Positions 1-64,000 of a stretch of DNA of 64,000 nucleotides are shown one piece after another. This stretch comes from Bryobacter sp. CoA8 C33. GTDB taxonomy: Bacteria > Acidobacteriota > Terriglobia > Bryobacterales > Bryobacteraceae. Every line of letters starts with the position of its first letter. The stretch's first letter is position 1. The notes below the pieces were generated by a model. That model was given only the letters and a program-made list of their open reading frames with translations, was not told the DNA's origin and searched no databases. The stretch lies in contig JAINDK010000012.1 in the NCBI GenBank assembly GCA_019931185.1, positions 62,001 through 126,000 on the forward strand, given 5' to 3'. The position numbers and the translations under genes are program-made.

Positions 1-957
1 CACCTCGCCGATGGCCCGGGCGAGCAGGCCCCTGGTGTGGGAGAGTTGACGGGCCCAGGCGGTTTTCGAGCCGGCGACCGCGTCGGGAATGTGATCGACG
101 ATGACAGCGCCGCGAAAGTCCACTTCGACGAGAGTCTTCAGGATCTGGTATGTGTCCAGCGATGCGCTGCCGGGATGCATTCGGAGGTGAATCTTCCAGA
201 GCCGGTTGCGCCCGGCGAAGTAGCGGATGGCCGTGATGACATCGGCGCCCATCCGCTGGCCGCCCTCGAGCCAGCAACCGCAGCAAAGGCAGACGCCGAT
301 GTTGGGCGAATTGGCGATTTCGAGCGCGCGTTTGTAGCCGGCAATGCTGCTGAAGAGGCAGCGCGGCAAGCCGCTGGAGGCCTCGGCCGGCGAATCATCG
401 GGGTGAATGCCGATGAGCACGCCTGCCTGCTCGGCGACGGGCGCGGCCCGCTCCACCCAATAAGTGAAGTTGTCCCAGATTTCCTTTTCCGTATAAGGGC
501 GGGCCGGGCAGCCGCGGACCAACGCCCTTTCGGCGGAACCCATACCGTCGCCCATGTGGGAATAGGTGGTGTAGCGCAGGCCGGAGGCGGACAGGTCGCG
601 CAGGTACTGCTGGTATTCGGCGATTCTGGCGTCCCGGCCCGGCAGATTGAGGGAGACCTCTTCCATGTTGTGGACGTTGGCGTTGCCGATGCTCCAGACG
701 CGGATGCCGGCGGCTTCGACGTTGGCCTGGATGCGCTGGAAGTTCTTGAGCGTGCCGCCGGCGCCGGAGGTGCTGAGCGTGACCCAGTTGAGCCCGACTT
801 GGTTGACGAAGGCGAGGTCTTCGGGCTGGGGGTCGGAGCCGGCCTGCCAGGCGATTTTGATGCCGGGGTCGAATTCGGGCAAGGGGGCGCGCGCTGGCTT
901 CGTTTGTGCGGGAGCGGCGAGGGCGGCGGCGCTGGAGGCGAATTGACGGCGGGTCAT
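1..957 (-). CDS. UxuA-like mannonate dehydratase family protein (partial, 3' end outside window)
   Basis: Reading leftward from ATG at 955-957, 319 codons stay open to the window edge, so the C-terminus is missing. The N-terminus MTRRQF followed by an Ala-rich stretch resembles a twin-arginine signal, as is common for acidobacterial sugar enzymes. A TIM-barrel xylose-isomerase-like body follows, with SLNLPGRDARI near residues 102-112 and the HPDD motif at 185-188 followed by SGLPRC. Both are hallmarks of D-mannonate dehydratase (UxuA), which makes 2-keto-3-deoxygluconate from mannonate in uronate catabolism. The putative Tat signal would place it outside the cytoplasm, which is odd for UxuA, so it may be a paralogue with another sugar-acid substrate. 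It is transcribed divergently from the tetR gene. Confidence 0.75.
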   Translation of the reverse strand, partial: MTRRQFASSAAALAAPAQTKPARAPLPEFDPGIKIAWQAGSDPQPEDLAFVNQVGLNWVTLSTSGAGGTLKNFQRIQANVEAAGIRVWSIGNANVHNMEEVSLNLPGRDARIAEYQQYLRDLSASGLRYTTYSHMGDGMGSAERALVRGCPARPYTEKEIWDNFTYWVERAAPVAEQAGVLIGIHPDDSPAEASSGLPRCLFSSIAGYKRALEIANSPNIGVCLCCGCWLEGGQRMGADVITAIRYFAGRNRLWKIHLRMHPGSASLDTYQILKTLVEVDFRGAVIVDHIPDAVAGSKTAWARQLSHTRGLLARAIGEV

Positions 958-980
958 GGGCGGGATTGTATCGAAGGGGG

Positions 981-1009
981 TTGACGAAGTAAACGTCATG
1001 TGGAAAGAT
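981..1009 (+). promoter_or_regulatory. Candidate promoter of the tetR-efflux operon
   Basis: TTGACG at 981-986 matches the -35 consensus at five of six positions. AAAGAT at 1004-1009, after a 17-base spacer, is a weak -10. The predicted transcript start would fall at about 1016, inside the inverted repeat described next and only a few bases before the ATG at 1022. Inferred by eye only. Confidence 0.4.
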
Positions 1010-1012
1010 TAA

Positions 1013-1039
1013 AACGTTCGTATGAATGAAACGAACGTT
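1013..1039 (+). promoter_or_regulatory. Inverted repeat overlapping the tetR start, probable TetR operator
   Basis: AACGTTCGT at 1013-1021 and ACGAACGTT at 1031-1039 are perfect 9-base inverted arms around a 9-base spacer that contains the ATG. The right arm is also part of the 10-base palindrome CGAACGTTCG at 1032-1041. Size and symmetry fit a dimeric TetR-type repressor, and the position over the predicted start site and start codon fits autorepression of the whole efflux operon. A further AACGT lies at about 992, so a second weaker site is possible. Confidence 0.6.
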
Positions 1040-1654
1040 CGATCCACTCAGGGGAAAATCCTCGATGCCGCCGAGCAGCTCTTTGCCCGCCAGGGCATTG
1101 AGGCGACTTCGCTGCGGCAGATCACGAGCGAGGCGGGAGTCAACCTCGCTGCCGTGAATTATCACTTCAATTCCAAAGATACCTTGGTGAAACTTGTTTA
1201 TCTGCGGCGGGTCCGGCCCATGAATGCGATGCGCCTCGAGCGGCTCAGGCAGGCGGAAGAGGCCAAGCCGGGAGATCTGGATGCGGTACTCGAAGCTTAT
1301 TATGGGCCGGTGCTCGATCTGGCGGAGGTGGTGAACATCGGCTTGTTTTTGGGGCGGCTGTATACGGAGCCGCACGGGGTGGCGTGTGAGGTGCTGGCGG
1401 AAGAGATGGGGGAGACGGCGCGGCGATTCGCGCAGGCGCTGGGACGGATTTTGCCGCATTTGAGCGCGCGGGAGATTTTTTTGCGGCTCAATTTCTCCGC
1501 GGGGGTGATTGCTCACACCATTGGAGGGCGGGAAAAGTTGGGATGGATGAGCCAGGGGCTGGCGGATATGGGGGATAAGCAGCAGCTTTTGCGGGAAATG
1601 AAGCAGTACGCCAATGCGGGGTTAATGGCGCCGGGACTGGAGCAAAGAACATGA
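1022..1654 (+). CDS. TetR/AcrR family transcriptional repressor (CecR-like)
   Basis: 210 residues. Residues 10-57 form a TetR N-terminal helix-turn-helix, with the recognition region TSLRQITSEAGVNLAAVNYHF typical of the family. The helical C-terminal ligand-binding half resembles the CecR/YbiH type. It is the first gene of a contiguous run with tolC, hlyD, two ABC ATPases and two ABC-2 permeases, its stop overlapping the tolC start by four bases. E. coli cecR likewise precedes ybhG-F-S-R, so a role as ligand-released repressor of this exporter is a strong inference. ATG at 1022 has no clear Shine-Dalgarno sequence, and the start codon lies inside an inverted repeat that is probably its own operator. 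Confidence 0.85.
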   Translation: MNETNVRSTQGKILDAAEQLFARQGIEATSLRQITSEAGVNLAAVNYHFNSKDTLVKLVYLRRVRPMNAMRLERLRQAEEAKPGDLDAVLEAYYGPVLDLAEVVNIGLFLGRLYTEPHGVACEVLAEEMGETARRFAQALGRILPHLSAREIFLRLNFSAGVIAHTIGGREKLGWMSQGLADMGDKQQLLREMKQYANAGLMAPGLEQRT

Positions 1655-2955
1655 TCTGGTTGGTGTTAACGCTGCTGGCGGCCGAGCCGATGCCGCTGAG
1701 TTTGTCGAAAGCAGTGGAGTTGGCTACAGCCCCAAACGGCAATTTGCGTCTGGCCATGATTCGGGAAACGATCAGCGAGGCCGAAGCCAAGCGGCGGCAG
1801 GCGCTCGGAGCTTTTCTGCCACAGCTGGAAGGAATGGCTGGGGCTGCGAGCCAGACGCGTAATCTGCAGGCCTTTGGCTTCAGCCTGGGGCCGGCAGTGC
1901 CGTTCCAGATACCGAGTTTTGTCGGGCCATTCACTGTAGTGGATTACAGGGTGAGTGCGACACAGAGCATTCTCGACCTCTCGGCGATTTACCGCTACCA
2001 GGCGGCGCGGCTTAGGAAAGAGGTTGCGGATGCGGAGGTGAGGCAGGCGCGGCAGGTAACAATCCAGCAGGTGGCGCGCACTTATGTGCTGGTGCTGCGG
2101 GCGGAGGCGGCGCTGGACGCGGCCCGGGCGGGGCAGGCGCTCGCCGAGCGGCTGGTGCTGCTGGCGGAAAGCCAGAAGCGGGCGGGAACGGGAACAGGGA
2201 TTGAGCTGACGCGGGCCAAGGTACAACTGCAGAACGAAAAGCAGCGGGTGTTGGTGGCCAGCAATGAAGGGGAGCGGGCGGGGCTGGAGCTGAAGCGGCA
2301 GACAGGCATTAGCTTCGACCAGGAGTTAAAGCTGACGGACCGGATGAATGACGGCAGTGAGGCGGCGCCGGGGCTGGCGGCGGCGCTCGAGAGCGCGTTC
2401 GCGGGACGGTTGGATCTGCTGGCGCAGGAGCGGCGGCGGTCTGCCCTGGGTCTGTCGGTACGGGGAATTCGCGCCGAGCGGCTGCCGAGTTTGGCGAGCA
2501 GTGGCGATTATGGGGTGATTGGGGATGGGTCGCGGATGCTGCCGACGCGTTCGGTGGCGATCGGGTTGCGGGTGCCGGTCTTTGATGGGGGGCGGCGGGA
2601 GGCGCGGCTGGCGGAGGCCGGCACGCAATTGCGGCAGGAATCCCTGCGGACGGAGGATTTGAAGCGGCAGATTGAGGTGGAAGTGCGCCAAGCGCTGCAG
2701 GCGCTTGAGAACGCCCGGGCGCAGATCGAGGCGGCGCGGCTGGGGCTGGAATTGGCAGGGCAGGAACTGGAGCAGGCGCAGCGGCGCACGGAAGCCGGGG
2801 TGGCGTCGGGCGTGGAACTCACCGATGCACAGACGCGGCTGGCCCGGGCGCGGGACAATCAGCTAGCGGCGCTGTCACAATTCAACTTGGCGCGTATTGA
2901 AGTGGCGGCGGCAACGGGCACGATGGAAACGGCGGCGAAGGGAATGGTGCATTGA
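1651..2955 (+). CDS. TolC-family outer-membrane efflux channel
   Basis: 434 residues. A short hydrophobic leader (MIWLVLTLLAAEP) precedes PLSLSKAVELA, the usual start of outer membrane efflux protein repeats. Two halves of long amphipathic helices rich in Ala, Arg, Glu and Gln follow (about 30-210 and 240-425), as in the OEP fold whose trimer forms the outer-membrane barrel and periplasmic tunnel. It would dock with the HlyD-type adaptor encoded next. ATG overlaps the TetR stop (ATGA) and the gene's own stop overlaps the hlyD start by four bases, so translation is probably coupled. A dedicated TolC inside a Ybh-type operon differs from E. coli, where tolC is encoded elsewhere. Confidence 0.88.
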   Translation: MIWLVLTLLAAEPMPLSLSKAVELATAPNGNLRLAMIRETISEAEAKRRQALGAFLPQLEGMAGAASQTRNLQAFGFSLGPAVPFQIPSFVGPFTVVDYRVSATQSILDLSAIYRYQAARLRKEVADAEVRQARQVTIQQVARTYVLVLRAEAALDAARAGQALAERLVLLAESQKRAGTGTGIELTRAKVQLQNEKQRVLVASNEGERAGLELKRQTGISFDQELKLTDRMNDGSEAAPGLAAALESAFAGRLDLLAQERRRSALGLSVRGIRAERLPSLASSGDYGVIGDGSRMLPTRSVAIGLRVPVFDGGRREARLAEAGTQLRQESLRTEDLKRQIEVEVRQALQALENARAQIEAARLGLELAGQELEQAQRRTEAGVASGVELTDAQTRLARARDNQLAALSQFNLARIEVAAATGTMETAAKGMVH

Positions 2956-4121
2956 TGAAAAGAGGAATTGCGCTCGTGCTCGTGCTGGCGGCGGCAGTGG
3001 GCTACTTTGTCTGGCGCCGGACGCAGGTCGAGGACGACAGTGTTTTGCGTTTGTCGGGTAACATCGAGTTTCGCAAGGTAGACATGGCCTTCAAGATGGC
3101 GGGCAAGCTGGCGGAGCTTTCCGTTGAGGAAGGGGCCGATGTGCGGCGGGGGCAGATGCTCGCGCGGCTGGACCGCGAAACGATGACGCGGATGCGCGAG
3201 CGGGACCGGGCGGGAGTGGCAATCGCGGAATCAAATTTGGAACAGATGCGCACGGCGATCGAATTTCAGCGGCGCACGCTCGAGGCGGAGACGAAGCTGC
3301 GCGAGGCGGAGTTGCGGCAGGCGCGGGCGAAGTTGCAGGAGTTGAGCGACGGGGCAAGGCCGCAGGAGATTGCGCAGGTCCGGGCGCAGGCGAGCGACAT
3401 CCGTGCGCTGCAGGCGCAGGCGCGGCGGGACTGGGAACGCGCGCAGAAACTGGCCGAGGCGGAGGACATCAGCCAAGCGCAGTTCGATCAATTCCGCTTG
3501 CGGCTGGACTCGGCAACGGCGCAATTGCAGAACGCCGAGCAGCGGCTAGCCCTGGTTGTGGAGGGACCGCGGCAGACGGACCTGGAGGCCGCGCGGGCGA
3601 ATGTGGCGCGGGCCGAGGCGGCGTTGAAATTGACTGAGGCCCAACGGATCGAGATCAAGCGCAAGCAGCAGGATCTGGTGGCGCGCCGCGCCGAGGTGGA
3701 ACGCAACCAGGCGAACGTGGGGGTGATCGACAGCCAGATTGCGGACACCACTTTGACTGCGCCGGTGGATGGGGTGGTGCTGGTGCGGAGCGCCGATCCG
3801 GGCGAGGTGCTGGCCGCGGGCACGCCGGTGCTTACGTTGGGGGAAATCGACAAGCCGTGGTTTCGCGGTTATGTGCCGCAGTCTAAGCTGGGACGGGTGC
3901 AACTTGGCCAGGGGGTCGAGGTGAGGTCTGACAGCTACCCGGAAAAGCGTTACCGCGGAAGAATTACGTTTATTGCCAGCGAGGCGGAATTCACCCCGAA
4001 GCAGATACAGACGCAGGAGGAGCGAGTCAAGCTGGTTTACCGAATCAAAGTGGAAGTGGAAAACCCCGGCCGGGAGTTGAAGCTGAGTATGCCGGTGGAT
4101 GCCGAAATCCGTTTTCAATAA
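2952..4121 (+). CDS. HlyD/YbhG-family periplasmic adaptor (membrane fusion protein)
   Basis: 389 residues. One N-terminal membrane anchor (about residues 4-22) is followed by a barrel-sandwich half-motif (KLAELSVEEGADVRRGQMLARLD, about 52-75), a very long Glu/Arg/Gln-rich coiled-coil hairpin (about 80-260), then the second lipoyl-like half (TLTAPVDGVVLVRSADPGEVL) and a beta-barrel C-terminus. This is the standard architecture of adaptors joining an inner-membrane ABC pump to a TolC channel. It resembles YbhG and YhiI. It overlaps tolC by four bases, and its TAA shares one base with the following ATPase start. Confidence 0.88.
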   Translation: MMKRGIALVLVLAAAVGYFVWRRTQVEDDSVLRLSGNIEFRKVDMAFKMAGKLAELSVEEGADVRRGQMLARLDRETMTRMRERDRAGVAIAESNLEQMRTAIEFQRRTLEAETKLREAELRQARAKLQELSDGARPQEIAQVRAQASDIRALQAQARRDWERAQKLAEAEDISQAQFDQFRLRLDSATAQLQNAEQRLALVVEGPRQTDLEAARANVARAEAALKLTEAQRIEIKRKQQDLVARRAEVERNQANVGVIDSQIADTTLTAPVDGVVLVRSADPGEVLAAGTPVLTLGEIDKPWFRGYVPQSKLGRVQLGQGVEVRSDSYPEKRYRGRITFIASEAEFTPKQIQTQEERVKLVYRIKVEVENPGRELKLSMPVDAEIRFQ

Positions 4122-5032
4122 TGGAATACGCCGTCGAAGCCCGGGGCTTGAGGCGCCGTTTCGGCGCGGTGGAGGCTGTGCGGGAAGTGAGTTTCGCCGT
4201 GCGGCCCGGCGAGGTGTTTGGCTTGGTGGGGCCGGATGGGGCGGGCAAGACAACAGTGCTGCGGATGCTCTGTGGACTGCTGGACGCCGACGAGGGGGAG
4301 GGGCGCGTGGCGGGACTGGGGGTGCGCGAGAATCCGGATGCCATCAAGGATTGTATTGGCTACATGGCGCAGAAATTCGGGCTCTACGCGGACCTGACGG
4401 TGGATGAAAACATGGACTTTTACGCCGACCTGTTCGGCATCCCCGGTGTGGCGCGACGGGAGTTAAAGGGGCGGCTGTTGCGGATGACGCGCATGGAGGC
4501 GTTTGGCGGGCGCGCCGCTGGCAAGCTGTCGGGCGGCATGAGACAGAAGCTTTCGCTGATGTGTACGCTGTTGCACAAGCCGCAAATTCTATTTCTGGAT
4601 GAGCCGACCAATGGAGTGGATCCGGTATCGCGGCGTGATTTCTGGCTAATTCTGGAGGATCTGGTGCGCGGCGGGCTGACGGTGGTGGTGACGACGTCGT
4701 ATCTGGATGAGGCGGAGCGCTGCGGACGGTTGGGGTTGATGCATCAGGGGCGGATTGTGAAGATGGGTTCGCCGGCGGAACTGAAGGCGGGCTTGCCGGA
4801 GGAGTGTTACGCCGTGCGCGGGAACAGGCCGAGACAATTGCTACAGCAACTATCCGGCCAGGCGGGAGTGCTGGACGTGAAAATGTACGGCGCGGAATTG
4901 CACCTGTTTCTCGAGCCCGGCGGGCGCGTACCCGAGCTTGAGGCGGAGGCGCGCCTGGAGCGGATCGTGCCGTCACTTGAGGACGTGTTAATGGCCGAGA
5001 TCCGGCGGCAGCGGACCCGGAGGGTGGCGTGA
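4121..5032 (+). CDS. ABC transporter ATPase, YbhF N-terminal-half type
   Basis: 303 residues, one nucleotide-binding domain. The Walker A is GPDGAGKT (38-45); Asp in place of the usual Asn is also what I recall for the first half of E. coli YbhF. The LSGG signature precedes a complete Walker B (ILFLDEPTNGVDP). A C-terminal extension of about 70 residues follows the domain. In E. coli YbhF two such domains are fused; here the second is a separate gene starting four bases before this stop. It should pair with the following ATPase and the two ABC-2 permeases to drive export. Confidence 0.88.
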   Translation: MEYAVEARGLRRRFGAVEAVREVSFAVRPGEVFGLVGPDGAGKTTVLRMLCGLLDADEGEGRVAGLGVRENPDAIKDCIGYMAQKFGLYADLTVDENMDFYADLFGIPGVARRELKGRLLRMTRMEAFGGRAAGKLSGGMRQKLSLMCTLLHKPQILFLDEPTNGVDPVSRRDFWLILEDLVRGGLTVVVTTSYLDEAERCGRLGLMHQGRIVKMGSPAELKAGLPEECYAVRGNRPRQLLQQLSGQAGVLDVKMYGAELHLFLEPGGRVPELEAEARLERIVPSLEDVLMAEIRRQRTRRVA

Positions 5033-5772
5033 GCGGAATCAGCGTGCGTCTGACGGGACTGACGAAGCGATTTGGCGACTTCGTGGCGGTCGACCAGGTG
5101 AGCCTTGAGGTGGGCAAAGGCGAGATTTTCGGTTTTCTCGGACCCAATGGAGCGGGAAAATCCACGACGATCCGAATCTTGTGCGGCTTGCTGGCACCGA
5201 GCGCCGGCACGGCGGAGGTGGGTGGGTTTGATGTAGCGCGGGAGCCGGAGAAGGTGCGAGCCAACATTGGCTACATGTCGCAGCGGTTTTCGCTCTATGA
5301 CGATCTGACAGTGGAGGAGAACCTGGACTTCTTTAGCGGCATCTACGGCGTGGCAACGGAAATGCGGATGGAGCGCAAGAGTTTTGCTCTGGCGATTGCA
5401 GGGATGGAGGACCGCCGGGGGGCGATGACCCGCACCCTGCCGGGGGGGCTGAAGCAGCGTCTAGCCCTTGGCTGCGCGATTCTGCACGAGCCGCCGATTC
5501 TGTTTCTCGACGAGCCCACGAGCGGGGTCGACCCGATGGCGCGGCGCGCATTCTGGGACCTGATCTACCGTCTGAGCGAAGCCGGGCAAACCGTTTTCGT
5601 CACGACACATTACATGGAGGAGGCCGAGTACTGCCACCGGGTGGCGCTGCTGTACCGGGGGCGGCTGATCTCGCTGGGGGCGCCAGCGGAGTTGAAGCGT
5701 CAGATGGGGGCGACGTCGATGGAGGGTGTGTTTGTGTCAAGCATCGAGCGCGCCGAGGGAGAACGGCCGTGA
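5029..5772 (+). CDS. ABC transporter ATPase, YbhF C-terminal-half type
   Basis: 247 residues, GTG start at 5029 overlapping the previous stop. The Walker A is canonical (GPNGAGKS, 38-45), as is Walker B (ILFLDEPTSGVDP). The signature reads LPGG (137-140) rather than LSGG, a change at a position that contacts ATP from the opposing subunit. Together with the upstream ATPase it corresponds to the two halves of YbhF, so a heterodimeric motor with asymmetric ATP sites is likely. Its stop overlaps the GTG of the next permease gene. Confidence 0.87.
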   Translation: MSGISVRLTGLTKRFGDFVAVDQVSLEVGKGEIFGFLGPNGAGKSTTIRILCGLLAPSAGTAEVGGFDVAREPEKVRANIGYMSQRFSLYDDLTVEENLDFFSGIYGVATEMRMERKSFALAIAGMEDRRGAMTRTLPGGLKQRLALGCAILHEPPILFLDEPTSGVDPMARRAFWDLIYRLSEAGQTVFVTTHYMEEAEYCHRVALLYRGRLISLGAPAELKRQMGATSMEGVFVSSIERAEGERP

Positions 5773-6899
5773 ACGGGCGCCGCTGGTGGGCGGTGACGCG
5801 CAAGGAATTGCTGCACATCGTGCGCGACCCGCTGAGTCTCTATATGGCGCTGGCGATCCCGCTGATCATGCTCCTGCTTTTCGGCTATGCGCTGAGCCTC
5901 GATGTGGATCATGTGCCGGTGGTGGTGGAAGACCACGATCAGACGGTGGAAAGCCGGGCGCTGATTGAGCGATTTCGCGGCAGCCAGTATTTTGACGTGG
6001 TGGCGGTGGCGCGGAGCCAGCGGGAGCTTGCGGCGGCGATCGACCGGAGCAAGGCGCTGGTCGGCCTGGGGATCCTGCCGGGTTTTGGCGCGGCGATCCA
6101 GGCCGGTGAGGCGGCCAGTGTGCAACTGGTGCTCGACGGGAGTGACTCCAATACGGCCAATATCGCGCTGGGTTATGCGTATTCGCTGGTGACGCTGTAT
6201 GGGTTGGAGGTGCGGGCGGCGGCGCGCGAGCGGCTGGGGGCGCCGAAAGTGAGCGGGGTGGATTCGCGGATTCGCGTAATTTTCAATAGCGATCTCAAGA
6301 GCCGGAATTATATTGTCCCGGGGCTGTTGGCGGTGATCCTGATGATGGTGGCTTGCGTGTTAACGAGCCTGTGCGTGGCGCGGGAATGGGAGAACGGCTC
6401 GATGGAGCAGCTCTTGTCGACGCCGTTGCGCCCGGTGGAGTTTCTGCTGGGAAAGCTCGCAGCGTATTTTCTGGTGGGGATGATCGACATGGTGATGTCG
6501 ATCGCGGTGGGGATCTTCTTGTTCGGGGTGCCGATGCGCGGCAGTGTATGGCTGCTGGCTTTCAGCTCGGGGCTGTTCTGCTTTGGCGCTTTGTGTATCG
6601 GCATTCTGATCTCGACGGTTACGCGCAACCAGATCATCGCCTATCAGCTGAGCATGCTTTCGAGCTTCATGCCTTCGTTTCTGCTGAGTGGCTTCGTTTA
6701 TTCGATCGAGAACATGCCGCCGGCGATTCAACTGTTAACCCATCTGGTGCCAGCGCGGTATTTCATCACGATTCTGAAAGGAGTGTTCCTCAAGGGGGCG
6801 GGGGTGGAAATTCTGGCGGCGGAACTGGTGGCGCTATTTGTCTTCGGCGGGCTGGTCTTCTTGCTGGCGGCGCGGAAAATGCGGGCGAAGGTGGCCTAG
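5769..6899 (+). CDS. ABC-2 type permease (YbhS/YbhR-like), first copy
   Basis: 376 residues, GTG start overlapping the upstream ATPase stop. One transmembrane helix near residues 20-38 is followed by a large periplasmic domain (about 40-175) and a C-terminal cluster of five or so helices (from about 178). Sequences such as SRNYIVPGLLAVILMM and HLVPARYFITILKGVFLKG are typical of the drug-export branch of ABC-2 permeases. It is paralogous to the next gene; the two probably form a heterodimeric membrane channel fed by the two ATPases. Confidence 0.86.
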   Translation: MNGRRWWAVTRKELLHIVRDPLSLYMALAIPLIMLLLFGYALSLDVDHVPVVVEDHDQTVESRALIERFRGSQYFDVVAVARSQRELAAAIDRSKALVGLGILPGFGAAIQAGEAASVQLVLDGSDSNTANIALGYAYSLVTLYGLEVRAAARERLGAPKVSGVDSRIRVIFNSDLKSRNYIVPGLLAVILMMVACVLTSLCVAREWENGSMEQLLSTPLRPVEFLLGKLAAYFLVGMIDMVMSIAVGIFLFGVPMRGSVWLLAFSSGLFCFGALCIGILISTVTRNQIIAYQLSMLSSFMPSFLLSGFVYSIENMPPAIQLLTHLVPARYFITILKGVFLKGAGVEILAAELVALFVFGGLVFLLAARKMRAKVA

Positions 6900-6903
6900 A
6901 GAT

Positions 6904-8055
6904 ATGTGGGCGCGTGTGCGGGAAATCGTGCGCAAGGAAATCAAGCAGACGCTGCGCGAGCGGCGGATGCGGGTTACGCTGCTGGCGCCGCCGTTGATCC
7001 AATTGATGATCTTTGGCTATGCGGTGAACCTCGATGTCGATCACGCGCGACTGGCGCTCTTCGATCAGGACCGGTCGGTGGCGGCGCGGGAATTGCTCGA
7101 TGAGTTTCGCGGCTCGGGCCGTTTCGAACTGGTGGCGCAACCGGGCTCGGAGCAGGAGGCGCAACGGGTGCTCGACCGTGGGGAGGCCGAAGTGGTGTTG
7201 CGGATCCTGCCCGGCTTTGGCGTCGATTTGGCGCGGGGACGGGAGGCAGCCTTGCAAGTGCTGGTGGACGGCACGAACTCGAATACGGCGAGTATTATCG
7301 CCAACCAGGCGACGCTGGTGATCCGGCAATTCAACGCGCGTCAGCTAGTCAGAACACAGCAGCACAAGATGGTGGGCCGGGCTGTCGAGCGCCCGCTCTT
7401 CGCGCCACTGCCCAATGTGAGCGCCGTGCCGCGCGTCTGGTTTAATCCCGAGTTGAAAAGCCGCAATTACTTCGTGCCGGGCATACTGGTCAACATCATC
7501 ATGCTGGTGACCTTGTCGCTGACTTCGATGGCGATCGTGCGGGAGAAAGAGATCGGCACAATGGAGCAGTTGATGGTGACGCCGATCCGGCCCTTTGAGC
7601 TGATTCTTGGTAAAACGCTGCCCTTTGCCGCCATCGGGCTGGGGCAATTGGTGTTTATCACGAGCGTGGCGTTATTGGTGTTTCGCGTGCCGCTGCGGGG
7701 CAGCGTGCTGTTGCTGCTGCTGGCGAGTGTGTTCTTCATTTCGTGCACGCTTGGGCTGGGTTTGTTCATCTCGACGATTTCGGCAACGCAGCAGCAGGCG
7801 ATGATGACGACGCTGTTTGTGTTCCAGCCGATGTTCATGCTGAGCGGCTTCAGCTTTCCCATCCGCAACATGCCGGAGGTCATGCAGTGGGTAACACGGT
7901 TGAACCCGATGCGTTACTTCATGGAGGTAACGCGGGGCATCTTTCTGAAGGGCGTGGGCCTCGACGTGTTATGGCCGCAGGTACTGGCCCTGGCCGTGCT
8001 GGGCGTGGGGATCCTGACTCTAAGCGTGCTGCGCTTTCACAAGCGGCTCGACTAA
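6904..8055 (+). CDS. ABC-2 type permease (YbhS/YbhR-like), second copy
   Basis: 383 residues from ATG at 6904, four bases after the previous stop. This start is preferred over in-frame codons upstream because they lie inside the first permease and MWARVREIVRKEIKQTLRERR matches the cytoplasmic N-terminus of the paralogue. Topology is the same: one helix, a periplasmic domain, then a C-terminal helix bundle. Shared motifs are KSRNYFVPGILVNIIML and RLNPMRYFMEVTRGIFLKG. It ends the efflux operon and its TAA overlaps the stop of the convergent M1-like gene (CTAA at 8052-8055), leaving no room for a terminator. Confidence 0.87.
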   Translation: MWARVREIVRKEIKQTLRERRMRVTLLAPPLIQLMIFGYAVNLDVDHARLALFDQDRSVAARELLDEFRGSGRFELVAQPGSEQEAQRVLDRGEAEVVLRILPGFGVDLARGREAALQVLVDGTNSNTASIIANQATLVIRQFNARQLVRTQQHKMVGRAVERPLFAPLPNVSAVPRVWFNPELKSRNYFVPGILVNIIMLVTLSLTSMAIVREKEIGTMEQLMVTPIRPFELILGKTLPFAAIGLGQLVFITSVALLVFRVPLRGSVLLLLLASVFFISCTLGLGLFISTISATQQQAMMTTLFVFQPMFMLSGFSFPIRNMPEVMQWVTRLNPMRYFMEVTRGIFLKGVGLDVLWPQVLALAVLGVGILTLSVLRFHKRLD

Positions 8056-10004
8056 CGATCGGAATTCTGGCGCTTGTAGGGCTCGCGGACGAAGCGGGCG
8101 GCTTCTTCCATGGCGCCCTGTGTGTTGTCCTTGGTGCGGATGGCCTGATTGTATTCGCTGACGGCCCGCTCGCGTTGACCGGTCACATCGAAGATCTTGC
8201 CGAGGTTGATATGGGTCCAGACCTCGGTCCACTTCGGCTCGAGATCGCCGTTCAGCACTTCGCGGAACTCGTTGGCGGCGGCCTGCCAGGAGTTTTGCAG
8301 AAAGTAGATTTCCGCGACGCGATAGTGGGCGAGCGAGGAATTGCGATTCACCTCAAGGGCCTTCTGATACTCCTTGAGGGCCTCCTGAAAATCGCTGACT
8401 TCGGCGAACTGCTCGCCCTTGCGAATGGCGACCGCAACCCGAATCTTGTCGTCATAGCGGAGCACCTGAAGGTCGGGATCGAGCCGAACGATTACCGGTT
8501 TACCGAAAGTCTCGACGCTGAACTCCGAGGAGGTGCCGACGACTTCGACGATCTTTTCCTCGGGGTTGCCTTCGGTCTCGATCTTGAGCTTGACGGGCAT
8601 GCGGAAGGTATCCAGATCTTGCGTCACCTTGCCCAATACGCGGAAGCCCTTGGCGGTGCGAAAGACGGTATAGGTGAGCTTGAATTCGGGAGCCCCGGAG
8701 GACTCGATCCACTGGATGAAGAAATAGCTCAGATTGCCTCCGTGGACCTGTTCGGCGGCCTTGCGGATGTCGTCGGTGGACAACTGCCGGTAGGCGCCGC
8801 CCTTGGCGAGGAGCTTGAGCATTTGCTCGAATTTATCCTTTCCCATGAGGCCGCGGAGCATGTGCAGCACGGCGGAGCCCTTGCCGGCGGTGGCGGCCCA
8901 GAATTCCGGCGAGTAATCCTCGAAGCGGGAGGCCTGGATGAGAGGAGGCTCGGGTTGAGTGAGGGCCTCGACGTAGACGTCGCGCATCTCGGTCTCGAGT
9001 GAGCTGGGCCCGCCGGTCGACTCGAAGTAAAGCGCCTCGGAGTAACGGGCGAGGCCATTGACAAACCAGATATGGTTGCGCGTCGCCGGCGAGACGAGGC
9101 CGCCCCACCACTGGCGCGAGACCTGATTGAGGATCAGCCGGGGATTGACTTCGGTGGCGATGGCGGAAGGGGAAACAAACACTACACCGGGAGCGGAGTA
9201 GCCATTGGGGAAGCCCTTGAAGGTCTCGACCAGATAAAGATTGACCGAGGGGGGCTTGCCGTTGAGGTCTGAGAGGAAGTTCATCGCCTTGGCCACCATG
9301 GCGCCGAGTTCGTTGCCGATACCGGCATTGGAGATCCACATTGTCGAGGTGACGCCTTCGGCGCTGACCTGCTTGGGGGCGCCGCGTACGAGCGAGAAGC
9401 TGCCGTAGAGAGCCGGTTGCGCGGTTTTGAAGCTGTAGGTGAGGCGGCCGCCGAGGCCATCCTTCAGATCGACACCGGAGCTGATGACGCGAAACTCGCC
9501 CGGCACGTTGACGTTGAGGTTCATCGTATAGCGGTCGGCTGTGTAGTCGTTGATGGGGAACCAGCGCGAGGGGTACAGCAGCGAGGCGCCGCTGCTCTCG
9601 ATGGAGGCGAAGCGGATGCCATAAACCGGGCTTTCTTCCCGGCCGTCAAAGCGGCCGTCGTATTCAAAAGTCACTGTCACGGGCTTGCCCTTGTCGAGGG
9701 CGGAGCCGAACTGCAGCCGGTGGTTGAACTCGGAGGTACGCGAGAAGTTGACCGAATTGCCGGCGGCATCGGTCGAGACGTTGGCCACCCGCAGAGCATC
9801 GTTGAAATCCAGTTGGATGGAGTTCAAACGGTCGTCGAGCGGGACAAAACGCATTTTGACCTTGGCGGTCAGGCTTTGCTGCGCGGGCTCGACGGCGACA
9901 TCGATGTCGTAGTGCTCGACGTCAATGCGCCCGCGGCGGTCGCGCTGGGCCGGCAGCGTCGCGCTAAGTAGCAGCAGTAGGGCTAGAAGTCTCATGTTCC
10001 TCAT
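8052..10004 (-). CDS. Catalytically dead M1 aminopeptidase homologue with C-terminal TPR region
   Basis: 650 residues with a signal peptide (MRLLALLLLLSATLPAQ; the second Met, coordinate 9995, is an equally good start). Residues 28-210 form an M1-like beta domain (VEHYDIDVAVEPAQQSLTAKVKMRF). The catalytic-domain position is recognisable from QWWGGLV and the following helix, but HEXXH reads NQVSR (293-297) and the third zinc ligand 19 residues later is Asn316. The GxMEN-type exopeptidase motif is also lost (NGYSAPG). Residues from about 535 are two or three TPR-like repeats. It is therefore probably a secreted binding or scaffolding protein, not a peptidase. The 5' end overlaps lpxB by 41 bases. 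Confidence 0.75.
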   Translation of the reverse strand: MRNMRLLALLLLLSATLPAQRDRRGRIDVEHYDIDVAVEPAQQSLTAKVKMRFVPLDDRLNSIQLDFNDALRVANVSTDAAGNSVNFSRTSEFNHRLQFGSALDKGKPVTVTFEYDGRFDGREESPVYGIRFASIESSGASLLYPSRWFPINDYTADRYTMNLNVNVPGEFRVISSGVDLKDGLGGRLTYSFKTAQPALYGSFSLVRGAPKQVSAEGVTSTMWISNAGIGNELGAMVAKAMNFLSDLNGKPPSVNLYLVETFKGFPNGYSAPGVVFVSPSAIATEVNPRLILNQVSRQWWGGLVSPATRNHIWFVNGLARYSEALYFESTGGPSSLETEMRDVYVEALTQPEPPLIQASRFEDYSPEFWAATAGKGSAVLHMLRGLMGKDKFEQMLKLLAKGGAYRQLSTDDIRKAAEQVHGGNLSYFFIQWIESSGAPEFKLTYTVFRTAKGFRVLGKVTQDLDTFRMPVKLKIETEGNPEEKIVEVVGTSSEFSVETFGKPVIVRLDPDLQVLRYDDKIRVAVAIRKGEQFAEVSDFQEALKEYQKALEVNRNSSLAHYRVAEIYFLQNSWQAAANEFREVLNGDLEPKWTEVWTHINLGKIFDVTGQRERAVSEYNQAIRTKDNTQGAMEEAARFVREPYKRQNSDR

Positions 10005-11127
10005 TCAGCATCTCATCGACAAGGCGGGCGGCTTCGGCGAACGGGTCGTGGTCGCTCTTGAGCAACCGGGCCACCTCGGCCAATCCCTTTCTCATATCAT
10101 CCCGTTGAGACTGGTTCTGAAGCAAACCGAGGGCAGCGGCGGCGAGGTTTTCACCCGTCATCCGCTGCTGGATCAATTCGGGAATAACCTCTCTTCCGGC
10201 GACCAGATTGACCATCGTATAAAACGGAACATCCACGAGGAAGCGCCCGATCCACCAGCTCAAACCAGTTACCCGATAGAAACTGACGGTAGGGGCGCCG
10301 AGCAGGGCGGCCTCCATCGTGACCGTGCCGGAGGCGGCTAGGGCCAGATCGCAGTGCGCCAGCAGGTCCCAGGTTTCTCCCTCAATCACATGGATGAAGG
10401 CGGGAAGGGAATGGTTAGCAAAAAACTTGCGCCCGATCTGGGGGGGAGTGCCGAGAACGAACTGAACCGGGGTGACGGCGGCAATGCGGGCGGCCGCGTC
10501 GAGCAGGGCCGGGAGGTGGCGGGTGATTTCGCCGCGGCGGCTGCCCGGCAGGAGGGCGATCATGGGGCGGTTCGCGGCGATGCCGAGGGAAGCGAAAAAC
10601 TCGTCGCGGTCCCGGCGTGGGGCGATGTGGCGGGCCAGGGGATGACCGATGAAGCGGGCGGGAACGCCGCGATCGCGAAACCATTTTTCCTCGAAGGGGA
10701 AGATGCAAAGCAACTGCCGCAGATCGCGCCGCATCTGCCGGACGCGACCGGCGCGCCAGGCCCAGGCCTGGGGCGCCACGAGGTACACGACGGGGATGCC
10801 CAACTCGCGGAGGCGGCGGGCGAGCCGGAGGTGAAAATCCGGAGAATCGGTGAGTATGGCCAGATCGGGTTTTTCGCGCCGGGCCACGGCGAGCAGCCGG
10901 TTGAATTCGCCGTAGATGCCGGGCAAATGCGTGAGCACTTCGACCAGGCCGACGACACTGAGTTTTTCCGCGTCGATGACCGGGCGCACGCCAGCGGCGA
11001 GCATGCGGGGCTGGGCGCAGCCAAAGAACTCGAGGTCCGGCCGGCGCTGGCGCAGCGCCTCGATGAGGCCCGTGGCATAAAAGTCGCCACTGGCTTCACC
11101 CGCCGAGATCAGTATGCGCCGCACCAC
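9964..11127 (-). CDS. lpxB: Lipid-A-disaccharide synthase
   Basis: 387 residues, GTG start. ILISAGEASGDFYATGLIEAL at the N-terminus, VVGLVEVL, PDFHLRLAR, VYLVAPQAWAWR and LLPGSRRGEI are diagnostic LpxB (GT19) motifs. The enzyme condenses UDP-2,3-diacylglucosamine with lipid X at the inner membrane in lipid A synthesis, so the organism should make a lipid A-based outer membrane. None of the other lpx genes is adjacent. It is divergent from the hypothetical gene at 11152 with only about 24 bases between them, and overlaps the downstream M1-like gene. Confidence 0.95.
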   Translation of the reverse strand: MVRRILISAGEASGDFYATGLIEALRQRRPDLEFFGCAQPRMLAAGVRPVIDAEKLSVVGLVEVLTHLPGIYGEFNRLLAVARREKPDLAILTDSPDFHLRLARRLRELGIPVVYLVAPQAWAWRAGRVRQMRRDLRQLLCIFPFEEKWFRDRGVPARFIGHPLARHIAPRRDRDEFFASLGIAANRPMIALLPGSRRGEITRHLPALLDAAARIAAVTPVQFVLGTPPQIGRKFFANHSLPAFIHVIEGETWDLLAHCDLALAASGTVTMEAALLGAPTVSFYRVTGLSWWIGRFLVDVPFYTMVNLVAGREVIPELIQQRMTGENLAAAALGLLQNQSQRDDMRKGLAEVARLLKSDHDPFAEAARLVDEMLNEEHETSSPTAAT

Positions 11128-11151
11128 TTCTTTTCAGCGTATCGCGCTATC

Positions 11152-11913
11152 ATGCGAGTGTTGATGACAGAGCGGTTGACGGTCAAGGCGTTCGCGGAGC
11201 GGTTCCGCCAGGAAATGGTGCCACTTTCCGGCAAAATCAGCTTTTATTCGGCTGGTCTCCGGCTGAACGCGGAAGACGAAAAAGAACTGATTTACGATCC
11301 GGTCGGAAGTCTGCCGCCCATGGTGCGCGAGCTGTTGCCGGATATGGCGATCGTGCTGGTTCCGCATTTGGAGGGTACCGGTGAGGTGACCGTGGTGATG
11401 GACCCACCCAAGAATCTGACGCAGCCAGAGGCGGCCGACCGCGTATGGCTATCGGAGACGAAGGTGGATGGGCGGGACGTGCTGACTTTCGCCGTGCAGG
11501 GCTGTGACAGCGGCGAGTATCATTACCGGCTGTTCCGGACGATTGCGGCGCGGGTGGTGGAGCGGGCGCATAAGGGTTTCTTCGATGGGTTTGAAGAGAT
11601 TCTGCGCGACGAATTGCGCCGGCATGTGCATGGGGAAGTAGATGAGGAAAGCTGGCGGGCCAAGGAAGCATTGCTGGCCGGATCGAAGACGCCGTGGCGG
11701 GAGTCGAAGGCGTTTCGCAACTATGTGCGGGTGGCGATTGTCGATTCGCTGACGCTGTATCTGCATGGGCTTTGCTGCGATATCGACTTCGAGCCGGGGC
11801 CGCGGCAAATGAAAAGCCGGGAGATGAAGCGGCGGCTGAGTTGGTTGTGGGAGCACATCAGCGCGCCAGAGGGGTATTCGATTTTTCCGGAGCAGCGCAA
11901 GCCTCAGGGTTGA
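11152..11913 (+). CDS. Conserved hypothetical protein
   Basis: 253 residues from ATG at 11152 (MRVLMTERL; a second in-frame Met lies four codons later). Upstream in-frame sequence is ignored because it is antisense to lpxB. No signal peptide or membrane segment is evident. The protein is mixed alpha/beta, rich in charged residues, with a basic C-terminal stretch (RQMKSREMKRRLSWLWEHI). I do not recognise the family. It is divergent from lpxB, and its last ten bases overlap the convergent ankyrin gene. Confidence 0.7.
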   Translation: MRVLMTERLTVKAFAERFRQEMVPLSGKISFYSAGLRLNAEDEKELIYDPVGSLPPMVRELLPDMAIVLVPHLEGTGEVTVVMDPPKNLTQPEAADRVWLSETKVDGRDVLTFAVQGCDSGEYHYRLFRTIAARVVERAHKGFFDGFEEILRDELRRHVHGEVDEESWRAKEALLAGSKTPWRESKAFRNYVRVAIVDSLTLYLHGLCCDIDFEPGPRQMKSREMKRRLSWLWEHISAPEGYSIFPEQRKPQG

Positions 11914-13136
11914 AGCAGGCGGGCGAGGGCGTCCTGGCCGGCATCGCGAGCGAGATCAGCCGCGGATTTTCCAACTTTGTTCTGACGCCGGGGGTCGGCA
12001 CCGCGACCGAGCAGAAGGCGGACCATTTCTTCGCGTCCCCAACTGGCGGCATAGTGAAGTGGGGTGGCCTGGGAGTCGCGATCGGGGGCATTGACGTCGG
12101 CGCCGCGCTCGAGCAGCAGTTTGGCGAGCGGCAATTGGCCGGCGAGGGCGGCATCGTGGAGCGGTGTGGCGCCGGAGGGGTTGAGGGCATGGGGGCTCGC
12201 GCCGGCGGCCAGCAATAACTCAGCAACGGCGAGGTGGCCCTTGAGGCAGGCGTCGTGAATGAGAGTGGAGCCTTGGGCGGTGGGGGCATCGGGGTCCATG
12301 CCGCGCTCGAGCAGCAGTTTTACGACATCGCTTTGGCCCTTCAGGACGGCCTCTTCCATTTGCTTGGCGGCGCCGCGGGCATCGCCACCAGCCAGCCGGG
12401 CGCCTTTGTTCATCAGGTAATCGACAACCGGGGTATGCCTTTGCTTGAGCGCTTCATCGAGGGCGGTGAGGCCGCCGGCATCGCGGGCATCGACCTCGGC
12501 GCCAGCTACGACCAGGAGGCGCACGGCGTCGAGATGGCCTTTGGCGGCGGCCTCATGTAGCGGGGTGACTTCGGAATCGCGGATGCGGTGGCGCGGATTG
12601 GCCCCGGCCTTGAGCAGCAGCTCGACGATCAACGCGTGGCCCTTCCAGGCTGCTTCGTCGAGGGGCGTGGCCCCGCCGGCATCCTCAGCATCGATTTCAA
12701 CCTTGTTGGCGATGAGGAACTCGACGATCTCGTTATGGCCACGGCTGGCGGCCAGATGGAGGGCAGTTGAGCCGAGGCGGTGACGGCGCTTGAGGTCGGC
12801 CCCCCGCTGGGCGAGCAGGCGCACGATGTCTAGATGATTAGTGAGGATGGCGTAGTGCAGGGGAGTTGAGCCGCTTTCGGCATGGGCGGCGTTGATGTCC
12901 ATGTGTGGGGCATCGACTTCGGCGCCTTTGTCGAGCAGCAGCAGGGCAATCTCGCGGTAGCCGCCCCAGGCGGCGTCGTGCAGGGGTGTGCCGCCGAGCG
13001 GGTCGCGCTCGGTGACGCTGGCGCCATCGGCGATCAATTGGCGGACACGCTCGAGCTCGCCCGCGCGCACCGCGACGTGCAGCCCTTCGGCGAGGGCCAG
13101 TGAAGCGGACAGGAGGACAAAGAGCAAGCGCCCCAT
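11904..13136 (-). CDS. Secreted ankyrin-repeat protein
   Basis: 410 residues. The signal peptide MGRLLFVLLSASLALAEG is followed almost to the C-terminus by about twelve ankyrin repeats of 30-34 residues (for example GSTPLHYAILTNHLDIVRLL and GATPLHDAALAGQLPLAKLL). One repeat around 245-275 is degenerate. There is no other domain, so it is probably a periplasmic or exported protein-binding solenoid with an unknown partner. It is the last gene of a minus-strand series, 16 bases after a secreted redoxin; bacterial periplasmic ankyrins such as AnkB are known near peroxide-defence genes, which makes that pairing suggestive. Confidence 0.88.
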   Translation of the reverse strand: MGRLLFVLLSASLALAEGLHVAVRAGELERVRQLIADGASVTERDPLGGTPLHDAAWGGYREIALLLLDKGAEVDAPHMDINAAHAESGSTPLHYAILTNHLDIVRLLAQRGADLKRRHRLGSTALHLAASRGHNEIVEFLIANKVEIDAEDAGGATPLDEAAWKGHALIVELLLKAGANPRHRIRDSEVTPLHEAAAKGHLDAVRLLVVAGAEVDARDAGGLTALDEALKQRHTPVVDYLMNKGARLAGGDARGAAKQMEEAVLKGQSDVVKLLLERGMDPDAPTAQGSTLIHDACLKGHLAVAELLLAAGASPHALNPSGATPLHDAALAGQLPLAKLLLERGADVNAPDRDSQATPLHYAASWGREEMVRLLLGRGADPRRQNKVGKSAADLARDAGQDALARLLQP

Positions 13137-13152
13137 GTCCGCTAGCCTAGCG

Positions 13153-13743
13153 CTATTTCTTGACGGCGGGCTTGGGGGCGGCCTTTGCCGGAGCAGCCGG
13201 AGTGGCCGGGGCGGCGGCCTTGCCCTCGGCCAGCAGTTTTTCGATCTCCGTAATCAGACGGTCGCCAGAGATGACGTCGGGGTATAGGCCGGGGGCAGTC
13301 CATTGCCAGTCGGCGCGGATCTCGCCTTTCTGGTCAATGAGAAAGACATGGGGAAAGTACATGGCGGGGCGTTGGGGCGATGCCTTGACGTAGCTGCCGG
13401 CCACCTGGCCCATGTCGAAGAGAATCGGGCTGCTGACCTTGAACACGTTAGTGTACTTCTTGACATCATCAAAGGTGTCCGGCGGAACGACGATGCTGAG
13501 AATGGCGACATTGTCACCGAACTTGGGCTTCACGCGGCCTTCGATGGACTTGGTGAGGGCCTGGCACTTATCGCACTTCGTCTGCATGAACTCAACGATG
13601 AGCACTTTGCCGCGGTAGTCAAGGATGTCATGCTGGCGCATGTTGACATCGGGCAGGGAGAAGCTGGGAGCACGGCGGCCGCTGTATTCGTTGGCGGCGA
13701 ACAGGGCGCATGAGGCAAGGGCGAGAACAAGAATCGATTTCAT
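13153..13743 (-). CDS. Secreted thioredoxin-fold protein (redoxin/TlpA-like)
   Basis: 196 residues. The signal peptide MKSILVLALASCALFAAN precedes APSFSLPDVNMRQHDILDYRGKVLIVEFM, the standard AhpC/TSA-redoxin entry. The active-site motif is TKCDKC, giving a CxxC pair, so both cysteines of a thiol oxidoreductase are present. The last 25 residues are an Ala/Pro/Lys-rich tail that looks disordered. It is likely a periplasmic disulfide reductase or thiol carrier. It lies 3 bases after mtnA and 16 bases before the ankyrin gene. Confidence 0.85.
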   Translation of the reverse strand: MKSILVLALASCALFAANEYSGRRAPSFSLPDVNMRQHDILDYRGKVLIVEFMQTKCDKCQALTKSIEGRVKPKFGDNVAILSIVVPPDTFDDVKKYTNVFKVSSPILFDMGQVAGSYVKASPQRPAMYFPHVFLIDQKGEIRADWQWTAPGLYPDVISGDRLITEIEKLLAEGKAAAPATPAAPAKAAPKPAVKK

Positions 13744-13746
13744 CGT

Positions 13747-14778
13747 TTAATTTCCTTCTACCAGTTTGCGAAGTTGTTCGGTGAACGGAGCCCGCGCCAC
13801 GCCGCGCTCGGTGATGATGGCGGTGACGTAGCGGTTGGGCGTGACATCAAAAGCGGGGTTGCGCACCTGTGTTCCCGCCGGGGCGACGGGATGGCCAAAC
13901 ATGGCCGTGACTTCCGTTGCCGGGCGCTCCTCGATCGGAATGTGATCGCCGTCGGGAATCGACAGATCCAGCGTGGACAGGGGTGCGGCGACATAGAAGG
14001 GAACATTGTTTTCACGAGCCAGCACAGCTACGCCGTAGGTGCCGATCTTGTTGGCGACATCGCCATTGGCGGCGATGCGGTCCGCGCCGACCACGACGCA
14101 GCCGATGCGGCCGGAGCGGAGAAAATGTCCCGCCATGTTGTCGGTGATCAGGGTGGTGTTGATGCCGTCTTTTTGCAATTCCCAAACGGTGAGACGGCTG
14201 CCCTGGAGAAAAGGTCTCGTTTCGTCGGCGAAAACATCGATGGACTTGCCGGCTTCGACGGCGGCGCGGATGACGCCGAGCGCGGTGCCATAGCCGGCCG
14301 TGGCAAGAGCCCCAGCGTTGCAATGGGTGAGCACGGTCTTGCCGTCGGGCACGAGCGGTGCGCCGTGAGCGCCGATTTGGCGGTTGATGGCGATGTCTTC
14401 CTCATGCACAAGTTGGGCTTCGGCGATGAGGCGCTGGCGGACGGTGGCGAGAGGCTGGTCCGCTAGGGACGCGCGCAGGCGCTTCATGCGCTCAATGCCC
14501 CAGAAGAGATTGACGGCGGTGGGGCGCGTGGCGGCGAGCGTATCGCAAATCGTGAGAAATTGCCCGTCGAAGTTTTCGTCGGCGGCCTGAGCGGCGCCGA
14601 GGGCCACACCCATGGCGGCCGCCACGCCGATGGCGGGCGCGCCGCGGATAATCATATCGCGAATGGCGCGGGCCACTTCCTGATAGTTGCGGCACAAAAC
14701 AAATTCCTCGACATGAGGCAAGCGGGTCTGGTCGATCATTTCGACGCCCGCCGCGGTCCAGCGCAGCGTTTCAATCAT
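13747..14778 (-). CDS. mtnA: Methylthioribose-1-phosphate isomerase
   Basis: 343 residues, full length for MtnA. The [19 protein letters not shown] segment is highly conserved. [20 protein letters not shown] carries the catalytic Cys, and [20 protein letters not shown] carries the catalytic Asp. The enzyme isomerises 5-methylthioribose-1-phosphate to the ribulose form in the methionine salvage pathway, which recycles methylthioadenosine from polyamine synthesis. The start ATG overlaps the CPBP gene stop by four bases. No other mtn genes are adjacent. Confidence 0.95.
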
Positions 14779-15479
14779 GGTTTTTTGATGAGATCTCCTT
14801 GAAAAATCATTCCGGCGAGGAAGGTGAGGTTATAGGCGGCGTGCGTGAGCGAGGAGGCCGCCGTCGAGCCGGTCTGTTGGCGCACGAGTCCAAAGACGGC
14901 GCTGGCGAGGGTGAGCAGCAACAGACGCTGCCAGTTCCAATTGTATTGTGGCCCATGGAGCAGCGAGAAAGGCAGGGCTGTGGCGAGCAGGCCGCCGGCC
15001 AGGCCGAGCGAGCGCACCAGCAGGGGCTGGGCAAATCCGCGAAACACGAGTTCCTCAAAGACCGGTCCAGCGGTGGAGGCGGCCATGCCAATGGCAAGCA
15101 CGCTCCAGCGGTCACCGAGCAAGGCGTCCATGGCAACGGCTTCCTTTCTTGCGCCGAGCAGCAAGGCGAGCAGGCCCACGGTGAGGGCCAGCATGGGCCC
15201 GAGCAGGCCGGTAAGCAACATGCCGGGCCAAGGCGCGCGCCAGTGCAGGGCGTCCCAGAACGGCAGGCCGCGGCGCCAAGACAGAATCAGGCGAAGGCAG
15301 CCGAGCAGGGCGGCATAGAGGATCACTTGCGATAGCGCGGCGACAACACCCTTTTGGGGAACGAGCAGGCCGAGCAGCTTTGCCGACAGGGCCGAGATGA
15401 CAAGACAGGGCAAGGCGGCGCCCAGCAGCAGGCCGAGGTCTTCGTAGGTCCAGAGCGGAGATTCCTGGCTTGCTGTCAT
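14775..15479 (-). CDS. CPBP-family intramembrane metalloprotease
   Basis: 234 residues from ATG at 15479. An upstream in-frame extension is rejected because it lies within the preceding gene. The protein is almost entirely hydrophobic with about six to seven helices. [14 protein letters not shown] is the EExxxR motif of the CAAX/CPBP family, and LLHGPQ supplies the conserved His of the next motif. Members process prenylated or peptide substrates within the membrane, and bacterial ones often act in bacteriocin self-immunity. Nothing nearby identifies a substrate. It is translationally coupled to mtnA. Confidence 0.85.
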
Positions 15480-15483
15480 CTGC

Positions 15484-16439
15484 TCAATCGCCTTCGAAGA
15501 GGATCGCCGCCAAGAGCGGCACCATGATCTCATGGTGGCCGGTGAGGGCGTAACCTTTGCCGCCAGCTTTCGCGTGCGGCCGCTCGACGACATTCATTTT
15601 GGGGCGGTAGTGCTGGAGGAAATCGAAGTTGACGGTGGTGAAGTTTTCGAGCTTGACGCCGAGATTGCGCACGCTCGATACGACCTTGAGAAAAACTTCG
15701 GGCAGCACGACGGCGCTGCCGCAATTGACGTAAACACCGCCCTCGCCCATGGCGCTGACGAGCGAACAGAGCAGGCGGAAGTCATGGTGCGTACCGGCGC
15801 CGAGCGCCGCGCCACTGGCGGCGGGATGGGTATGAGGGGTGTCGGTGCCGAGGGCGAGATGAACGGTAACGGGTACGGAGCGCCGCCAGGCGGAGTAAAG
15901 CACGCTCTGGTCCCGCAAGTCCGGTTTGCCCACGGCGTCGAGCTTGGCTCCGTAGGCTTCGCCGAGGCCGGTGCCGGCCGTGAGGGCTTCACTGGCGGCT
16001 TCATTCATCCAGCGGCCGGTCTCCTCGGCGCTGCCGAAGCTGCCGTCGGGCAGCACCGCTTCGACGTCCTCGCTGGTGGCGCCGGAGATGGCGATCTCAA
16101 AGTCGTGGATCGAGGTCGAACCGTTCATCGCGAAGGCGGTAATGAAGCCGCGGTTCATCATTTCGATGAGTACCGGCGCGAGGCCGCATTTGATGACATG
16201 GCCGCCCATGCCCCAGATGACGGGCTTGCCGCGGCGGCGCGCCTCGCGCAGGGCCGTGACGACGGAGCGCAGCGTATCGGCGGCGAGCAGGCGGGGCAGC
16301 TTGTCGAGCAGCCGGCTGGCGCTGTCGCCGGGGGATGGCGGCTGCGCGAAGTGCTCGATTTGCACTTTTCCGCCGCGCGAGTAAATGCTGACCGTTTTCA
16401 GGCCGCTCAGATCCATCGGAGTTTGGGGGTATTTGCTGC

Positions 16440-16443
<4 letters not shown>
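15484..16443 (-). CDS. Deoxyhypusine-synthase-like protein
   Basis: 319 residues; the ATG at 16443 overlaps the uvrA stop (ATGA). [20 protein letters not shown] and [23 protein letters not shown] match the NAD-binding region of the deoxyhypusine/homospermidine synthase fold (the enzyme family has TGAN/GAGxxHDxE at this place). The C-terminal third diverges: I cannot find the catalytic lysine with its WGKI-type context, and instead there is a [26 protein letters not shown] stretch. It may therefore use NAD on another substrate. Bacteria have no eIF5A, so deoxyhypusine synthesis is unlikely. Nearby mtnA and the distant pot genes give only a weak polyamine link. Confidence 0.65.
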
Positions 16444-19200
<2,757 letters not shown>

Positions 19201-19217
<17 letters not shown>

Positions 19218-20700
19218 AGTAATTGGGCCTCACTTTCTCGATTACCTGGCGGGTGGGGCGCTCCAGCAGATCGAAGGCGGGTTGCGGATACAGACCCAGA
19301 CCGATGGCAGCGAGAACAAGCGGCAGCACAACGGCCCACTCGCGCGGGCTCAAGTCGGGCAAAAGCCGGTTTTGCTCCGCTGTTTCCCCGAGCGTTATGC
19401 GCTGGTAGCACCAAAGCAGATAGGCGGCGGTGAGCACGACGCCCAGGCCAGCCCAGCACGCCCACCAGACACTCATCTCAAAGGCGCCGGCCAGGATGCG
19501 CACCTCCCCGACGAAGCCATTCAGCGGAGGCAGGCCCATCGAACTGACAACCGCCACCAGGAAGACCAGCGAAAAGGCCGGCATCGGACCAAAGAGGCCG
19601 CCATACTCACCGATCTCATACGTGTGCCGCCGCTCGTAGGCAAGCCCCAGGAGCAGGAAGAGTAAGCCGGTGGAGATGCCGTGGTTGATCTGTTGCAGCA
19701 TGCTACCCGAAATTCCGGCCGGGTTGAGCGAAAAAAGCCCGAGCATGCAGAAGCCCATGTGGCTCACGCTCGAATAGGCGATCAACCGCTTCCAGTCGCG
19801 CTGCCGCAGGCAAATCAGGGCGCCGTAGAGAATCGCGATGAGAGCGGCGAGGCTCATCGCCAGCAGCACGCCGGGGTGCTTGAGGGTTTCCGGCACGGTG
19901 GGCAGCACCAGCCGGACAAAGCCATAAGTACCCATTTTGAGCATGACGCTGGCGAGATAGACGCTGCCGGCCGTGGGCGCCTCGGCATGGGCGTCGGGCA
20001 GCCAGGTGTGCAGCGGCGCCATCGGAACCTTGACGGCAAGGCCGGCAAAGAGCAACCAAAAGATCCAAAACCCCAACTGTCCCTCGGGCTGTGTAGCCCA
20101 GAGCGCGGGGATGCTGAAGGTGAAGAAGCCAGTCTGGCGCGCGTGTTCGAAATAGAGAAGCAGCAGGCCCAGCAGCATCAACATGCTGCCGGCCACCGTG
20201 TAGACGAGAAACTTCATCGCGGCGCGCCGCCGCTCCGGGCCGCCCCAGATCGCGATCAGAAAGAACATCGGCAACAGAGAGGCCTCGAAAAACACGAAGA
20301 AGAGCAGGGCATCGAGCGAGAGAAAAACACCGAGGACGGTCGTCTGCAGCGTGAGCAGCAGAATATGGAATTCCTTGACGTGCTGGTCGATCGCCCTCCA
20401 ACTGGCCAGACAGGCGAGAAAGCCGACCAGGCTCGTCATGGCCACCAGCAGCAGCGAATAGCCGTCTACGGCCAGATGAAACTCGGCTCCGATCGACGGG
20501 ATCCAGACCAACCTCTGCACAAACTGAAAGTCGCCGTTCGGGTCAAAGCGCGCCAGCAGGGCGAAGGCCCAAACCGCGCTCAAAGCCAGTGCGAGATTGG
20601 CCCCAAGGCGGATCCACTGCCGTCGCGACCCCGGCACGAAGCACAAGACCAGCGCGACGAGCAGGGGAAAGAACAGGAACAGTGTCAAATGATCAGCCAT
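19201..20700 (-). CDS. nuoM: NADH-quinone oxidoreductase subunit M (proton-translocating antiporter-like)
   Basis: 499 residues, about 14 hydrophobic helices. [58 protein letters not shown] and [14 protein letters not shown] are diagnostic of the Mrp/NuoM antiporter family and contain the conserved Glu and Lys of the proton channel. NuoM is one of the proton-pumping subunits of complex I. It stands alone here: the gene before it is a surface protein separated by a hairpin terminator and the next is uvrA. A second copy from another complex cannot be excluded. Confidence 0.9.
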
Positions 20701-20708
20701 GCAAACAA

Positions 20709-20743
20709 GAGGAGGGCGGCCCGAGCACAGGCCGCCCTCTTTT
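20709..20743 (-). terminator. Hairpin terminator after the TIGR03437 gene
   Basis: GAGGGCGGCC at 20712-20721 and GGCCGCCCTC at 20730-20739 form a perfect 10-base stem with an eight-base loop between the surface protein stop (20767) and the nuoM start (20700). Read on the minus strand the tail is only moderately T-rich (CTCTTGTTT). It probably separates nuoM-uvrA from the surface protein genes, though nuoM must then have its own promoter, which I do not see. Confidence 0.6.
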
Positions 20744-20766
20744 CAGTTTAGCTGGTGAGTGAGAGT

Positions 20767-22476
20767 TTACTGGTACGGAACCGGTTTGATCACCATGCTT
20801 GTCGAAGAAAGTGTGCCGTAGTCGATGCCGGGTGCGGAGAATTCCCGCGTGGGGCTGATGCTGCCGACCCCAAGGGAGCCGCGCGGCGGCAGCGACGAGC
20901 CCGTGGGCGCCGGGGGAGAGGGAGGAATCGCCAGCAGAACCGCCGGTGGCACCGTGAATGTGCCAACGCTGGTGCGCTCGGTACAGACGAAGTATCCGCG
21001 GACTGAGTTGTCGTTGTTGTCGACCGGCGAGAAGCCATAGATTTGCACATAGCCGTTGGGGTCGCCGCCCGTCCAGTTTACGGTGAGCCCGTTGGCGCGA
21101 TTGACGGTGGTGGTGGCTGCCCGGTTGGTCCAGTTGAGATTGGGGGGCAGGGTGTAGGAAGTATTGAAGCCCCGCACATCGGTTCCGCCGGTGCCGTTGT
21201 TAAATGTGTAGTTACCCGCTACAAGATAGCCGTCCGGATCACCGCCGCCGAGGATGGGTCCGAGCAGGTCGCCCGTGGTCAGTGTCTCGTTGTAAGAGCC
21301 TGTCACGCCAGGGGCGCGGCGGAGGGTCCTTGCGCCCTTCGGGCCATTGAGGTTGATGGCCGTGCCGGCATCAAGACCGCGCGGGCGGATGGGGTCGGCC
21401 GGGAACAGGCCAGATGGATTGCCCACGAAAACGTAGCAGGTGCCCATTGAAGAACTGCCCGCCAGCCCCAGTTGAGCTCCGCTGTTGAGCGCGGCTGGCG
21501 TCAGTTCGGAAAAGTCGGCATTGCCACTGTCGATCTTGAGCGCTTGTATTCCGGCGACGGGAACTGAGTTTTCCAATTCGACGCGGGAGAGGCTCATGTT
21601 ACCCAAGCGGACTGAGCCACCGCTGTTGAGCCGGTCGAGCAGGGAACTCGGCAAGGACAGAGGATCGGAGCAGACGCCACCTGCCGCCGCCACGGCGATC
21701 GAAACATAGTTGCTGATGATGTCACCGATCTTGACCGCCACCGGAACCGAGCAGCCTTCGACACCGCCGGGCACGACGAAGTTGATCTGGTCGAGGCCGG
21801 CAAAGGTGGGGGCGCGTCCGGCGTAAGCCACGTTGGCGCGGCGGCTGCCGACATAAAGCTCTACATTGGCCGCATTGATCTGGACCGCGGGGGCGGCGCC
21901 ATTATCCGGCGTGCCGGCAGGCAGTGCGCCAAGGCCGGTGCCATAAAGAATCAGCGTCTGGCCGGGACGGGCCGATTGCAGCGCGGTATTCAACGGATGC
22001 GAAGTGGCCGACTCAAAGTTCGTAATCACGCCCGGCCCGGTGCCGCCCAGATTGAGCGAAAAGGTGCCGAAGGCGCTTGCTACGACGCGAAAGCTCCGTG
22101 CCGCACTCGTTTGGCCACCGAAGGAAACGGTAAGCGTGGCACTTCCGACCGGGGTGTTGGAAGGCAGGATCGCCGCTACCTGGCTCGCGACGGTGTAGAC
22201 CAGCGGGCAATCGAGACTTTGGCCGCCGCTGGTGACGCGGACGCTGGTGCCGGCCAAGGTATTCGGCAAGGGAAAGCCGGCCGCGGCCAGCGTAGCCGGG
22301 CCCATGCGGTCTCCGAAGATGACGAAAATCGAACCTTGCGCAATCGCGCCGCCGGGCAGGCGCGGGCTGAGATAGCTGGCGGCGTTCAGGATGCCGCCTT
22401 CGTCTACAAGCGGCTGGGCTTCCAGCGCGAGGCTGAGGCCCAAGGCCAAGGCCGCGCAGGACAGTACTCTTTGCAT
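20767..22476 (-). CDS. Secreted TIGR03437-type (Solibacter) surface protein, copy A
   Basis: 569 residues from Met at 22476 (five codons after another possible ATG); signal peptide MQRVLSCAALALGLSLALEA. GGILNAASYLSPRLPGGAIAQG opens the beta-rich domain typical of Solibacter extracellular proteins. Around residues 165-275 lies the classical TIGR03437 pattern (RPGQTLILYGTGLG...VAYAGRAPTFAGLDQINFVVP). The C-terminal half is a Gly/Asn-rich beta region with Cys pairs. No sorting signal or membrane anchor is visible. Function unknown; probably cell-surface or secreted. It is a tandem paralogue of the next gene upstream, with the first half nearly identical. Confidence 0.85.
   Translation of the reverse strand: MQRVLSCAALALGLSLALEAQPLVDEGGILNAASYLSPRLPGGAIAQGSIFVIFGDRMGPATLAAAGFPLPNTLAGTSVRVTSGGQSLDCPLVYTVASQVAAILPSNTPVGSATLTVSFGGQTSAARSFRVVASAFGTFSLNLGGTGPGVITNFESATSHPLNTALQSARPGQTLILYGTGLGALPAGTPDNGAAPAVQINAANVELYVGSRRANVAYAGRAPTFAGLDQINFVVPGGVEGCSVPVAVKIGDIISNYVSIAVAAAGGVCSDPLSLPSSLLDRLNSGGSVRLGNMSLSRVELENSVPVAGIQALKIDSGNADFSELTPAALNSGAQLGLAGSSSMGTCYVFVGNPSGLFPADPIRPRGLDAGTAINLNGPKGARTLRRAPGVTGSYNETLTTGDLLGPILGGGDPDGYLVAGNYTFNNGTGGTDVRGFNTSYTLPPNLNWTNRAATTTVNRANGLTVNWTGGDPNGYVQIYGFSPVDNNDNSVRGYFVCTERTSVGTFTVPPAVLLAIPPSPPAPTGSSLPPRGSLGVGSISPTREFSAPGIDYGTLSSTSMVIKPVPYQ
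22061..22161. repeat. Identical 101-bp tract shared with 23822-23922
   Basis: Bases 22061-22161 are identical to 23822-23922 (offset 1761). The identity lies within a longer nearly identical region covering roughly the first half of the two tandem surface protein genes. The second halves of the genes are clearly more diverged. The pattern suggests recent duplication with later gene conversion limited to the 5' halves, or relaxed divergence of the 3' halves. Confidence 0.9.
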
Positions 22477-22539
22477 AGGCTCATGATACAAGCTGGCTCC
22501 TGTCCGTGGACGGCTTGTAAGTGATAGCCAGACTTGACT

Positions 22540-24237
22540 TTACTGATATGTAACGGACTTGACCGCGATGGAGGTCGAGACAATCACGCCGTAATCGAGA
22601 CCCGGAGCGGTGAATTCACGCGGAGCGCTAACGCCGCCCACGCCCAGGGTGCTAAGTGGAAACAGGGCAGCACCGGATGGCGAAGGCGGAAGTGCCAGTA
22701 GAACGGCAGGCGGCACCGTGAAGGTGCCGGCGCTTGCCCGCTCCAGACAGGAGAAGAACCCCCCCACTGCGTCATCCTCGGAGCCGCTTAGGGAGAATCC
22801 ATAGATTTGTGCGAAGCTGCTGGCATCGCCGCCTGTCCAGTTCACGGTTACGCCATTAGCCCGGTTCACATTGGTAATGGCTGCTCTATTGGTCCAGTTT
22901 ACGTTCGGGGGCAGGGTAAAGGAGGCATTGAAGCCGCGAACGTCAGCCCCGCCCGAGCCATTGTTGAATGTGTAATTGCCGGCAACGAGGTAGCCATCGG
23001 GGTCACCACCGCCAGAAGCCCCGGGAATGCCAGTCGAAGCCAGCGTCTCACCATAAGACCCGATCAGATCTTCCTCGCGGCGTAAGGTCTTGGCGCCTTT
23101 CGGTCCATTGACGTTGATGGCCGTGCCGGCATCCAACCCGCGGCCACGGATCGGGTCGATCGGGATGAGATTGTTCTCACTTCCTACAAATACGAAGCAA
23201 GTGCCAATCGCGGAAGTACCGGCGACATTCAACTGCGCCCCTCTGTTGATGGTCGTCAGGTTGATTTCTTCAAAGTCGGCGCTGCCTGTATCGGTCTTGA
23301 GGGATTGCGTGCCTAAGAAAGGAAGCGTGATTTCCGCATCCACCCGCGACAGGCCGATACTGCCGTAGCGGACACTGCCCCCCCGGTTGATATTGTCCAG
23401 CAAAGTGCTGGACAGCCCGAGAGGCTCCGAACAGAGGCCGCCATTGGCGGCGATGGCGATCGTGGAATAGTTGCTGATGATGTTACCGATCTTGATCGCC
23501 ACGGGAACCGAGCAGCCTTCGATGCCGCCGGGCACGACGAAGTTGATCTGGTCGAGGCCGGCAAAGCCAGGGGCGCGTCCGGCATAAGCGACGCTGGCGC
23601 GGCGGCCGCCGACAAAGAGTTCCACACTAGAGGCGTTGATCTGGACGGCGGGGGCAGCGCCATTATCCGGCGTGCCGGCAGGCAGCGCGCCGAGCCCTGT
23701 GCCATACAGAATCAGCGTCTGGCCGGGGCGCGCCGAGCGCACCGCGGTATTCACAGGCTGTGAGGCGGCCGAATCAAAGTTCGTGATCACGCCCGGCCCG
23801 GTGCCGCCCTGATTGAGCGAGAAGGTGCCGAAGGCGCTTGCTACGACGCGAAAGCTCCGTGCCGCACTCGTTTGGCCACCGAAGGAAACGGTAAGCGTGG
23901 CACTTCCGACCGGGGTGTTGGAGGGCAGGATCGCCGCCACTTGGCGGGCGACGGTGTAGACCAGGGGGCAATCGAGACTCTGGCCGCCGCTGGTGACGCG
24001 GACGCTGGTGCCAGCTAGTGTATTCGGCAAGGGGAACCCGGCTGAGGCGAGCGTGGCGGGGCCCATGCGGTCCCCGAAGATGACGAAAATAGAGCCCTGC
24101 GCAATGGCGCCGCCGGGCAGGCGCGGGCTGAGATAGCTGGCGGCGTTCAGGATTCCGCCTTCGCTAACAAGCGGTTGGGCTTCCAGCACCATACTCAGGG
24201 CCGCAGCCAGAATCAAGCAGGATAAAAATTTACTCAT
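22540..24237 (-). CDS. Secreted TIGR03437-type (Solibacter) surface protein, copy B
   Basis: 565 residues from Met at 24237 (another ATG lies five codons upstream at 24252); signal peptide MSKFLSCLILAAALSMVLEA. Architecture is the same as copy A: the opening ILNAASYLSPRLPGG domain, the RPGQTLILYGTGLG...GRAPGFAGLDQINFVVP TIGR03437 core, and a C-terminal half with SFTLPPNVNWTNRAAITNVNRAN and TFTVPPAVLLALPPSP shared with A but less similar overall. Residues up to about 280 are almost identical to A. Function unknown, expected extracellular. The 63 bases between the copies hold no obvious terminator, so both may be co-transcribed. Confidence 0.85.
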   Translation of the reverse strand: MSKFLSCLILAAALSMVLEAQPLVSEGGILNAASYLSPRLPGGAIAQGSIFVIFGDRMGPATLASAGFPLPNTLAGTSVRVTSGGQSLDCPLVYTVARQVAAILPSNTPVGSATLTVSFGGQTSAARSFRVVASAFGTFSLNQGGTGPGVITNFDSAASQPVNTAVRSARPGQTLILYGTGLGALPAGTPDNGAAPAVQINASSVELFVGGRRASVAYAGRAPGFAGLDQINFVVPGGIEGCSVPVAIKIGNIISNYSTIAIAANGGLCSEPLGLSSTLLDNINRGGSVRYGSIGLSRVDAEITLPFLGTQSLKTDTGSADFEEINLTTINRGAQLNVAGTSAIGTCFVFVGSENNLIPIDPIRGRGLDAGTAINVNGPKGAKTLRREEDLIGSYGETLASTGIPGASGGGDPDGYLVAGNYTFNNGSGGADVRGFNASFTLPPNVNWTNRAAITNVNRANGVTVNWTGGDASSFAQIYGFSLSGSEDDAVGGFFSCLERASAGTFTVPPAVLLALPPSPSGAALFPLSTLGVGGVSAPREFTAPGLDYGVIVSTSIAVKSVTYQ

Positions 24238-24336
24238 GCAATAATAATACACACTAAAATTGACCAGAAACTAGACTTGTGAAGCTCGCATGGTTTTGAA
24301 CGGAATCGAAGTTTCTGCGCGCGGGGCCGCGGTCTA

Positions 24337-25704
24337 TCAACTCTCTTTCGGCCCAAGTCCCAGGGCCTTCATCTTGCGATAGAGGTGACTACGCTCGAGG
24401 CCAAGCACTTCCGCCGCTTTCGTGACATTACCGCCGGTCTCGTCGAGCTTCTTGAGAATGTACTCGCGCTCGGCGGCTTCCCGCACATCCTGCAGGCTGC
24501 CAAAGCGGTCCTGTATTCGCTCGGGCGCCAGCTTGCGCGGGGAGTTCAGCGGGATCTGCCGGGCTTCCACCCGGGTCTGCGGATTCATAATTACGATGCG
24601 CTCCATCAGGTTGCGCAACTCGCGCACGTTGCCGGGCCAGGAATACTCCTCGAGCACGTGGTAGGCTTCCGGCGTCAGTTCCTTTTGCTTGCGGCCGTAA
24701 GCAGTGGTGAACTCATGGAGAAATAAGTCCGCCAGCAACCCGATATCTTCCACGCGCTCTCGCAGTGGAGGCACATGAAAGGGGATGACATTGAGGCGAT
24801 AGAACAGGTCTTCGCGGAAGTTACCGCGCTCAATTTCATCCTCGAGATTCTTGTTGGTGGCGGCGATAACCCGCACATCGGAGCGGATACTCTCGTCAGC
24901 GCCAAGGGGCGCAAAGCGGCCTTCATCCAGAAAACGAAGCACCTTGGCCTGAGTCTTCAGACTCATGTCGCCCACTTCGTCGAGAAACAGCGTGCCGCCA
25001 TCGGCGCGTTCGAACTTGCCGATTTTGTCTTCGAGGGCGCCGGTAAAGCTGCCCTTGCGATGGCCAAACAGCTCGCTTTCGATCCAATCCTCGGGGATCG
25101 CGGCGCAGTTCACTTCCACGAAAGGTCCTTGCGCACGCGGGCTGGAGCGGCGAATCGCATGCGCCACCAATTCCTTGCCGCTGCCGCTTTCGCCAAAAAT
25201 CAAAACGCGGCCATTCGTGCGGGCCATCAGATCGAGCTGCTGGCGCAGGGCGCGCATCGGGACGCTATCGCCGATTATGCGGCGCTCCTCGCCGCTGGCG
25301 CCCTTCAGCCGTTCCACCTCGACTTCGAGCTTGCGTTGTTTGAGCGCGTTCTGAATCGTCACCGTGACTTTCTCGATTGTCAAGGGTTTTTCGAGAAAGT
25401 CGAAGGCTCCCAGCTTGGTCGCCTTGACGGCCGTTTCGATGTTGCCATGACCGCTGATCACGACGATGCCGGGCCGCTCACTGAGAGGCAGCTTCTGGAT
25501 CTCGGCGAGCACGGACAGGCCATCCATGCCCGGCAGCCAAACATCGAGCAGCAGCAGGTCATAGCTCCGTTTGTGCAACTCCTCGAGCGCCTCCTCCCCG
25601 CTGCCCACCACATGGACGCTGTAGCCTTCGTCCTCGAGCACGCCGCGCAAGGACTCGCGGATGCCCTGTTCGTCGTCGACGACCAGAATTTGGATGTACT
25701 TCAA
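24337..25704 (-). CDS. NtrC-family sigma-54-dependent response regulator (NtrX-like)
   Basis: 455 residues. The receiver domain (1-120) has the acidic pair DDE near residue 10 and phospho-acceptor Asp54 (LLLDVWLPGMDG). The AAA+ domain (about 145-375) has Walker A GESGSGKE (171-178), Walker B GGTLFLDEVGDMS and the sigma-54 contact loop as GSFTGA (218-223) instead of the usual GAFTGA. A Fis-type helix-turn-helix ends the protein (NVTKAAEVLGLERSHLYRKMKALGL). It should activate sigma-54 promoters after phosphorylation by the kinase whose gene overlaps it by four bases. Its targets are unknown. Confidence 0.92.
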   Translation of the reverse strand: MKYIQILVVDDEQGIRESLRGVLEDEGYSVHVVGSGEEALEELHKRSYDLLLLDVWLPGMDGLSVLAEIQKLPLSERPGIVVISGHGNIETAVKATKLGAFDFLEKPLTIEKVTVTIQNALKQRKLEVEVERLKGASGEERRIIGDSVPMRALRQQLDLMARTNGRVLIFGESGSGKELVAHAIRRSSPRAQGPFVEVNCAAIPEDWIESELFGHRKGSFTGALEDKIGKFERADGGTLFLDEVGDMSLKTQAKVLRFLDEGRFAPLGADESIRSDVRVIAATNKNLEDEIERGNFREDLFYRLNVIPFHVPPLRERVEDIGLLADLFLHEFTTAYGRKQKELTPEAYHVLEEYSWPGNVRELRNLMERIVIMNPQTRVEARQIPLNSPRKLAPERIQDRFGSLQDVREAAEREYILKKLDETGGNVTKAAEVLGLERSHLYRKMKALGLGPKES

Positions 25705-27785
25705 ACCTTAGCCTCCAAGGGCGTATCGCGGCCCGGCTCGGTATTTTCAGGGGTGCTCCAGACCGGGAATTCCACGATGAAGCGCGCCCCGGAGGGCTGA
25801 TTGTCCTCCACGCGAATCTGAGCCTGGTGCTCACCGAGGATGTGGTTGACGATGGCCAGCCCCAGGCCCGTGCCGCGGCCTTTGGTCGAGAAGTAGGGCA
25901 GGAAAAGCTTTTCCCGGTCTTCGGCGGAAACGCCGCTGCCGCTATCGGAGACGACGAGTTCCACGGTTTCGTTGCCCAGATCCTGAGTCGAAACGAAGAG
26001 CCGCCGGACAAGGGAATCCTGCATGGCCTCGGCGGCGTTGTCGACGAGGTTGACGACGACGCGTTTCAATTGTTCGGCGTCGCCATTGATGAGTGGGAGG
26101 CTGGGCTCGAGGGCAACCTTCAGCTCGATTCCTTCCAGCCGGCCGGAGAACACCTGCATGGCGTTGCTGACAACGGCATTGAGCGAGAGAGAACGGAGCT
26201 GCGCGGACGGGAAGCGGGCAAACTGGGAGAACTCGTCGACCAGGGTGCGCACGCTTTCCACCTCGCGGCTGATCATGGCCGAGCATTCCCGCAGTACGCG
26301 GGCATTCTCAGGGGCAATCGCCAACTTGTCCAACTGGCGGGCGATGCGTTCCGCGCTGAGGGCGATCGGCGTCAGCGGATTCTTGATCTCATGGGCGATA
26401 CGGCGCGCCACCTCATGCCAGGCCGCCTGTTTCTGCGCCCGCAACAATTCACTGGTATCCTCGACGACGACGACGAAGGAGGCGGCCGGCTTTTCCTCGA
26501 CCGCCGACACCGTGACGCCCAGATGGTAATGCCGCCCGTCGCGCAGGAAGTCAAATTGCCGCGTGGCGATGCCGGTGCGGCGGGCTCGCTTGAGCAGGTA
26601 GCGCAGCTCGGCGGACTCGTCCTTCGGCAGCAATTCATCAAGACGCGGCGTCAACTGCTGCGCCATCTCAGGGAAGATTTCGCGCATGGCCCGATTCATC
26701 CGCAGGACGCGGCCTTCGGCGCTGATGCTGACCACGCCGGTGGGAATATTTTCGAGAATAGCTTCGGTAAAGCGCCGCCGCCGCTCGAGCTCACGGGCGT
26801 TGGCCTCGAGGCTTTGCGTCATGTTGTTGAAGCCGCGGACGAGCGTCGCCAATTCGTCGGCCGCCCGCGTCTCCACGCGATAAGCCAGATTGCCTCCCCG
26901 TACCTCTTCGGCGCCCTTGAGCAATTCAGCGATCGGCAAGCTGATCTGGCGCGCCAGCGCCAGCACGACCCAGGTGGATAGGAACAGAATGAACAGACAA
27001 ATCAGAGCGAGCAGCAGGAGGTAGAATTGCCAGAGTTCGCGGCGGCTCACCTTCAGCAGGTCGTATTCGGCAATACTGTCGACCAGTTTCTGGTGCTCCT
27101 TTTCCGCGCTGGCTTCGAGGTGGCCGCGCACCCAGATGGTGCCGAGACCGGCGGGAAGCTCCGCGCGCGCCATGGGAAACCGGGTTGAAGTGCGGTCGGT
27201 CGAGCACAGGGGCAGGCGGCTGCCGTCCTTGGTTTCCAGTTGCGCCTCGGCCACATGCTTGGTCTCGCAGAATTGCCTGACCCAGGCTTGCAGCGAGCGG
27301 TCGCCGCGCGCATAGTCGGCTACCTCGGGGCGGCTGGCGAGGAGTTCCGCCTGCGCCCGGGCCTCGCCGGCGGCGCTCCGCTCGAGAGCCATCGCCATAC
27401 CCATCAGCGTGGTATTGGCGTTGACCGCGGGGCGCGAAAACCATTTGTCGAGATTGCGGTTCAATACGTAAACACTGAAGACGGCGAAGAAGAAGACTGG
27501 CAAAATCGTGATGCCGAGCGCGGCAGCGAGCAACTTGGTCCTGAGCCGGGAGCCCTCGCGGTTGTGCGCGCGCTCGAAGTAGATCTTGACGAAGCTGCGG
27601 AAGAGTAGAAACCCGATCAGAACCGTCAGCAAGAATACGAGCGTCGAGACGGCCCAGAAGACCGTTACCTGCTGTGGGCTGGCGGGCGTGAAATCGCCAA
27701 AGCTGAAGCTGCCCTGCCAAACCAGCAGGCCCACCAGTAAGGTGAGCAGCACGATACCAGCGGCAATCAGGAGTCGGCGGGGCAT
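25701..27785 (-). CDS. NtrY-like membrane sensor histidine kinase
   Basis: 694 residues. Two N-terminal helices (about 7-25 and 42-64) and a third near 95-115 precede an extracytoplasmic sensor region (about 120-240). A further helix (245-268), a HAMP segment, and a PAS domain (about 345-445) follow. The H-box is HEVARRIAHEIKNPLTPIALSAERI, and the kinase domain shows the N-box VVNLVDNAAEAM, SDSGSG and GRGTGLGLAIV. This order matches NtrY, the partner of NtrX. It starts 10 bases after the cupin stop and overlaps the regulator gene. Co-transcription with the acyl-carrier and SGNH genes upstream is likely from spacing. The signal is unknown. Confidence 0.92.
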   Translation of the reverse strand: MPRRLLIAAGIVLLTLLVGLLVWQGSFSFGDFTPASPQQVTVFWAVSTLVFLLTVLIGFLLFRSFVKIYFERAHNREGSRLRTKLLAAALGITILPVFFFAVFSVYVLNRNLDKWFSRPAVNANTTLMGMAMALERSAAGEARAQAELLASRPEVADYARGDRSLQAWVRQFCETKHVAEAQLETKDGSRLPLCSTDRTSTRFPMARAELPAGLGTIWVRGHLEASAEKEHQKLVDSIAEYDLLKVSRRELWQFYLLLLALICLFILFLSTWVVLALARQISLPIAELLKGAEEVRGGNLAYRVETRAADELATLVRGFNNMTQSLEANARELERRRRFTEAILENIPTGVVSISAEGRVLRMNRAMREIFPEMAQQLTPRLDELLPKDESAELRYLLKRARRTGIATRQFDFLRDGRHYHLGVTVSAVEEKPAASFVVVVEDTSELLRAQKQAAWHEVARRIAHEIKNPLTPIALSAERIARQLDKLAIAPENARVLRECSAMISREVESVRTLVDEFSQFARFPSAQLRSLSLNAVVSNAMQVFSGRLEGIELKVALEPSLPLINGDAEQLKRVVVNLVDNAAEAMQDSLVRRLFVSTQDLGNETVELVVSDSGSGVSAEDREKLFLPYFSTKGRGTGLGLAIVNHILGEHQAQIRVEDNQPSGARFIVEFPVWSTPENTEPGRDTPLEAKV

Positions 27786-27795
27786 TATTTACACT

Positions 27796-28161
27796 CTAGC
27801 GGTCGCGGTGTACGGTGTCGATGCTGAAGGCCGGCAGGCAGACGGCGATATAGTCGCAGCCTTCCGGGCCGGGTGTCGAATAGCGGATCCACTCTCCGGC
27901 TTCAGTGAGGATCGCCTCGCCCGCGGCGACGTCGCGCACGCCGCCTTGGTACTCGACCCGCATCATGCCGCGAAGCACTAGGGTCCACTCGTCGAATTCC
28001 GGCCGCTGGCCGGGCTCGCTCCATCCCGGGGGGCTGTGCATGTGGGCGATGCTGAGGCGCGGGTCGCCGGTGTTCACCCGGCCGGCGAACTCGTCAATGC
28101 GTTTTCCTCCAGGCACGGGAATCGTCGTGGGTGAGGCAATCCATTTGGGCATATTCAGCAT
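27796..28161 (-). CDS. Small cupin-domain protein
   Basis: 121 residues; the start overlaps the KASIII stop by seven bases (an alternative Met lies three codons on). A single cupin barrel: AHMHSPPGWSEPGQRPEFDEWTLVLRG contains the first motif and RDVAAGEAILTEAGEWIRYSTP resembles the second, though the metal-binding His set is incomplete (the H in HMHS, E in DEW, no clear second-motif His). No signal peptide. Catalytic activity cannot be assigned; small cupins act as isomerases, dioxygenases or ligand sensors. Its place between the KASIII-like gene and the kinase suggests a role in the same pathway. Confidence 0.75.
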   Translation of the reverse strand: MLNMPKWIASPTTIPVPGGKRIDEFAGRVNTGDPRLSIAHMHSPPGWSEPGQRPEFDEWTLVLRGMMRVEYQGGVRDVAAGEAILTEAGEWIRYSTPGPEGCDYIAVCLPAFSIDTVHRDR

Positions 28162-29078
28162 TCTCCCTCAAGCAGCAGGGCGCCCCACTGAAAACCGGCG
28201 CCGAAGGCAGCCATAACGATTGGTCCCCGCCAGGGGCCGGGCCACTCGGCGGCGGCGATCAGCAGCGATGCCGCGCTCGTGTTGCCATAAAGGCTGATGT
28301 TGCTGAAAAAGCTTTCGGGGGCGATGCCTAGGCTTTGGGCGATCTTGGCAATCAGATTGGCATTGGCCTGATGCATGAGATAGACGGCGATGTCCGTGGC
28401 GGGCCGCCGCTGCCGCTCAAGCAGGGTTGTGATCGCGGCGGGCACTTTGCGTGCCGCATGCAGAATCACCGATCTGCCATTCATCCGTATCGGCCCCTGA
28501 AGTTCGAGTTTCAACTCGCCGGCGCCTGTGCCGTCGGTACCCAGTTCCCAGTCGAGGATTCGGGCCAGTCCGCCGCGCGGATCGACCACGCAGGCGCCTG
28601 CCCCATCGCCGAAAAGCATGGCAGTGCCGGGCTCGAGTGGCTCGGCGAGCAGGAGCGGGCTTATCTTCTCGGCGCCGATCACGAGTACCGGCCCACGCGA
28701 GGGCGCCCAGAGCGCGGCCTGAACGAGCGCGAAGAGGGTTCCCGCACTGGGCATGGGCAGGTCGAGGGCTAAGGCTTGTGGAGCGGCGAGCAATTGCTGA
28801 ACCTCGACGGCCGGGCCGGGAAATCGGCGTTCCGCGCTGCCGGAAGCGACCAGGATCAGGCCCAATTCATTCGCCTCGACTCCGCTTGTGAGTAGAGCTT
28901 CCCGGCCCGCCGCCGCCGCCATGCTCGCCACGGACTCCCCCGCCGCCGCGAAGCGCCGCGTCGCGATGCCCGACATTTGCGTGATCCAAGCTTCCTCGAC
29001 CGACAGCAACCGCGCCATCTCTGTGTTCGTCACGATGCGTTCCGGCAGGTGCTTACCGAAGCCGCGTATCCACGGCAT
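28155..29078 (-). CDS. 3-oxoacyl-ACP synthase III homologue with Ser at the nucleophile position
   Basis: 307 residues, typical KASIII length. The nucleophile position, Cys in FabH (the AACSG/AACAG motif), aligns with Ser111 in LDLPMPSAGTLFAL. The other active-site residues are kept: His236 in LMHQANANLI and Asn266 in LYGNTSAAS. FAAAGESVASMAAAAGREAL and FGDGAGACVV are further family marks. FabH-like proteins with Ser here (for example DpsC of daunorubicin synthesis) are known as acyltransferases or starter-unit selectors, so this one more likely transfers or selects an acyl group than performs standard condensation. It follows the ACP gene by four bases. Confidence 0.8.
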   Translation of the reverse strand: MPWIRGFGKHLPERIVTNTEMARLLSVEEAWITQMSGIATRRFAAAGESVASMAAAAGREALLTSGVEANELGLILVASGSAERRFPGPAVEVQQLLAAPQALALDLPMPSAGTLFALVQAALWAPSRGPVLVIGAEKISPLLLAEPLEPGTAMLFGDGAGACVVDPRGGLARILDWELGTDGTGAGELKLELQGPIRMNGRSVILHAARKVPAAITTLLERQRRPATDIAVYLMHQANANLIAKIAQSLGIAPESFFSNISLYGNTSAASLLIAAAEWPGPWRGPIVMAAFGAGFQWGALLLEGEC

Positions 29079-29082
29079 CGGC

Positions 29083-29316
29083 TCAGATTCTCGCTTCCAC
29101 GTACTCCGCGATCTTGTCGATGGTTTCGAATTTACGCGGATTCAGATCGCCATCCGGAATCCGTATGCCGAACTCCTGCTCGAGTTTGCTTACCAGGTCG
29201 GTCAGGGCAAAGCTGTCAAGCAGGCCGCTTTCAAAAAGACTCTCGTCAGCGCCGATATCCACCGGTTTGCCGGCGATGGCCGCGATCAAGTCACTGATCT
29301 TGTTTTGCTGCATCAT
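29083..29316 (-). CDS. Acyl carrier protein (DltC/ACP-like)
   Basis: 77 residues. The helix-loop-helix with FESGLLDSFALTDLVSKLEQEFGI carries the Ser of the DSxxL phosphopantetheine attachment site (about residue 35). IRIPDGDLNPRKFETIDKIAEYV is the standard closing part, close in feel to D-alanine carrier proteins and specialised ACPs rather than to the housekeeping AcpP. It should carry an acyl group for the adjacent KASIII-like protein. The first 26 bases overlap the SGNH gene, showing tight coupling. Start may be either of the first two Met codons. Confidence 0.88.
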   Translation of the reverse strand: MMQQNKISDLIAAIAGKPVDIGADESLFESGLLDSFALTDLVSKLEQEFGIRIPDGDLNPRKFETIDKIAEYVEARI

Positions 29317-30646
29317 TCACTCCGTTCGCTTCGGAAAAAACTCGCTGCCGAATCCGGCGGAACTCCTCATAGTGCGCGATGAGATCGCGATAAAGCGTCT
29401 CGCCCACCAGCCGGTATCCGTTGCCCGTCAGATGTACGAAATCGCCTTGCGCGAAGCCGGCATAAACCCAACGCTTCATCGCTCCGGCGCCGCCCATACG
29501 CTCGCGCAGATCCCAAAAAGCGGCGCCAGCTTCGATGGCGGCCTCCCGTTGCGCCTCGCAGATCATGTCGAGCTGCGGTAGAGCCAGTACGCCTTTGCGG
29601 GTGCGCACCGCGCGGTCGGGGGGGCCGACCACCAGTAAACTTGCCGCCGGCGCCATCGCCCGGTAGCGGGCGAGCACTTCGCGGAACATCGCGCGATAAG
29701 ACTCCGCCGTCCAATCCCGCCGCGCGGCTTCATTGCTTCCATAAGCGAAGACAATCAGCGCCGGATTTCGTTTCCCTACATGCTCGCGCAACATCGATTC
29801 TTCCCACCGCAGGCTGAGCTGGGCCGAGGCGCCATTGATGCCCAGCGTCTCCCAGGTCAGGCCCCGATTGCGTTCCGTCACCCAGCCGAAGAGCTTCACC
29901 GGGGCGCTGCTGATCGTCTCCACCGTAAACCGCTTTAAGCCTTCCGGCACATCCAGCGCCCAATAGCCCGGGCCGAGCGAGCCCTCGGTCTCGACCGTGG
30001 CCACCTCGGCGCCATCGAGGTAGATCCGGAAGCTGCCCCCGCCGGGCTGCCGGAGGAAGTGCAGTTCCACGCGGTCGCCCTCGGCGTCGAGATATACCAT
30101 CTCGCCGGCGCGCCGAGTCACGATGGCGGCGCCACCAAGGCCATAAAAGCCGTCCTCGCCTTTTGTCAACAGCCCTTCGGTTTCCCAGCGCGGGCTCTGT
30201 CCGCCCTTCACGTCATAACGCCGGTAGCCGGCAAAGGGCCGGCCGGCAAAGGAATAGCCCGCTCCACCATCGCCAAATCGGCCTTGGAATAGCTGCCGCA
30301 ACTGATGCGCCCAATCATCACTGGCCGTGTGAGAATCGCCATACTGCAGCACGTGCAACGATTGCGGCCCGGTAATGCCGGGTTGCTCCAACTGGTAGAG
30401 CTGTTCGAAAAAAGGAATCAAGGCGGCCGAGTTTTCCAGTGCCGCCGCAGCCACCGCGTCCATGGCTCCGGAAACATACTCGCGCGAGGCGGCCCGCACC
30501 TTTTGACTGACCACGGGGGGCTTCGGCACGGCGGTGCGTTTTCTCGCCGCTGTCGTTTTCTTGCGGGGCGCGGGCCTGCGCGGCGCGCCGGCAACAACGC
30601 CGCCGAGGACCAGCATGACCAGAGCCCATTTGTATCCGCGCAACAT
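29291..30646 (-). CDS. Secreted SGNH/GDSL-family hydrolase or O-acyltransferase
   Basis: 451 residues. A membrane leader (LVMLVLGGVVAG) and a basic Ala/Pro/Lys-rich segment (21-50) precede the SGNH domain. Block I is QYGDSHTASDDW with Ser105, block II GINGAS, block III AYGSNEA, and block V DFVHL with Asp402 and His405. The triad is therefore complete. GDSHTA rather than GDSL resembles cell-envelope O-acyl enzymes of the PatB/AlgX type. A domain of about 130 residues is inserted between blocks I and II (beta-rich; possible carbohydrate-binding part). It likely adds or removes an acyl group on an envelope polymer. GAGAGG about 8 bases before the ATG gives a good ribosome site. Confidence 0.8.
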   Translation of the reverse strand: MLRGYKWALVMLVLGGVVAGAPRRPAPRKKTTAARKRTAVPKPPVVSQKVRAASREYVSGAMDAVAAAALENSAALIPFFEQLYQLEQPGITGPQSLHVLQYGDSHTASDDWAHQLRQLFQGRFGDGGAGYSFAGRPFAGYRRYDVKGGQSPRWETEGLLTKGEDGFYGLGGAAIVTRRAGEMVYLDAEGDRVELHFLRQPGGGSFRIYLDGAEVATVETEGSLGPGYWALDVPEGLKRFTVETISSAPVKLFGWVTERNRGLTWETLGINGASAQLSLRWEESMLREHVGKRNPALIVFAYGSNEAARRDWTAESYRAMFREVLARYRAMAPAASLLVVGPPDRAVRTRKGVLALPQLDMICEAQREAAIEAGAAFWDLRERMGGAGAMKRWVYAGFAQGDFVHLTGNGYRLVGETLYRDLIAHYEEFRRIRQRVFSEANGVNDAAKQDQ

Positions 30647-30688
30647 GATCCCCTCTCATCTTCGCAAAATCCGCCATCATAAAGGCAG

Positions 30689-31603
30689 ATGTGGACGCGC
30701 CGCGCCATCCTCGCCCCCCTTTTCGCGCAGGAAGTCACGTTTCGCGCCGGTGTCGATGTCGTCAATCTTCTGGTGAGCGTGCGCAACGGCGCGGGGCAAT
30801 GGGTGAATGATCTCAACGAGGAGGATTTTCTTCTCAGCGAAGAAGGTACGCCCCAGAAGATTAGCTACTTTGCCCGCCAGTCGGATCTGCCCCTGCGCCT
30901 GGGGCTGCTGATCGACACGAGCATGAGTCAGCAAAAAGTGATTGCCGCTGAGCGCGGCGCGGCTTTCCGGTTCTTGGATCAAGTGTTGCGCGAGCGCCAC
31001 GATCTGGTATTCCTGATTCAATTCGATACGCTGGCGCGCGTTCGCCTGGGGTTTAGCGATTCCCGCGTGCAACTGGAAGAGGTGCTCACCGGCATCGACA
31101 CGCCGACGCAAAGTGAGTTGAGGGCACGCGGCGGGGCCGGTACTTCCTGCCTTGATGCGATTGCCTCGGGCGCGGAATTGCTCAAGACACAGAGCGGCCG
31201 CAAGGCGATGATCGTGCTCTCCGATGGTGTTGACAGCTCGAGCCACCACACGTTGCCCATGGCCATCGAGGCGGCCCAGCGGGCCGATGCCCTTATTTAC
31301 GCCGTTTACTTCACCGACCCCGGCTTTTACAGCAATGCTTTTGGCTTGCCCGATGGACGCGCCATCCTGGCGCGCCTCGCCCGTGAGACCGGCGGCGCCC
31401 TTTATGAAGTCAGCCGGAAACAAAGTATCGACCGGATTTTTGGTTGGATCGAACAGGAATTGCGGAATCAATACAGCCTCGGCTACGTTCCCGTGAGCCG
31501 GGGCGGCTATCCTTCTTTTCGCCGGATCCAGTTGATCACCCGGCGCAAGGGGCTGATCGTGCGCACCCGCGTGGGCTACTGGCCTAGGACTGGCTCTCCT
31601 TAA
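30689..31603 (+). CDS. VWFA-domain protein of the acidobacterial TIGR03436 type
   Basis: 304 residues. An N-terminal segment (LLVSVRNGAGQWVNDLNEEDFLLSEEGTPQKI) typical of acidobacterial VWFA-related proteins precedes a von Willebrand A domain (about 70-265) with an intact MIDAS start DTSMS and a later metal contact in MIVLSDGVD. The N-terminus (MWTRRAILAPLFAQ) is a short possible leader, weaker than usual. Probably an extracytoplasmic metal-dependent protein-binding domain. It is divergent from the SGNH gene by 42 bases, and its 3' end overlaps the convergent PH-like gene by 20 bases. Confidence 0.85.
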   Translation: MWTRRAILAPLFAQEVTFRAGVDVVNLLVSVRNGAGQWVNDLNEEDFLLSEEGTPQKISYFARQSDLPLRLGLLIDTSMSQQKVIAAERGAAFRFLDQVLRERHDLVFLIQFDTLARVRLGFSDSRVQLEEVLTGIDTPTQSELRARGGAGTSCLDAIASGAELLKTQSGRKAMIVLSDGVDSSSHHTLPMAIEAAQRADALIYAVYFTDPGFYSNAFGLPDGRAILARLARETGGALYEVSRKQSIDRIFGWIEQELRNQYSLGYVPVSRGGYPSFRRIQLITRRKGLIVRTRVGYWPRTGSP

Positions 31604-32162
31604 GTTGGACACGGAAGGCATGCATTTTCATGAAAATCTCCTGGGCGTGGTCGCGGCTGATGCCCAACAGATGAAAAATCGGCTTCTTGTTCTCATTGAC
31701 GATCAGCTTTAATTCCATGTGTTTGTTGCCGTCGCGCACGTTGGCGTCCTGAAAGGAGTCAAGCTGGAATTCGATCTTGCGCCCGTCGGCGGCAAAGATC
31801 AGGCGCTTTTGCGTGAGCAGGATATGTCCCACTGAGCGGCGAAACCCATCCACCGAGTCGTAGGCGATAGCCGGAACCAGATACACGAGCTTTTCACCGC
31901 CAAGAGCCTCCCGCAGAGGTTCGTGATACTTCTCTTCCACTTCATGAATAGAGCGGTGAAAAGCCATGCGGTCCGTGAAGCTGTGCTTGTAGTTGGCAAT
32001 GATGCCGCGCATTCGCAGCGCAACGGAATAAATCGAGAAGAGCAATACAAGAGCAAGCCCGATCAGGGAAGCGAAGAGTGCAGAGCGGTATTCGACCCAG
32101 ACCGTGATCGGGTCCAGCCCCATGAACCGGACAAAATCCACCCAATCGGGGTAAGCGCTCAT
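31584..32162 (-). CDS. Hypothetical membrane-anchored protein with PH/GRAM-like domain
   Basis: 192 residues. One transmembrane helix (about 28-50, SALFASLIGLALVLLFSIYSVALRM) follows a short N-terminal segment. A helical linker (RSIHEVEEKYHEPLREALGGEKL) leads to a beta-rich domain with GHILLTQKRLIFAADGRKIEFQLDSFQDA, which looks like the bacterial PH or GRAM pattern. The ATG overlaps the kgd stop by four bases, so the two may be co-translated. I cannot assign a function. The PH/GRAM reading is by pattern only. Confidence 0.6.
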   Translation of the reverse strand: MSAYPDWVDFVRFMGLDPITVWVEYRSALFASLIGLALVLLFSIYSVALRMRGIIANYKHSFTDRMAFHRSIHEVEEKYHEPLREALGGEKLVYLVPAIAYDSVDGFRRSVGHILLTQKRLIFAADGRKIEFQLDSFQDANVRDGNKHMELKLIVNENKKPIFHLLGISRDHAQEIFMKMHAFRVQLKESQS

Positions 32163-35100
32163 TGTTTCTTACGGCGGGCCACCAATTTGACGCGGCGTGG
32201 GCGCAATTGGGCAGTTTGTGAGAAGGCGGCGTCGACAAACTCAGCCAATTCCTTGGCGTGCTGTTTGCTCGATCCGGTAGCGGTGGAGGCCGCCTCGGGC
32301 CGGCCTGCGTAATGTACGGCGCGGCGGCTGGCCGCGAGCACAAAGTTCAGGTGCTCCTGGACAAAGCGCCAGGGGCCCATGTTGCGCGGTTCTTCCTGCA
32401 CCCAGATGATCTCCGCCGAAGGCGCATAGCGCTGAAGCATATCGCTCACCAGATCCGACGGGAAGGGATACAATTGTTCGATGCGGACGATGGCCACGTG
32501 ATCGGCCCCCCGCTCCTCGCGCGCCTGCAGCAGATCGAAATAAACCTTGCCGGAACAAACTAGCACGCGGGTGATCTTTGCGCCGGCATCGGCGTTGGAG
32601 TCACCGATCACCTCGCGGAAGCTGCCTTGCGTGAAGTCCTCCACCGGGCTGGCTGCTTTCGGGTTGCGCAGGTTGGCCTTGGGCGTGAAGACGATGAGCG
32701 GCTTACGTAAGCCGCGGCGGTCTTCCCCGCCGTTCATCTGCCGCCGCAGTAGGTGGAAGTAGTTGGCTGAGGTCGTGCAGTTGGCCACGATCATGTTGTC
32801 TTCGGCACAGAGCTGCAGGAAGCGCTCAATGCGGGCGCTCGAGTGCTCCGGCCCCTGGCCCTCATAGCCGTGCGGCAATAGCAGCACCAGTCCGCTCGGC
32901 TGGCCCCATTTGGCCTCGGCTGCGGCGATGAACTGGTCGATCATAATCTGCGCACCGTTGGCGAAGTCTCCGAATTGCGCCTCCCACAACACTAGCGTGA
33001 GAGGATCGGCCACGCTATAGCCGAACTCGAAGCCCATCACGGCGTATTCGCTGAGCGAACTGTCAACGGCTTCAAACCTGGCCTGATCGGGCGACAAGTG
33101 CTGCAGCGGCATATAGCTCTTGCCTGTTTCGTAGTCCACCAGCTCGAGGTGGCGTTGCGAGAAAGTGCCGCGCGGGCAGTCCTGACCGGACAATCGTACC
33201 GGCGTGCCTTCGAGCACGAGGCTGCCAAAGGCCACCATCTCGGCTGTCGCCCAGTCGAGATGGGCCCCCTTGAGCACTTCCCGGCGCTTGTCGAGCGTAT
33301 TCACCTTCAGTTTCGGGTGCACCGTGAAACCTTCCGGCACGGTCAGGTAGCCTTGGATTACCCGCTCGAGCAGGGTGCGGTCGATCGCCGTGTTGCCGTT
33401 GTTGAATGGGGCAATGGCCGCTTGATCGTAGCTCGTCATTTCCACCGTTTCGAGCTTTTCGGCGTTCGTCTGCGCGGCCTGATAGCCTTCCTCCATCCGT
33501 GCGTTCAGCCGCTTCTTGATCGAATCGAGCTCCGCCGCGCTCAACACGCTCTCCCGCACCAGCCGGTCGCTGTACTGTGCCGCCACCGAGGCGTGGTTCT
33601 TGATCAGCTTGTACATCAGCGGCTGGGTGTAGGACGGGTCGTCACCCTCGTTGTGGCCATGCTTGCGATAGCAGATCATATCGATGACCACATCGCGCTT
33701 GAACTCCTGACGGAAGTCAAAGGCAATCTGGGCCACGCGGAAGCAGGCTTCCGGGTCGTCGCCGTTGACATGGAAGATCGGCGCCTGCACCATGCGGGCA
33801 ATATCGGTGCAATAGCTCGAACTGCGCGCATCCTGTGGATTCGTGGTGAATCCGATCTGGTTGTTGATGACCACGTGAAGCGTGCCGCCCGTGGTGTAGC
33901 CCTCGAGCTGAGACAGATTCAGGGTTTCCATCACCACGCCCTGGCCGGCAAAAGCCGCATCGCCGTGGATCAAGACCGGGATCACGCGCTCGCGCTTGGT
34001 GTCCCCGAGCCGTTCCTGCTTCGGGCGCACAATACCTTCCACCACCGGATTGACCGCTTCAAGGTGGCTCGGGTTCGGCGCCAGACTGACTACGACTTCC
34101 TTGCCCTTCGATGAAGTGCGAACACTGGTTGCCCCGAGATGGTACTTCACGTCGCCCGAGCCTTGAGTGGAGTTCGGATCGAGGTTGCCTTCAAATTCGC
34201 TGAAGATTTGCGCCATCCGCTTGCCCACCGCATTGGCCAGAACGGTTAGCCGTCCGCGGTGCGCCATGCCGACTACGACTTCATGCACGTTCGTATTGGC
34301 CGCCCGCTCAATCAGTTCGTCGAGAATGGCCAGGGTGGATTCCCCACCCTCAAGCGAAAAGCGCTTCTGGCCCACAAACCGCGTGCCGAGAAACTGCTCG
34401 AACAATTCCGCTTGCAGCAGGCGTTCGAGAATACGCCGCCGCGTGGGCTCATCGAGCGGAGCATGGCTCGAAGGCGGCTCCATGCGGTGTTGAAGCCATG
34501 CCTTCTGCTCGGGATATTGAATATGCATGTATTCGACGCCCACCTTGTTGCAATAGGTGCGGCGCAGCGTTTCGAGCGTCTCGCGCAGCGTGCTCACGCC
34601 CGGCACATCGCCGAGCCCGGTCGATGCCCCCAGGTTGCCGGTGATAAATTCGCGGTCCAGATCCCAGATGGAGAGCCCGTAGGTGGAGGGGTCCAGCTCC
34701 GGGTGGTATTGTGCTTCCACGCCAAGCGGATTGAGATCGGCAATCAGGTGGCCGCGTACGCGATAGGCATGAATCAGTTGCAGCACGGCGGCTTCCTTGG
34801 CCGATTCCGCGCTTACCTTTCCGCTGGCGACGCCGGGCAGGGCGGCCACGGCCCGATCGGTCTGCCACGAGACCGGCCGATAGGGCAGCTTCAAATCGTT
34901 GAAGATGGTTTCGTAAAAACGGTCGGCGCCATTCAGCAACTCCTGCAGCCGCGCGAGAAACATGCCGCTTTCAGCACCCTGTATGACGCGGTGGTCATAG
35001 GTGCAGCTCATCAGCATGACTTTGGACAGCCCCAGGGCAGAGCGCGTTTCCGGCCGCACACCCTGATATTCCGCCGGATAATCAATCGATCCGGTGGCGA

Positions 35101-35917
35101 TGATCGCCCCCTGCCCCGGCATCAGCCGCGGCACTGAGCCAAGGGTACCCACCGTACCCGGGTTGGTTAGCGAAATCGTCGTGCCTTGAAAGTCGGACAG
35201 TTGCAGCTTGCCGTTACGCCCCTTCTTCACGAGGTCGTCGAAGGCAGCGAGAAACTGAGCAAAGTTCATCTGGCCGCAGTTTTTGATATTGGGCACAACG
35301 AGGGACCGTGCCCCGTCCTTGCCAGCCACGTCAATCGCGATGCCCAGATTCACTTGGCCCTTCACCCAGCGGAAGGGCTGCCCCTCGCTCTCGGCGTAGG
35401 CGTTGTTCAAATTCGAAAAGCTTTCGAGCGCCTTCGTGATGGCATAGGCGATCATGTGCGTATAAGAGATCTTGCTCTTGCCCGCCATCGCGCGGCTTTG
35501 GTTGATCAGAGTACGGTTCTCGTCGATCACCTTCACCGGGATCGAGCGCTGGCTGGTCGCCGTAGGCACCGCCAGCGAGAGGTTCATATTTTCGGCGATG
35601 CGCGCCGCGGTGCCGCGCAAGGGCACAAGTTGTTCGGCCGGCCCCAGTTCCTTCGGCGGCGCCGCCGCCCGGGCAATCAGATCGTTCGTCGATGCCGGCG
35701 CGGCGCTGGCCGCCGCCGGTTTCGGCTCCGCCGCTATCTGCTGGGGGGCCGCCGTCTGCTGGGCCACCGGCTGGGCCGTCTCCGCCGGGGTGTCGGTATC
35801 GAAAACACCCTTCCAGGCCGTATCGACAGCACTTCGGTTGTTCAAGTATTCCTGGTACAGCTCTTCGGCGAGCCAGTCATTGAGCGTCGCGGACGCTGCT
35901 TCTCGTGAGTCGGACAT
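32159..35917 (-). CDS. kgd: Multifunctional 2-oxoglutarate metabolism enzyme (fused E2 core-E1)
   Basis: 1252 residues from ATG at 35917; further in-frame codons upstream would run into the divergent promoter region. Residues 1-45 resemble the KGD/E1o N-terminal arm (LAEELYQEYLNNRSAVDTAW). A Pro/Ala/Gln-rich linker leads to a dihydrolipoyl-succinyltransferase-like core (about 100-335) with TYDHRVIQGAESG at the catalytic position. The thiamine-dependent E1 domain follows (GMAHRGRLTVLANAVGK; VIPVLIHGDAAFAGQG...NNQIGFTTNP, the TPP-binding segment). This domain order is that of mycobacterial KGD (1231 residues), which decarboxylates 2-oxoglutarate. No lipoyl domain is present, so a separate lipoylated carrier would be needed for dehydrogenase activity. 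Confidence 0.93.
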   Translation of the reverse strand: MSDSREAASATLNDWLAEELYQEYLNNRSAVDTAWKGVFDTDTPAETAQPVAQQTAAPQQIAAEPKPAAASAAPASTNDLIARAAAPPKELGPAEQLVPLRGTAARIAENMNLSLAVPTATSQRSIPVKVIDENRTLINQSRAMAGKSKISYTHMIAYAITKALESFSNLNNAYAESEGQPFRWVKGQVNLGIAIDVAGKDGARSLVVPNIKNCGQMNFAQFLAAFDDLVKKGRNGKLQLSDFQGTTISLTNPGTVGTLGSVPRLMPGQGAIIATGSIDYPAEYQGVRPETRSALGLSKVMLMSCTYDHRVIQGAESGMFLARLQELLNGADRFYETIFNDLKLPYRPVSWQTDRAVAALPGVASGKVSAESAKEAAVLQLIHAYRVRGHLIADLNPLGVEAQYHPELDPSTYGLSIWDLDREFITGNLGASTGLGDVPGVSTLRETLETLRRTYCNKVGVEYMHIQYPEQKAWLQHRMEPPSSHAPLDEPTRRRILERLLQAELFEQFLGTRFVGQKRFSLEGGESTLAILDELIERAANTNVHEVVVGMAHRGRLTVLANAVGKRMAQIFSEFEGNLDPNSTQGSGDVKYHLGATSVRTSSKGKEVVVSLAPNPSHLEAVNPVVEGIVRPKQERLGDTKRERVIPVLIHGDAAFAGQGVVMETLNLSQLEGYTTGGTLHVVINNQIGFTTNPQDARSSSYCTDIARMVQAPIFHVNGDDPEACFRVAQIAFDFRQEFKRDVVIDMICYRKHGHNEGDDPSYTQPLMYKLIKNHASVAAQYSDRLVRESVLSAAELDSIKKRLNARMEEGYQAAQTNAEKLETVEMTSYDQAAIAPFNNGNTAIDRTLLERVIQGYLTVPEGFTVHPKLKVNTLDKRREVLKGAHLDWATAEMVAFGSLVLEGTPVRLSGQDCPRGTFSQRHLELVDYETGKSYMPLQHLSPDQARFEAVDSSLSEYAVMGFEFGYSVADPLTLVLWEAQFGDFANGAQIMIDQFIAAAEAKWGQPSGLVLLLPHGYEGQGPEHSSARIERFLQLCAEDNMIVANCTTSANYFHLLRRQMNGGEDRRGLRKPLIVFTPKANLRNPKAASPVEDFTQGSFREVIGDSNADAGAKITRVLVCSGKVYFDLLQAREERGADHVAIVRIEQLYPFPSDLVSDMLQRYAPSAEIIWVQEEPRNMGPWRFVQEHLNFVLAASRRAVHYAGRPEAASTATGSSKQHAKELAEFVDAAFSQTAQLRPRRVKLVARRKKQ

Positions 35918-35937
35918 GCGGTTGTTTCTCGGGCCGA

Positions 35938-35957
35938 GGCGCGTTTGAAGACGCGCC
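35938..35957 (-). other. Hairpin in the kgd leader
   Basis: GGCGCGT at 35938-35944 and ACGCGCC at 35951-35957 form a perfect seven-base stem with a six-base loop, 20 bases upstream of the kgd ATG. There is no T-tract, so it is not a terminator. It could affect translation or be a protein-binding palindrome. No further support. Confidence 0.4.
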
Positions 35958-35963
35958 ACCGCC

Positions 35964-35991
35964 AAATAACATGATATCGAATCGCAGCCCA
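35964..35991 (-). other. Tentative dif-like sequence
   Basis: Read on the minus strand, the AT-rich end CATGTTATTT resembles the conserved XerD arm of dif, and about 17 of 28 positions match E. coli dif overall. The XerC arm is poor. It lies in an intergenic stretch near the region where strand composition changes sign. A 17/28 match may arise by chance in 64 kb, and the location conflicts slightly with one oriented octamer at 35109. Confidence 0.2.
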
Positions 35992-36005
35992 AAGCTTCAG
36001 AATCG

Positions 36006-36035
36006 TTAACCTGCGCGGCCCCTCCGGAATAGAAT
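36006..36035 (+). promoter_or_regulatory. Candidate promoter of the U32-like gene
   Basis: TTAACC at 36006-36011 and TAGAAT at 36030-36035 with an 18-base spacer make a plausible sigma-70-type promoter. The ATG begins only nine bases after the -10 hexamer, so the transcript would be almost leaderless. Inferred by eye. Confidence 0.4.
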
Positions 36036-36044
36036 GAATTTGTC

Positions 36045-36935
36045 ATGAACGAGGCCAGACAGATTCTCGCCCACCAGGGGCTGCCCGATGGCGACCCGGC
36101 GGCCGCCCCCAGTTCGGCGAAGTGCTTTGCCGACGGCAAGCAATGGAAGATCGAAATTCCCTCCACCGAAGGCCCGCGGGCCTTGGCCGTGGTCATTGAG
36201 GAAGCGGCGCGCCGCCGCGTGCCGGTCGACCGCATCAGCCAGGGTAGCGGCATCATGCTGCTGACGGACGACGAAATCCTCGAAATGGTCCGCCTGGGCG
36301 AGGAAAACCGTATCGAGGTCAACCTCTTCGTTGGCCCGCGCGCTACCTTTGATGTCGGGGCTCAGGTCTTTTCCCCCGCTGGCCGGACTCTCGGCCTCAG
36401 TCTGCGCGGAGCCGATCAGCTCGCCTTCGCCATGGAAGACGTCCTGCGGGCCGTCCGCCTTGGCATCCGCAGCATTCTCGTCAGCGATATCGGCAATCTG
36501 ATGGTGATGGGAAACGCGAAGAAGCGCGGTGACCTTCCGGCCGATTTGATCATCAAGACCAGCGTCATGATGGCCCCCTGCAACCCCGCTTCCGCCCGGT
36601 TGCTTGAAGACCTCGGCGCCACCACGATCAATATCCCGAGCGATCTTTCCATTCCCCAAATCGCCGCCATCCGCTCGGCAATCGATGCCCCGATTGACTT
36701 TTATGTCGAAGCTCCCGACAACATCGGCGGGTTTCTCCGCTACTACGAAATCCCCGAACTGATCCGTGTCGCCGCGCCGATCTATCTCAAGTTCGGCCTC
36801 CGTAACTCACCCGACATCTACCCCTGCGGCACACACATCGAGAACACCGCCATCGCCCTCACGCGCGAACGCATGCGCCGCGCCGAGATGGCCATGGGTT
36901 TTATTTCGCGCTTTTGCGGCCCCGGCCCGGCGTAG
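36045..36935 (+). CDS. Short U32-peptidase-like protein
   Basis: 296 residues, no signal peptide. A TIM-barrel-like pattern with VNLFVGPRATFDVGAQVF, IRSILVSDIGNLMVMG, DLIIKTSVMMAPCNPASARLLEDLGATTINIPSDLSI and IYLKFGLRNSPDIYPCGTHIE resembles the core of the U32 family, but lacks the C-terminal extension of longer members. U32 proteins include tRNA/rRNA hydroxylases (TrhP, RlhA) and ubiquinone hydroxylation proteins that carry Fe-S clusters; here cysteines occur at CNP, PCGTH and FCGPG. Function unassigned. The last 35 bases overlap the 3' end of convergent der. Confidence 0.6.
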   Translation: MNEARQILAHQGLPDGDPAAAPSSAKCFADGKQWKIEIPSTEGPRALAVVIEEAARRRVPVDRISQGSGIMLLTDDEILEMVRLGEENRIEVNLFVGPRATFDVGAQVFSPAGRTLGLSLRGADQLAFAMEDVLRAVRLGIRSILVSDIGNLMVMGNAKKRGDLPADLIIKTSVMMAPCNPASARLLEDLGATTINIPSDLSIPQIAAIRSAIDAPIDFYVEAPDNIGGFLRYYEIPELIRVAAPIYLKFGLRNSPDIYPCGTHIENTAIALTRERMRRAEMAMGFISRFCGPGPA

Positions 36936-38226
36936 CCTTGGCCTTGATCACGATCGGCGTCGGGCCGAAACTGAAGTGCTTGCGGATCTGATTGATGAGA
37001 AAGCGTTCCTCGGAGAAATGCAGCGGCTTTGACTTGTCGGTGAAGACGACGAAGGTCGGCGGACGCACGCTCCCCTGCGTGATGTACTTTACCTTCATGT
37101 TTGTCTCGTGCGTGATGTAGTCGACAAACCGGTTCAACTCGCCCGTCGTCACACGCTGGTTCATCGCCTCGCGCGCGCTTTGGATCAGCCGGAACAACCG
37201 CTTGACGTTCGTGCCTTTCGAGGCGGAAATAAACTCGACCGGCGAGTAGTCGAGAAACTTCATCGCCTCCCGCACCGTCGCCTCGAATTCCTTGGTGCGC
37301 CGCGTCGGGTGCGCGTCCCACTTGTTCACGACGACGATCACTGGCCGGCCTTCCTCGTGCGCGTAGCCGGCGATATGCGCGTCCTGCGCCGTCGGCCCTT
37401 CGAGCGCATCCACCACAACCACCACGACATGCGCCATGTTGATGTGCCGCCGGGCCATCATCACGCTCAACTTCTCGGCCATCATCGTCGTTTTGCCCTT
37501 GCGCCGGATGCCCGCCGTATCGACGAAAACGAAGTCCTGTCCGTCGACCGTCACCGTTTCATCGACGGCATCCCGCGTCGTGCCGGCAACAGGGGACACA
37601 ATGGCCCGCTCAGTGCCCGTCAACGCATTCAGTAGCGTTGATTTCCCCACATTCGGCCGCCCGATGATCGCCACCTTGATCGGGCGCTGTTCGGGTGCCT
37701 CCTCGGCTTCCTCCTCCACGGGAAAGCCGTCTGTAACGTGTTCGAGCAGATTGTCCACGCCCAGCCGGTGCTCGGCCGAAACCGGGATTACCGGGCTCAG
37801 CCCTAGATCATGGAAGTCGCTGGTGAGGATCTCCCGCTTCTCGACGTCGATCTTGTTCACGGCGAGCGTGATCGGCTTGCCGAGACGCCGCAGCATCTGC
37901 GCCAGATCCCGGTCGGCGGATGTGATCTCGGTGCGGCCGTCGATCACAAAAATGATCCGCGCGGCCTCATCGAGCGCCTTGCGCGCCTGTTTCAGAATGT
38001 TCGAAGGGATCAGTTCGTCATCGTTCGGGATGATGCCGCCGGTGTCGATCAAAGTAAACGGGCGGCCGCGAAAACGCGCCGCGCCGCGAATCCGGTCGCG
38101 CGTGATACCCGGCTCGTCGCCGACGATCGAGCGCCGCGTTCCAGTGATTGCGTTAAATAAGGTCGACTTGCCCACGTTCGGGCGTCCAACGATGACGACC
38201 GTGGGGTGGTCCGGGCTTTGAGCCAT
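36901..38226 (-). CDS. der: Ribosome biogenesis GTPase Der (EngA)
   Basis: 441 residues with two consecutive GTPase domains. G1 motifs are GRPNVGKSTLFNA (about 14-26) and GRPNVGKSTLLNA (about 191-203). DTGG and DTAG serve as G3, NKID and NKWD as G4. The C-terminal KH-like domain (FVVFTDKSKPLHFSEERFLINQIRKHF) completes the standard Der architecture, which is unique in having tandem G domains. It assists 50S subunit assembly. The ATG at 38226 has no clear Shine-Dalgarno sequence. It is divergent from typA (85 bases between), an arrangement that pairs two ribosome-linked GTPases. Confidence 0.96.
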   Translation of the reverse strand: MAQSPDHPTVVIVGRPNVGKSTLFNAITGTRRSIVGDEPGITRDRIRGAARFRGRPFTLIDTGGIIPNDDELIPSNILKQARKALDEAARIIFVIDGRTEITSADRDLAQMLRRLGKPITLAVNKIDVEKREILTSDFHDLGLSPVIPVSAEHRLGVDNLLEHVTDGFPVEEEAEEAPEQRPIKVAIIGRPNVGKSTLLNALTGTERAIVSPVAGTTRDAVDETVTVDGQDFVFVDTAGIRRKGKTTMMAEKLSVMMARRHINMAHVVVVVVDALEGPTAQDAHIAGYAHEEGRPVIVVVNKWDAHPTRRTKEFEATVREAMKFLDYSPVEFISASKGTNVKRLFRLIQSAREAMNQRVTTGELNRFVDYITHETNMKVKYITQGSVRPPTFVVFTDKSKPLHFSEERFLINQIRKHFSFGPTPIVIKAKATPGRGRKSAK

Positions 38227-38294
38227 GCAAGCTTAAGCCTAGCAGAGCGCTTCGAGCAGGGTCATCCGCACCCGGAACTCAACCCGTGCGATCC

Positions 38295-38300
38295 TATAGA
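38295..38300 (+). promoter_or_regulatory. Candidate -10 element of typA
   Basis: TATAGA followed by TT lies 11 bases before the typA ATG, and no Shine-Dalgarno sequence intervenes. A convincing -35 is not visible (GGAACT at about 38274 is weak). If used, the typA message would be nearly leaderless. Confidence 0.3.
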
Positions 38301-38311
38301 TTACCCCTCAC

Positions 38312-40111
38312 ATGCCTTTTTCACCCGAGAAGATCCGAAACATCGCTATCGTTGCGCACGTTGACCATGGCAAGACCACGCTGGTGGACACCATGCTGCG
38401 CCAAAGCGGCATTTTCCGCGCCAACGAAGAACTCACCGACCGTGTCATGGACTCGAACGACCTCGAGCGCGAGCGCGGCATCACGATTCTTGCCAAGATC
38501 ACCGGCATCCGCTATAAGGGCGTCAAGATCAACATTTGCGACACTCCCGGCCACAGCGACTTCGGCGGCGAGGTCGAGCGCGCGCTCAAGATGGTGGACG
38601 GTGTCATGCTGCTGGTCGACGCAAGCGAAGGCCCCCTGCCGCAAACCCGCTACGTGCTGTCCAAGGCACTCGAAGCCCACCTGACGCCCATTGTCGTCAT
38701 CAACAAGATCGACCGCCCCGACGCCCGTGTCCAGGAAGTGCTGAACGAAGTTTACGATCTGTTCATCGACCTGGACGCCGACGAAAATCAGCTGGAGTTT
38801 CCTGTCGTCTACGCGATCGGCAAGCAGGGTATCGCCAAGCACAAACTCGAGGATTCCAGCGAGAATCTCGAGCCGCTGTTTGAGACCATCATCCAGCACA
38901 TCCCCCCGCCCAAAGGCTCCGCCGACAGTGAATTGCAGATGCTCATCGCCAATCTCGATTATTCTGATTACCTCGGCCGCATGGGCGTGGGCCGCGTCTT
39001 CAACGGCGCCCTCCGCCACGGCCAGGAAGTGGCCATCGCCAAGCTCGACGGCACTCTGCAAAAGACCCGCATCACCAAGATGTATAGCTTCGAAGGCCTG
39101 CGCCGCAATGACGAAACCGAAGCGTTTCCAGGTGACATCATCGCCATTGCCGGAGTCGAGGGCATCACGATCGGCGAGACGGTGACCAACGTCGAAACCC
39201 CCAAGCCCCTACCCCGAATCCACATCGACGAGCCCACCATCGCGATGACCTTCACGATCAACACCTCGCCCTTCGTTGGCCGGGAAGGCTCGCTGGTCAC
39301 CTCGCGCAACCTCAAGGACCGTCTCGACAAGGAACTGCTTACCAACGTGGCGCTCCGCGTCGAGGACACCGGCTCGCCCGACAGCATGAAGGTGATGGGC
39401 CGCGGTGAACTGCAACTCGCCATTCTCATCGAAACCATGCGCCGCGAAGGCTATGAAGTCCAGGTCAGCAAGCCGGAAATCGTGACCAAGACGATCGATG
39501 GCGTGCTCAAGGAACCGCAGGAGATTCTGCTCATCGATTGTCCGGAAACCTTCATCGGTGTCGTGATCGAAAAGATGGGCCATCGCAAGGGCAAGATGAT
39601 GAAGATGGTCAATCACGGCTCCGGCCGCGTGCGGCTGGAATTCCAGGTGCCTTCCCGCGGCTTGATCGGCATCCGCAATGAGATGCTCACCGAGACGCGC
39701 GGCACCGCCATCATGAATTCCCTGTTCAATGGCTACATGGATTGGCAGGGAGACATCCCCATGCGCCCCACCGGCGTGCTCATCTCAGACCGCCCCGGCG
39801 TGGCCACGGCCTTTGCCATCAGCGGCCTCCAGGAGCGGGGCGAGATTTTCATCACGCCCGGCACGGAAGTCTACGAGGGCATGATCATTGGGGAAAACTC
39901 CCGCGATGCCGACCTCAACGTAAACATCGTGCGCGAAAAGAAACTCACCAACATGCGCAGCAGCTCCGCCGATGAAGCCATTCGCCTCGTGCCGCCCCGT
40001 ATTCTCACCCTCGAGATGGCCATCGAATTTATTGAGATCGACGAGTACGTCGAAATCACGCCGAAATCCATCCGCCTGCGCAAGAAAATTCTCAAGGCCA
40101 ACCAGCGTTGA
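38312..40111 (+). CDS. typA: Ribosome-associated translational GTPase TypA/BipA
   Basis: 599 residues. The GTPase domain shows [15 protein letters not shown] (about 14-28), [24 protein letters not shown] and NKIDRP. EF-G-like domains II, III and V follow, with the BipA-specific C-terminal part ([41 protein letters not shown]). It binds 70S ribosomes and aids large-subunit assembly and stress or cold adaptation. It shares its stop with the TTG start of the MATE gene, so the two are probably co-transcribed. Confidence 0.97.
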
Positions 40112-41478
40112 TCGAGACGATTCGGGAGGCCTTGCGCGGCAGTCACCAGAACTTCACCGAAGGCAGCTTGAAGCGGGCCATTGCCCTCCTCGCGATCCCC
40201 ATGGTGATCGAGTTATCCATGGAGAGCCTCTTCGTAATCGTCAATGTGTTTTGGGTGGCGAGCCTGGGCGCGGGCGCCGTCGCCGCCGTCGGCCTGACCG
40301 AGGCGATGCTCACCATCGTCTTCGGCGTGGCCATGGGCCTCGGCTCGGCCGCCACCGCCTTCGTCTCGCGCCGCATTGGGGAAAAAGACCCCGCGGGCGC
40401 CAGCGCTGCCGCCGGACAGGCCATCCTGATCGGGCTCGCCTTGAGTGCTCTGATTGGCATTCCCGGCGCCGTCTTGGGCCGCTCCCTGCTGGCTCTGATG
40501 ACCCCCGATCCAGGTATCATCGAAACCGGGCACCGCTTCACCACGATCATGTTCGGCTCCACGTTCTCCGTGTTGCTGATCTTCCTGATCAATGCGATTT
40601 TCCGCGGCGCCGGCGACGCCGCCATTGCCATGCGGGTCCTTGCCCTGGCCAACTTTGTCAACCTCGTGCTCGACCCCTGTCTCATCTTCGGCTGGGGACC
40701 CTTTCCCGCCTTCGGCGTCACGGGTAGCGCCATCGCCACCACGGTCGGCCGCTCCGTCGGTGTGCTCTACCAGCTCTACTGTCTCTTCCGCCGCGGAGAG
40801 CGCCTGCGCCTGCGCTTCCGTCACTTCGCGCCGCGCTGGAGCCTGATGTGGCAGATCTTCCGCGTCAGCGTGCCCGGCATGGTGCAGTATCTGATTGGTA
40901 CGGCTAGCTGGCTGCTGCTCAGCCGCATCGTCGCTCAGTTTGGCAGTATCGCCACGGCCGGCTATACCATCGCCATCCGAATCATCATCGTCACGATCCT
41001 GCCGAGCTGGGGCCTCGGCGCCGCCGCCGCGACGCTCATGGGTCAAAACCTCGGCGCGGGCAAACCCGACCGCAGCGAACGCGCCACCTGGCTCTGTGGT
41101 TTCTACAATATGATCTTTCTGGGTCTGGTCAGTCTCGTTTTCATCTTCCTCGCCGGGCCCCTGATCCGCATTTTCACGGCTGACGCCGGCGTGGTTGCCG
41201 TGGGCCAGAATGCGCTTCGTCTCATCTCCTACGGCTACCTGCTCTATGCCTACGGCATGGTCCTGGTGCAAGCATTTAACGGCGCGGGAGACACCGTCAC
41301 GCCCACGATCATCAACGTCTTCTGCTATTGGATTTTCCAGATTCCCCTGGCCGGCTGGCTGGCGGGACGCATGGGCCCCGACGGCGTCTTCTGGGCCGTT
41401 ACGCTCACCGAAAGCCTCATCGCGATCTGCGGCATCCTGGCCTTTCGCACGGGCCGCTGGCGCCGGGTCCGCCTGTAG
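40108..41478 (+). CDS. MATE-family multidrug/Na+ efflux transporter
   Basis: 456 residues, TTG start at 40108 overlapping the typA TGA. About 12 hydrophobic helices in two similar halves; [37 protein letters not shown] at the start and [28 protein letters not shown] at the beginning of the second half are typical of the NorM/DinF superfamily. It exports cationic compounds or flippase-type substrates using H+ or Na+. Substrate unknown. The TAG stop directly abuts the stop of the convergent hydrolase gene. Confidence 0.92.
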
Positions 41479-42144
41479 CTACCAGTCGCGCAGGGCGCCG
41501 GCGATCAACGCTACCACCCGCTCCGTCACCGCGGGATCAAACTCCATCTTCACGTGCGGGCTGCGCACAGCCCGGTACAGCAGCGGCATGGCCGATGTGT
41601 CGAAGCTCGATCCCGCGCCGTAGTGGTATCGCCAGTTGCCCAAGATCCGCGTACGCGCTTGATTCTCGGCGCGGATCCGGCTTTGTCCCCGGATCAGCCC
41701 CGCGTCTTGTTGGTAAAGATTGGCAGCCTCCCGTACATTAGCTGGCACCACGCCGTCACGCCAACCTACGCTGTCGATCTGCACATTCAGCCGCACCGGT
41801 ATCTCCCGTTTTCGCAACCAGCGGCAAAGCTCAATGGTCGCCGCCCCGCCCAAGGACTGTCCGTACAATATGATGCGCGCCGCCCCCCGCTCGGCCGCGC
41901 TGAGCTTTCCATCCCGATCGGTGTCGAGCGTTGTCTCGATCAGCCGCTGGCCTTCCTTCAGCCGGTGATTGCTGATCGCCGCCAGCTGTAATTGATCGAT
42001 CCCCTCGGCTTCCAGTAACCGGTTCACCCGCGCCGTCAGCGCCCACGGCGCATCCGGCGGCTCCCAACCCCCGGCAATGCCCAGCACAAGCGTCCTCGGC
42101 TGCTGTGCCGCGAGCACCGCCACGAAAAAAAGCCCGCGCGCCAT
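41479..42144 (-). CDS. Secreted alpha/beta-hydrolase-like protein
   Basis: 221 residues from ATG at 42144, giving the compact signal peptide MARGLFFVAVLAAQQ. An alternative ATG at 42195 adds 17 residues but neither has a clear Shine-Dalgarno sequence. RIILYGQSLGGAATIELCRWL (near 103-123) is the nucleophile elbow GxSxGG of alpha/beta hydrolases. VNVQIDSVGWRD may hold the acidic residue, and SPHVKMEF is a candidate for the catalytic His. TLDTDRDGKLSAAERGA looks like an EF-hand-type calcium loop just before the elbow. Substrate unknown. The start codon lies in the loop of a terminator-like hairpin. Confidence 0.7.
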   Translation of the reverse strand: MARGLFFVAVLAAQQPRTLVLGIAGGWEPPDAPWALTARVNRLLEAEGIDQLQLAAISNHRLKEGQRLIETTLDTDRDGKLSAAERGAARIILYGQSLGGAATIELCRWLRKREIPVRLNVQIDSVGWRDGVVPANVREAANLYQQDAGLIRGQSRIRAENQARTRILGNWRYHYGAGSSFDTSAMPLLYRAVRSPHVKMEFDPAVTERVVALIAGALRDW

Positions 42145-42160
42145 CAACCACGCGGGCTTT
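42125..42160 (-). terminator. Strong intrinsic terminator overlapping the next gene's signal peptide
   Basis: On the minus strand, the arms at 42160-42151 (AAAGCCCGCG) and 42138-42129 (CGCGGGCTTT) form a perfect 10-base stem with a 12-base loop, followed by a run of T through 42125. It is placed 55 bases beyond the BON gene stop, so it fits as that gene's rho-independent terminator. Unusually, the start codon of the downstream hydrolase (42144) falls in the loop and the stem and T-run encode its first residues. Confidence 0.75.
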
Positions 42161-42214
42161 AGTGCACAAGGAGCAGGGGCTAACTCAAATCTCATCGTGT
42201 CCGTGCCGGAATCC

Positions 42215-42754
42215 TCAGGACTTTCCTTCCACTCGCAGGTTATTGGTGACGCTGAAGACCCCGCCCACCAGGTTGGCCTGCATCCCCGCGATGTTCTTAT
42301 CCATCTCATTCAAGACAATGCCCGTCAGCGTAACGTTTCCGTTCTTGACGATAATCCGCACCGGAGTAATCGCGCCTAGCGTGTACCGGCTCAGCGAAGG
42401 CTGCCGGAAAAGCGTTCGGTATACGGCCAGCCGGATACGGTCATCCATCGGTGACAACGGCAGCACCTCGATCCGGTTCACAACCTCTTCCACACCGCAA
42501 ATGCCCTTGACTACCTGCACGGCCGAGCTTGCCAGTACGGGCCGCGTCACCTGCCCTGTTAGCACAACGCTTCGTCCCTCGATGGTGAAGCTCAGGTCGT
42601 CAAACACGCCAAAAAAGGGCAACATCAGCAACTCATGCCGCACCTGTTGCTCCAGACGCTCCTGTTCCGGCACGATGTCCGCCAAGCCCGTTCCCGCCAG
42701 CGGCAAACCAAGCAGAACACAAGCCAGCGCCAACCAGTGAACCGTCCGTTTCAC
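42215..42754 (-). CDS. Secreted BON-domain protein
   Basis: 179 residues from GTG at 42754, chosen because GGAGG lies about 10 bases upstream and because the product begins with a clear signal peptide (VKRTVHWLALACVLLGLPLAGTGLA). Two BON domains follow (about 32-98 and 105-178; FEGRSVVLTGQV-like and IIVKNGNVTLTGIVLNEMDKNIAGMQANLV patterns). BON domains bind phospholipid membranes or polymers and occur in OsmY and similar periplasmic stress proteins. Upstream in-frame sequence to 42943 is untranslated. It is divergent from the cytochrome-type gene at 42886. Confidence 0.88.
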   Translation of the reverse strand: MKRTVHWLALACVLLGLPLAGTGLADIVPEQERLEQQVRHELLMLPFFGVFDDLSFTIEGRSVVLTGQVTRPVLASSAVQVVKGICGVEEVVNRIEVLPLSPMDDRIRLAVYRTLFRQPSLSRYTLGAITPVRIIVKNGNVTLTGIVLNEMDKNIAGMQANLVGGVFSVTNNLRVEGKS

Positions 42755-42885
42755 TGTCTTTTCCTCCTCACTTGGTTTTAAGGATGCAGGCCCGCCGCGC
42801 CGCGTTTCCGAAATCGATGGCGCCCCGCCCTGCCACGCTTTCCGCCGCCGGGAGATAGAATTGTGGACAATTCGCGCGATAACCC

Positions 42886-45537
42886 ATGCCCCAACAGCGA
42901 CGCAATTACGCTCACGGCCGGATCCGGATCCTTGTCCTGGCAACGGCTCTGGCCTCGGCCCAGGAGCCTCCAGCCGTGCTCCGGCAGAAATGCGCCGCCT
43001 GTCACGACGGCCAACAGCATGCCGGGGGTTTTTCGATTTCCACGGCGGAATCCCTGCGCGCCGGCGGTGCCCGCTTTGGTCCTGCCGTCGTGGCCGGCCA
43101 TCCGGAGTCCAGCTCCCTGCTCCGTATCGTTCGCGGTGAGTTGGCCCCGCGCATGCCTCTCGGTGGAGAGCTCGCCCCCACGGAAATTGCCGCGATCGAA
43201 ACCTGGATTCGCAACCTCAAGCCCACTACGCTGGCCTCGGTCTCCTCGGCCTGGAATCCCTTTGTGGCCCCGGTCCGTCCGGCTGTCCCACAACCCCGCG
43301 ATGCCGCCTGGGTGAGGAATCCCATCGATGCCTTCATCCTTAGCCGCATCGAGGCGGCCGGCCTCAAGCCCGCCCCCGCCGCCCATCGCCGCACGCTCGC
43401 CCGCCGCCTTTATCTCGATCTCGCCGGCATGCCGCCCACCCGCGAGGAACTCGCCGCCTTTGTCGACGATACCCGCCCCGATGCCTACGTCCGCCTGGTA
43501 GACCGCCTCTTGGACGATCCCCGCTACGGCGAGCGCTGGGGCCGCCACTGGCTCGACCTCGCCCGCTACGGCGAGACTTCCGGCCTCGAAGGCGATGGCG
43601 CCATCGGCAACGTCTGGCGCTATCGCGACTGGGTCATCGATGCCTTCAACCGCAACATGCCCTACGACCGCTTTGTTCTGCAGCAGATCGCCGGCGGCGA
43701 CGAACACAGCAAGACCCGCAATAACTATCAGCCCGACGAGCAGGGCCTCATCCCCACCGCGTTTCTCCGTGTCGCCCCCTGGGACCGCTCCAATCTCGTG
43801 GCCGCCGAAGTGCGCGCGAATTATCTCGCCGAAGTCACCACCGCCACCAGCAGCGTCTTTCTCGGCCTCACCGTCGGCTGTGCCCGCTGCCACGACCACA
43901 AGTACGACCCCATCCCGCAAAAAGATTTCTATCGCTTGCAGGCCTTCTTCCAGGCCACCCAGGCCGCGGGCGCCGTCCCGGTTCCTTTCTCCGGCCGCGC
44001 CATGGCCGAGCGTTCCCGCCAGCAGAGTGAGGCCCTCCGCCAGCGTCTCAAGGACGGGCCGGAAAAGCAGGCCTTCGACGCTCTCGAAAAAGAGCTTCTC
44101 GCCAAGTTGATCGCCGAACGCCAGCGGCGCTCAGCCGGCCAGCCCCTCACCAAGAATGACCTTCGCCTCGAAATCAAACTCGAGCCCCGCCGCATCTTTA
44201 CCGAAGCGGAATCCCTGCACCATGCCCGCTTGCTAGAGGACGCCGACCGCACTGGCGATGCCGAGGAAAAAGCTCTCCTCGACACCCTCGAAGACCGTCT
44301 CCTGCTCCGGCTCAAGACTGAATACGCCTCGGCTAAACTCGATCCCACCCTTCGCTTCAACGCGCTGACGGCCAACGATGTCCGCTCCGAGGCCCAGGCG
44401 AAATACTCCGGCAAATCGATCTTCACCGTGGTGGAAAAAAACCGCTACGCCGAGATTTCCGGCCAGCTCAATATCCTGCGCCGCCGCCTCGATCGCTGGC
44501 AGCCTAATGTTCTCGCCGTGACCAATGTGCCCGGCCCCCCTTCCGGGCCCGACATCGCTCCGGTTCACGTTCTGGTGCGAGGTGATTACCGCCAGCCGGG
44601 AGAGATCGTCGAGGCTGGCTTTCCCATCGCGCTTACCGGACAGCAGCAGGCCGCTGCCTTTGAGACAGACCGCTACCGCCAATACCCCACCCGCGGCCGC
44701 CGCATTACTCTTGCCCGCTGGATTGCCAGCCCGAAAAATCCCCTCACGGCCCGCGTTATGGTCAACCGTCTTTGGCAGCAGCATTTCGGCTCGGGCATCG
44801 TTCGCACACCCAGCGACTTCGGCCGTAACGGCGAAAAGCCAACCCACCCCGAACTGCTCGATTGGCTCGCTGTCGAGTTCGTCGAGTCCGGCTGGGACAT
44901 CAAGCACATGCACCGCCTCATGCTTCTGTCGGCCACCTGGCAACAGTCCGCCGAGAATCCCGGCGCTGACGAAGATAGCCGTCTGTTTTCCCGCTTCTCC
45001 CGCCGCCGTCTCGAAGCCGAAGCCATCCGTGACAGCATTCTGGCCGTCAGTGGCCGCCTCAATCGCGAAATGCATGGCCCCAGCGTCTTTCCGCCCCTGC
45101 CGGCTGACCTCGCCGATTTCGCCCGCTATGGCCGCACCGGCGACCTCATGTGGGAACCCAATCCCCGCGACGAGGACGCCCGCCGCCGCTCCGTCTATAT
45201 CTTCCAGCGGCGTAGCCTGCCGCTGCCCATGATGGCCAGCTTCGATGCCATCGTGTTCAGCGAATCCTGCGACCGGCGCGTCGCTACCACCACCCCGCTC
45301 CAGGCCCTCTCCCTCATGAATGGCTCCCTGGTCGAGGAAGAATCCGCTCACCTTGCTGCCCGCATCCTCGAAGCCGTCGGCCCCGACCCGGCCCGCCAGA
45401 TCGAGCGCGCCTTCGAGCATGTTCTCAACCGCCCGCCCGACCCGGCTGAGCTCCAACGCTTCCGCGACAGCAAGGCGAGCCTCGCCCAAGTCATCCGCGT
45501 GCTGTTCAGCTCAAACGAATTTGTCTATACGGAGTAA
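42886..45537 (+). CDS. Secreted PSCyt1/DUF1549/DUF1553 protein
   Basis: 883 residues. A leader (RIRILVLATALASAQEP) is followed by a planctomycete-type cytochrome-like domain with the CAACH heme motif near residue 36 and a later methionine-bearing PRMPLG. DUF1549 spans about 140-345 (NPIDAFILSRIEAAGLKPAPAAHRRTLARRLYLDLAGMPPT...ARYGETSG...GCARCHDHKYDPI; a second CxxCH is in this stretch), and DUF1553 about 600-870 (NPLTARVMVNRLWQQHFGSGIVRTPSDFGRNGEKPTHPELLDWLA). Such proteins are common in Planctomycetes and Acidobacteria and often occur with DUF1501 proteins; activity is unproven but carbohydrate or sulfated-polymer degradation is suggested. Seven bases precede the DUF1501 gene. Confidence 0.92.
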   Translation: MPQQRRNYAHGRIRILVLATALASAQEPPAVLRQKCAACHDGQQHAGGFSISTAESLRAGGARFGPAVVAGHPESSSLLRIVRGELAPRMPLGGELAPTEIAAIETWIRNLKPTTLASVSSAWNPFVAPVRPAVPQPRDAAWVRNPIDAFILSRIEAAGLKPAPAAHRRTLARRLYLDLAGMPPTREELAAFVDDTRPDAYVRLVDRLLDDPRYGERWGRHWLDLARYGETSGLEGDGAIGNVWRYRDWVIDAFNRNMPYDRFVLQQIAGGDEHSKTRNNYQPDEQGLIPTAFLRVAPWDRSNLVAAEVRANYLAEVTTATSSVFLGLTVGCARCHDHKYDPIPQKDFYRLQAFFQATQAAGAVPVPFSGRAMAERSRQQSEALRQRLKDGPEKQAFDALEKELLAKLIAERQRRSAGQPLTKNDLRLEIKLEPRRIFTEAESLHHARLLEDADRTGDAEEKALLDTLEDRLLLRLKTEYASAKLDPTLRFNALTANDVRSEAQAKYSGKSIFTVVEKNRYAEISGQLNILRRRLDRWQPNVLAVTNVPGPPSGPDIAPVHVLVRGDYRQPGEIVEAGFPIALTGQQQAAAFETDRYRQYPTRGRRITLARWIASPKNPLTARVMVNRLWQQHFGSGIVRTPSDFGRNGEKPTHPELLDWLAVEFVESGWDIKHMHRLMLLSATWQQSAENPGADEDSRLFSRFSRRRLEAEAIRDSILAVSGRLNREMHGPSVFPPLPADLADFARYGRTGDLMWEPNPRDEDARRRSVYIFQRRSLPLPMMASFDAIVFSESCDRRVATTTPLQALSLMNGSLVEEESAHLAARILEAVGPDPARQIERAFEHVLNRPPDPAELQRFRDSKASLAQVIRVLFSSNEFVYTE

Positions 45538-45543
45538 GCCCGC

Positions 45544-46962
45544 ATGAAAACACGCCGTCAGATTCTGCTTGACTCCTACCTTGGCCTCGGCTCAATCGCC
45601 TTGACCGACCTGCTCGCGCCTCCTCCTGCCCAAGCCGCCGCAGCCGACCCCCTCCTTCCCCGGCCCACCCATCATCCGGTCAAGGCCAAGCGCTGTATCT
45701 TCCTCTTCATGGAAGGCGGCGTCTCTCAGATGGATACCTTTGAGCACAAGCCGCTGCTCACCAAGCTCGCCGGCCGGCAAATGCCCCGCGCCGAGCGCGC
45801 CACGGGTGAAATCGCCACTTTCTCGGCCGCGCCCAACCGCATCATCCCCCCCATCGCGGACTTCCGCCAGCATGGCGCCAGTGGCCGCTGGGTCTCCTCC
45901 CTGCTGCCTGAGATCGCCTCCGTCGTCGACGAGATGGCCTTCCTCCATGGCATCAAGGTCGACAACAACAACCATGGCCCCGCCGTTTACCACACGCTTA
46001 CCGGCAACCAGTTCCCCGGCAGTGCCTCCATTGGCGCCTGGGTCACCTATGGCCTCGGCAGCGAGAATCGCGATCTGCCCGGCTTCATCGTCATGGGGGA
46101 TCGCCGCGGCGCCACCATCGGCGGCGCCGGCGTCTGGGGCAATGGCTTTCTTCCCGCCGCCTACCAGGGCACCCTCTTCCGCAATGGCGCTGCCCCGATT
46201 GTCGACCTCCACCCCCGGTCAGAGACCAGCCAATCCCAGCGCGCTGAACTCGATCTCCTGCAATGGCTCAACGAAAAACATCGCGCCGGCCGTACGAACA
46301 CCAGCGAACTCGAAGCCCGCATTGCATCCTTCGAGCTGGCCTTCCGTATGCAATCCCGCGCCCCTGAGCTCGTCGATATCGGTCAGGAAACCGAAGCCAC
46401 CCGCAAGCTCTACGGTCTCGATGACGAAATCACCGAGCCCTTCGGCCGCCAGTGCCTGCTGGCCCGCCGCATGGTTGAGCGCGGCGTCCGCTTCGTCAAG
46501 GTTCTCCACGGCGCCGGTGGCGACCGTTGGGACGATCATGGCAACATCGGCGAGCGCTTGCCCGTCCATTGCCGCGAAGTCGATAAGCCCGTCGCCGGCT
46601 TGCTCAAGGACCTCAAGTCGCGCGGCCTGCTTGAGGAGACTCTCGTCGTTTGGGCCTCCGAGATGGGCCGCACTCCCTTTGACAACAACCTCACCACCGA
46701 CAGGCCCGGCCGCGATCACAACCAATACGGCCTGGTCGTCTGGTTCGCCGGTGGCGGCATCAAAGCCGGCGCCACCTTTGGGGAAACCGACGAACTTTCT
46801 GTCCGCTCGGCTGGCGAGGAGATTCCCCTGCGCGACGTCCACGCCACGATCCTCCACCTCATGGGCCTCAACCAAAGCCGCCTTACCTACCTCCACGCCG
46901 GCCGCTACAAGAAGCTCACCGATATCGGCGGCCGCGTCATCCGTGAGGTCGTCTCCGTCTAG
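45544..46962 (+). CDS. DUF1501 (sulfatase-like) secreted protein
   Basis: 472 residues. The N-terminus MKTRRQILLDSYLGLGSIALTDLL is a twin-arginine signal. KRCIFLFMEGGVSQMDTFEHKP opens a fold related to alkaline phosphatases and sulfatases; later landmarks are LLARRMVERGVRFVKVLHG, WDDHGNI, VVWASEMGRTPF and GRDHNQYGLVVWFAGGGIKAG. DUF1501 genes regularly follow DUF1549/DUF1553 genes as here, so the two products probably work as a pair outside the cytoplasm. Its TAG stop overlaps the potD stop of the opposite strand (CTAG). Confidence 0.92.
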   Translation: MKTRRQILLDSYLGLGSIALTDLLAPPPAQAAAADPLLPRPTHHPVKAKRCIFLFMEGGVSQMDTFEHKPLLTKLAGRQMPRAERATGEIATFSAAPNRIIPPIADFRQHGASGRWVSSLLPEIASVVDEMAFLHGIKVDNNNHGPAVYHTLTGNQFPGSASIGAWVTYGLGSENRDLPGFIVMGDRRGATIGGAGVWGNGFLPAAYQGTLFRNGAAPIVDLHPRSETSQSQRAELDLLQWLNEKHRAGRTNTSELEARIASFELAFRMQSRAPELVDIGQETEATRKLYGLDDEITEPFGRQCLLARRMVERGVRFVKVLHGAGGDRWDDHGNIGERLPVHCREVDKPVAGLLKDLKSRGLLEETLVVWASEMGRTPFDNNLTTDRPGRDHNQYGLVVWFAGGGIKAGATFGETDELSVRSAGEEIPLRDVHATILHLMGLNQSRLTYLHAGRYKKLTDIGGRVIREVVSV

Positions 46963-47933
46963 GCGCTCTTGATTTCCGTCCAAAGCCGGTCCCGCAGCCG
47001 CTGCGTGGACCCCGATGCGGTCTGGAACCACTCGCCCCGCTCGAGCACTGTTTCATTGCCCGTCGCGCAGGGCGACAGCGCCCGGCTCGCGGCACTATTG
47101 GCCCGCGCCACCTCTGGCCGGTACAGGTAGTTGATGAATTCGTGCGCCAACTCCCGGCGCCGCGACTCCGCCAGCACCCCCACGCAATCGCAGTAAAGCG
47201 AATAGCCCTCCGCCGGATGCACAAAGCGCAATTCCGGCGCCTGGTCGATCGACAGTTGCGCGCTGCCCTGCCACAGTTGCGCCGCCCACACGTCACCGGC
47301 CACCACCTGGTCGCGCACCTCCGTGTTGAGATAGGCCCGCAAGACCTGCTTCTGCTCGAGCGCCAGCTCTTGCGCCCGCCGCAGTTGCTCGGGCGAATCC
47401 GTGTTGATCGAATAGCCCAGAATCTTCAGGCACGCCGCAAACACCTCACTCGGCTCATCGAGCATCGTGATCTTGCCGCGGTAGCGCGGCTGCCACAAAT
47501 CCTGCCAGCGGCTGAGCTCTCCCGCCGGCTCGCCCGCCAGAATTCCGCAGCACGACCATAGGTAGGGCGCTGACCATTCGATCGCCGGATCCCAGGCCGG
47601 CTTGCGAAATAGGCCCGCCAGGTGGCTCAGATTCGGCAGTCGCGCCGGCTCGAGCCGCCCGAGCAACCCCATCTCCCGCATCGGCTGCACCAGACGGTTC
47701 TCCGGAAACACCACATCCCAACCCGAATTGCCCGACATCGTCCGGGCAATCGTTTCCTCCGAACCCTCAATCACCGCCGAGTACCGCAACTCCACCCCAA
47801 ACTCGCGCTCAAAACCCGTCAGCGTTTCTCGCGCAATGTAATCGGAATAGTTGATGACGTTCAGCCGTGGCTTGCCGCTGCCTGTGCATCCGGCCAGCCC
47901 CGTCAGGCCCAGAAAGAAGTGCCGCCGCCTCAC
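46959..47933 (-). CDS. potD: Polyamine ABC transporter substrate-binding protein
   Basis: 324 residues from GTG at 47933, overlapping the potC stop (GTGA). RRRHFFLGLTGLAGC suggests a lipoprotein leader, with the lipobox LAGC. LNVINYSDYIARETLTGFEREFGVELRYSAVIEGSEETIARTMSGNSGWDVVFPENRLV is typical of PotD/PotF periplasmic spermidine/putrescine receptors. The in-frame extension to 48191 lies in potC and is rejected. It captures polyamines for PotABC. Confidence 0.93.
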   Translation of the reverse strand: MRRRHFFLGLTGLAGCTGSGKPRLNVINYSDYIARETLTGFEREFGVELRYSAVIEGSEETIARTMSGNSGWDVVFPENRLVQPMREMGLLGRLEPARLPNLSHLAGLFRKPAWDPAIEWSAPYLWSCCGILAGEPAGELSRWQDLWQPRYRGKITMLDEPSEVFAACLKILGYSINTDSPEQLRRAQELALEQKQVLRAYLNTEVRDQVVAGDVWAAQLWQGSAQLSIDQAPELRFVHPAEGYSLYCDCVGVLAESRRRELAHEFINYLYRPEVARANSAASRALSPCATGNETVLERGEWFQTASGSTQRLRDRLWTEIKSA

Positions 47934-48694
47934 CGCTGCTGCTCCAGCCGCTGGCTCACCACAATCAAAATGCCCAGCCCGAACACGATCACTGTCGAGA
48001 TCGCATTCACCGCCGGATTCACGCCCCGCCGCGCCATGCCGTAAATGATCATTGGCAGCGTTTCGGAATCCACACCCGCCACCAGCGACGTGATCACGTA
48101 GTCGTCGAGCGAAGTTGTGAACGCCAGCAGCGCCGCGGCGAGGATGCCCGGCTTCAGCATCGGCAGTGTCACATCGCGAAACGCCTGCCACGGCGTGGCT
48201 CCCAGGTCCTGGGCCGCTTCTTCAAAGCTCGCATCCATGGTCCGCAGCCGCGCGAGCACCACCATCACCACGTAGACGAGGCAAAAGCTGACATGCGCCA
48301 GCACCACCGTGTGCATCCCCAATTGCAAATGCAGAACGCGAAACACCATCTGAAACAGCGCTAGCAACGAGACCGCCGTCACAATCTCCGGCGTTACCAG
48401 CGATACCGACAGCGACGCCGTCAACCAGCGGGACCGTTTCTTCCAGAGCCCGTAGGCGGCCATCGTGCCAATCACGGTTGACAGCACCGTGGCGAATGCC
48501 GCGATTGTCAGGCTGTTCGCCGTGGCCGCGAGCAACGCCCGGTCGCTCCAGGCTCCTTCGTACCAGCGAAGCGAGAATCCCTCCCAGCGCGTCAGGCGAG
48601 ACCGGTTGAAGCTGAACACGGCCAGTACCAGTAGCGGCAGGTGCAGAAACGCGTATACCAGACTGGCGTAAAGGCCCAGCGCCGATGGCCTCAC
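47930..48694 (-). CDS. potC: Polyamine ABC transporter permease
   Basis: 254 residues from GTG at 48694 (overlaps the potB stop). About six helices. The EAA loop EEAAQDLGATPWQAFRDVTLPMLKPGILAAALLAFTTSLDDYVIT is characteristic of PotC, including the SLDDYV signature. It forms the membrane channel with PotB. All four pot genes overlap their neighbours by four bases, so they should be translated in a coupled way. Confidence 0.94.
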   Translation of the reverse strand: MRPSALGLYASLVYAFLHLPLLVLAVFSFNRSRLTRWEGFSLRWYEGAWSDRALLAATANSLTIAAFATVLSTVIGTMAAYGLWKKRSRWLTASLSVSLVTPEIVTAVSLLALFQMVFRVLHLQLGMHTVVLAHVSFCLVYVVMVVLARLRTMDASFEEAAQDLGATPWQAFRDVTLPMLKPGILAAALLAFTTSLDDYVITSLVAGVDSETLPMIIYGMARRGVNPAVNAISTVIVFGLGILIVVSQRLEQQR

Positions 48695-49515
48695 AGGATA
48701 TCCTCCCGGTGCCGCGCGACCAGGGCCAGGCCGGCGAGCACTACTACCATCAGGATGAGCGAAGCCGCCGCTCCAAAGGGCCAGTCGCGCGCCGTGGTGA
48801 ACTGATTCTGCACCAGATTTCCGATCAGAATTGTACTTCCGCCCCCAAGCAGATCGCTGGTGAGATAAGTCCCGAGCGCTGGCACGTAGACCAGAAACGC
48901 GGCAGTCCGCAGCCCCGGGGCCGAGACCGGAATCACCACTCGCGTGAAGGTCTCCCAGGGCGTTGCCCCCAAGTCCGCCGCTGCCTCCACCAGCGAATAG
49001 TCCAGCCGCTCCAGCGTCGAGTAGATCGGCAGCACCGCCAACGGCAGACTGCAATACACAAGCCCAACCAGCACCGCCCCGTGATTGTAGAGCAGCGGCA
49101 ACGGCTGCTCAATCCAGCCCAGCGCCAGCAGCACGGAATTAAACAGGCCCGTATCCCGCAGCAGGAAAACCCAAGCATAGGTGCGCACGAGAAAACTCGT
49201 CCAGAACGGCAGCATCACCAGTTGCAGATACATTCCCCGCCGCGGCCCTGACCGCGAGATAAACCAAGCCAGCGGAAATCCAAGCACCAAACACAACACC
49301 GTCGTCTCGACGGCGATCCAAAACGAGCGCAGCAGAATTTCCCCATAAAGCGGATCGAAAAAACGCTGGTAGCTCTCCAGCGACAGCGGCAGGCTTTGGC
49401 CGCCATAGGGCCCGCGCGTCAGCAGGCTGTAAGCCAGCACAATCCCCATCGGCGCCCAAAAGAGCCCGGTCGTCACCAGCCAGGCCGGCAGTAGAAACCA
49501 GCGGCGCAGGCTCAT
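48691..49515 (-). CDS. potB: Polyamine ABC transporter permease
   Basis: 274 residues from ATG at 49515 (MSLRRWFLLPAWL), overlapping the potA stop. Six hydrophobic segments; the EAA motif EAAADLGATPWETFTRVVIPVSAPGLRTAAFLVYVPALGTYLTSDLLGG resembles PotB/PotH. An in-frame start at 49548 would reach into potA and adds a strongly basic stretch, so it is less likely. Confidence 0.94.
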   Translation of the reverse strand: MSLRRWFLLPAWLVTTGLFWAPMGIVLAYSLLTRGPYGGQSLPLSLESYQRFFDPLYGEILLRSFWIAVETTVLCLVLGFPLAWFISRSGPRRGMYLQLVMLPFWTSFLVRTYAWVFLLRDTGLFNSVLLALGWIEQPLPLLYNHGAVLVGLVYCSLPLAVLPIYSTLERLDYSLVEAAADLGATPWETFTRVVIPVSAPGLRTAAFLVYVPALGTYLTSDLLGGGSTILIGNLVQNQFTTARDWPFGAAASLILMVVVLAGLALVARHREDIL

Positions 49516-50474
49516 TTGAACCTCAACTCGTCTTCTTCGTTCCACCACAACCGCACTCGATCTCCCGGCTTGTACATCCCCTCAAACCGCGACACCTCCA
49601 CTGTCACCTTCTCTCCGCCCGGCATCTCCGCCAGCACATGGATGCAGTTGCCGAGAAATGTGGAATCGAGAACCAGCGCTGGCATCGACCGTGCCCCCTC
49701 AGGCACCCTTCCCGCCGCGATGCGTGTCGCCTCCGGCCGCAGGCCAAATCCCTCGAGCCAGTTCATCGCACCGAGAAACCGCGCCACAAATGCCGTTGCC
49801 GGCCGCAAATAAATCTCCCTCGGCGTCCCCGTCTGCTCCACTTGCCCCTGATTCATGACCGTGATGCGGTCGGCGAGCGTCAGTGCTTCTTCCTGATCGT
49901 GCGTGACCATCAGAAACGTAATGCCCACGCGCCGCTGCAGCGCCTTCAATTCCAGCCGCACCTGCTTGCGCAGATTGGGGTCAAGCGCGCTGAGCGGCTC
50001 ATCAAGCAGCAACACCGCCGGCGCGAGCGCGAGCGAGCGTGCCAGCGCCGCCCGCTGGCGTTCTCCCCCAGACAATTGGTGTGGCATCCGATCTTCCTTG
50101 CCCCTCAATCGCACCAGCTCCAGCACCTCCCGCACTGCTTGCGCGAGCGGCGCCGCCTCGCGTTTGCGCCGCAGCCCGAACTCTACATTCCCGCGCACCG
50201 TCAGGTGCGGAAACAGAGCATAGTTCTGAAATACGGTCGAAACATTGCGCTGGTGTGGCGGCAAGGGCGCCACGTTCTTGCCCTCGAGCAGAATCGTACC
50301 CGTTGTCGGAATCTCAAAACCCGCTACCATCCGCAGTGTCGTCGTCTTGCCGCAACCCGAAGGTCCCACCAAAGCGTGAAACTCTCCCGCCGGGATGCTG
50401 AGATCGACACAGTCCACCGCCCGGTGCGTGGGAAAATCCTTCGACACGCCCGCAAGCGTCAGGACATCAGCCAT
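49512..50474 (-). CDS. potA: Polyamine ABC transporter ATPase
   Basis: 320 residues from ATG at 50474. Walker A GPSGCGKTT (about 38-46), signature LSGGERQRAALARSLALAPAVLLLDEPLSALDPNLRKQ with an intact Walker B, and a C-terminal TOBE regulatory region (about 240-320). It energises PotBC import of spermidine/putrescine. It is first of four genes. A hairpin at 50495-50517 separates it from sodA, so the pot promoter must lie between about 50475 and 50494 or within sodA; I do not recognise one. Confidence 0.93.
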   Translation of the reverse strand: MADVLTLAGVSKDFPTHRAVDCVDLSIPAGEFHALVGPSGCGKTTTLRMVAGFEIPTTGTILLEGKNVAPLPPHQRNVSTVFQNYALFPHLTVRGNVEFGLRRKREAAPLAQAVREVLELVRLRGKEDRMPHQLSGGERQRAALARSLALAPAVLLLDEPLSALDPNLRKQVRLELKALQRRVGITFLMVTHDQEEALTLADRITVMNQGQVEQTGTPREIYLRPATAFVARFLGAMNWLEGFGLRPEATRIAAGRVPEGARSMPALVLDSTFLGNCIHVLAEMPGGEKVTVEVSRFEGMYKPGDRVRLWWNEEDELRFK

Positions 50475-50490
50475 TGAATGGCATCGTAAC

Positions 50491-50517
50491 GCAAAAGGCC
50501 CGCGGGAGGCGGGCCTT
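50491..50517 (-). terminator. Intrinsic terminator after sodA
   Basis: AAGGCCCGC at 50495-50503 and GCGGGCCTT at 50509-50517 form a nine-base stem with a five-base loop, 22 bases beyond the sodA stop. On the minus strand four T residues follow. It is the expected rho-independent terminator of sodA. Confidence 0.75.
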
Positions 50518-50539
50518 GGCATGGATTCAAGAAGCGACT

Positions 50540-51148
50540 TTAGCCGTTGTATCGCGTGTCGGCTTCCACCCAGTTCACTACGTTCCACCAGGCGCCGATG
50601 TAATCCGGACGCCGGTTCTGATACTTGAGGTAATACGCGTGTTCCCAGACGTCCAAGCCGATGATCGGGTGCTTGCCTTCCATCAAGGGGTTGTCCTGGT
50701 TGGCCGTCGAGGTCACCTCGAGCTTGCCGTCCGCCGTCTTCACCAGCCAGGCCCAGCCGGAACCGAAGCGGGTCGTCGCCGCCGCGTTGAACTTTTCCTT
50801 GAACGCCTCAAACGAACCAAAAGTCGCGTCAATCGCCTCGGCCAGCTTGCCGACCGGCGTGCCGCCGGCCCCCGGGCCGAGAATCGTCCAAAAAAGCGAG
50901 TGGTTATAGTGTCCGCCGCCATTGTTCCGCACGGCAGTCTTAATCGCATCCGGCACGATCGCCAGATTGTTCGCCAGCAGCTCTTCGAGCGTCTTGCCGG
51001 CCAGTTCCGGCGCTGACTCGAGCGCCTTGTTCAGGTTCGTAACATAAGCGTTATGATGCTTGCCGTGGTGGATCTCCATCGTCGCCGTGTCGATATGCGG
51101 CTCGAGGGCGTCATGTGCGTAGGGGAGTGCGGGGAGTGTAAAAGCCAT
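50540..51148 (-). CDS. sodA: Superoxide dismutase (Fe/Mn family, Mn-like)
   Basis: 202 residues. Metal ligands are visible: His in [16 protein letters not shown], His in [13 protein letters not shown], and Asp/His in [27 protein letters not shown] and [12 protein letters not shown] lean to the manganese type, but metal choice cannot be fixed from sequence. No signal peptide, so cytoplasmic. It is divergent from fabI (50 bases between), and ends with a clear terminator, so it is probably monocistronic. Confidence 0.95.
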
Positions 51149-51198
51149 AATGTTTCCGGATCAATCCTTTCCTCAGTTTAGATGACACAATAGTCGAT

Positions 51199-51975
51199 AT
51201 GTCTCAACTTCTTGCCGGAAAAACGGCCATTGTTCTCGGTGTCGCCAACAAGTGGAGCATCGCTTACGCCATTGCGGAGGCTTACCGCCGCGAAGGGGCC
51301 CGTCTCATTCTGACTTACCAGGGCGAACGGCTGAAGGCTACCGTCGAAGATCTCGGCAAGGAACTCGGCGCCGCTCTCGTGCTCAACTGCGATGTCACCA
51401 AGGAAGAGGAACTGGCCGCTCTCGTCACCGCGATCTCCGGCGAAAAGCTCGACGTCATTGTCCACTCGATTGCCTTTGCCAACCGGGAAGACCTAAGCCG
51501 CCCCTTTCTCGAAACCTCGCGCGACGGCTACCTCCTCGCCCAGGAAGTTTCCAGCTACTCCCTCGTCAGCGTCTCCCGCGCCCTGGCCCCGCTGATGACC
51601 GAAGGCGGGGCGATTCTCACACTTTCCTACCTGGGCAGCGTGCGAGTGATCCCCAATTACAATGTCATGGGCGTGGCCAAGGCTGCCCTCGAGGCTTGCG
51701 TCCGCTATCTGGCCAGTGATCTCGGTGCCCGCGCCATTCGCGTCAATGCCATCTCCGCCGGCCCCATCAAGACCGCCAGCGCCCGCGGCATCAAGGATTT
51801 CTCCAAGGTCCTCGACGGCGTTGCCGCCATTTCCCCCCTCCGCCGCAACACCGACCCGGCTGAGGTCGCCGACACCGCCGTCTTCCTCGCCAGCCACCTC
51901 GGCCGTGGCGTCACCGGCAACGTCGTCTACGTCGATGCCGGCTTCCAGGTCATGGGTCTGCCGACCCCCGACTAG
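51199..51975 (+). CDS. fabI: Enoyl-ACP reductase [NADH]
   Basis: 258 residues. LLAGKTAIVLGVANKWSIAYAIAEAY is the FabI-type cofactor-binding start. The active-site Tyr-x6-Lys occurs in IPNYNVMGVAKAALEA, and the earlier SYLGSVRV segment carries the first conserved Tyr. RPFLETSRDGYLLAQEVSSYSL and RVNAISAGPIKTASARGI are further FabI marks. It performs the last reduction of fatty acid elongation and is the triclosan target. No Shine-Dalgarno sequence is evident before the ATG. Confidence 0.95.
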   Translation: MSQLLAGKTAIVLGVANKWSIAYAIAEAYRREGARLILTYQGERLKATVEDLGKELGAALVLNCDVTKEEELAALVTAISGEKLDVIVHSIAFANREDLSRPFLETSRDGYLLAQEVSSYSLVSVSRALAPLMTEGGAILTLSYLGSVRVIPNYNVMGVAKAALEACVRYLASDLGARAIRVNAISAGPIKTASARGIKDFSKVLDGVAAISPLRRNTDPAEVADTAVFLASHLGRGVTGNVVYVDAGFQVMGLPTPD

Positions 51976-52036
51976 CCTCTCCGTCTTCGCTATCATGAAC
52001 TAGTACCCCAATAATTACCAGAAAGCTTAGTTAAAT

Positions 52037-52978
52037 ATGATCCAGGTTGAAGGATTGACGAAGCGCTATGCGCGTAACGTCGCGGTTGATCATGTCTCGT
52101 TCTCGGTCGAAAAGGGGCAAATCGTTGGTTTTCTCGGCCCCAACGGCGCCGGCAAGACGACGACCATGCGCATGCTCACATGCTACATGCCCCCATCGGA
52201 AGGTACAGCAAAAGTCGCCGGTTTTGACGTCATCGACAAGCCCCTTGAAGTGAAGAAGCGCATTGGCTATCTGCCCGAAAACCCGCCCCTCTATCCCGAT
52301 ATGGAAGTCGGCGAGTATCTGCGGTTTGTCGCCCGCTTGAAGGGCATCCCGGAAAAAGAAGTGCCCGGCCGCGGCGAAGAGGCCGCTCGCCGCTGCTCGG
52401 TCAAGGATGTTTGGTCCAAGCTCATCGGCAAACTCTCGAAGGGATATCGCCAGCGTGTTGGCCTGGCCCAGGCCATTCTCCATAACCCCGACGTGCTGAT
52501 TCTCGATGAGCCCACCAGCGGCTTCGACCCCAAGCAGATCCTCGAAACACGCGACCTAATCCGCGGCCTCGGCGGCGATCACACCATCGTCCTCAGCACG
52601 CACATCCTGCAAGAAGTTAAGGCCATGTGCGAAAGCCTGATCATCATCAACAAGGGCAAGATCGCCACCTCCGGCCGGCTCGATGAGCTGACCCGCAGCA
52701 ACGGCGCCGTGCTTGAGCTTTCCGCTCCCCAGGGCGCAACGGCTGAGCAGATTACATCCGCCCTGTCCGCCGTCGCCGGTGTTGAAAAAGCGGGCGCCGT
52801 CGACGACGGCGGCCTCTGGCGCGTGGACATCTCCACCGCCCCCGGCGCCGAAATCCGCCCCCAGCTGGCTCAGGCCATCCTCGCCCAGGGCTGGAATTTG
52901 TACCGGCTCGACTCGGCCTCCCTCAGCCTCGACGAAATGTTCCTGCGCCTGACCAGCGCCGCGGAGGAAGTTCAGTAA
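52037..52978 (+). CDS. ABC transporter ATPase (GldA-like)
   Basis: 313 residues. Walker A GPNGAGKTTTMRML (about 36-49), signature LSKGYRQRVGLAQAI with LSKG in place of LSGG, Walker B VLILDEPTSGFDP. LSKGYRQR is the usual form in GldA/NatA-type proteins, so the deviation is normal. Its partners are the next genes (permease, GldG-like protein, DUF4340 protein); the set is common in Acidobacteria and Planctomycetes and partly related to gliding-motility GldAFG. Substrate unknown. Confidence 0.9.
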   Translation: MIQVEGLTKRYARNVAVDHVSFSVEKGQIVGFLGPNGAGKTTTMRMLTCYMPPSEGTAKVAGFDVIDKPLEVKKRIGYLPENPPLYPDMEVGEYLRFVARLKGIPEKEVPGRGEEAARRCSVKDVWSKLIGKLSKGYRQRVGLAQAILHNPDVLILDEPTSGFDPKQILETRDLIRGLGGDHTIVLSTHILQEVKAMCESLIIINKGKIATSGRLDELTRSNGAVLELSAPQGATAEQITSALSAVAGVEKAGAVDDGGLWRVDISTAPGAEIRPQLAQAILAQGWNLYRLDSASLSLDEMFLRLTSAAEEVQ

Positions 52979-53745
52979 TGAGAAACATCATCACGATTGC
53001 CCGTAAGGAAATCCAAGCTTATTTCCAATCCCCAATTGCTTATGTTCTGGTCGGCGCTTATGCCGCCATGTTCGGCTATTTCTTCTGGTCGCTCGTCTAC
53101 TTCTTCGTGCGCGCCAGCATGCAGTCCCAGATGAGCGGCCGTGCCATGCCAATGAACCTCAACGAACTCGTCATCCGCAATCTTCTCGGCAATTGCGGAG
53201 TATTGTGCCTGTTCATGATTCCCATGCTCACCATGCGCCTGTTCGCCGAGGAGAAATCCCGCGGCACCATGGAATTGCTCCTCACCTCGCCTTTGCGCGA
53301 CTGGGAAATCCTTCTTGGCAAGTGGGCCGGCGCTGTCACCATGTACACCAGTCTCCTGCTCTTCTCCGGCCTGAACATGGTCTTTCTCTTCGCCTATGGC
53401 AAGCCCGACTGGAAGCCCCTCGCCGTCGGCTACCTCGGCCTGATCCTGCAGGGCGCCGCCATGCTCGCACTCGGCATGTTCCTGTCCTCCATCACTCAGA
53501 GCCAGATCGCCGCCGCCTTCAGTACCTTTGTTCTCCTGCTGATGCTCTGGGTTTTCGAGTGGATGTCGAACATGGACCAGAACACGCTTACCACCGTGCT
53601 CACCTACATGTCGCTGCTCCGCCACAATGAGTCCTTCATCAAGGGAGTAATCGACCTGAAAGACACGGTCTACTACCTGAGCGTTAGCTTCTTTGGGTTA
53701 TTTCTGACGGCGCGGTCGCTTGAGTCGCTGCGCTATCGCGGATAG
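52978..53745 (+). CDS. ABC-2 type permease (GldF-like)
   Basis: 255 residues, ATG sharing one base with the ATPase stop. Six predicted helices. MRNIITIARKEIQAYFQSPIAYVLVGAYAAMFGYFFW and MLTMRLFAEEKSRGTMELLLTSPLRDWEILLGKW are typical of GldF/NosY-type permeases, which interact with the ATPase through the EEKSRGTMELLL segment. The next gene starts 22 bases later. Confidence 0.9.
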   Translation: MRNIITIARKEIQAYFQSPIAYVLVGAYAAMFGYFFWSLVYFFVRASMQSQMSGRAMPMNLNELVIRNLLGNCGVLCLFMIPMLTMRLFAEEKSRGTMELLLTSPLRDWEILLGKWAGAVTMYTSLLLFSGLNMVFLFAYGKPDWKPLAVGYLGLILQGAAMLALGMFLSSITQSQIAAAFSTFVLLLMLWVFEWMSNMDQNTLTTVLTYMSLLRHNESFIKGVIDLKDTVYYLSVSFFGLFLTARSLESLRYRG

Positions 53746-53767
53746 AGAGAAAAACAGGAAGACGAAC

Positions 53768-55120
53768 ATGAACGCGCGTCAACAAAAATACAGTGCTTAC
53801 TCGACGGTCTACCTCGTCGTTATCGTGGCCGTGCTTGCTTTGGCTAACTACCTCGCCAACAAGAACAACAAAACCTACGATTCCACCTCCAACAAACGCT
53901 ACAGCCTCTCCGAGCAAACGATCAAAGTCATCAAGGGCCTCGAAAAAGACGTCCTGATCACTTACTGGGACAACCAGGAGGGCTTCGGCCCCGCCCGTGA
54001 TCTCCTCGGCCAGTATACGATTTTGTCCCCCCGTCTCAAGGTCGACTACATCGACGCCATCAAGAAGCCGGCGCTGGCCCGCGCCGCCGGTATCAACAAT
54101 CTCGGCACCATCGTCATTGAAGCCGGCAAGAAGCGCGAAGAAGCTAAGAGTCTCACCGAAGAGCAGATCACCAGCGCCATTGTCCGCATTCTCAAAGGCA
54201 CGGACCGCACGATTTGCTTCGCCCAGGGCGGCGGCGAAAAAGAACTCGACAAAACCGCCCGCGACGGCTACTCGGCCGTCAAGGAAATTACCGAGCGCGA
54301 TAACTACAAGGTCGAAACCGTCAATCTGCTCGAGAAGAGCGAAGTTCCCGTTAACTGCACCGCTCTCGTCGTGCCCGGCCCACGCTTTGATTACCCCGCC
54401 GGCGCGGTCGAAACGCTCCGCAAGCATGTTGAGGGCGGCGGCAAGGCTCTGTTCCTGCTTGACCCTCCCTTCAATGTAGACAAGCTTAAGGTCGCTGAAA
54501 ACGCTGCACTCACCGGCCTGCTCGCTGGTTGGGGCGTCACCCTCAATAAAGACCTCGTCGTCGATCTCGGCCGCCTCGGCCAGATGATGGGCGGCGCTGT
54601 TCTGGCCAACAAGTTCGAGCCCCACCCCATTGTGCGGGAAATGAGCGGCCGTCCCGTCGTCATGGGCTTCCCGCGCTCGCTCGAAGCCAAGTCGGGCGAC
54701 AAGACCACGGTTGAAAAACTCTTTTCTTCGCTCTCCTCGAGCTTCGCGCTCACCAATCTCAGCAAGGCCGAAATCGAGCCTGACCCTGAAAAAGACAAGA
54801 GAGGTCCTTTCACCATGGCTGTCGCCGGCCTCTACCGTACCGGCCAGGAAAAGAAAGAAGGCCGCTTCGTCGTCGTCGGCAACTCCAGCTTCATCGAGAA
54901 CGGCAGCCTCCAACTTTATGGAAACGCCGATCTCTTCCTCAATATGCTCGCCTGGCTCAGCACCGACGAAGACCTGATCTCGATCCGTCCGAAGGATCCT
55001 GAAGACCGCCGCATCCAGCTTGAGCAGGGCCAGATGAATACCGTCATCGCCGTGAGCCAGTTCGCGCTGCCGCTGCTCGCCTTCGCCACCGCTATCTACG
55101 TCTGGCGCAAGCGCCGCTAG
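53768..55120 (+). CDS. GldG-like extracytoplasmic protein of an ABC exporter
   Basis: 450 residues from ATG at 53768. The N-terminal helix (about 14-32), then KRYSLSEQTIKVIKGLEKDVLITYW, the usual GldG/ABC-type uncharacterised transport entry. An alpha/beta periplasmic region follows (DRTICFAQGGGEKELDKTARDGYSAVKEITERDNYKVETVNLLE...LVVPGPRFDYPAGAVETLRKHVEGGGKALFLLDPP), and a C-terminal helix (about 425-445) anchors the end before a basic tail. The protein is thus held by helices at both ends. Function of GldG homologues outside gliding bacteria is unknown. Confidence 0.85.
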   Translation: MNARQQKYSAYSTVYLVVIVAVLALANYLANKNNKTYDSTSNKRYSLSEQTIKVIKGLEKDVLITYWDNQEGFGPARDLLGQYTILSPRLKVDYIDAIKKPALARAAGINNLGTIVIEAGKKREEAKSLTEEQITSAIVRILKGTDRTICFAQGGGEKELDKTARDGYSAVKEITERDNYKVETVNLLEKSEVPVNCTALVVPGPRFDYPAGAVETLRKHVEGGGKALFLLDPPFNVDKLKVAENAALTGLLAGWGVTLNKDLVVDLGRLGQMMGGAVLANKFEPHPIVREMSGRPVVMGFPRSLEAKSGDKTTVEKLFSSLSSSFALTNLSKAEIEPDPEKDKRGPFTMAVAGLYRTGQEKKEGRFVVVGNSSFIENGSLQLYGNADLFLNMLAWLSTDEDLISIRPKDPEDRRIQLEQGQMNTVIAVSQFALPLLAFATAIYVWRKRR

Positions 55121-55136
55121 CCAGGAGGAAGATCCC

Positions 55137-56465
55137 ATGCAAATTCGTGGATTGATCATTGCTCTGAGCCTGCTTGCTGCTCTGTCCGGGTTGCTCTGGT
55201 GGTCTAATCAGCGCCCCGCCGTCGATCCGAATCAGATCAGCGACGCCAACCGGGAACAATTGATGACGCTGCTCAACGCCGATCTTGTCGAGGTGACGGT
55301 CGCCCCCAAGGGTGAGCCTCCACTCCGTCTGCGCCGCAATGCAGCCAATCAATGGGAAATGGTGCTCGATTCACCCCTGCCCACCAGTCCTCAGGATGCT
55401 GCCGGTGTTGTCACGAACGTAGCTACTATTTCCTCCGACCAGATCGTCGAGGAGTCTGCCTCCGATCTCGCTCAGTTCGGCCTCGACCCCGGTGAGTTTG
55501 TCCTCACCACCAAGGATCGCAAAGGCCGCTCAGAGCAATTGATCGTCGGCGAAGCCACCCCCGTCGGCAACAAATTCTATGCCCGCCGCCCCAAGGAAAA
55601 GAAAGTCTTTGCCATTCCCCAGTATTTCGTCCTCGGCTTCAATAAACGCGTGAATGATTTGCGTGATAAACGCCTCGTGCCCATCGATGAGCCCAAGCTC
55701 ACTCGCCTGGAGTTCAAGCGCGGCGGCACGGCCGTTGAATTCGTCCGCGGCAGCTCAAGCCCTTGGAAGATCGAGAAACCACAGCCTTTTCGCATTGACC
55801 TGACGGCTGTTGACGGGTTGATTACAAAAGTGAAAGAACTCAATTTTGATCCCACTCTGAGTCAGGATAGTCTGAAGAAGTATCAGGCTGCCTTCACCTC
55901 CGCCTCGCCTCTGGCTTTAATGGTTCTCAAGGACGGCGCCGCGGCGAAGCAACTTGAGATTCGCAAGGCCAAAGACGGCGGCCTTTTCGCCCAGTCCAGT
56001 GCTGTCCAGGGTATCTATCCCCTCGCCGCGGACCTGGCGTCGGCCTTTGAGAAGTCCCTCGAAGACTTTCGCAGCCGCAAGCTCATGGATTTTGGCTTTG
56101 ATGATCCGAAACGCGTGCAATTGGATTCCGGCGGCAAGACAAATGTGCTTGAGCGCAAGGGCGAGGATTGGATCTGGGACAAGACCAAGGCTGATTCTTC
56201 CACGGTCACCGGCTTGCTCGAAGCTCTTCGCGGCTTTTCGGCTCTTGGCTTCGTCGAGAATAAATTCACCACCCCCACCTTCACGGTGACGCTCCTGCAG
56301 AAAGACGGCAAAACCATCGAGAAGCTCGAAATCTCCAAGTCCAACAACTTCCACTATGCGCGCCGCGCTGGTGAGGCCGGCGAGTATGAAATCGATCCCA
56401 AAACACTGTCGGATCTCGAGGCCGCCATCTCCCGCGTCAAGCCCGCTGGAAGCGCCAAGAAATAG
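55137..56465 (+). CDS. DUF4340 domain protein
   Basis: 442 residues. One N-terminal helix (about 5-22), then a repeated beta-rich region with LVEVTVAPKGEPPLRLRRNAANQWEMVLDSPLPTSPQDAAGVV and later RTVWEKIEKPQPF-like strands (DUF4340). GAGGA-type ribosome site (AGGAGGAAG) lies just before the ATG. It completes the GldA/GldF/GldG-like operon and is probably a periplasmic accessory of that exporter. Confidence 0.85.
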   Translation: MQIRGLIIALSLLAALSGLLWWSNQRPAVDPNQISDANREQLMTLLNADLVEVTVAPKGEPPLRLRRNAANQWEMVLDSPLPTSPQDAAGVVTNVATISSDQIVEESASDLAQFGLDPGEFVLTTKDRKGRSEQLIVGEATPVGNKFYARRPKEKKVFAIPQYFVLGFNKRVNDLRDKRLVPIDEPKLTRLEFKRGGTAVEFVRGSSSPWKIEKPQPFRIDLTAVDGLITKVKELNFDPTLSQDSLKKYQAAFTSASPLALMVLKDGAAAKQLEIRKAKDGGLFAQSSAVQGIYPLAADLASAFEKSLEDFRSRKLMDFGFDDPKRVQLDSGGKTNVLERKGEDWIWDKTKADSSTVTGLLEALRGFSALGFVENKFTTPTFTVTLLQKDGKTIEKLEISKSNNFHYARRAGEAGEYEIDPKTLSDLEAAISRVKPAGSAKK

Positions 56466-56480
56466 CGATAACCTCTAAAG

Positions 56481-57764
56481 TTGCGCGCGCTCTTTACGGA
56501 TCTCTATCAACTGACGATGGCCGCCGGCTATTGGATGGCCGGCAAATCCGCCGACGTCGCCACTTTTGAACTTTTCGTCCGCCGGCTTCCGCCCCGGCGC
56601 GATTACCTTCTGGTCTGCGGCCTCGAGCAAGCCATTGAATACCTCTCCACGCTCCGCTTCACCGGCCGCGACATCGACTATCTCCGTCAATTGCCCCAAT
56701 TCGACCTCGTCCCGGATGAATTTTGGGTTTACCTCAGCAATTTTCGCTTCACCGGCGACCTTTGGGCTGCCCCGGAAGGCTCCGTGCTTTTCGCTGGCGA
56801 GCCGCTGCTCACCCTGCGCGCCCCCATCATCGAGGCTCAAATCCCCGAGACCTACCTGCTCGGCATGATCGGCTTTCAAACCCTTATCGCGAGCAAGGCC
56901 AGCCGACTGCTGCGGGCCGCCGCCGGCCGTGACGTCGTCGAATTCGGCTGCCGCCGCGCCCATGCCCCCGAAGCCGGTTGTCTCGCCGGCCGCGCCGCCT
57001 ACATCGCCGGTTGCGCCGGCACCAGCAATGTCGAGGCCGGCCGCCGCTTCGCTGTGCCGGTCTTCGGCACCGCCGCTCACAGTTGGGTGCTTAGCTTCGA
57101 GCACGAACAGGATGCCTTCGCCCAACTGCAGCAACTCCTCGGCCCCCGCACCGTGCAACTGATCGACACCTACGACACGCTCGCCGGCGCCCGCCTCGCC
57201 GCCCACCTCGGCCCGCCTCTCATGGGCGTCCGCCTCGATAGCGGCGACCTGCTAACCCTGTCCCGCGATGTCCGCCGCATCCTCGATGATGCCGGCCTGT
57301 CCAGCGCCCGCATCATGGCCACCAACGATCTCGATGAAGATTCCATCGCCGCCCTGGTCGCCGCCGGCGCTCCCATCGACATCTTCGGCGTCGGTACCAG
57401 CCTTGCCACCAGCTTCGATGCCCCCGCTCTCTCCGCCGTCTACAAGATGGTCGAGATCCAATCCGGCTCCTCCCACCGCTTCGCCTCCAAGCGCAGCGAA
57501 GGCAAGCAGACCCTCCCCGGCGCAAAACAGATTTACCGCTTCCCCGATCACGACCTGCTCGCCCTGCAAGCCGAACCCCCACCCCCTGGAGCCGAAAAAC
57601 TCCTCCATCCCGTCATCGCCGGCGGCGAAGTTCTCGTCGACGGGAAAAACCTTCAGCACATGCGCGATTACGCCCGCGACCAGATCCGCCGCTACGGCCA
57701 CCCCCACCGTCGCGTCGAACTCAGCGAATCTCTCGCCCGCCTCGCTCATCCAACTCAACCATGA
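56481..57764 (+). CDS. pncB: Nicotinate phosphoribosyltransferase
   Basis: 427 residues from TTG at 56481; the start is supported by MRALFTDLYQLTMAAGYWM, the conserved N-terminus. VEFGCRRAHAPEAG, GTSNVEAGRRFAVPVFGTAAHSWV and GVRLDSGDLLTLSRDVRRILD are active-site segments. It makes nicotinate mononucleotide from nicotinate and PRPP. The next gene, a nicotinamidase, overlaps by four bases and supplies nicotinate, so together they form the deamidating NAD salvage route. Confidence 0.94.
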   Translation: MRALFTDLYQLTMAAGYWMAGKSADVATFELFVRRLPPRRDYLLVCGLEQAIEYLSTLRFTGRDIDYLRQLPQFDLVPDEFWVYLSNFRFTGDLWAAPEGSVLFAGEPLLTLRAPIIEAQIPETYLLGMIGFQTLIASKASRLLRAAAGRDVVEFGCRRAHAPEAGCLAGRAAYIAGCAGTSNVEAGRRFAVPVFGTAAHSWVLSFEHEQDAFAQLQQLLGPRTVQLIDTYDTLAGARLAAHLGPPLMGVRLDSGDLLTLSRDVRRILDDAGLSSARIMATNDLDEDSIAALVAAGAPIDIFGVGTSLATSFDAPALSAVYKMVEIQSGSSHRFASKRSEGKQTLPGAKQIYRFPDHDLLALQAEPPPPGAEKLLHPVIAGGEVLVDGKNLQHMRDYARDQIRRYGHPHRRVELSESLARLAHPTQP

Positions 57765-58270
57765 GCATGCTTTATCTGGATGTCGATACCCAACTCGACT
57801 TCGTCTTCCCCGCCGGCGCGCTCTATGTCCCCGGCGCCGAGCTCATCCTCCCCCGTGTCGCCGCGCGCAACCGCGAGGCCATCGCCGCCGGTCATCTCCT
57901 GGTCGCCACCGTGGATGCCCATACGGAAAACGATCCTGAATTCGCCCATTGGCCCCACCACTGCGTTGCCGGCACGCTCGGCCAGCGCAAGCCCGCGCAA
58001 ACCCTCATCGAGGGCCTTCGCCCATTTCACAAGCAAACCACCGACATCTTTTCAAATCCCGCTTTTGCCGCCCTGCTCGACGCCGAGAAAATTTCCGCCG
58101 CCCTCGTCTACGGAGTCGTAACCGAGATCTGCGTCCTCCATGCCGTCCGCGGTCTCCAGCAGCGCGGCATCCACGTCTCGCTCGATTCCCAGGCCGTTAA
58201 GGAACTCAACCCCGCCGCGCGCGATCTCTTCTTCGCCGAACTCCGCGACCGCGGCGGCGCCATTCTCTAG
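57761..58270 (+). CDS. pncA: Nicotinamidase (isochorismatase fold)
   Basis: 169 residues. Catalytic triad visible as Asp in DVDTQLDFV, Lys in FHKQTTDIF and Cys in GVVTEICVLHAV. The metal-binding Asp/His region is DAHTENDPEFAHWPHHC. It converts nicotinamide to nicotinate, feeding the overlapping pncB upstream. It ends two bases from the stop of convergent rsfS. Confidence 0.92.
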   Translation: MSMLYLDVDTQLDFVFPAGALYVPGAELILPRVAARNREAIAAGHLLVATVDAHTENDPEFAHWPHHCVAGTLGQRKPAQTLIEGLRPFHKQTTDIFSNPAFAALLDAEKISAALVYGVVTEICVLHAVRGLQQRGIHVSLDSQAVKELNPAARDLFFAELRDRGGAIL

Positions 58271-58271
58271 C

Positions 58272-58649
58272 CTAGGCTGCGCTCACTGCCTCGGCCGGCA
58301 CTTCGATCTTCGGCGCCATGCCCCATAGCCGCTCGAGATCGTAAAACCCCCGCGCCTGCTCGCTGAATATGTGCACCACGAAATCGCCGTAGTCCATCAG
58401 AATCCAGTTCGCCGATTCGTATCCTTCCATGCTCACCGGCTTGAAGCCAAGCTCCGCCAACCGCTCTCCAATCTCATCGCCGATCGCATGGTTTTGCCGG
58501 GAGTTGGAACCGGAACAGATCAGGAAGTAGTCTGTGAAACTGGATATTCCCTGCAGGTCAAGAAGTCTTAAATCGACGGCTTTTTTCGATTCGGCCGCCC
58601 GGTAGGCCGCCAAAATCTCTGGGGGAAGTGTCTCTAATGTGTTGCTCAA
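58272..58649 (-). CDS. rsfS: Ribosomal silencing factor RsfS
   Basis: 125 residues. KKAVDLRLLDLQGISSFTDYFLICSGSNSRQNHAIGDEI and ANWILMDYGDFVVHIFSEQARGFYDLERLWGMAP are diagnostic for RsfS/Iojap. It binds L14 and blocks subunit joining under starvation. The usual neighbour nadD is absent, though the pncB-pncA NAD genes are adjacent. Its 5' end is divergent from the coiled-coil gene. Confidence 0.95.
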   Translation of the reverse strand: MSNTLETLPPEILAAYRAAESKKAVDLRLLDLQGISSFTDYFLICSGSNSRQNHAIGDEIGERLAELGFKPVSMEGYESANWILMDYGDFVVHIFSEQARGFYDLERLWGMAPKIEVPAEAVSAA

Positions 58650-58696
58650 ATCTGCTCCGTGAATGCGAGGTACTTGAGCGGCAGAATACTACACTA

Positions 58697-59551
58697 ATGA
58701 ATGTGCGTCAAAGCTTTTTCCTCAGCGGAATTCTCGCCACGGCCCTTCGGCTCGCGGCCGCGGAATCCTTCGCCATTGAAAAGGCCCGTCAGGAAGTAGA
58801 ACGGCTCAAGGAACTGGCCGCGATTGGCGCGGTCTCCCGGGCTCGCCTCGAGCAGGCTCGGGAAAAGCTCGCCGACGCCCGCGACGAAGAAACCCTGCAC
58901 CGCCTCGTCTACGGCAATATCGGCGTCGAGTCCCTCAGCGAGCAACAGGCCCGCGAAATCATCGATGCCGCCTCTCGCCGTGTCGAGCGCACCGCCCGCC
59001 TCTATCAGGTGCAGGCCGCCCTCGTCGATCAAGGCGTCCTGCCCCGTGCCCAACTCCAGGACCTCGAACAACAGCTCGCCGACCGCCGCCTCGGCCTGCA
59101 ATTAGCCGAAAACCGCGCCCGCACCTTTACCGAGCTTCTCAACATGGTTCGCGTCGAAGAACAATTCCTCGCCAGCCCCGAGGCCGATATCGAGCCCCCG
59201 CCCCTCGTCGAAAAATTCGGCGGCAGCGGCGTCTTCAAGCCCGAGCACCTCCGCTTTGTCGAAGCCGCTTTCGAAAAGCAATTCGGCCACCCCCTGCCCG
59301 TTAGCGCCCGCGGCCAGAGCGCTCTTCATACTTCGCTCGGCTTTGATCACGCTGGCCGTGTCGATGTCGGCGTCAATCCCGACGACCCCGAGGGGCAATG
59401 GCTGCGCCAGCAACTCCAGTCCCTGCGCGTTCCCTATATTGCCCTGCGCGCCATGATCCCCGGTCAAAGCACTGCCCCCCACATCCACATCGGTCCGCCC
59501 AGTCTCCGGCTCCGCTCCGCCGACCAGCAGTTGAGCGGTGGTCTCAATTGA
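58697..59551 (+). CDS. Secreted coiled-coil protein with His-rich C-terminal domain
   Basis: 284 residues from ATG at 58697 (in-frame codons upstream overlap rsfS). A leader (SFFLSGILATALRLAAA) precedes a long charged coiled coil (about 25-155) resembling the helical hairpin of efflux proteins. The last 100 residues are distinct: ARGQSALHTSLGFDHAGRVDVGVNP and APHIHIGPPS. The spacing of H, D and a terminal HxH resembles the zinc site of LAS/M15-type peptidases, but the Glu base is not clear. It precedes hpt by 20 bases. I cannot assign a function. Confidence 0.7.
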   Translation: MNVRQSFFLSGILATALRLAAAESFAIEKARQEVERLKELAAIGAVSRARLEQAREKLADARDEETLHRLVYGNIGVESLSEQQAREIIDAASRRVERTARLYQVQAALVDQGVLPRAQLQDLEQQLADRRLGLQLAENRARTFTELLNMVRVEEQFLASPEADIEPPPLVEKFGGSGVFKPEHLRFVEAAFEKQFGHPLPVSARGQSALHTSLGFDHAGRVDVGVNPDDPEGQWLRQQLQSLRVPYIALRAMIPGQSTAPHIHIGPPSLRLRSADQQLSGGLN

Positions 59552-59571
59552 ATCACGCACAAGGAACCATC

Positions 59572-60108
59572 ATGTCCGAACCCACCCAGTCCAGCGCCAA
59601 GCTCCGCGTCCTCGTCCCCGCCGAGCGAATCAAGGCCCGCATCGATGAACTCGGCCGCCAGATCAGCTCCGACTATTCCGGCCCCATCATCCTCGTCGGT
59701 ATCCTCAAGGGCGCATTCATCTTTATGTCAGACCTCGCCCGCGTAATCGACCGCCCCACCCGCGTCGATTTCATGGGCATCTCGAGCTACGGCAACTCGA
59801 AGTCCACTTCCGGTGAAGTCCGCCTCACCAAAGACCTCGACATGAGCATTGAAGGCCTCGATGTTCTCGTCGTCGAGGATATCGTCGACAGCGGCGTTAC
59901 CCTCACCTACCTCATCCACCTGCTCAGCCAGCGCCGCCCCCGCTCCATCCGCATCGCCGCCCTGCTCGATAAGCCCGACCGCCGCATGCGTCCCATCAAG
60001 GTCAATTACTGCGGCTTTGAGATCCCGGATGAGTTCGTCGTCGGCTATGGCCTCGACTACGCGGAAGACTACCGGAATCTCAAAGACATCTGCGTGCTCG
60101 AGAGCTAG
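59572..60108 (+). CDS. hpt: Hypoxanthine phosphoribosyltransferase
   Basis: 178 residues from ATG at 59572. ILVGILKGAFIFMSDLARVI and VDFMGISSYGNSKSTSGEVR are family segments; the PRPP loop is VLVVEDIVDSGVTLTYL. C-terminal PDEFVVGYGLDYAEDYRNLKDICVL is diagnostic for Hpt. It salvages hypoxanthine/guanine to the nucleotide. The stop overlaps the convergent CDGSH gene stop (CTAG). Confidence 0.95.
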   Translation: MSEPTQSSAKLRVLVPAERIKARIDELGRQISSDYSGPIILVGILKGAFIFMSDLARVIDRPTRVDFMGISSYGNSKSTSGEVRLTKDLDMSIEGLDVLVVEDIVDSGVTLTYLIHLLSQRRPRSIRIAALLDKPDRRMRPIKVNYCGFEIPDEFVVGYGLDYAEDYRNLKDICVLES

Positions 60109-60335
60109 ACTTTCGGCTTCGGCGGCGGCAGCGCGAAGGCCTTGCACGTGCTCTCAAAACCCTGTTTGCCGTGCGCGCCGTCGCAAAATGGTTTGTTGTT
60201 GCTCAACCCGCAGCGGCACAGGCCGATCGCGGCGCGCCCGCCCAGGTCGTAGGCGTTGCCTTCCGCGTCCACTACCGTGAATTCGCCCTCGATTCGGATC
60301 GGGCCATTGTTGAATATCGTGACTTTCGTTGACAT
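60105..60335 (-). CDS. CDGSH iron-sulfur domain protein
   Basis: 76 residues. The binding motif C-x-C-x2-S-x3-P-x-C-D-G-x-H is complete in LCRCGLSNNKPFCDGAHGKQGF, giving the three-Cys/one-His ligands of a [2Fe-2S] cluster. The N-terminal part (VTIFNNGPIRIEGEFTVVDAEGNAYDLGGRAAIGLC) is the usual short extension of bacterial members. ATG at 60335 is preferred since the frame upstream lies antisense to the next gene. Function of small bacterial CDGSH proteins is redox or electron transfer, not defined here. Confidence 0.9.
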   Translation of the reverse strand: MSTKVTIFNNGPIRIEGEFTVVDAEGNAYDLGGRAAIGLCRCGLSNNKPFCDGAHGKQGFESTCKAFALPPPKPKV

Positions 60336-60350
60336 AGGCTGACAAAGGAA

Positions 60351-61583
60351 ATGATCGCACGGCTTGTTTGGCTGAGTCTGCTGGCGCTGGGCGCCGCGGG
60401 ACAAATACGCGACCAGGAAGACATCCTGCGCCTGGCCCGCGCCAAGAGCGCCATCGCCCGCCATCTCAACAACATGCCGAATTACACTTGCCTCGAGACT
60501 GTCGAGCGTTATGAAAAACTCCCCCAGGCCCGCCAGGAAAGCCTCGTCGATGTCCTCCGCATCGAGGTGGCCTTTGTTGAAGGCAGGGAGATGTTCGCCT
60601 GGCCCGGCTCCACTCGCTTCGAGGCCAGCGAAATTCGCGACTTCATCGCCACCGGCGCCTTCTCGACCGGCGGCTTCGTCCTCCACGCCCGCGCCATCTT
60701 TCTTGGCGACGGCGCCATGTTTACCTTCGCCGGCCCGGATTCAATCAACGGCGCCCCCGCCTGGCGCTATGACTACGTCACCCCACAGTTCCGCAGCGGC
60801 TACCAGATTCGCAACCCTAGCAAAGGCCTCGGCGCCATTGTTGCCTACCATGGCAGCATCTGGGTGCGGCAGGATAATCTCGACCTCCTCCGCATCCTCA
60901 TCGATACAAACGATATCCCCCCCGAGATCGAAATCGAACACTCCCGCGACACCCTCGACTACCAGTTCCTTCCCATCGGCTCCGGCCAGGCGCTGCTGCC
61001 CGCCTCCCAGGAGATTCGCATCACCGATAGCAAGGGCCGCCTCGCCATCAACCGCACACGTCTCACCCGCTGCCGCCAGTTCTCTGGCGAAAGCACGCTC
61101 AGCTTCGCCGATGACAATGCGGCTTCCTCAAGCGCCCAGCCCCGCAAAACGCTCCACTTCGAGCCTTACACCGAACTCTCCCTCGCCCTCACCCGTGAGC
61201 TCAATCATGCCACCTCCGCCGTCGGCGACGAGATCGAGGCCATGCTCACCCACGACATCAAACAGGGCAAGACCATCCTCGCCCCGCGCGGCGCCCTCGC
61301 CCGCGGCCGCATTCTCCGGCTCTCCCGCCACGAAACCACGCACGTCATCTTCAACGTCACCCTGGAGTTCACCGAATTGATCGGTGACGATTTCCGCGCC
61401 CCCCTCCGGCTCCGCTTCACCGGCACCGTGCGCGACGTGAGCACCCCGCCCGAGTTGCGCTCCCGCCGCCCCGGCGCCTATTCCATCGAAGCGCCCGCCA
61501 CCGATCCCAACGGCTTTCTCGTTTTCAGATCTTCCCTCAAATTGCCTCGCGGCTTCGTCACGATGTGGCAGACTCTTAAGTAG
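60351..61583 (+). CDS. Secreted hypothetical protein, acidobacterial type
   Basis: 410 residues; signal peptide MIARLVWLSLLALGAAGQI with AAAGGA-type ribosome site before the ATG. LNNMPNYTCLETVERY near residues 43-58 begins a region I associate with lineage-specific secreted proteins of Acidobacteria. The C-terminal part (about 265-405) has LTRELNHATSAVGDEIEAMLTHDIKQGKTILAPRGALARGRI, reminiscent of beta-rich domains of secretion proteins (VirB10-like 'SHD' pattern). Function unknown. Confidence 0.75.
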   Translation: MIARLVWLSLLALGAAGQIRDQEDILRLARAKSAIARHLNNMPNYTCLETVERYEKLPQARQESLVDVLRIEVAFVEGREMFAWPGSTRFEASEIRDFIATGAFSTGGFVLHARAIFLGDGAMFTFAGPDSINGAPAWRYDYVTPQFRSGYQIRNPSKGLGAIVAYHGSIWVRQDNLDLLRILIDTNDIPPEIEIEHSRDTLDYQFLPIGSGQALLPASQEIRITDSKGRLAINRTRLTRCRQFSGESTLSFADDNAASSSAQPRKTLHFEPYTELSLALTRELNHATSAVGDEIEAMLTHDIKQGKTILAPRGALARGRILRLSRHETTHVIFNVTLEFTELIGDDFRAPLRLRFTGTVRDVSTPPELRSRRPGAYSIEAPATDPNGFLVFRSSLKLPRGFVTMWQTLK

Positions 61584-61601
61584 TCCCGGAAGGAACCACC
61601 G

Positions 61602-62720
61602 TTGATTCAATTTGAGCTCCCCACCGATCGCGCCCGCCTCGAAGATGCCCTCGTTTTTGCCCAGCAGCAGGTCAAAACTCTCATCGAACGGCATCCCGGC
61701 TTCTACCCGCTCTACACCAAGGACGGCAAATGGAAGCACGAAGGCGAGGCCTGGACTCACTGGTGCGACGGCTTCTTTCCCGGCATGATGTGGATCTTCG
61801 CCCAACACGCCAAGGGCGATCTAGCCCGCTACTGGCGCGAAAAAGCGATCGAATACACCCGGCCCCTCGAAGCCCGCAAGACCGATCGCGAAGTCTACGA
61901 CCAGGGCTTTCTCTATTTCTCGACCTACTACCGCTGGATGCAGCTCGACAAGGATCCCTCACATAAGGAGATCCTGATCACTGCCGGCAACACGCTCAGC
62001 CATCGCTTTCAGGAGCGTGATGGCTACCTGCGCAGTTTCGTCGCTCCCAACTCCCTGTTCATCGACAGCATGATGAATGTCGGCATCATCTTTTATGCCG
62101 CCCGCGAGACCGGCGACAAACGCCTCCGCGACATCGCCATGCGCCATGCGCTCACCGTCCGCAAGACCCTGGTGCGCGGTGACGGCTCCGTCGCCCAGGA
62201 AGGCATCTTCGATTCCGATTCCGGTGAGTTTCTCGAGCAGTCCACCCACCAGGGCTTCCGCCGCGATTCCTGCTGGTCGCGTGGCCTCGCCTGGGCCACT
62301 TATGGCTTCGGCGTCTGCTACGACTATTCCCGCGATCCCCGCTTCCTTGCCACTGCCGAAGCCTGCGCCGACTACTACGTCACCCATGCCAATGCCGACG
62401 GCATCCCGCCCTGGGATTTTCGCGCCCCCCTTGAGTTCCGCAAGCTCGTCGATACTTCAGCCGCCGCCATCATGGCCTCGGCCCTCATCCGCCTTGCCCG
62501 CCTCATTCAGGACCCCGTCAAGGGCCACTTCTACTACATGACGGCTCTTCGCATCCTGCGTACTCTCTGCGATGAATACCTCGGCAAGCAGACTCCCGGC
62601 TGGCAGGGCATCCTCCAGGGCTCGCTCTATCACATGCATCGCGGTCTCGGCATCAACGAGAGCGCCGTCTGGGGCGACTACTTCTTCGTCGAAGCGGTAG
62701 AGCGCATCCTCCGGCCCTAA
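61602..62720 (+). CDS. GH88-family unsaturated uronyl hydrolase-like protein
   Basis: 372 residues from TTG at 61602, with AGGAA about 10 bases upstream; no signal peptide. An alpha/alpha-barrel fold; GEAWTHWCDGFFPGMMWIFAQ, the first catalytic-type Asp in LFIDSMMNVGIIFYAARETGD, and the second in STHQGFRRDSCWSRGLAWATYGF are the GH88 hallmarks. Members remove unsaturated uronic acid from oligosaccharides made by polysaccharide lyases. Together with the UxuA-like gene at the left edge it suggests uronate use, though they are 60 kb apart. It ends overlapping the convergent gene (CTAA). Confidence 0.88.
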   Translation: MIQFELPTDRARLEDALVFAQQQVKTLIERHPGFYPLYTKDGKWKHEGEAWTHWCDGFFPGMMWIFAQHAKGDLARYWREKAIEYTRPLEARKTDREVYDQGFLYFSTYYRWMQLDKDPSHKEILITAGNTLSHRFQERDGYLRSFVAPNSLFIDSMMNVGIIFYAARETGDKRLRDIAMRHALTVRKTLVRGDGSVAQEGIFDSDSGEFLEQSTHQGFRRDSCWSRGLAWATYGFGVCYDYSRDPRFLATAEACADYYVTHANADGIPPWDFRAPLEFRKLVDTSAAAIMASALIRLARLIQDPVKGHFYYMTALRILRTLCDEYLGKQTPGWQGILQGSLYHMHRGLGINESAVWGDYFFVEAVERILRP

Positions 62721-64000
62721 GCCTTCGCCCCTCCGCCGGCCCGCTCCGCCGTCCCACGGTAAATCCACGCCGCCAGCAGATACAGCAGCCCGCCGAGCAC
62801 CAGCGTTTGATAAAGCCCCAGGTAGATAGCGAAAAAGATCGCCATCGCCGAGCCCATCACGCTGGCCGCCGCGTTCATCGACCAGCCCCAGCGCACCGCG
62901 CTCTTCTCCCACCCTTCGAGCGCCGCCAGCCCCGTCGGAAAAGGGATCCCCATCAGAAAGCCCAGCGGTGCGATCACCATCACCGTCACCAGCATCTTGC
63001 CGGCCAGCGGCCAGGCCGGGCCCAGCCCGCTTACCAGCTCCGCGAAGTAGCCCAGCACCGGCACCAGAATCACGATCAGCAACAGCACAATCCGCAGCCT
63101 TTCGCCGTTCTGATTCACGATCCGCTTGGAGAAATAGCTCCCCAGCCCGCTCGAGATCAGCATCGAAAAAATGATTACCGTCAGCGCATAGGTCGGATGC
63201 CCGAGCAGCAGCACGAACTTCTGAATCAGCGAAACCTGAATCATGATGTAGCCCGCCCCCAGACAGACGAAGTAAAGCAGAAACAGCTTCAGGCTCCGCC
63301 CCGCCGGCAGGCGCTGGCCCAAGGCGAGCGGCGGCAGCAGCAGCGTCACCACGGTCGCGATCACACTCACGAACAACACCCCAAACAGCATCGGTACCGC
63401 CCGGTTGATCTTGTAGTCCGCGTTCGCCTGCGACGCCGCCATCACAAAGCTCACAATGTCGCGTGGCTGCACCGTGTAAAAGAAGAAGGGCCGGTTATCG
63501 TTCACCGGCGTCACATCGTACTGGTATTGAGCATGGAAGCGTTCCCGGTCCGTTGTCGTCAGCAGTTCCTGAAACGGGTTCCGCCGCTCTGTCCCTGGCG
63601 TGTACACCACCTCCATGTTGCTTTCCTTCATCGCCCCCAGGGCCCGCTCCACCATTTCCGCGCTCATCGGCTTGCGCGAAAAAATCACTGTGTCCGTCGC
63701 TCCCCAACCCGCGATCTGGTTCGAACCCTCGCGCGCCACCACCACGTGCCGCGCCGGGTCCTTCTCCCCCAGCCGGTCCAGTGCTTCGATGGCCAGCGAC
63801 AGCAGCCGCAGCGATTCCCGCGGCGGATCAAAGCCCCAACGGGTAAACGCCAGAATGCCGTCATCCGTCAAATGACTTAGATAGTCGTAGAACGCATCCG
63901 CCGTGTATAGATTGTTCTCGCTCAGGCTGAACGCGCCCGCCGCTGTCGAAGCCCAGGTATCCACCAGCGTCGCCTGGATCACCTGATACCGCTCCGGGCT
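62717..64000 (-). CDS. Spermidine-synthase-like domain/multi-pass membrane protein (partial, 5' end outside window)
   Basis: 428 codons open to the right edge; the N-terminus is missing. The first visible part (TLVDTWASTAAGAFSLSENNLYTADAFYDYLSHLTDDGILAFTRWGF) matches the end of a SpeE-like methyltransferase fold. About eight hydrophobic helices follow from residue 190. Such fusions are widespread in Acidobacteria and Proteobacteria and are usually annotated as spermidine synthase-like; aminopropyl transfer has not been shown for most. Residues for decarboxylated SAM binding would lie outside the window. Confidence 0.8.
   Translation of the reverse strand, partial: SPERYQVIQATLVDTWASTAAGAFSLSENNLYTADAFYDYLSHLTDDGILAFTRWGFDPPRESLRLLSLAIEALDRLGEKDPARHVVVAREGSNQIAGWGATDTVIFSRKPMSAEMVERALGAMKESNMEVVYTPGTERRNPFQELLTTTDRERFHAQYQYDVTPVNDNRPFFFYTVQPRDIVSFVMAASQANADYKINRAVPMLFGVLFVSVIATVVTLLLPPLALGQRLPAGRSLKLFLLYFVCLGAGYIMIQVSLIQKFVLLLGHPTYALTVIIFSMLISSGLGSYFSKRIVNQNGERLRIVLLLIVILVPVLGYFAELVSGLGPAWPLAGKMLVTVMVIAPLGFLMGIPFPTGLAALEGWEKSAVRWGWSMNAAASVMGSAMAIFFAIYLGLYQTLVLGGLLYLLAAWIYRGTAERAGGGAKA

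Follow-up and report, generated by a model that had tools for sequence, protein, structure and literature searches.

A serine-bearing KASIII homologue and its dedicated acyl carrier protein in Acidobacteriota suggest a further way of supplying acyl groups for wall decoration

Bacteria decorate their walls and surface polymers by means of MBOAT-SGNH systems. For these, the accessible part of PMC12148441 describes two donor routes, namely acetyl-CoA, for PatA, and a D-Ala-bearing carrier protein, for Dlt; in PatA, the acetyl group is shuttled by an FxYxxF motif and is reported to come from acetyl-CoA. As for KASIII-fold proteins involved in priming or acyl transfer, the accessible part of PMC9573744 gives Ser-His-His as the catalytic set of DpsC and Cys-His-Asp as that of ChlB3. 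The Dlt papers aside, the open-access PMC literature yielded no KASIII or acyl carrier protein (ACP) tied to an MBOAT-SGNH cluster, and searches of it that named Acidobacteriota listed no such study of wall modification.

Here, we describe a conserved gene set of some Acidobacteriota which suggests an undescribed way of supplying acyl groups for wall decoration. Part of it lies in the window, i.e., the whole stretch of 64,000 nucleotides of Bryobacter sp. CoA8 C33 that was analysed, and the remainder was traced elsewhere in the same genome and in relatives.

The locus and its KASIII homologue

The genes of interest belong to a minus-strand run from 30646 to 24337, in the order SGNH-ACP-KASIII-cupin-histidine kinase-response regulator, and neighbours either overlap by 4 to 26 bases or are separated by 4 to 10. 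The coordinates given by a first-pass annotation for the KASIII, ACP, and SGNH genes are correct. The KASIII homologue (28155..29078, 307 aa) was identified by Pfam ACP_syn_III and ACP_syn_III_C, both over cut-off, and by alignment to FabH structures. Its end overlaps by 7 bases a cupin gene (27796..28161; Pfam Cupin_2), which by synteny was seen as a neighbour of KASIII in the eight genus members and in no other locus. These are followed by a histidine kinase with HAMP-PAS-HisKA-HATPase architecture (25701..27785; Pfam, and synteny in the genus) and a sigma54-type response regulator (24337..25704), whose best NCBIfam model, NtrX, stays under its cut-off (465.9 bits, cut-off 600). All eight genus genomes searched have the genes from SGNH through the kinase in this order, and seven also have the response regulator, the eighth contig stopping within the kinase gene. 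A scan for promoters and terminators gave counts at the shuffle level.

In phmmer alignments to FabH structures, Ser111 (codon AGT, 28748-28746) stands opposite the catalytic Cys, at the position of FabH Cys112, and His236 (28373-28371) and Asn266 (28283-28281) stand opposite the remaining two catalytic residues, so that the exchange of Cys for Ser with retention of His and Asn, as first proposed from the letters of the DNA, is borne out. The protein has a KASIII fold: its predicted model (mean pLDDT 91.7) aligns with 4z19 at a VIA-align Z of 46.1, with an rmsd of 1.5 over 302 aligned residues. It nevertheless falls below both NCBIfam cut-offs for FabH, scoring 217.6 against 249 for NF006829 and 190.8 against 292.1 for TIGR00747, whereas a separate FabH with Cys, retained in the same genome (C110), exceeds both (406.2 and 369.9, respectively). 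A third KASIII-like paralogue of this genome (C19), 30% identical and with His in the Ser/Cys column, was dropped from the Ser/Cys count; its FabH scores are slightly below one cut-off (246.2 against 249) and far below the other.

The serine form, hereafter KASIII-Ser, constitutes a clade of at least 45 unique loci in Acidobacteriota with a tree support of 0.99. The underlying contig scan gave at least 80 loci, the restriction to Acidobacteriota applying to the matches listed; repeats of genomes already included (L001, L053, L054, L058, L070) were omitted from the counts, and two repeat loci (L152, L154) from the tree. Five weaker matches, with E values of 1e-76 to 1e-84 (G123, G350, G216, G107, G299), were left out of the KASIII-Ser count; two of them (G123, G350) are Cys-bearing sister forms, and G216 is a Cys FabH. 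All 45 clade members have Ser, whereas the 74 FabH sequences retained alongside them in the alignment all have Cys, and because of this distribution Ser111 is neither a chance event nor a sequencing or assembly error, both of which are excluded. The His and the Asn are likewise invariant (44/44 each, one row ending before these two positions). In the separate alignment of relatives, the catalytic residues were readable in 18/18 KASIII-Ser and 11/12 FabH.

The clade differs from FabH at further positions. FabH Arg249 and Lys214, which we take to be docking residues for malonyl-ACP or fatty-acid ACP, are largely replaced: the former position is R in 74/74 FabH and N in 41/44 Ser forms, while the latter is K or R in 73/74 FabH and L or M in 41/45 Ser forms. 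Regarding Arg36 and Arg151, presumably CoA contacts, the first position is mostly V, M, or A in the Ser forms and the second is basic in only 33 of the 45. At the position of Phe87, assumed here to be the chain-length gate, Phe is present in 38/45 Ser forms.

The private carrier, the SGNH proteins, and the MBOAT

The ACP (29083..29316, minus strand, 77 aa) matches Pfam PP-binding with 48.7 bits against a cut-off of 20.8, and carries its phosphopantetheine attachment Ser in a DSF motif (Ser35, codon 29214-29212). D-alanyl carrier proteins are among its best solved-structure matches, and its best NCBIfam model is DltC, although below cut-off (44.7 against 68). In 45/45 testable unique loci, KASIII has an ACP gene upstream on its own strand, within 35 bases in 40 of them; L072 was excluded from this count because only 72 bases are available upstream. 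The description of this ACP as dedicated to the KASIII protein is thus upheld.

The SGNH protein of the window, SGNH1 (29291..30646, minus strand, 451 aa), looks exported, its N-terminus being read by eye as a signal peptide or anchor. It retains the GDSH, Asn, and DxxH blocks, with Ser105 in GDSHT, Asn305, Asp402, and His405, and has a beta-rich, CBM-like region in its middle. It matches the Ape1 chain 4k3u at E 7.9e-29 (phmmer), and Foldseek ranks 1-5 for its model are all Ape1, with TMt of 0.83-0.85, far above other matches; as modelled, SGNH1 has the fold of the peptidoglycan O-acetylesterase Ape1, including the CBM-like domain.

Many relatives possess a cassette in the order MBOAT-SGNH2-SGNH1-ACP-KASIII. 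In the Bryobacter genome itself, an orthologous MBOAT-SGNH2 pair resides on another contig (C72), unlinked from the supply half. The first-pass annotation stated that no MBOAT-type step is encoded, and this holds for the window but not for the genome, where the C72 pair rules out that the organism has no MBOAT and means that the export step is not missing. An MBOAT gene lies within 12 kb in 27 of the 34 unique loci having more than 6 kb upstream, and for the other seven (the Bryobacter genome, G006, G031, G348, and the genomes of L059, L065, and L074, the last with an MBOAT only 41% identical) one is found elsewhere in every genome. Among 61 relatives, a single close MBOAT clade (at least 45% identity) is present in 18/18 KASIII-Ser genomes and in 2/43 without KASIII-Ser. 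The C-terminus of these MBOATs ends in F-x-Y-x-x-F in 23/23 listed; the nearest solved structure is DltB, with an NCBIfam DltB score of 177.6 against a cut-off of 375. SGNH2 has a conserved catalytic triad and is nearest, among solved chains, to Ape1. Since in many relatives the cluster also includes an MBOAT gene and a further SGNH gene, the link to extracytoplasmic acyl transfer, first proposed for the window genes alone, is now stronger, and given the same linkage the alternative suggestion of a small acylated molecule becomes less likely.

Not every genome presents the full set. Deeper lineages (G123, G135, G398) have the cassette with a Cys KASIII; therefore the association does not depend on Ser, and the idea that Ser is essential to the system was dismissed. 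The genome G026 retains MBOAT-SGNH2-SGNH1-ACP with no adjoining KASIII, and around the MBOAT match of G231 about 9 kb in each direction contained no match to SGNH1, SGNH2, ACP, or KASIII. The Bryobacter genome encodes a second MBOAT (C107), 43% identical to the first and also ending in FxYxxF, near which no ACP or SGNH match was found, so that this motif is no marker of ACP use. Finally, six PF00501 matches to AMP-binding ligases occur in this genome, none of them on the two contigs concerned (C83 and C72).

A candidate acyl-loading route and its rivals

Taken as a whole, the system resembles envelope acylation of the PatA/PatB/Ape1 type to which KASIII and a private ACP have been added, and thereby a Dlt-like carrier relay that lacks a neighbouring AMP ligase. 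The reading that we favour, as a probable one, is that the window trio belongs to an MBOAT-SGNH system for envelope acylation, of which it contributes one SGNH member and the supply arm on the cytoplasmic side, with KASIII-Ser as the loader of the ACP. From the observed genes, their linkage and co-occurrence, the conserved catalytic residues, and the fold relationships, we infer all the reactions, the identity of the acyl group and of its acceptor, and the direction in which it flows as follows. KASIII-Ser, working as a transacylase and not as a condensing enzyme, would use Ser111 to accept a short acyl group, most likely acetyl, from an acyl thioester and would pass it to the phosphopantetheine of the private ACP; the acyl-ACP would then hand it to the MBOAT, where the Tyr of the C-terminal FxYxxF would receive it on the outer face; SGNH2 would move it from this Tyr to a cell-wall glycan, probably peptidoglycan; and SGNH1, as an Ape1-type enzyme, may edit the product by stripping or redistributing acyl groups. 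The replaced Arg249 and Lys214 positions, the Phe kept at the gate position, the lack of an AMP-binding ligase on C83 and C72, and the separate Cys-bearing FabH of the Bryobacter genome also speak for this model. Some points count against it: the source of acetyl reported for PatA is acetyl-CoA, so that such a system can in principle do without an ACP, and with the presumed CoA contacts Arg36 and Arg151 altered, acyl-CoA may not be the donor. The Cys cassettes of deeper lineages, the unlinked halves in the Bryobacter genome and its second MBOAT with no ACP or SGNH match nearby, the G026 cluster without KASIII, and the solitary MBOAT of G231 also count against it.

Other roles may be envisaged for KASIII-Ser. 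It is unlikely that the enzyme still condenses, placing a short 3-oxoacyl thioester such as acetoacetyl on the private ACP for export by the MBOAT system, even though the fold is complete, His236 and Asn266 are retained, Cys forms of the same cassette exist, and the Ser-bearing DpsC is grouped with Claisen-condensing enzymes in the accessible part of PMC9573744. The cassette is tightly packed in most loci and leaves no space between genes for a reductase or acyltransferase. In addition, hardly any Ser form retains the two residues presumed to dock malonyl-ACP, and the loss of this patch also speaks against an enzyme that draws acyl groups from a fatty-acid ACP. Such ACP-to-ACP transfer, from the fatty-acid or another ACP to the private one, might export a fatty or branched chain; it would agree with the altered positions that we assume to contact CoA, and has a precedent in ChlB3, which acts between two ACPs (PMC9573744, accessible part). 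The window protein matches ChlB3 only at E 3.1e-6, compared with 5.6e-48 for FabH. This, together with the Phe kept by most Ser forms at the gate position, which we take to restrict chain length, makes the transfer quite improbable. The loss of the canonical nucleophile could also mean a catalytically dead protein serving as scaffold or regulator of an ACP-MBOAT complex; a dead enzyme would not need an invariant Ser, His, and Asn, and we regard this role as very improbable indeed.

Returning to the loader reading, a broader and more tentative proposal, which we hold almost as readily as we doubt it, is that of a third supply route: a KASIII that exchanged Cys for Ser once within Acidobacteriota would have become a dedicated acyl-ACP loader in place of the Dlt AMP ligase, and the PatA-like exporter would be fed by the private ACP instead of by acetyl-CoA, the group delivered possibly not being acetyl. 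If true, a KASIII-charged carrier would stand beside acetyl-CoA and the D-Ala carrier as a donor route, and a fatty-acid enzyme would have been turned into a loader by a rebuilt docking face and an exchanged nucleophile; it would also provide a starting point for work on how Acidobacteriota modify their walls. The Cys form, the Ser form, and the cluster without KASIII offer a natural test series.

Comparison with described systems

The proposed membership of the window KASIII among DpsC-type acyl selectors does not hold. DpsC, CerJ, and ChlB3 have the KASIII fold as well, employed in priming or in acyl transfer, and DpsC has Ser, but the set of the window protein, Ser-His-Asn, is not the Ser-His-His given for DpsC in the accessible part of PMC9573744, and on this ground the assignment was dismissed. 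In sequence and, among the structural matches listed, in predicted fold, the window protein is closest to FabH; these structural matches comprise FabH, BioZ, PqsD, and other KASIII proteins, with DpsC, CerJ, and ChlB3 absent among them. With FabH it shares the fold, the His, the Asn, and Phe at the Phe87 position, and it differs in the Ser for Cys, in the changed positions of Arg249, Lys214, and Arg36, and in missing both model cut-offs.

At the level of the whole system, there is a likeness to Dlt (DltA, DltB, DltC, DltD, DltX), in that DltB is the solved structure nearest to the MBOAT and no NCBIfam model matches the ACP better than DltC. Here, however, no AMP-binding ligase is encoded on the two contigs concerned of the Bryobacter genome, the shuttle Tyr motif is on the MBOAT itself, and the DltB and DltC scores are under their cut-offs. 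The PatA-PatB-Ape1 system of Gram-negative peptidoglycan O-acetylation likewise combines an MBOAT bearing the FxYxxF Tyr with two SGNH genes, one of Ape1 fold (accessible parts of PMC12148441 and PMC6174289). Many relatives have these three genes in one cluster, as PatA-PatB-Ape1 does, whereas the Bryobacter genome has them split over two contigs; a private ACP and a KASIII are additions of the Acidobacteriota system, and the donor reported for PatA is acetyl-CoA.

The minus-strand gene series and its serine KASIII

The three-gene series of the window lies on the minus strand and begins with SGNH1, the SGNH protein (29291–30646), followed by a 77-residue ACP (29083–29316), which overlaps the SGNH1 end by 26 bases. 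Next comes a KASIII of 307 residues (28155–29078), which starts 4 bases past the ACP. The series continues with a cupin gene (27796–28161), overlapping the KASIII stop by 7 bases, then a histidine kinase (HK) and a sigma54-type response regulator. Each of the eight searched genomes of the genus has the order SGNH1-ACP-KASIII-cupin-HK, and the cupin gene is found beside KASIII in these eight and in none of the other loci searched. Elsewhere in the window (20767–24252), two neighboring ORFs of ∼570 amino acids each appear by eye to be paralogs with near-identical N-terminal halves, a pattern as after tandem duplication.

When the window KASIII is aligned with FabH structures, the residue facing the catalytic Cys is Ser111, and His236 and Asn266 line up with their FabH counterparts. 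The Ser at this position is real, and the first-pass annotation, which had read a Ser for the nucleophilic Cys with His236 and Asn266 retained, is borne out. Orthologs were taken from 61 related genomes, a genome_contigs scan, and 396 genomes drawn across the phylum. Such a KASIII-Ser is present, at an identity of at least 43%, in 18 of the 61 relatives; among the matches listed in the scan, L053–L074 share 41–68% identity and the other 58 loci 31–39%. The phylum sample gives 13 matches at E 1.7e-108 or better, all with Ser (directly or via a duplicate locus), and its Ser-clade genomes are spread over two or more classes of Acidobacteriota, that of the window included. In a tree built from a single alignment, the Ser members among the matches listed, 45 after duplicates are removed, form a clade without other tips, with a support of 0.992, or 0.993 once the diagnostic columns are taken out. 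Cys stands in 74/74 of the FabH proteins retained in that alignment. One record (L070, CALQCC020000004.1) is titled Bordetella parapertussis and carries the acidobacterial locus; the title looks like that of a mislabeled metagenome bin.

Regarding the other KASIII-like proteins of the same genome, the FabH on contig C110 has Cys and scores above both NCBIfam cut-offs, and a second Cys protein, on C111, is above one of the two. A further protein (C19, L171:1857–2879), unlinked to the cassette here, has His (GHSG) in the FabH Cys column; it is a second non-Cys KASIII and was left out of the Ser/Cys count.

Carrier protein, MBOAT, and SGNH partners

The dedicated ACP of the first-pass annotation is supported: an ACP of the same type lies upstream of KASIII on the same strand in all 45 unique loci with at least 300 bases upstream (44 Ser, one Cys), at a spacing of ≤35 bases in 40 of them and 485 at most. 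Its best NCBIfam model is DltC, with a score under the cut-off, and DSF occurs in 34/34 extracted ACPs.

The order MBOAT-SGNH2-SGNH1-ACP-KASIII is found in many other genera, e.g., in Bryobacterales/Bryobacteraceae records, Granulicella sp. S190, and G. rosea DSM 18704, and in three loci (L048, L160, L161) ACP-KASIII is adjoined by MBOAT and SGNH genes on the opposite strand. L160 and L161 have two SGNH matches before MBOAT and one after, so the cluster may have three SGNH proteins in some lineages. MBOAT is within 12 kb in 27 of the 34 loci with enough sequence, and the genomes of the other seven all have one elsewhere, with a weaker match (41%) in that of L074. The window's own genome is among the seven, with an MBOAT-SGNH2 pair on contig C72, apart from the window genes; the earlier statement that no MBOAT is encoded here holds for the window, but the genome does encode one.

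Within the 61 relatives, the close MBOAT clade (at least 45% identity) is present in 18/18 KASIII-Ser genomes vs 2/43 others. In one of these two (G018) the MBOAT match runs to the contig end; the other (G026) has MBOAT-SGNH2-SGNH1-ACP without KASIII beside it. In G026, ORFs resembling by eye a mobile element and an antitoxin take the KASIII place downstream (L165:2127–4581), and a Cys-type sister KASIII lies on another contig (L166). Around the 58 FabH loci among the matches listed (L075–L132; 3.3 to 21 kb per locus, >10 kb in 44), the DNA is without any MBOAT or SGNH match; ACP matched weakly at a single place (L115) and histidine kinase at two. Because the genomes compared are related, the MBOAT counts above do not stand for independent events.

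The MBOAT is above the Pfam cut-off, and its nearest solved structure is DltB. F-x-Y-x-x-F stands at the C-terminus of 23/23 MBOATs listed, among them a second MBOAT of this genome without an ACP in its vicinity; PatA acetylates itself on the motif Tyr, which in DltX is the shuttle residue (PMC12148441). By sequence, the solved chains nearest to SGNH1 belong to Ape1 from Neisseria meningitidis and Campylobacter jejuni, and Ape1 also takes ranks 1–5 for the predicted fold (E 1.2e-25 or better vs 1.5e-10 for the next). The match includes the β-rich middle region, described as CBM35-like in Ape1 (PMC6174289). The Ser, Asn, Asp, and His of SGNH1 are conserved, and SGNH2 keeps its triad (GDSP, YGTNES, D..HP). 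A metallo-β-lactamase-fold gene (Pfam Lactamase_B; L051:1501–2493) lies beside or near the C72 pair, and ORFs that look alike by eye in their first residues occur beside or near MBOAT-SGNH2 in L033, L038, L043, L165, and L168; this gene may belong to the system as an additional component.

Cysteine cassettes and the history of the serine

Three genomes from other lineages (G123, G135, G398) carry the cassette as SGNH1-MBOAT-SGNH2-ACP-KASIII with a Cys KASIII, which rules out that Ser is tied to the MBOAT/ACP association and is the chief finding against our initial reading. These KASIII and two unlinked Cys proteins form a five-member clade that is the sister group of the Ser clade (support 1.0 for the two together), with Asn at the Arg249 position as in the Ser forms. 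Because the Cys sister forms share both the association and the docking change, neither is tied to Ser, and the simplest account of the Ser is that Cys was exchanged once, later on. A fourth genome (G350) has SGNH1-MBOAT-SGNH2-ACP, with the Cys sister-type KASIII on another contig. In the 396-genome sample, MBOAT matches at E 1e-85 or better occur in 17 genomes: 11 with KASIII-Ser, four with the Cys sister form, G252, which ends at a short contig, and G231, which has no SGNH, ACP, or KASIII partner nearby. Two further KASIII-Ser genomes (G160, G196) have a weaker MBOAT match only.

Proposed mechanism and known systems

By analogy, the layout is most likely a PatA-PatB-Ape1 arrangement to which a carrier protein and a loading KASIII have been added. 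KASIII-Ser would acylate its own Ser111 and hand the acyl group to the ACP, which would feed MBOAT as DltC feeds DltB; outside the cell, SGNH2, a candidate PatB, would act as transferase and SGNH1 as esterase. The Phe87 position is Phe in 38/45 Ser forms, the Arg249 position is Asn in 41/44, and the Lys214 position is Leu or Met in 41/45. The basic Arg249 and Lys214 form the ACP docking patch of FabH, and its loss is expected if KASIII-Ser no longer serves the fatty-acid ACP. An exchanged nucleophile, with His, Asn, and the Phe87 position kept and the patch gone, suggests a transacylase. Further altered positions are CoA contacts in FabH; their change counts against a simple acetyl-CoA donor.

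An identity as FabH is ruled out, since the window KASIII lacks the Cys and scores below both NCBIfam FabH cut-offs. The DpsC-type label given earlier has to be dropped: DpsC is described as Ser-His-His (PMC9573744), whereas the window KASIII has Ser-His-Asn. A Dlt identity is likewise ruled out, since neither C83 nor C72, the two contigs of this genome that carry the halves of the system, encodes an AMP ligase, and the DltB and DltC scores are under the cut-offs. Our search of the open-access literature found no description of such a system. The features tested for the PatA-PatB-Ape1 type, namely gene content, fold, and motif, are all present in this system, which, judged from sequences and models, would belong with MBOAT-SGNH envelope acylation as a form of its own.
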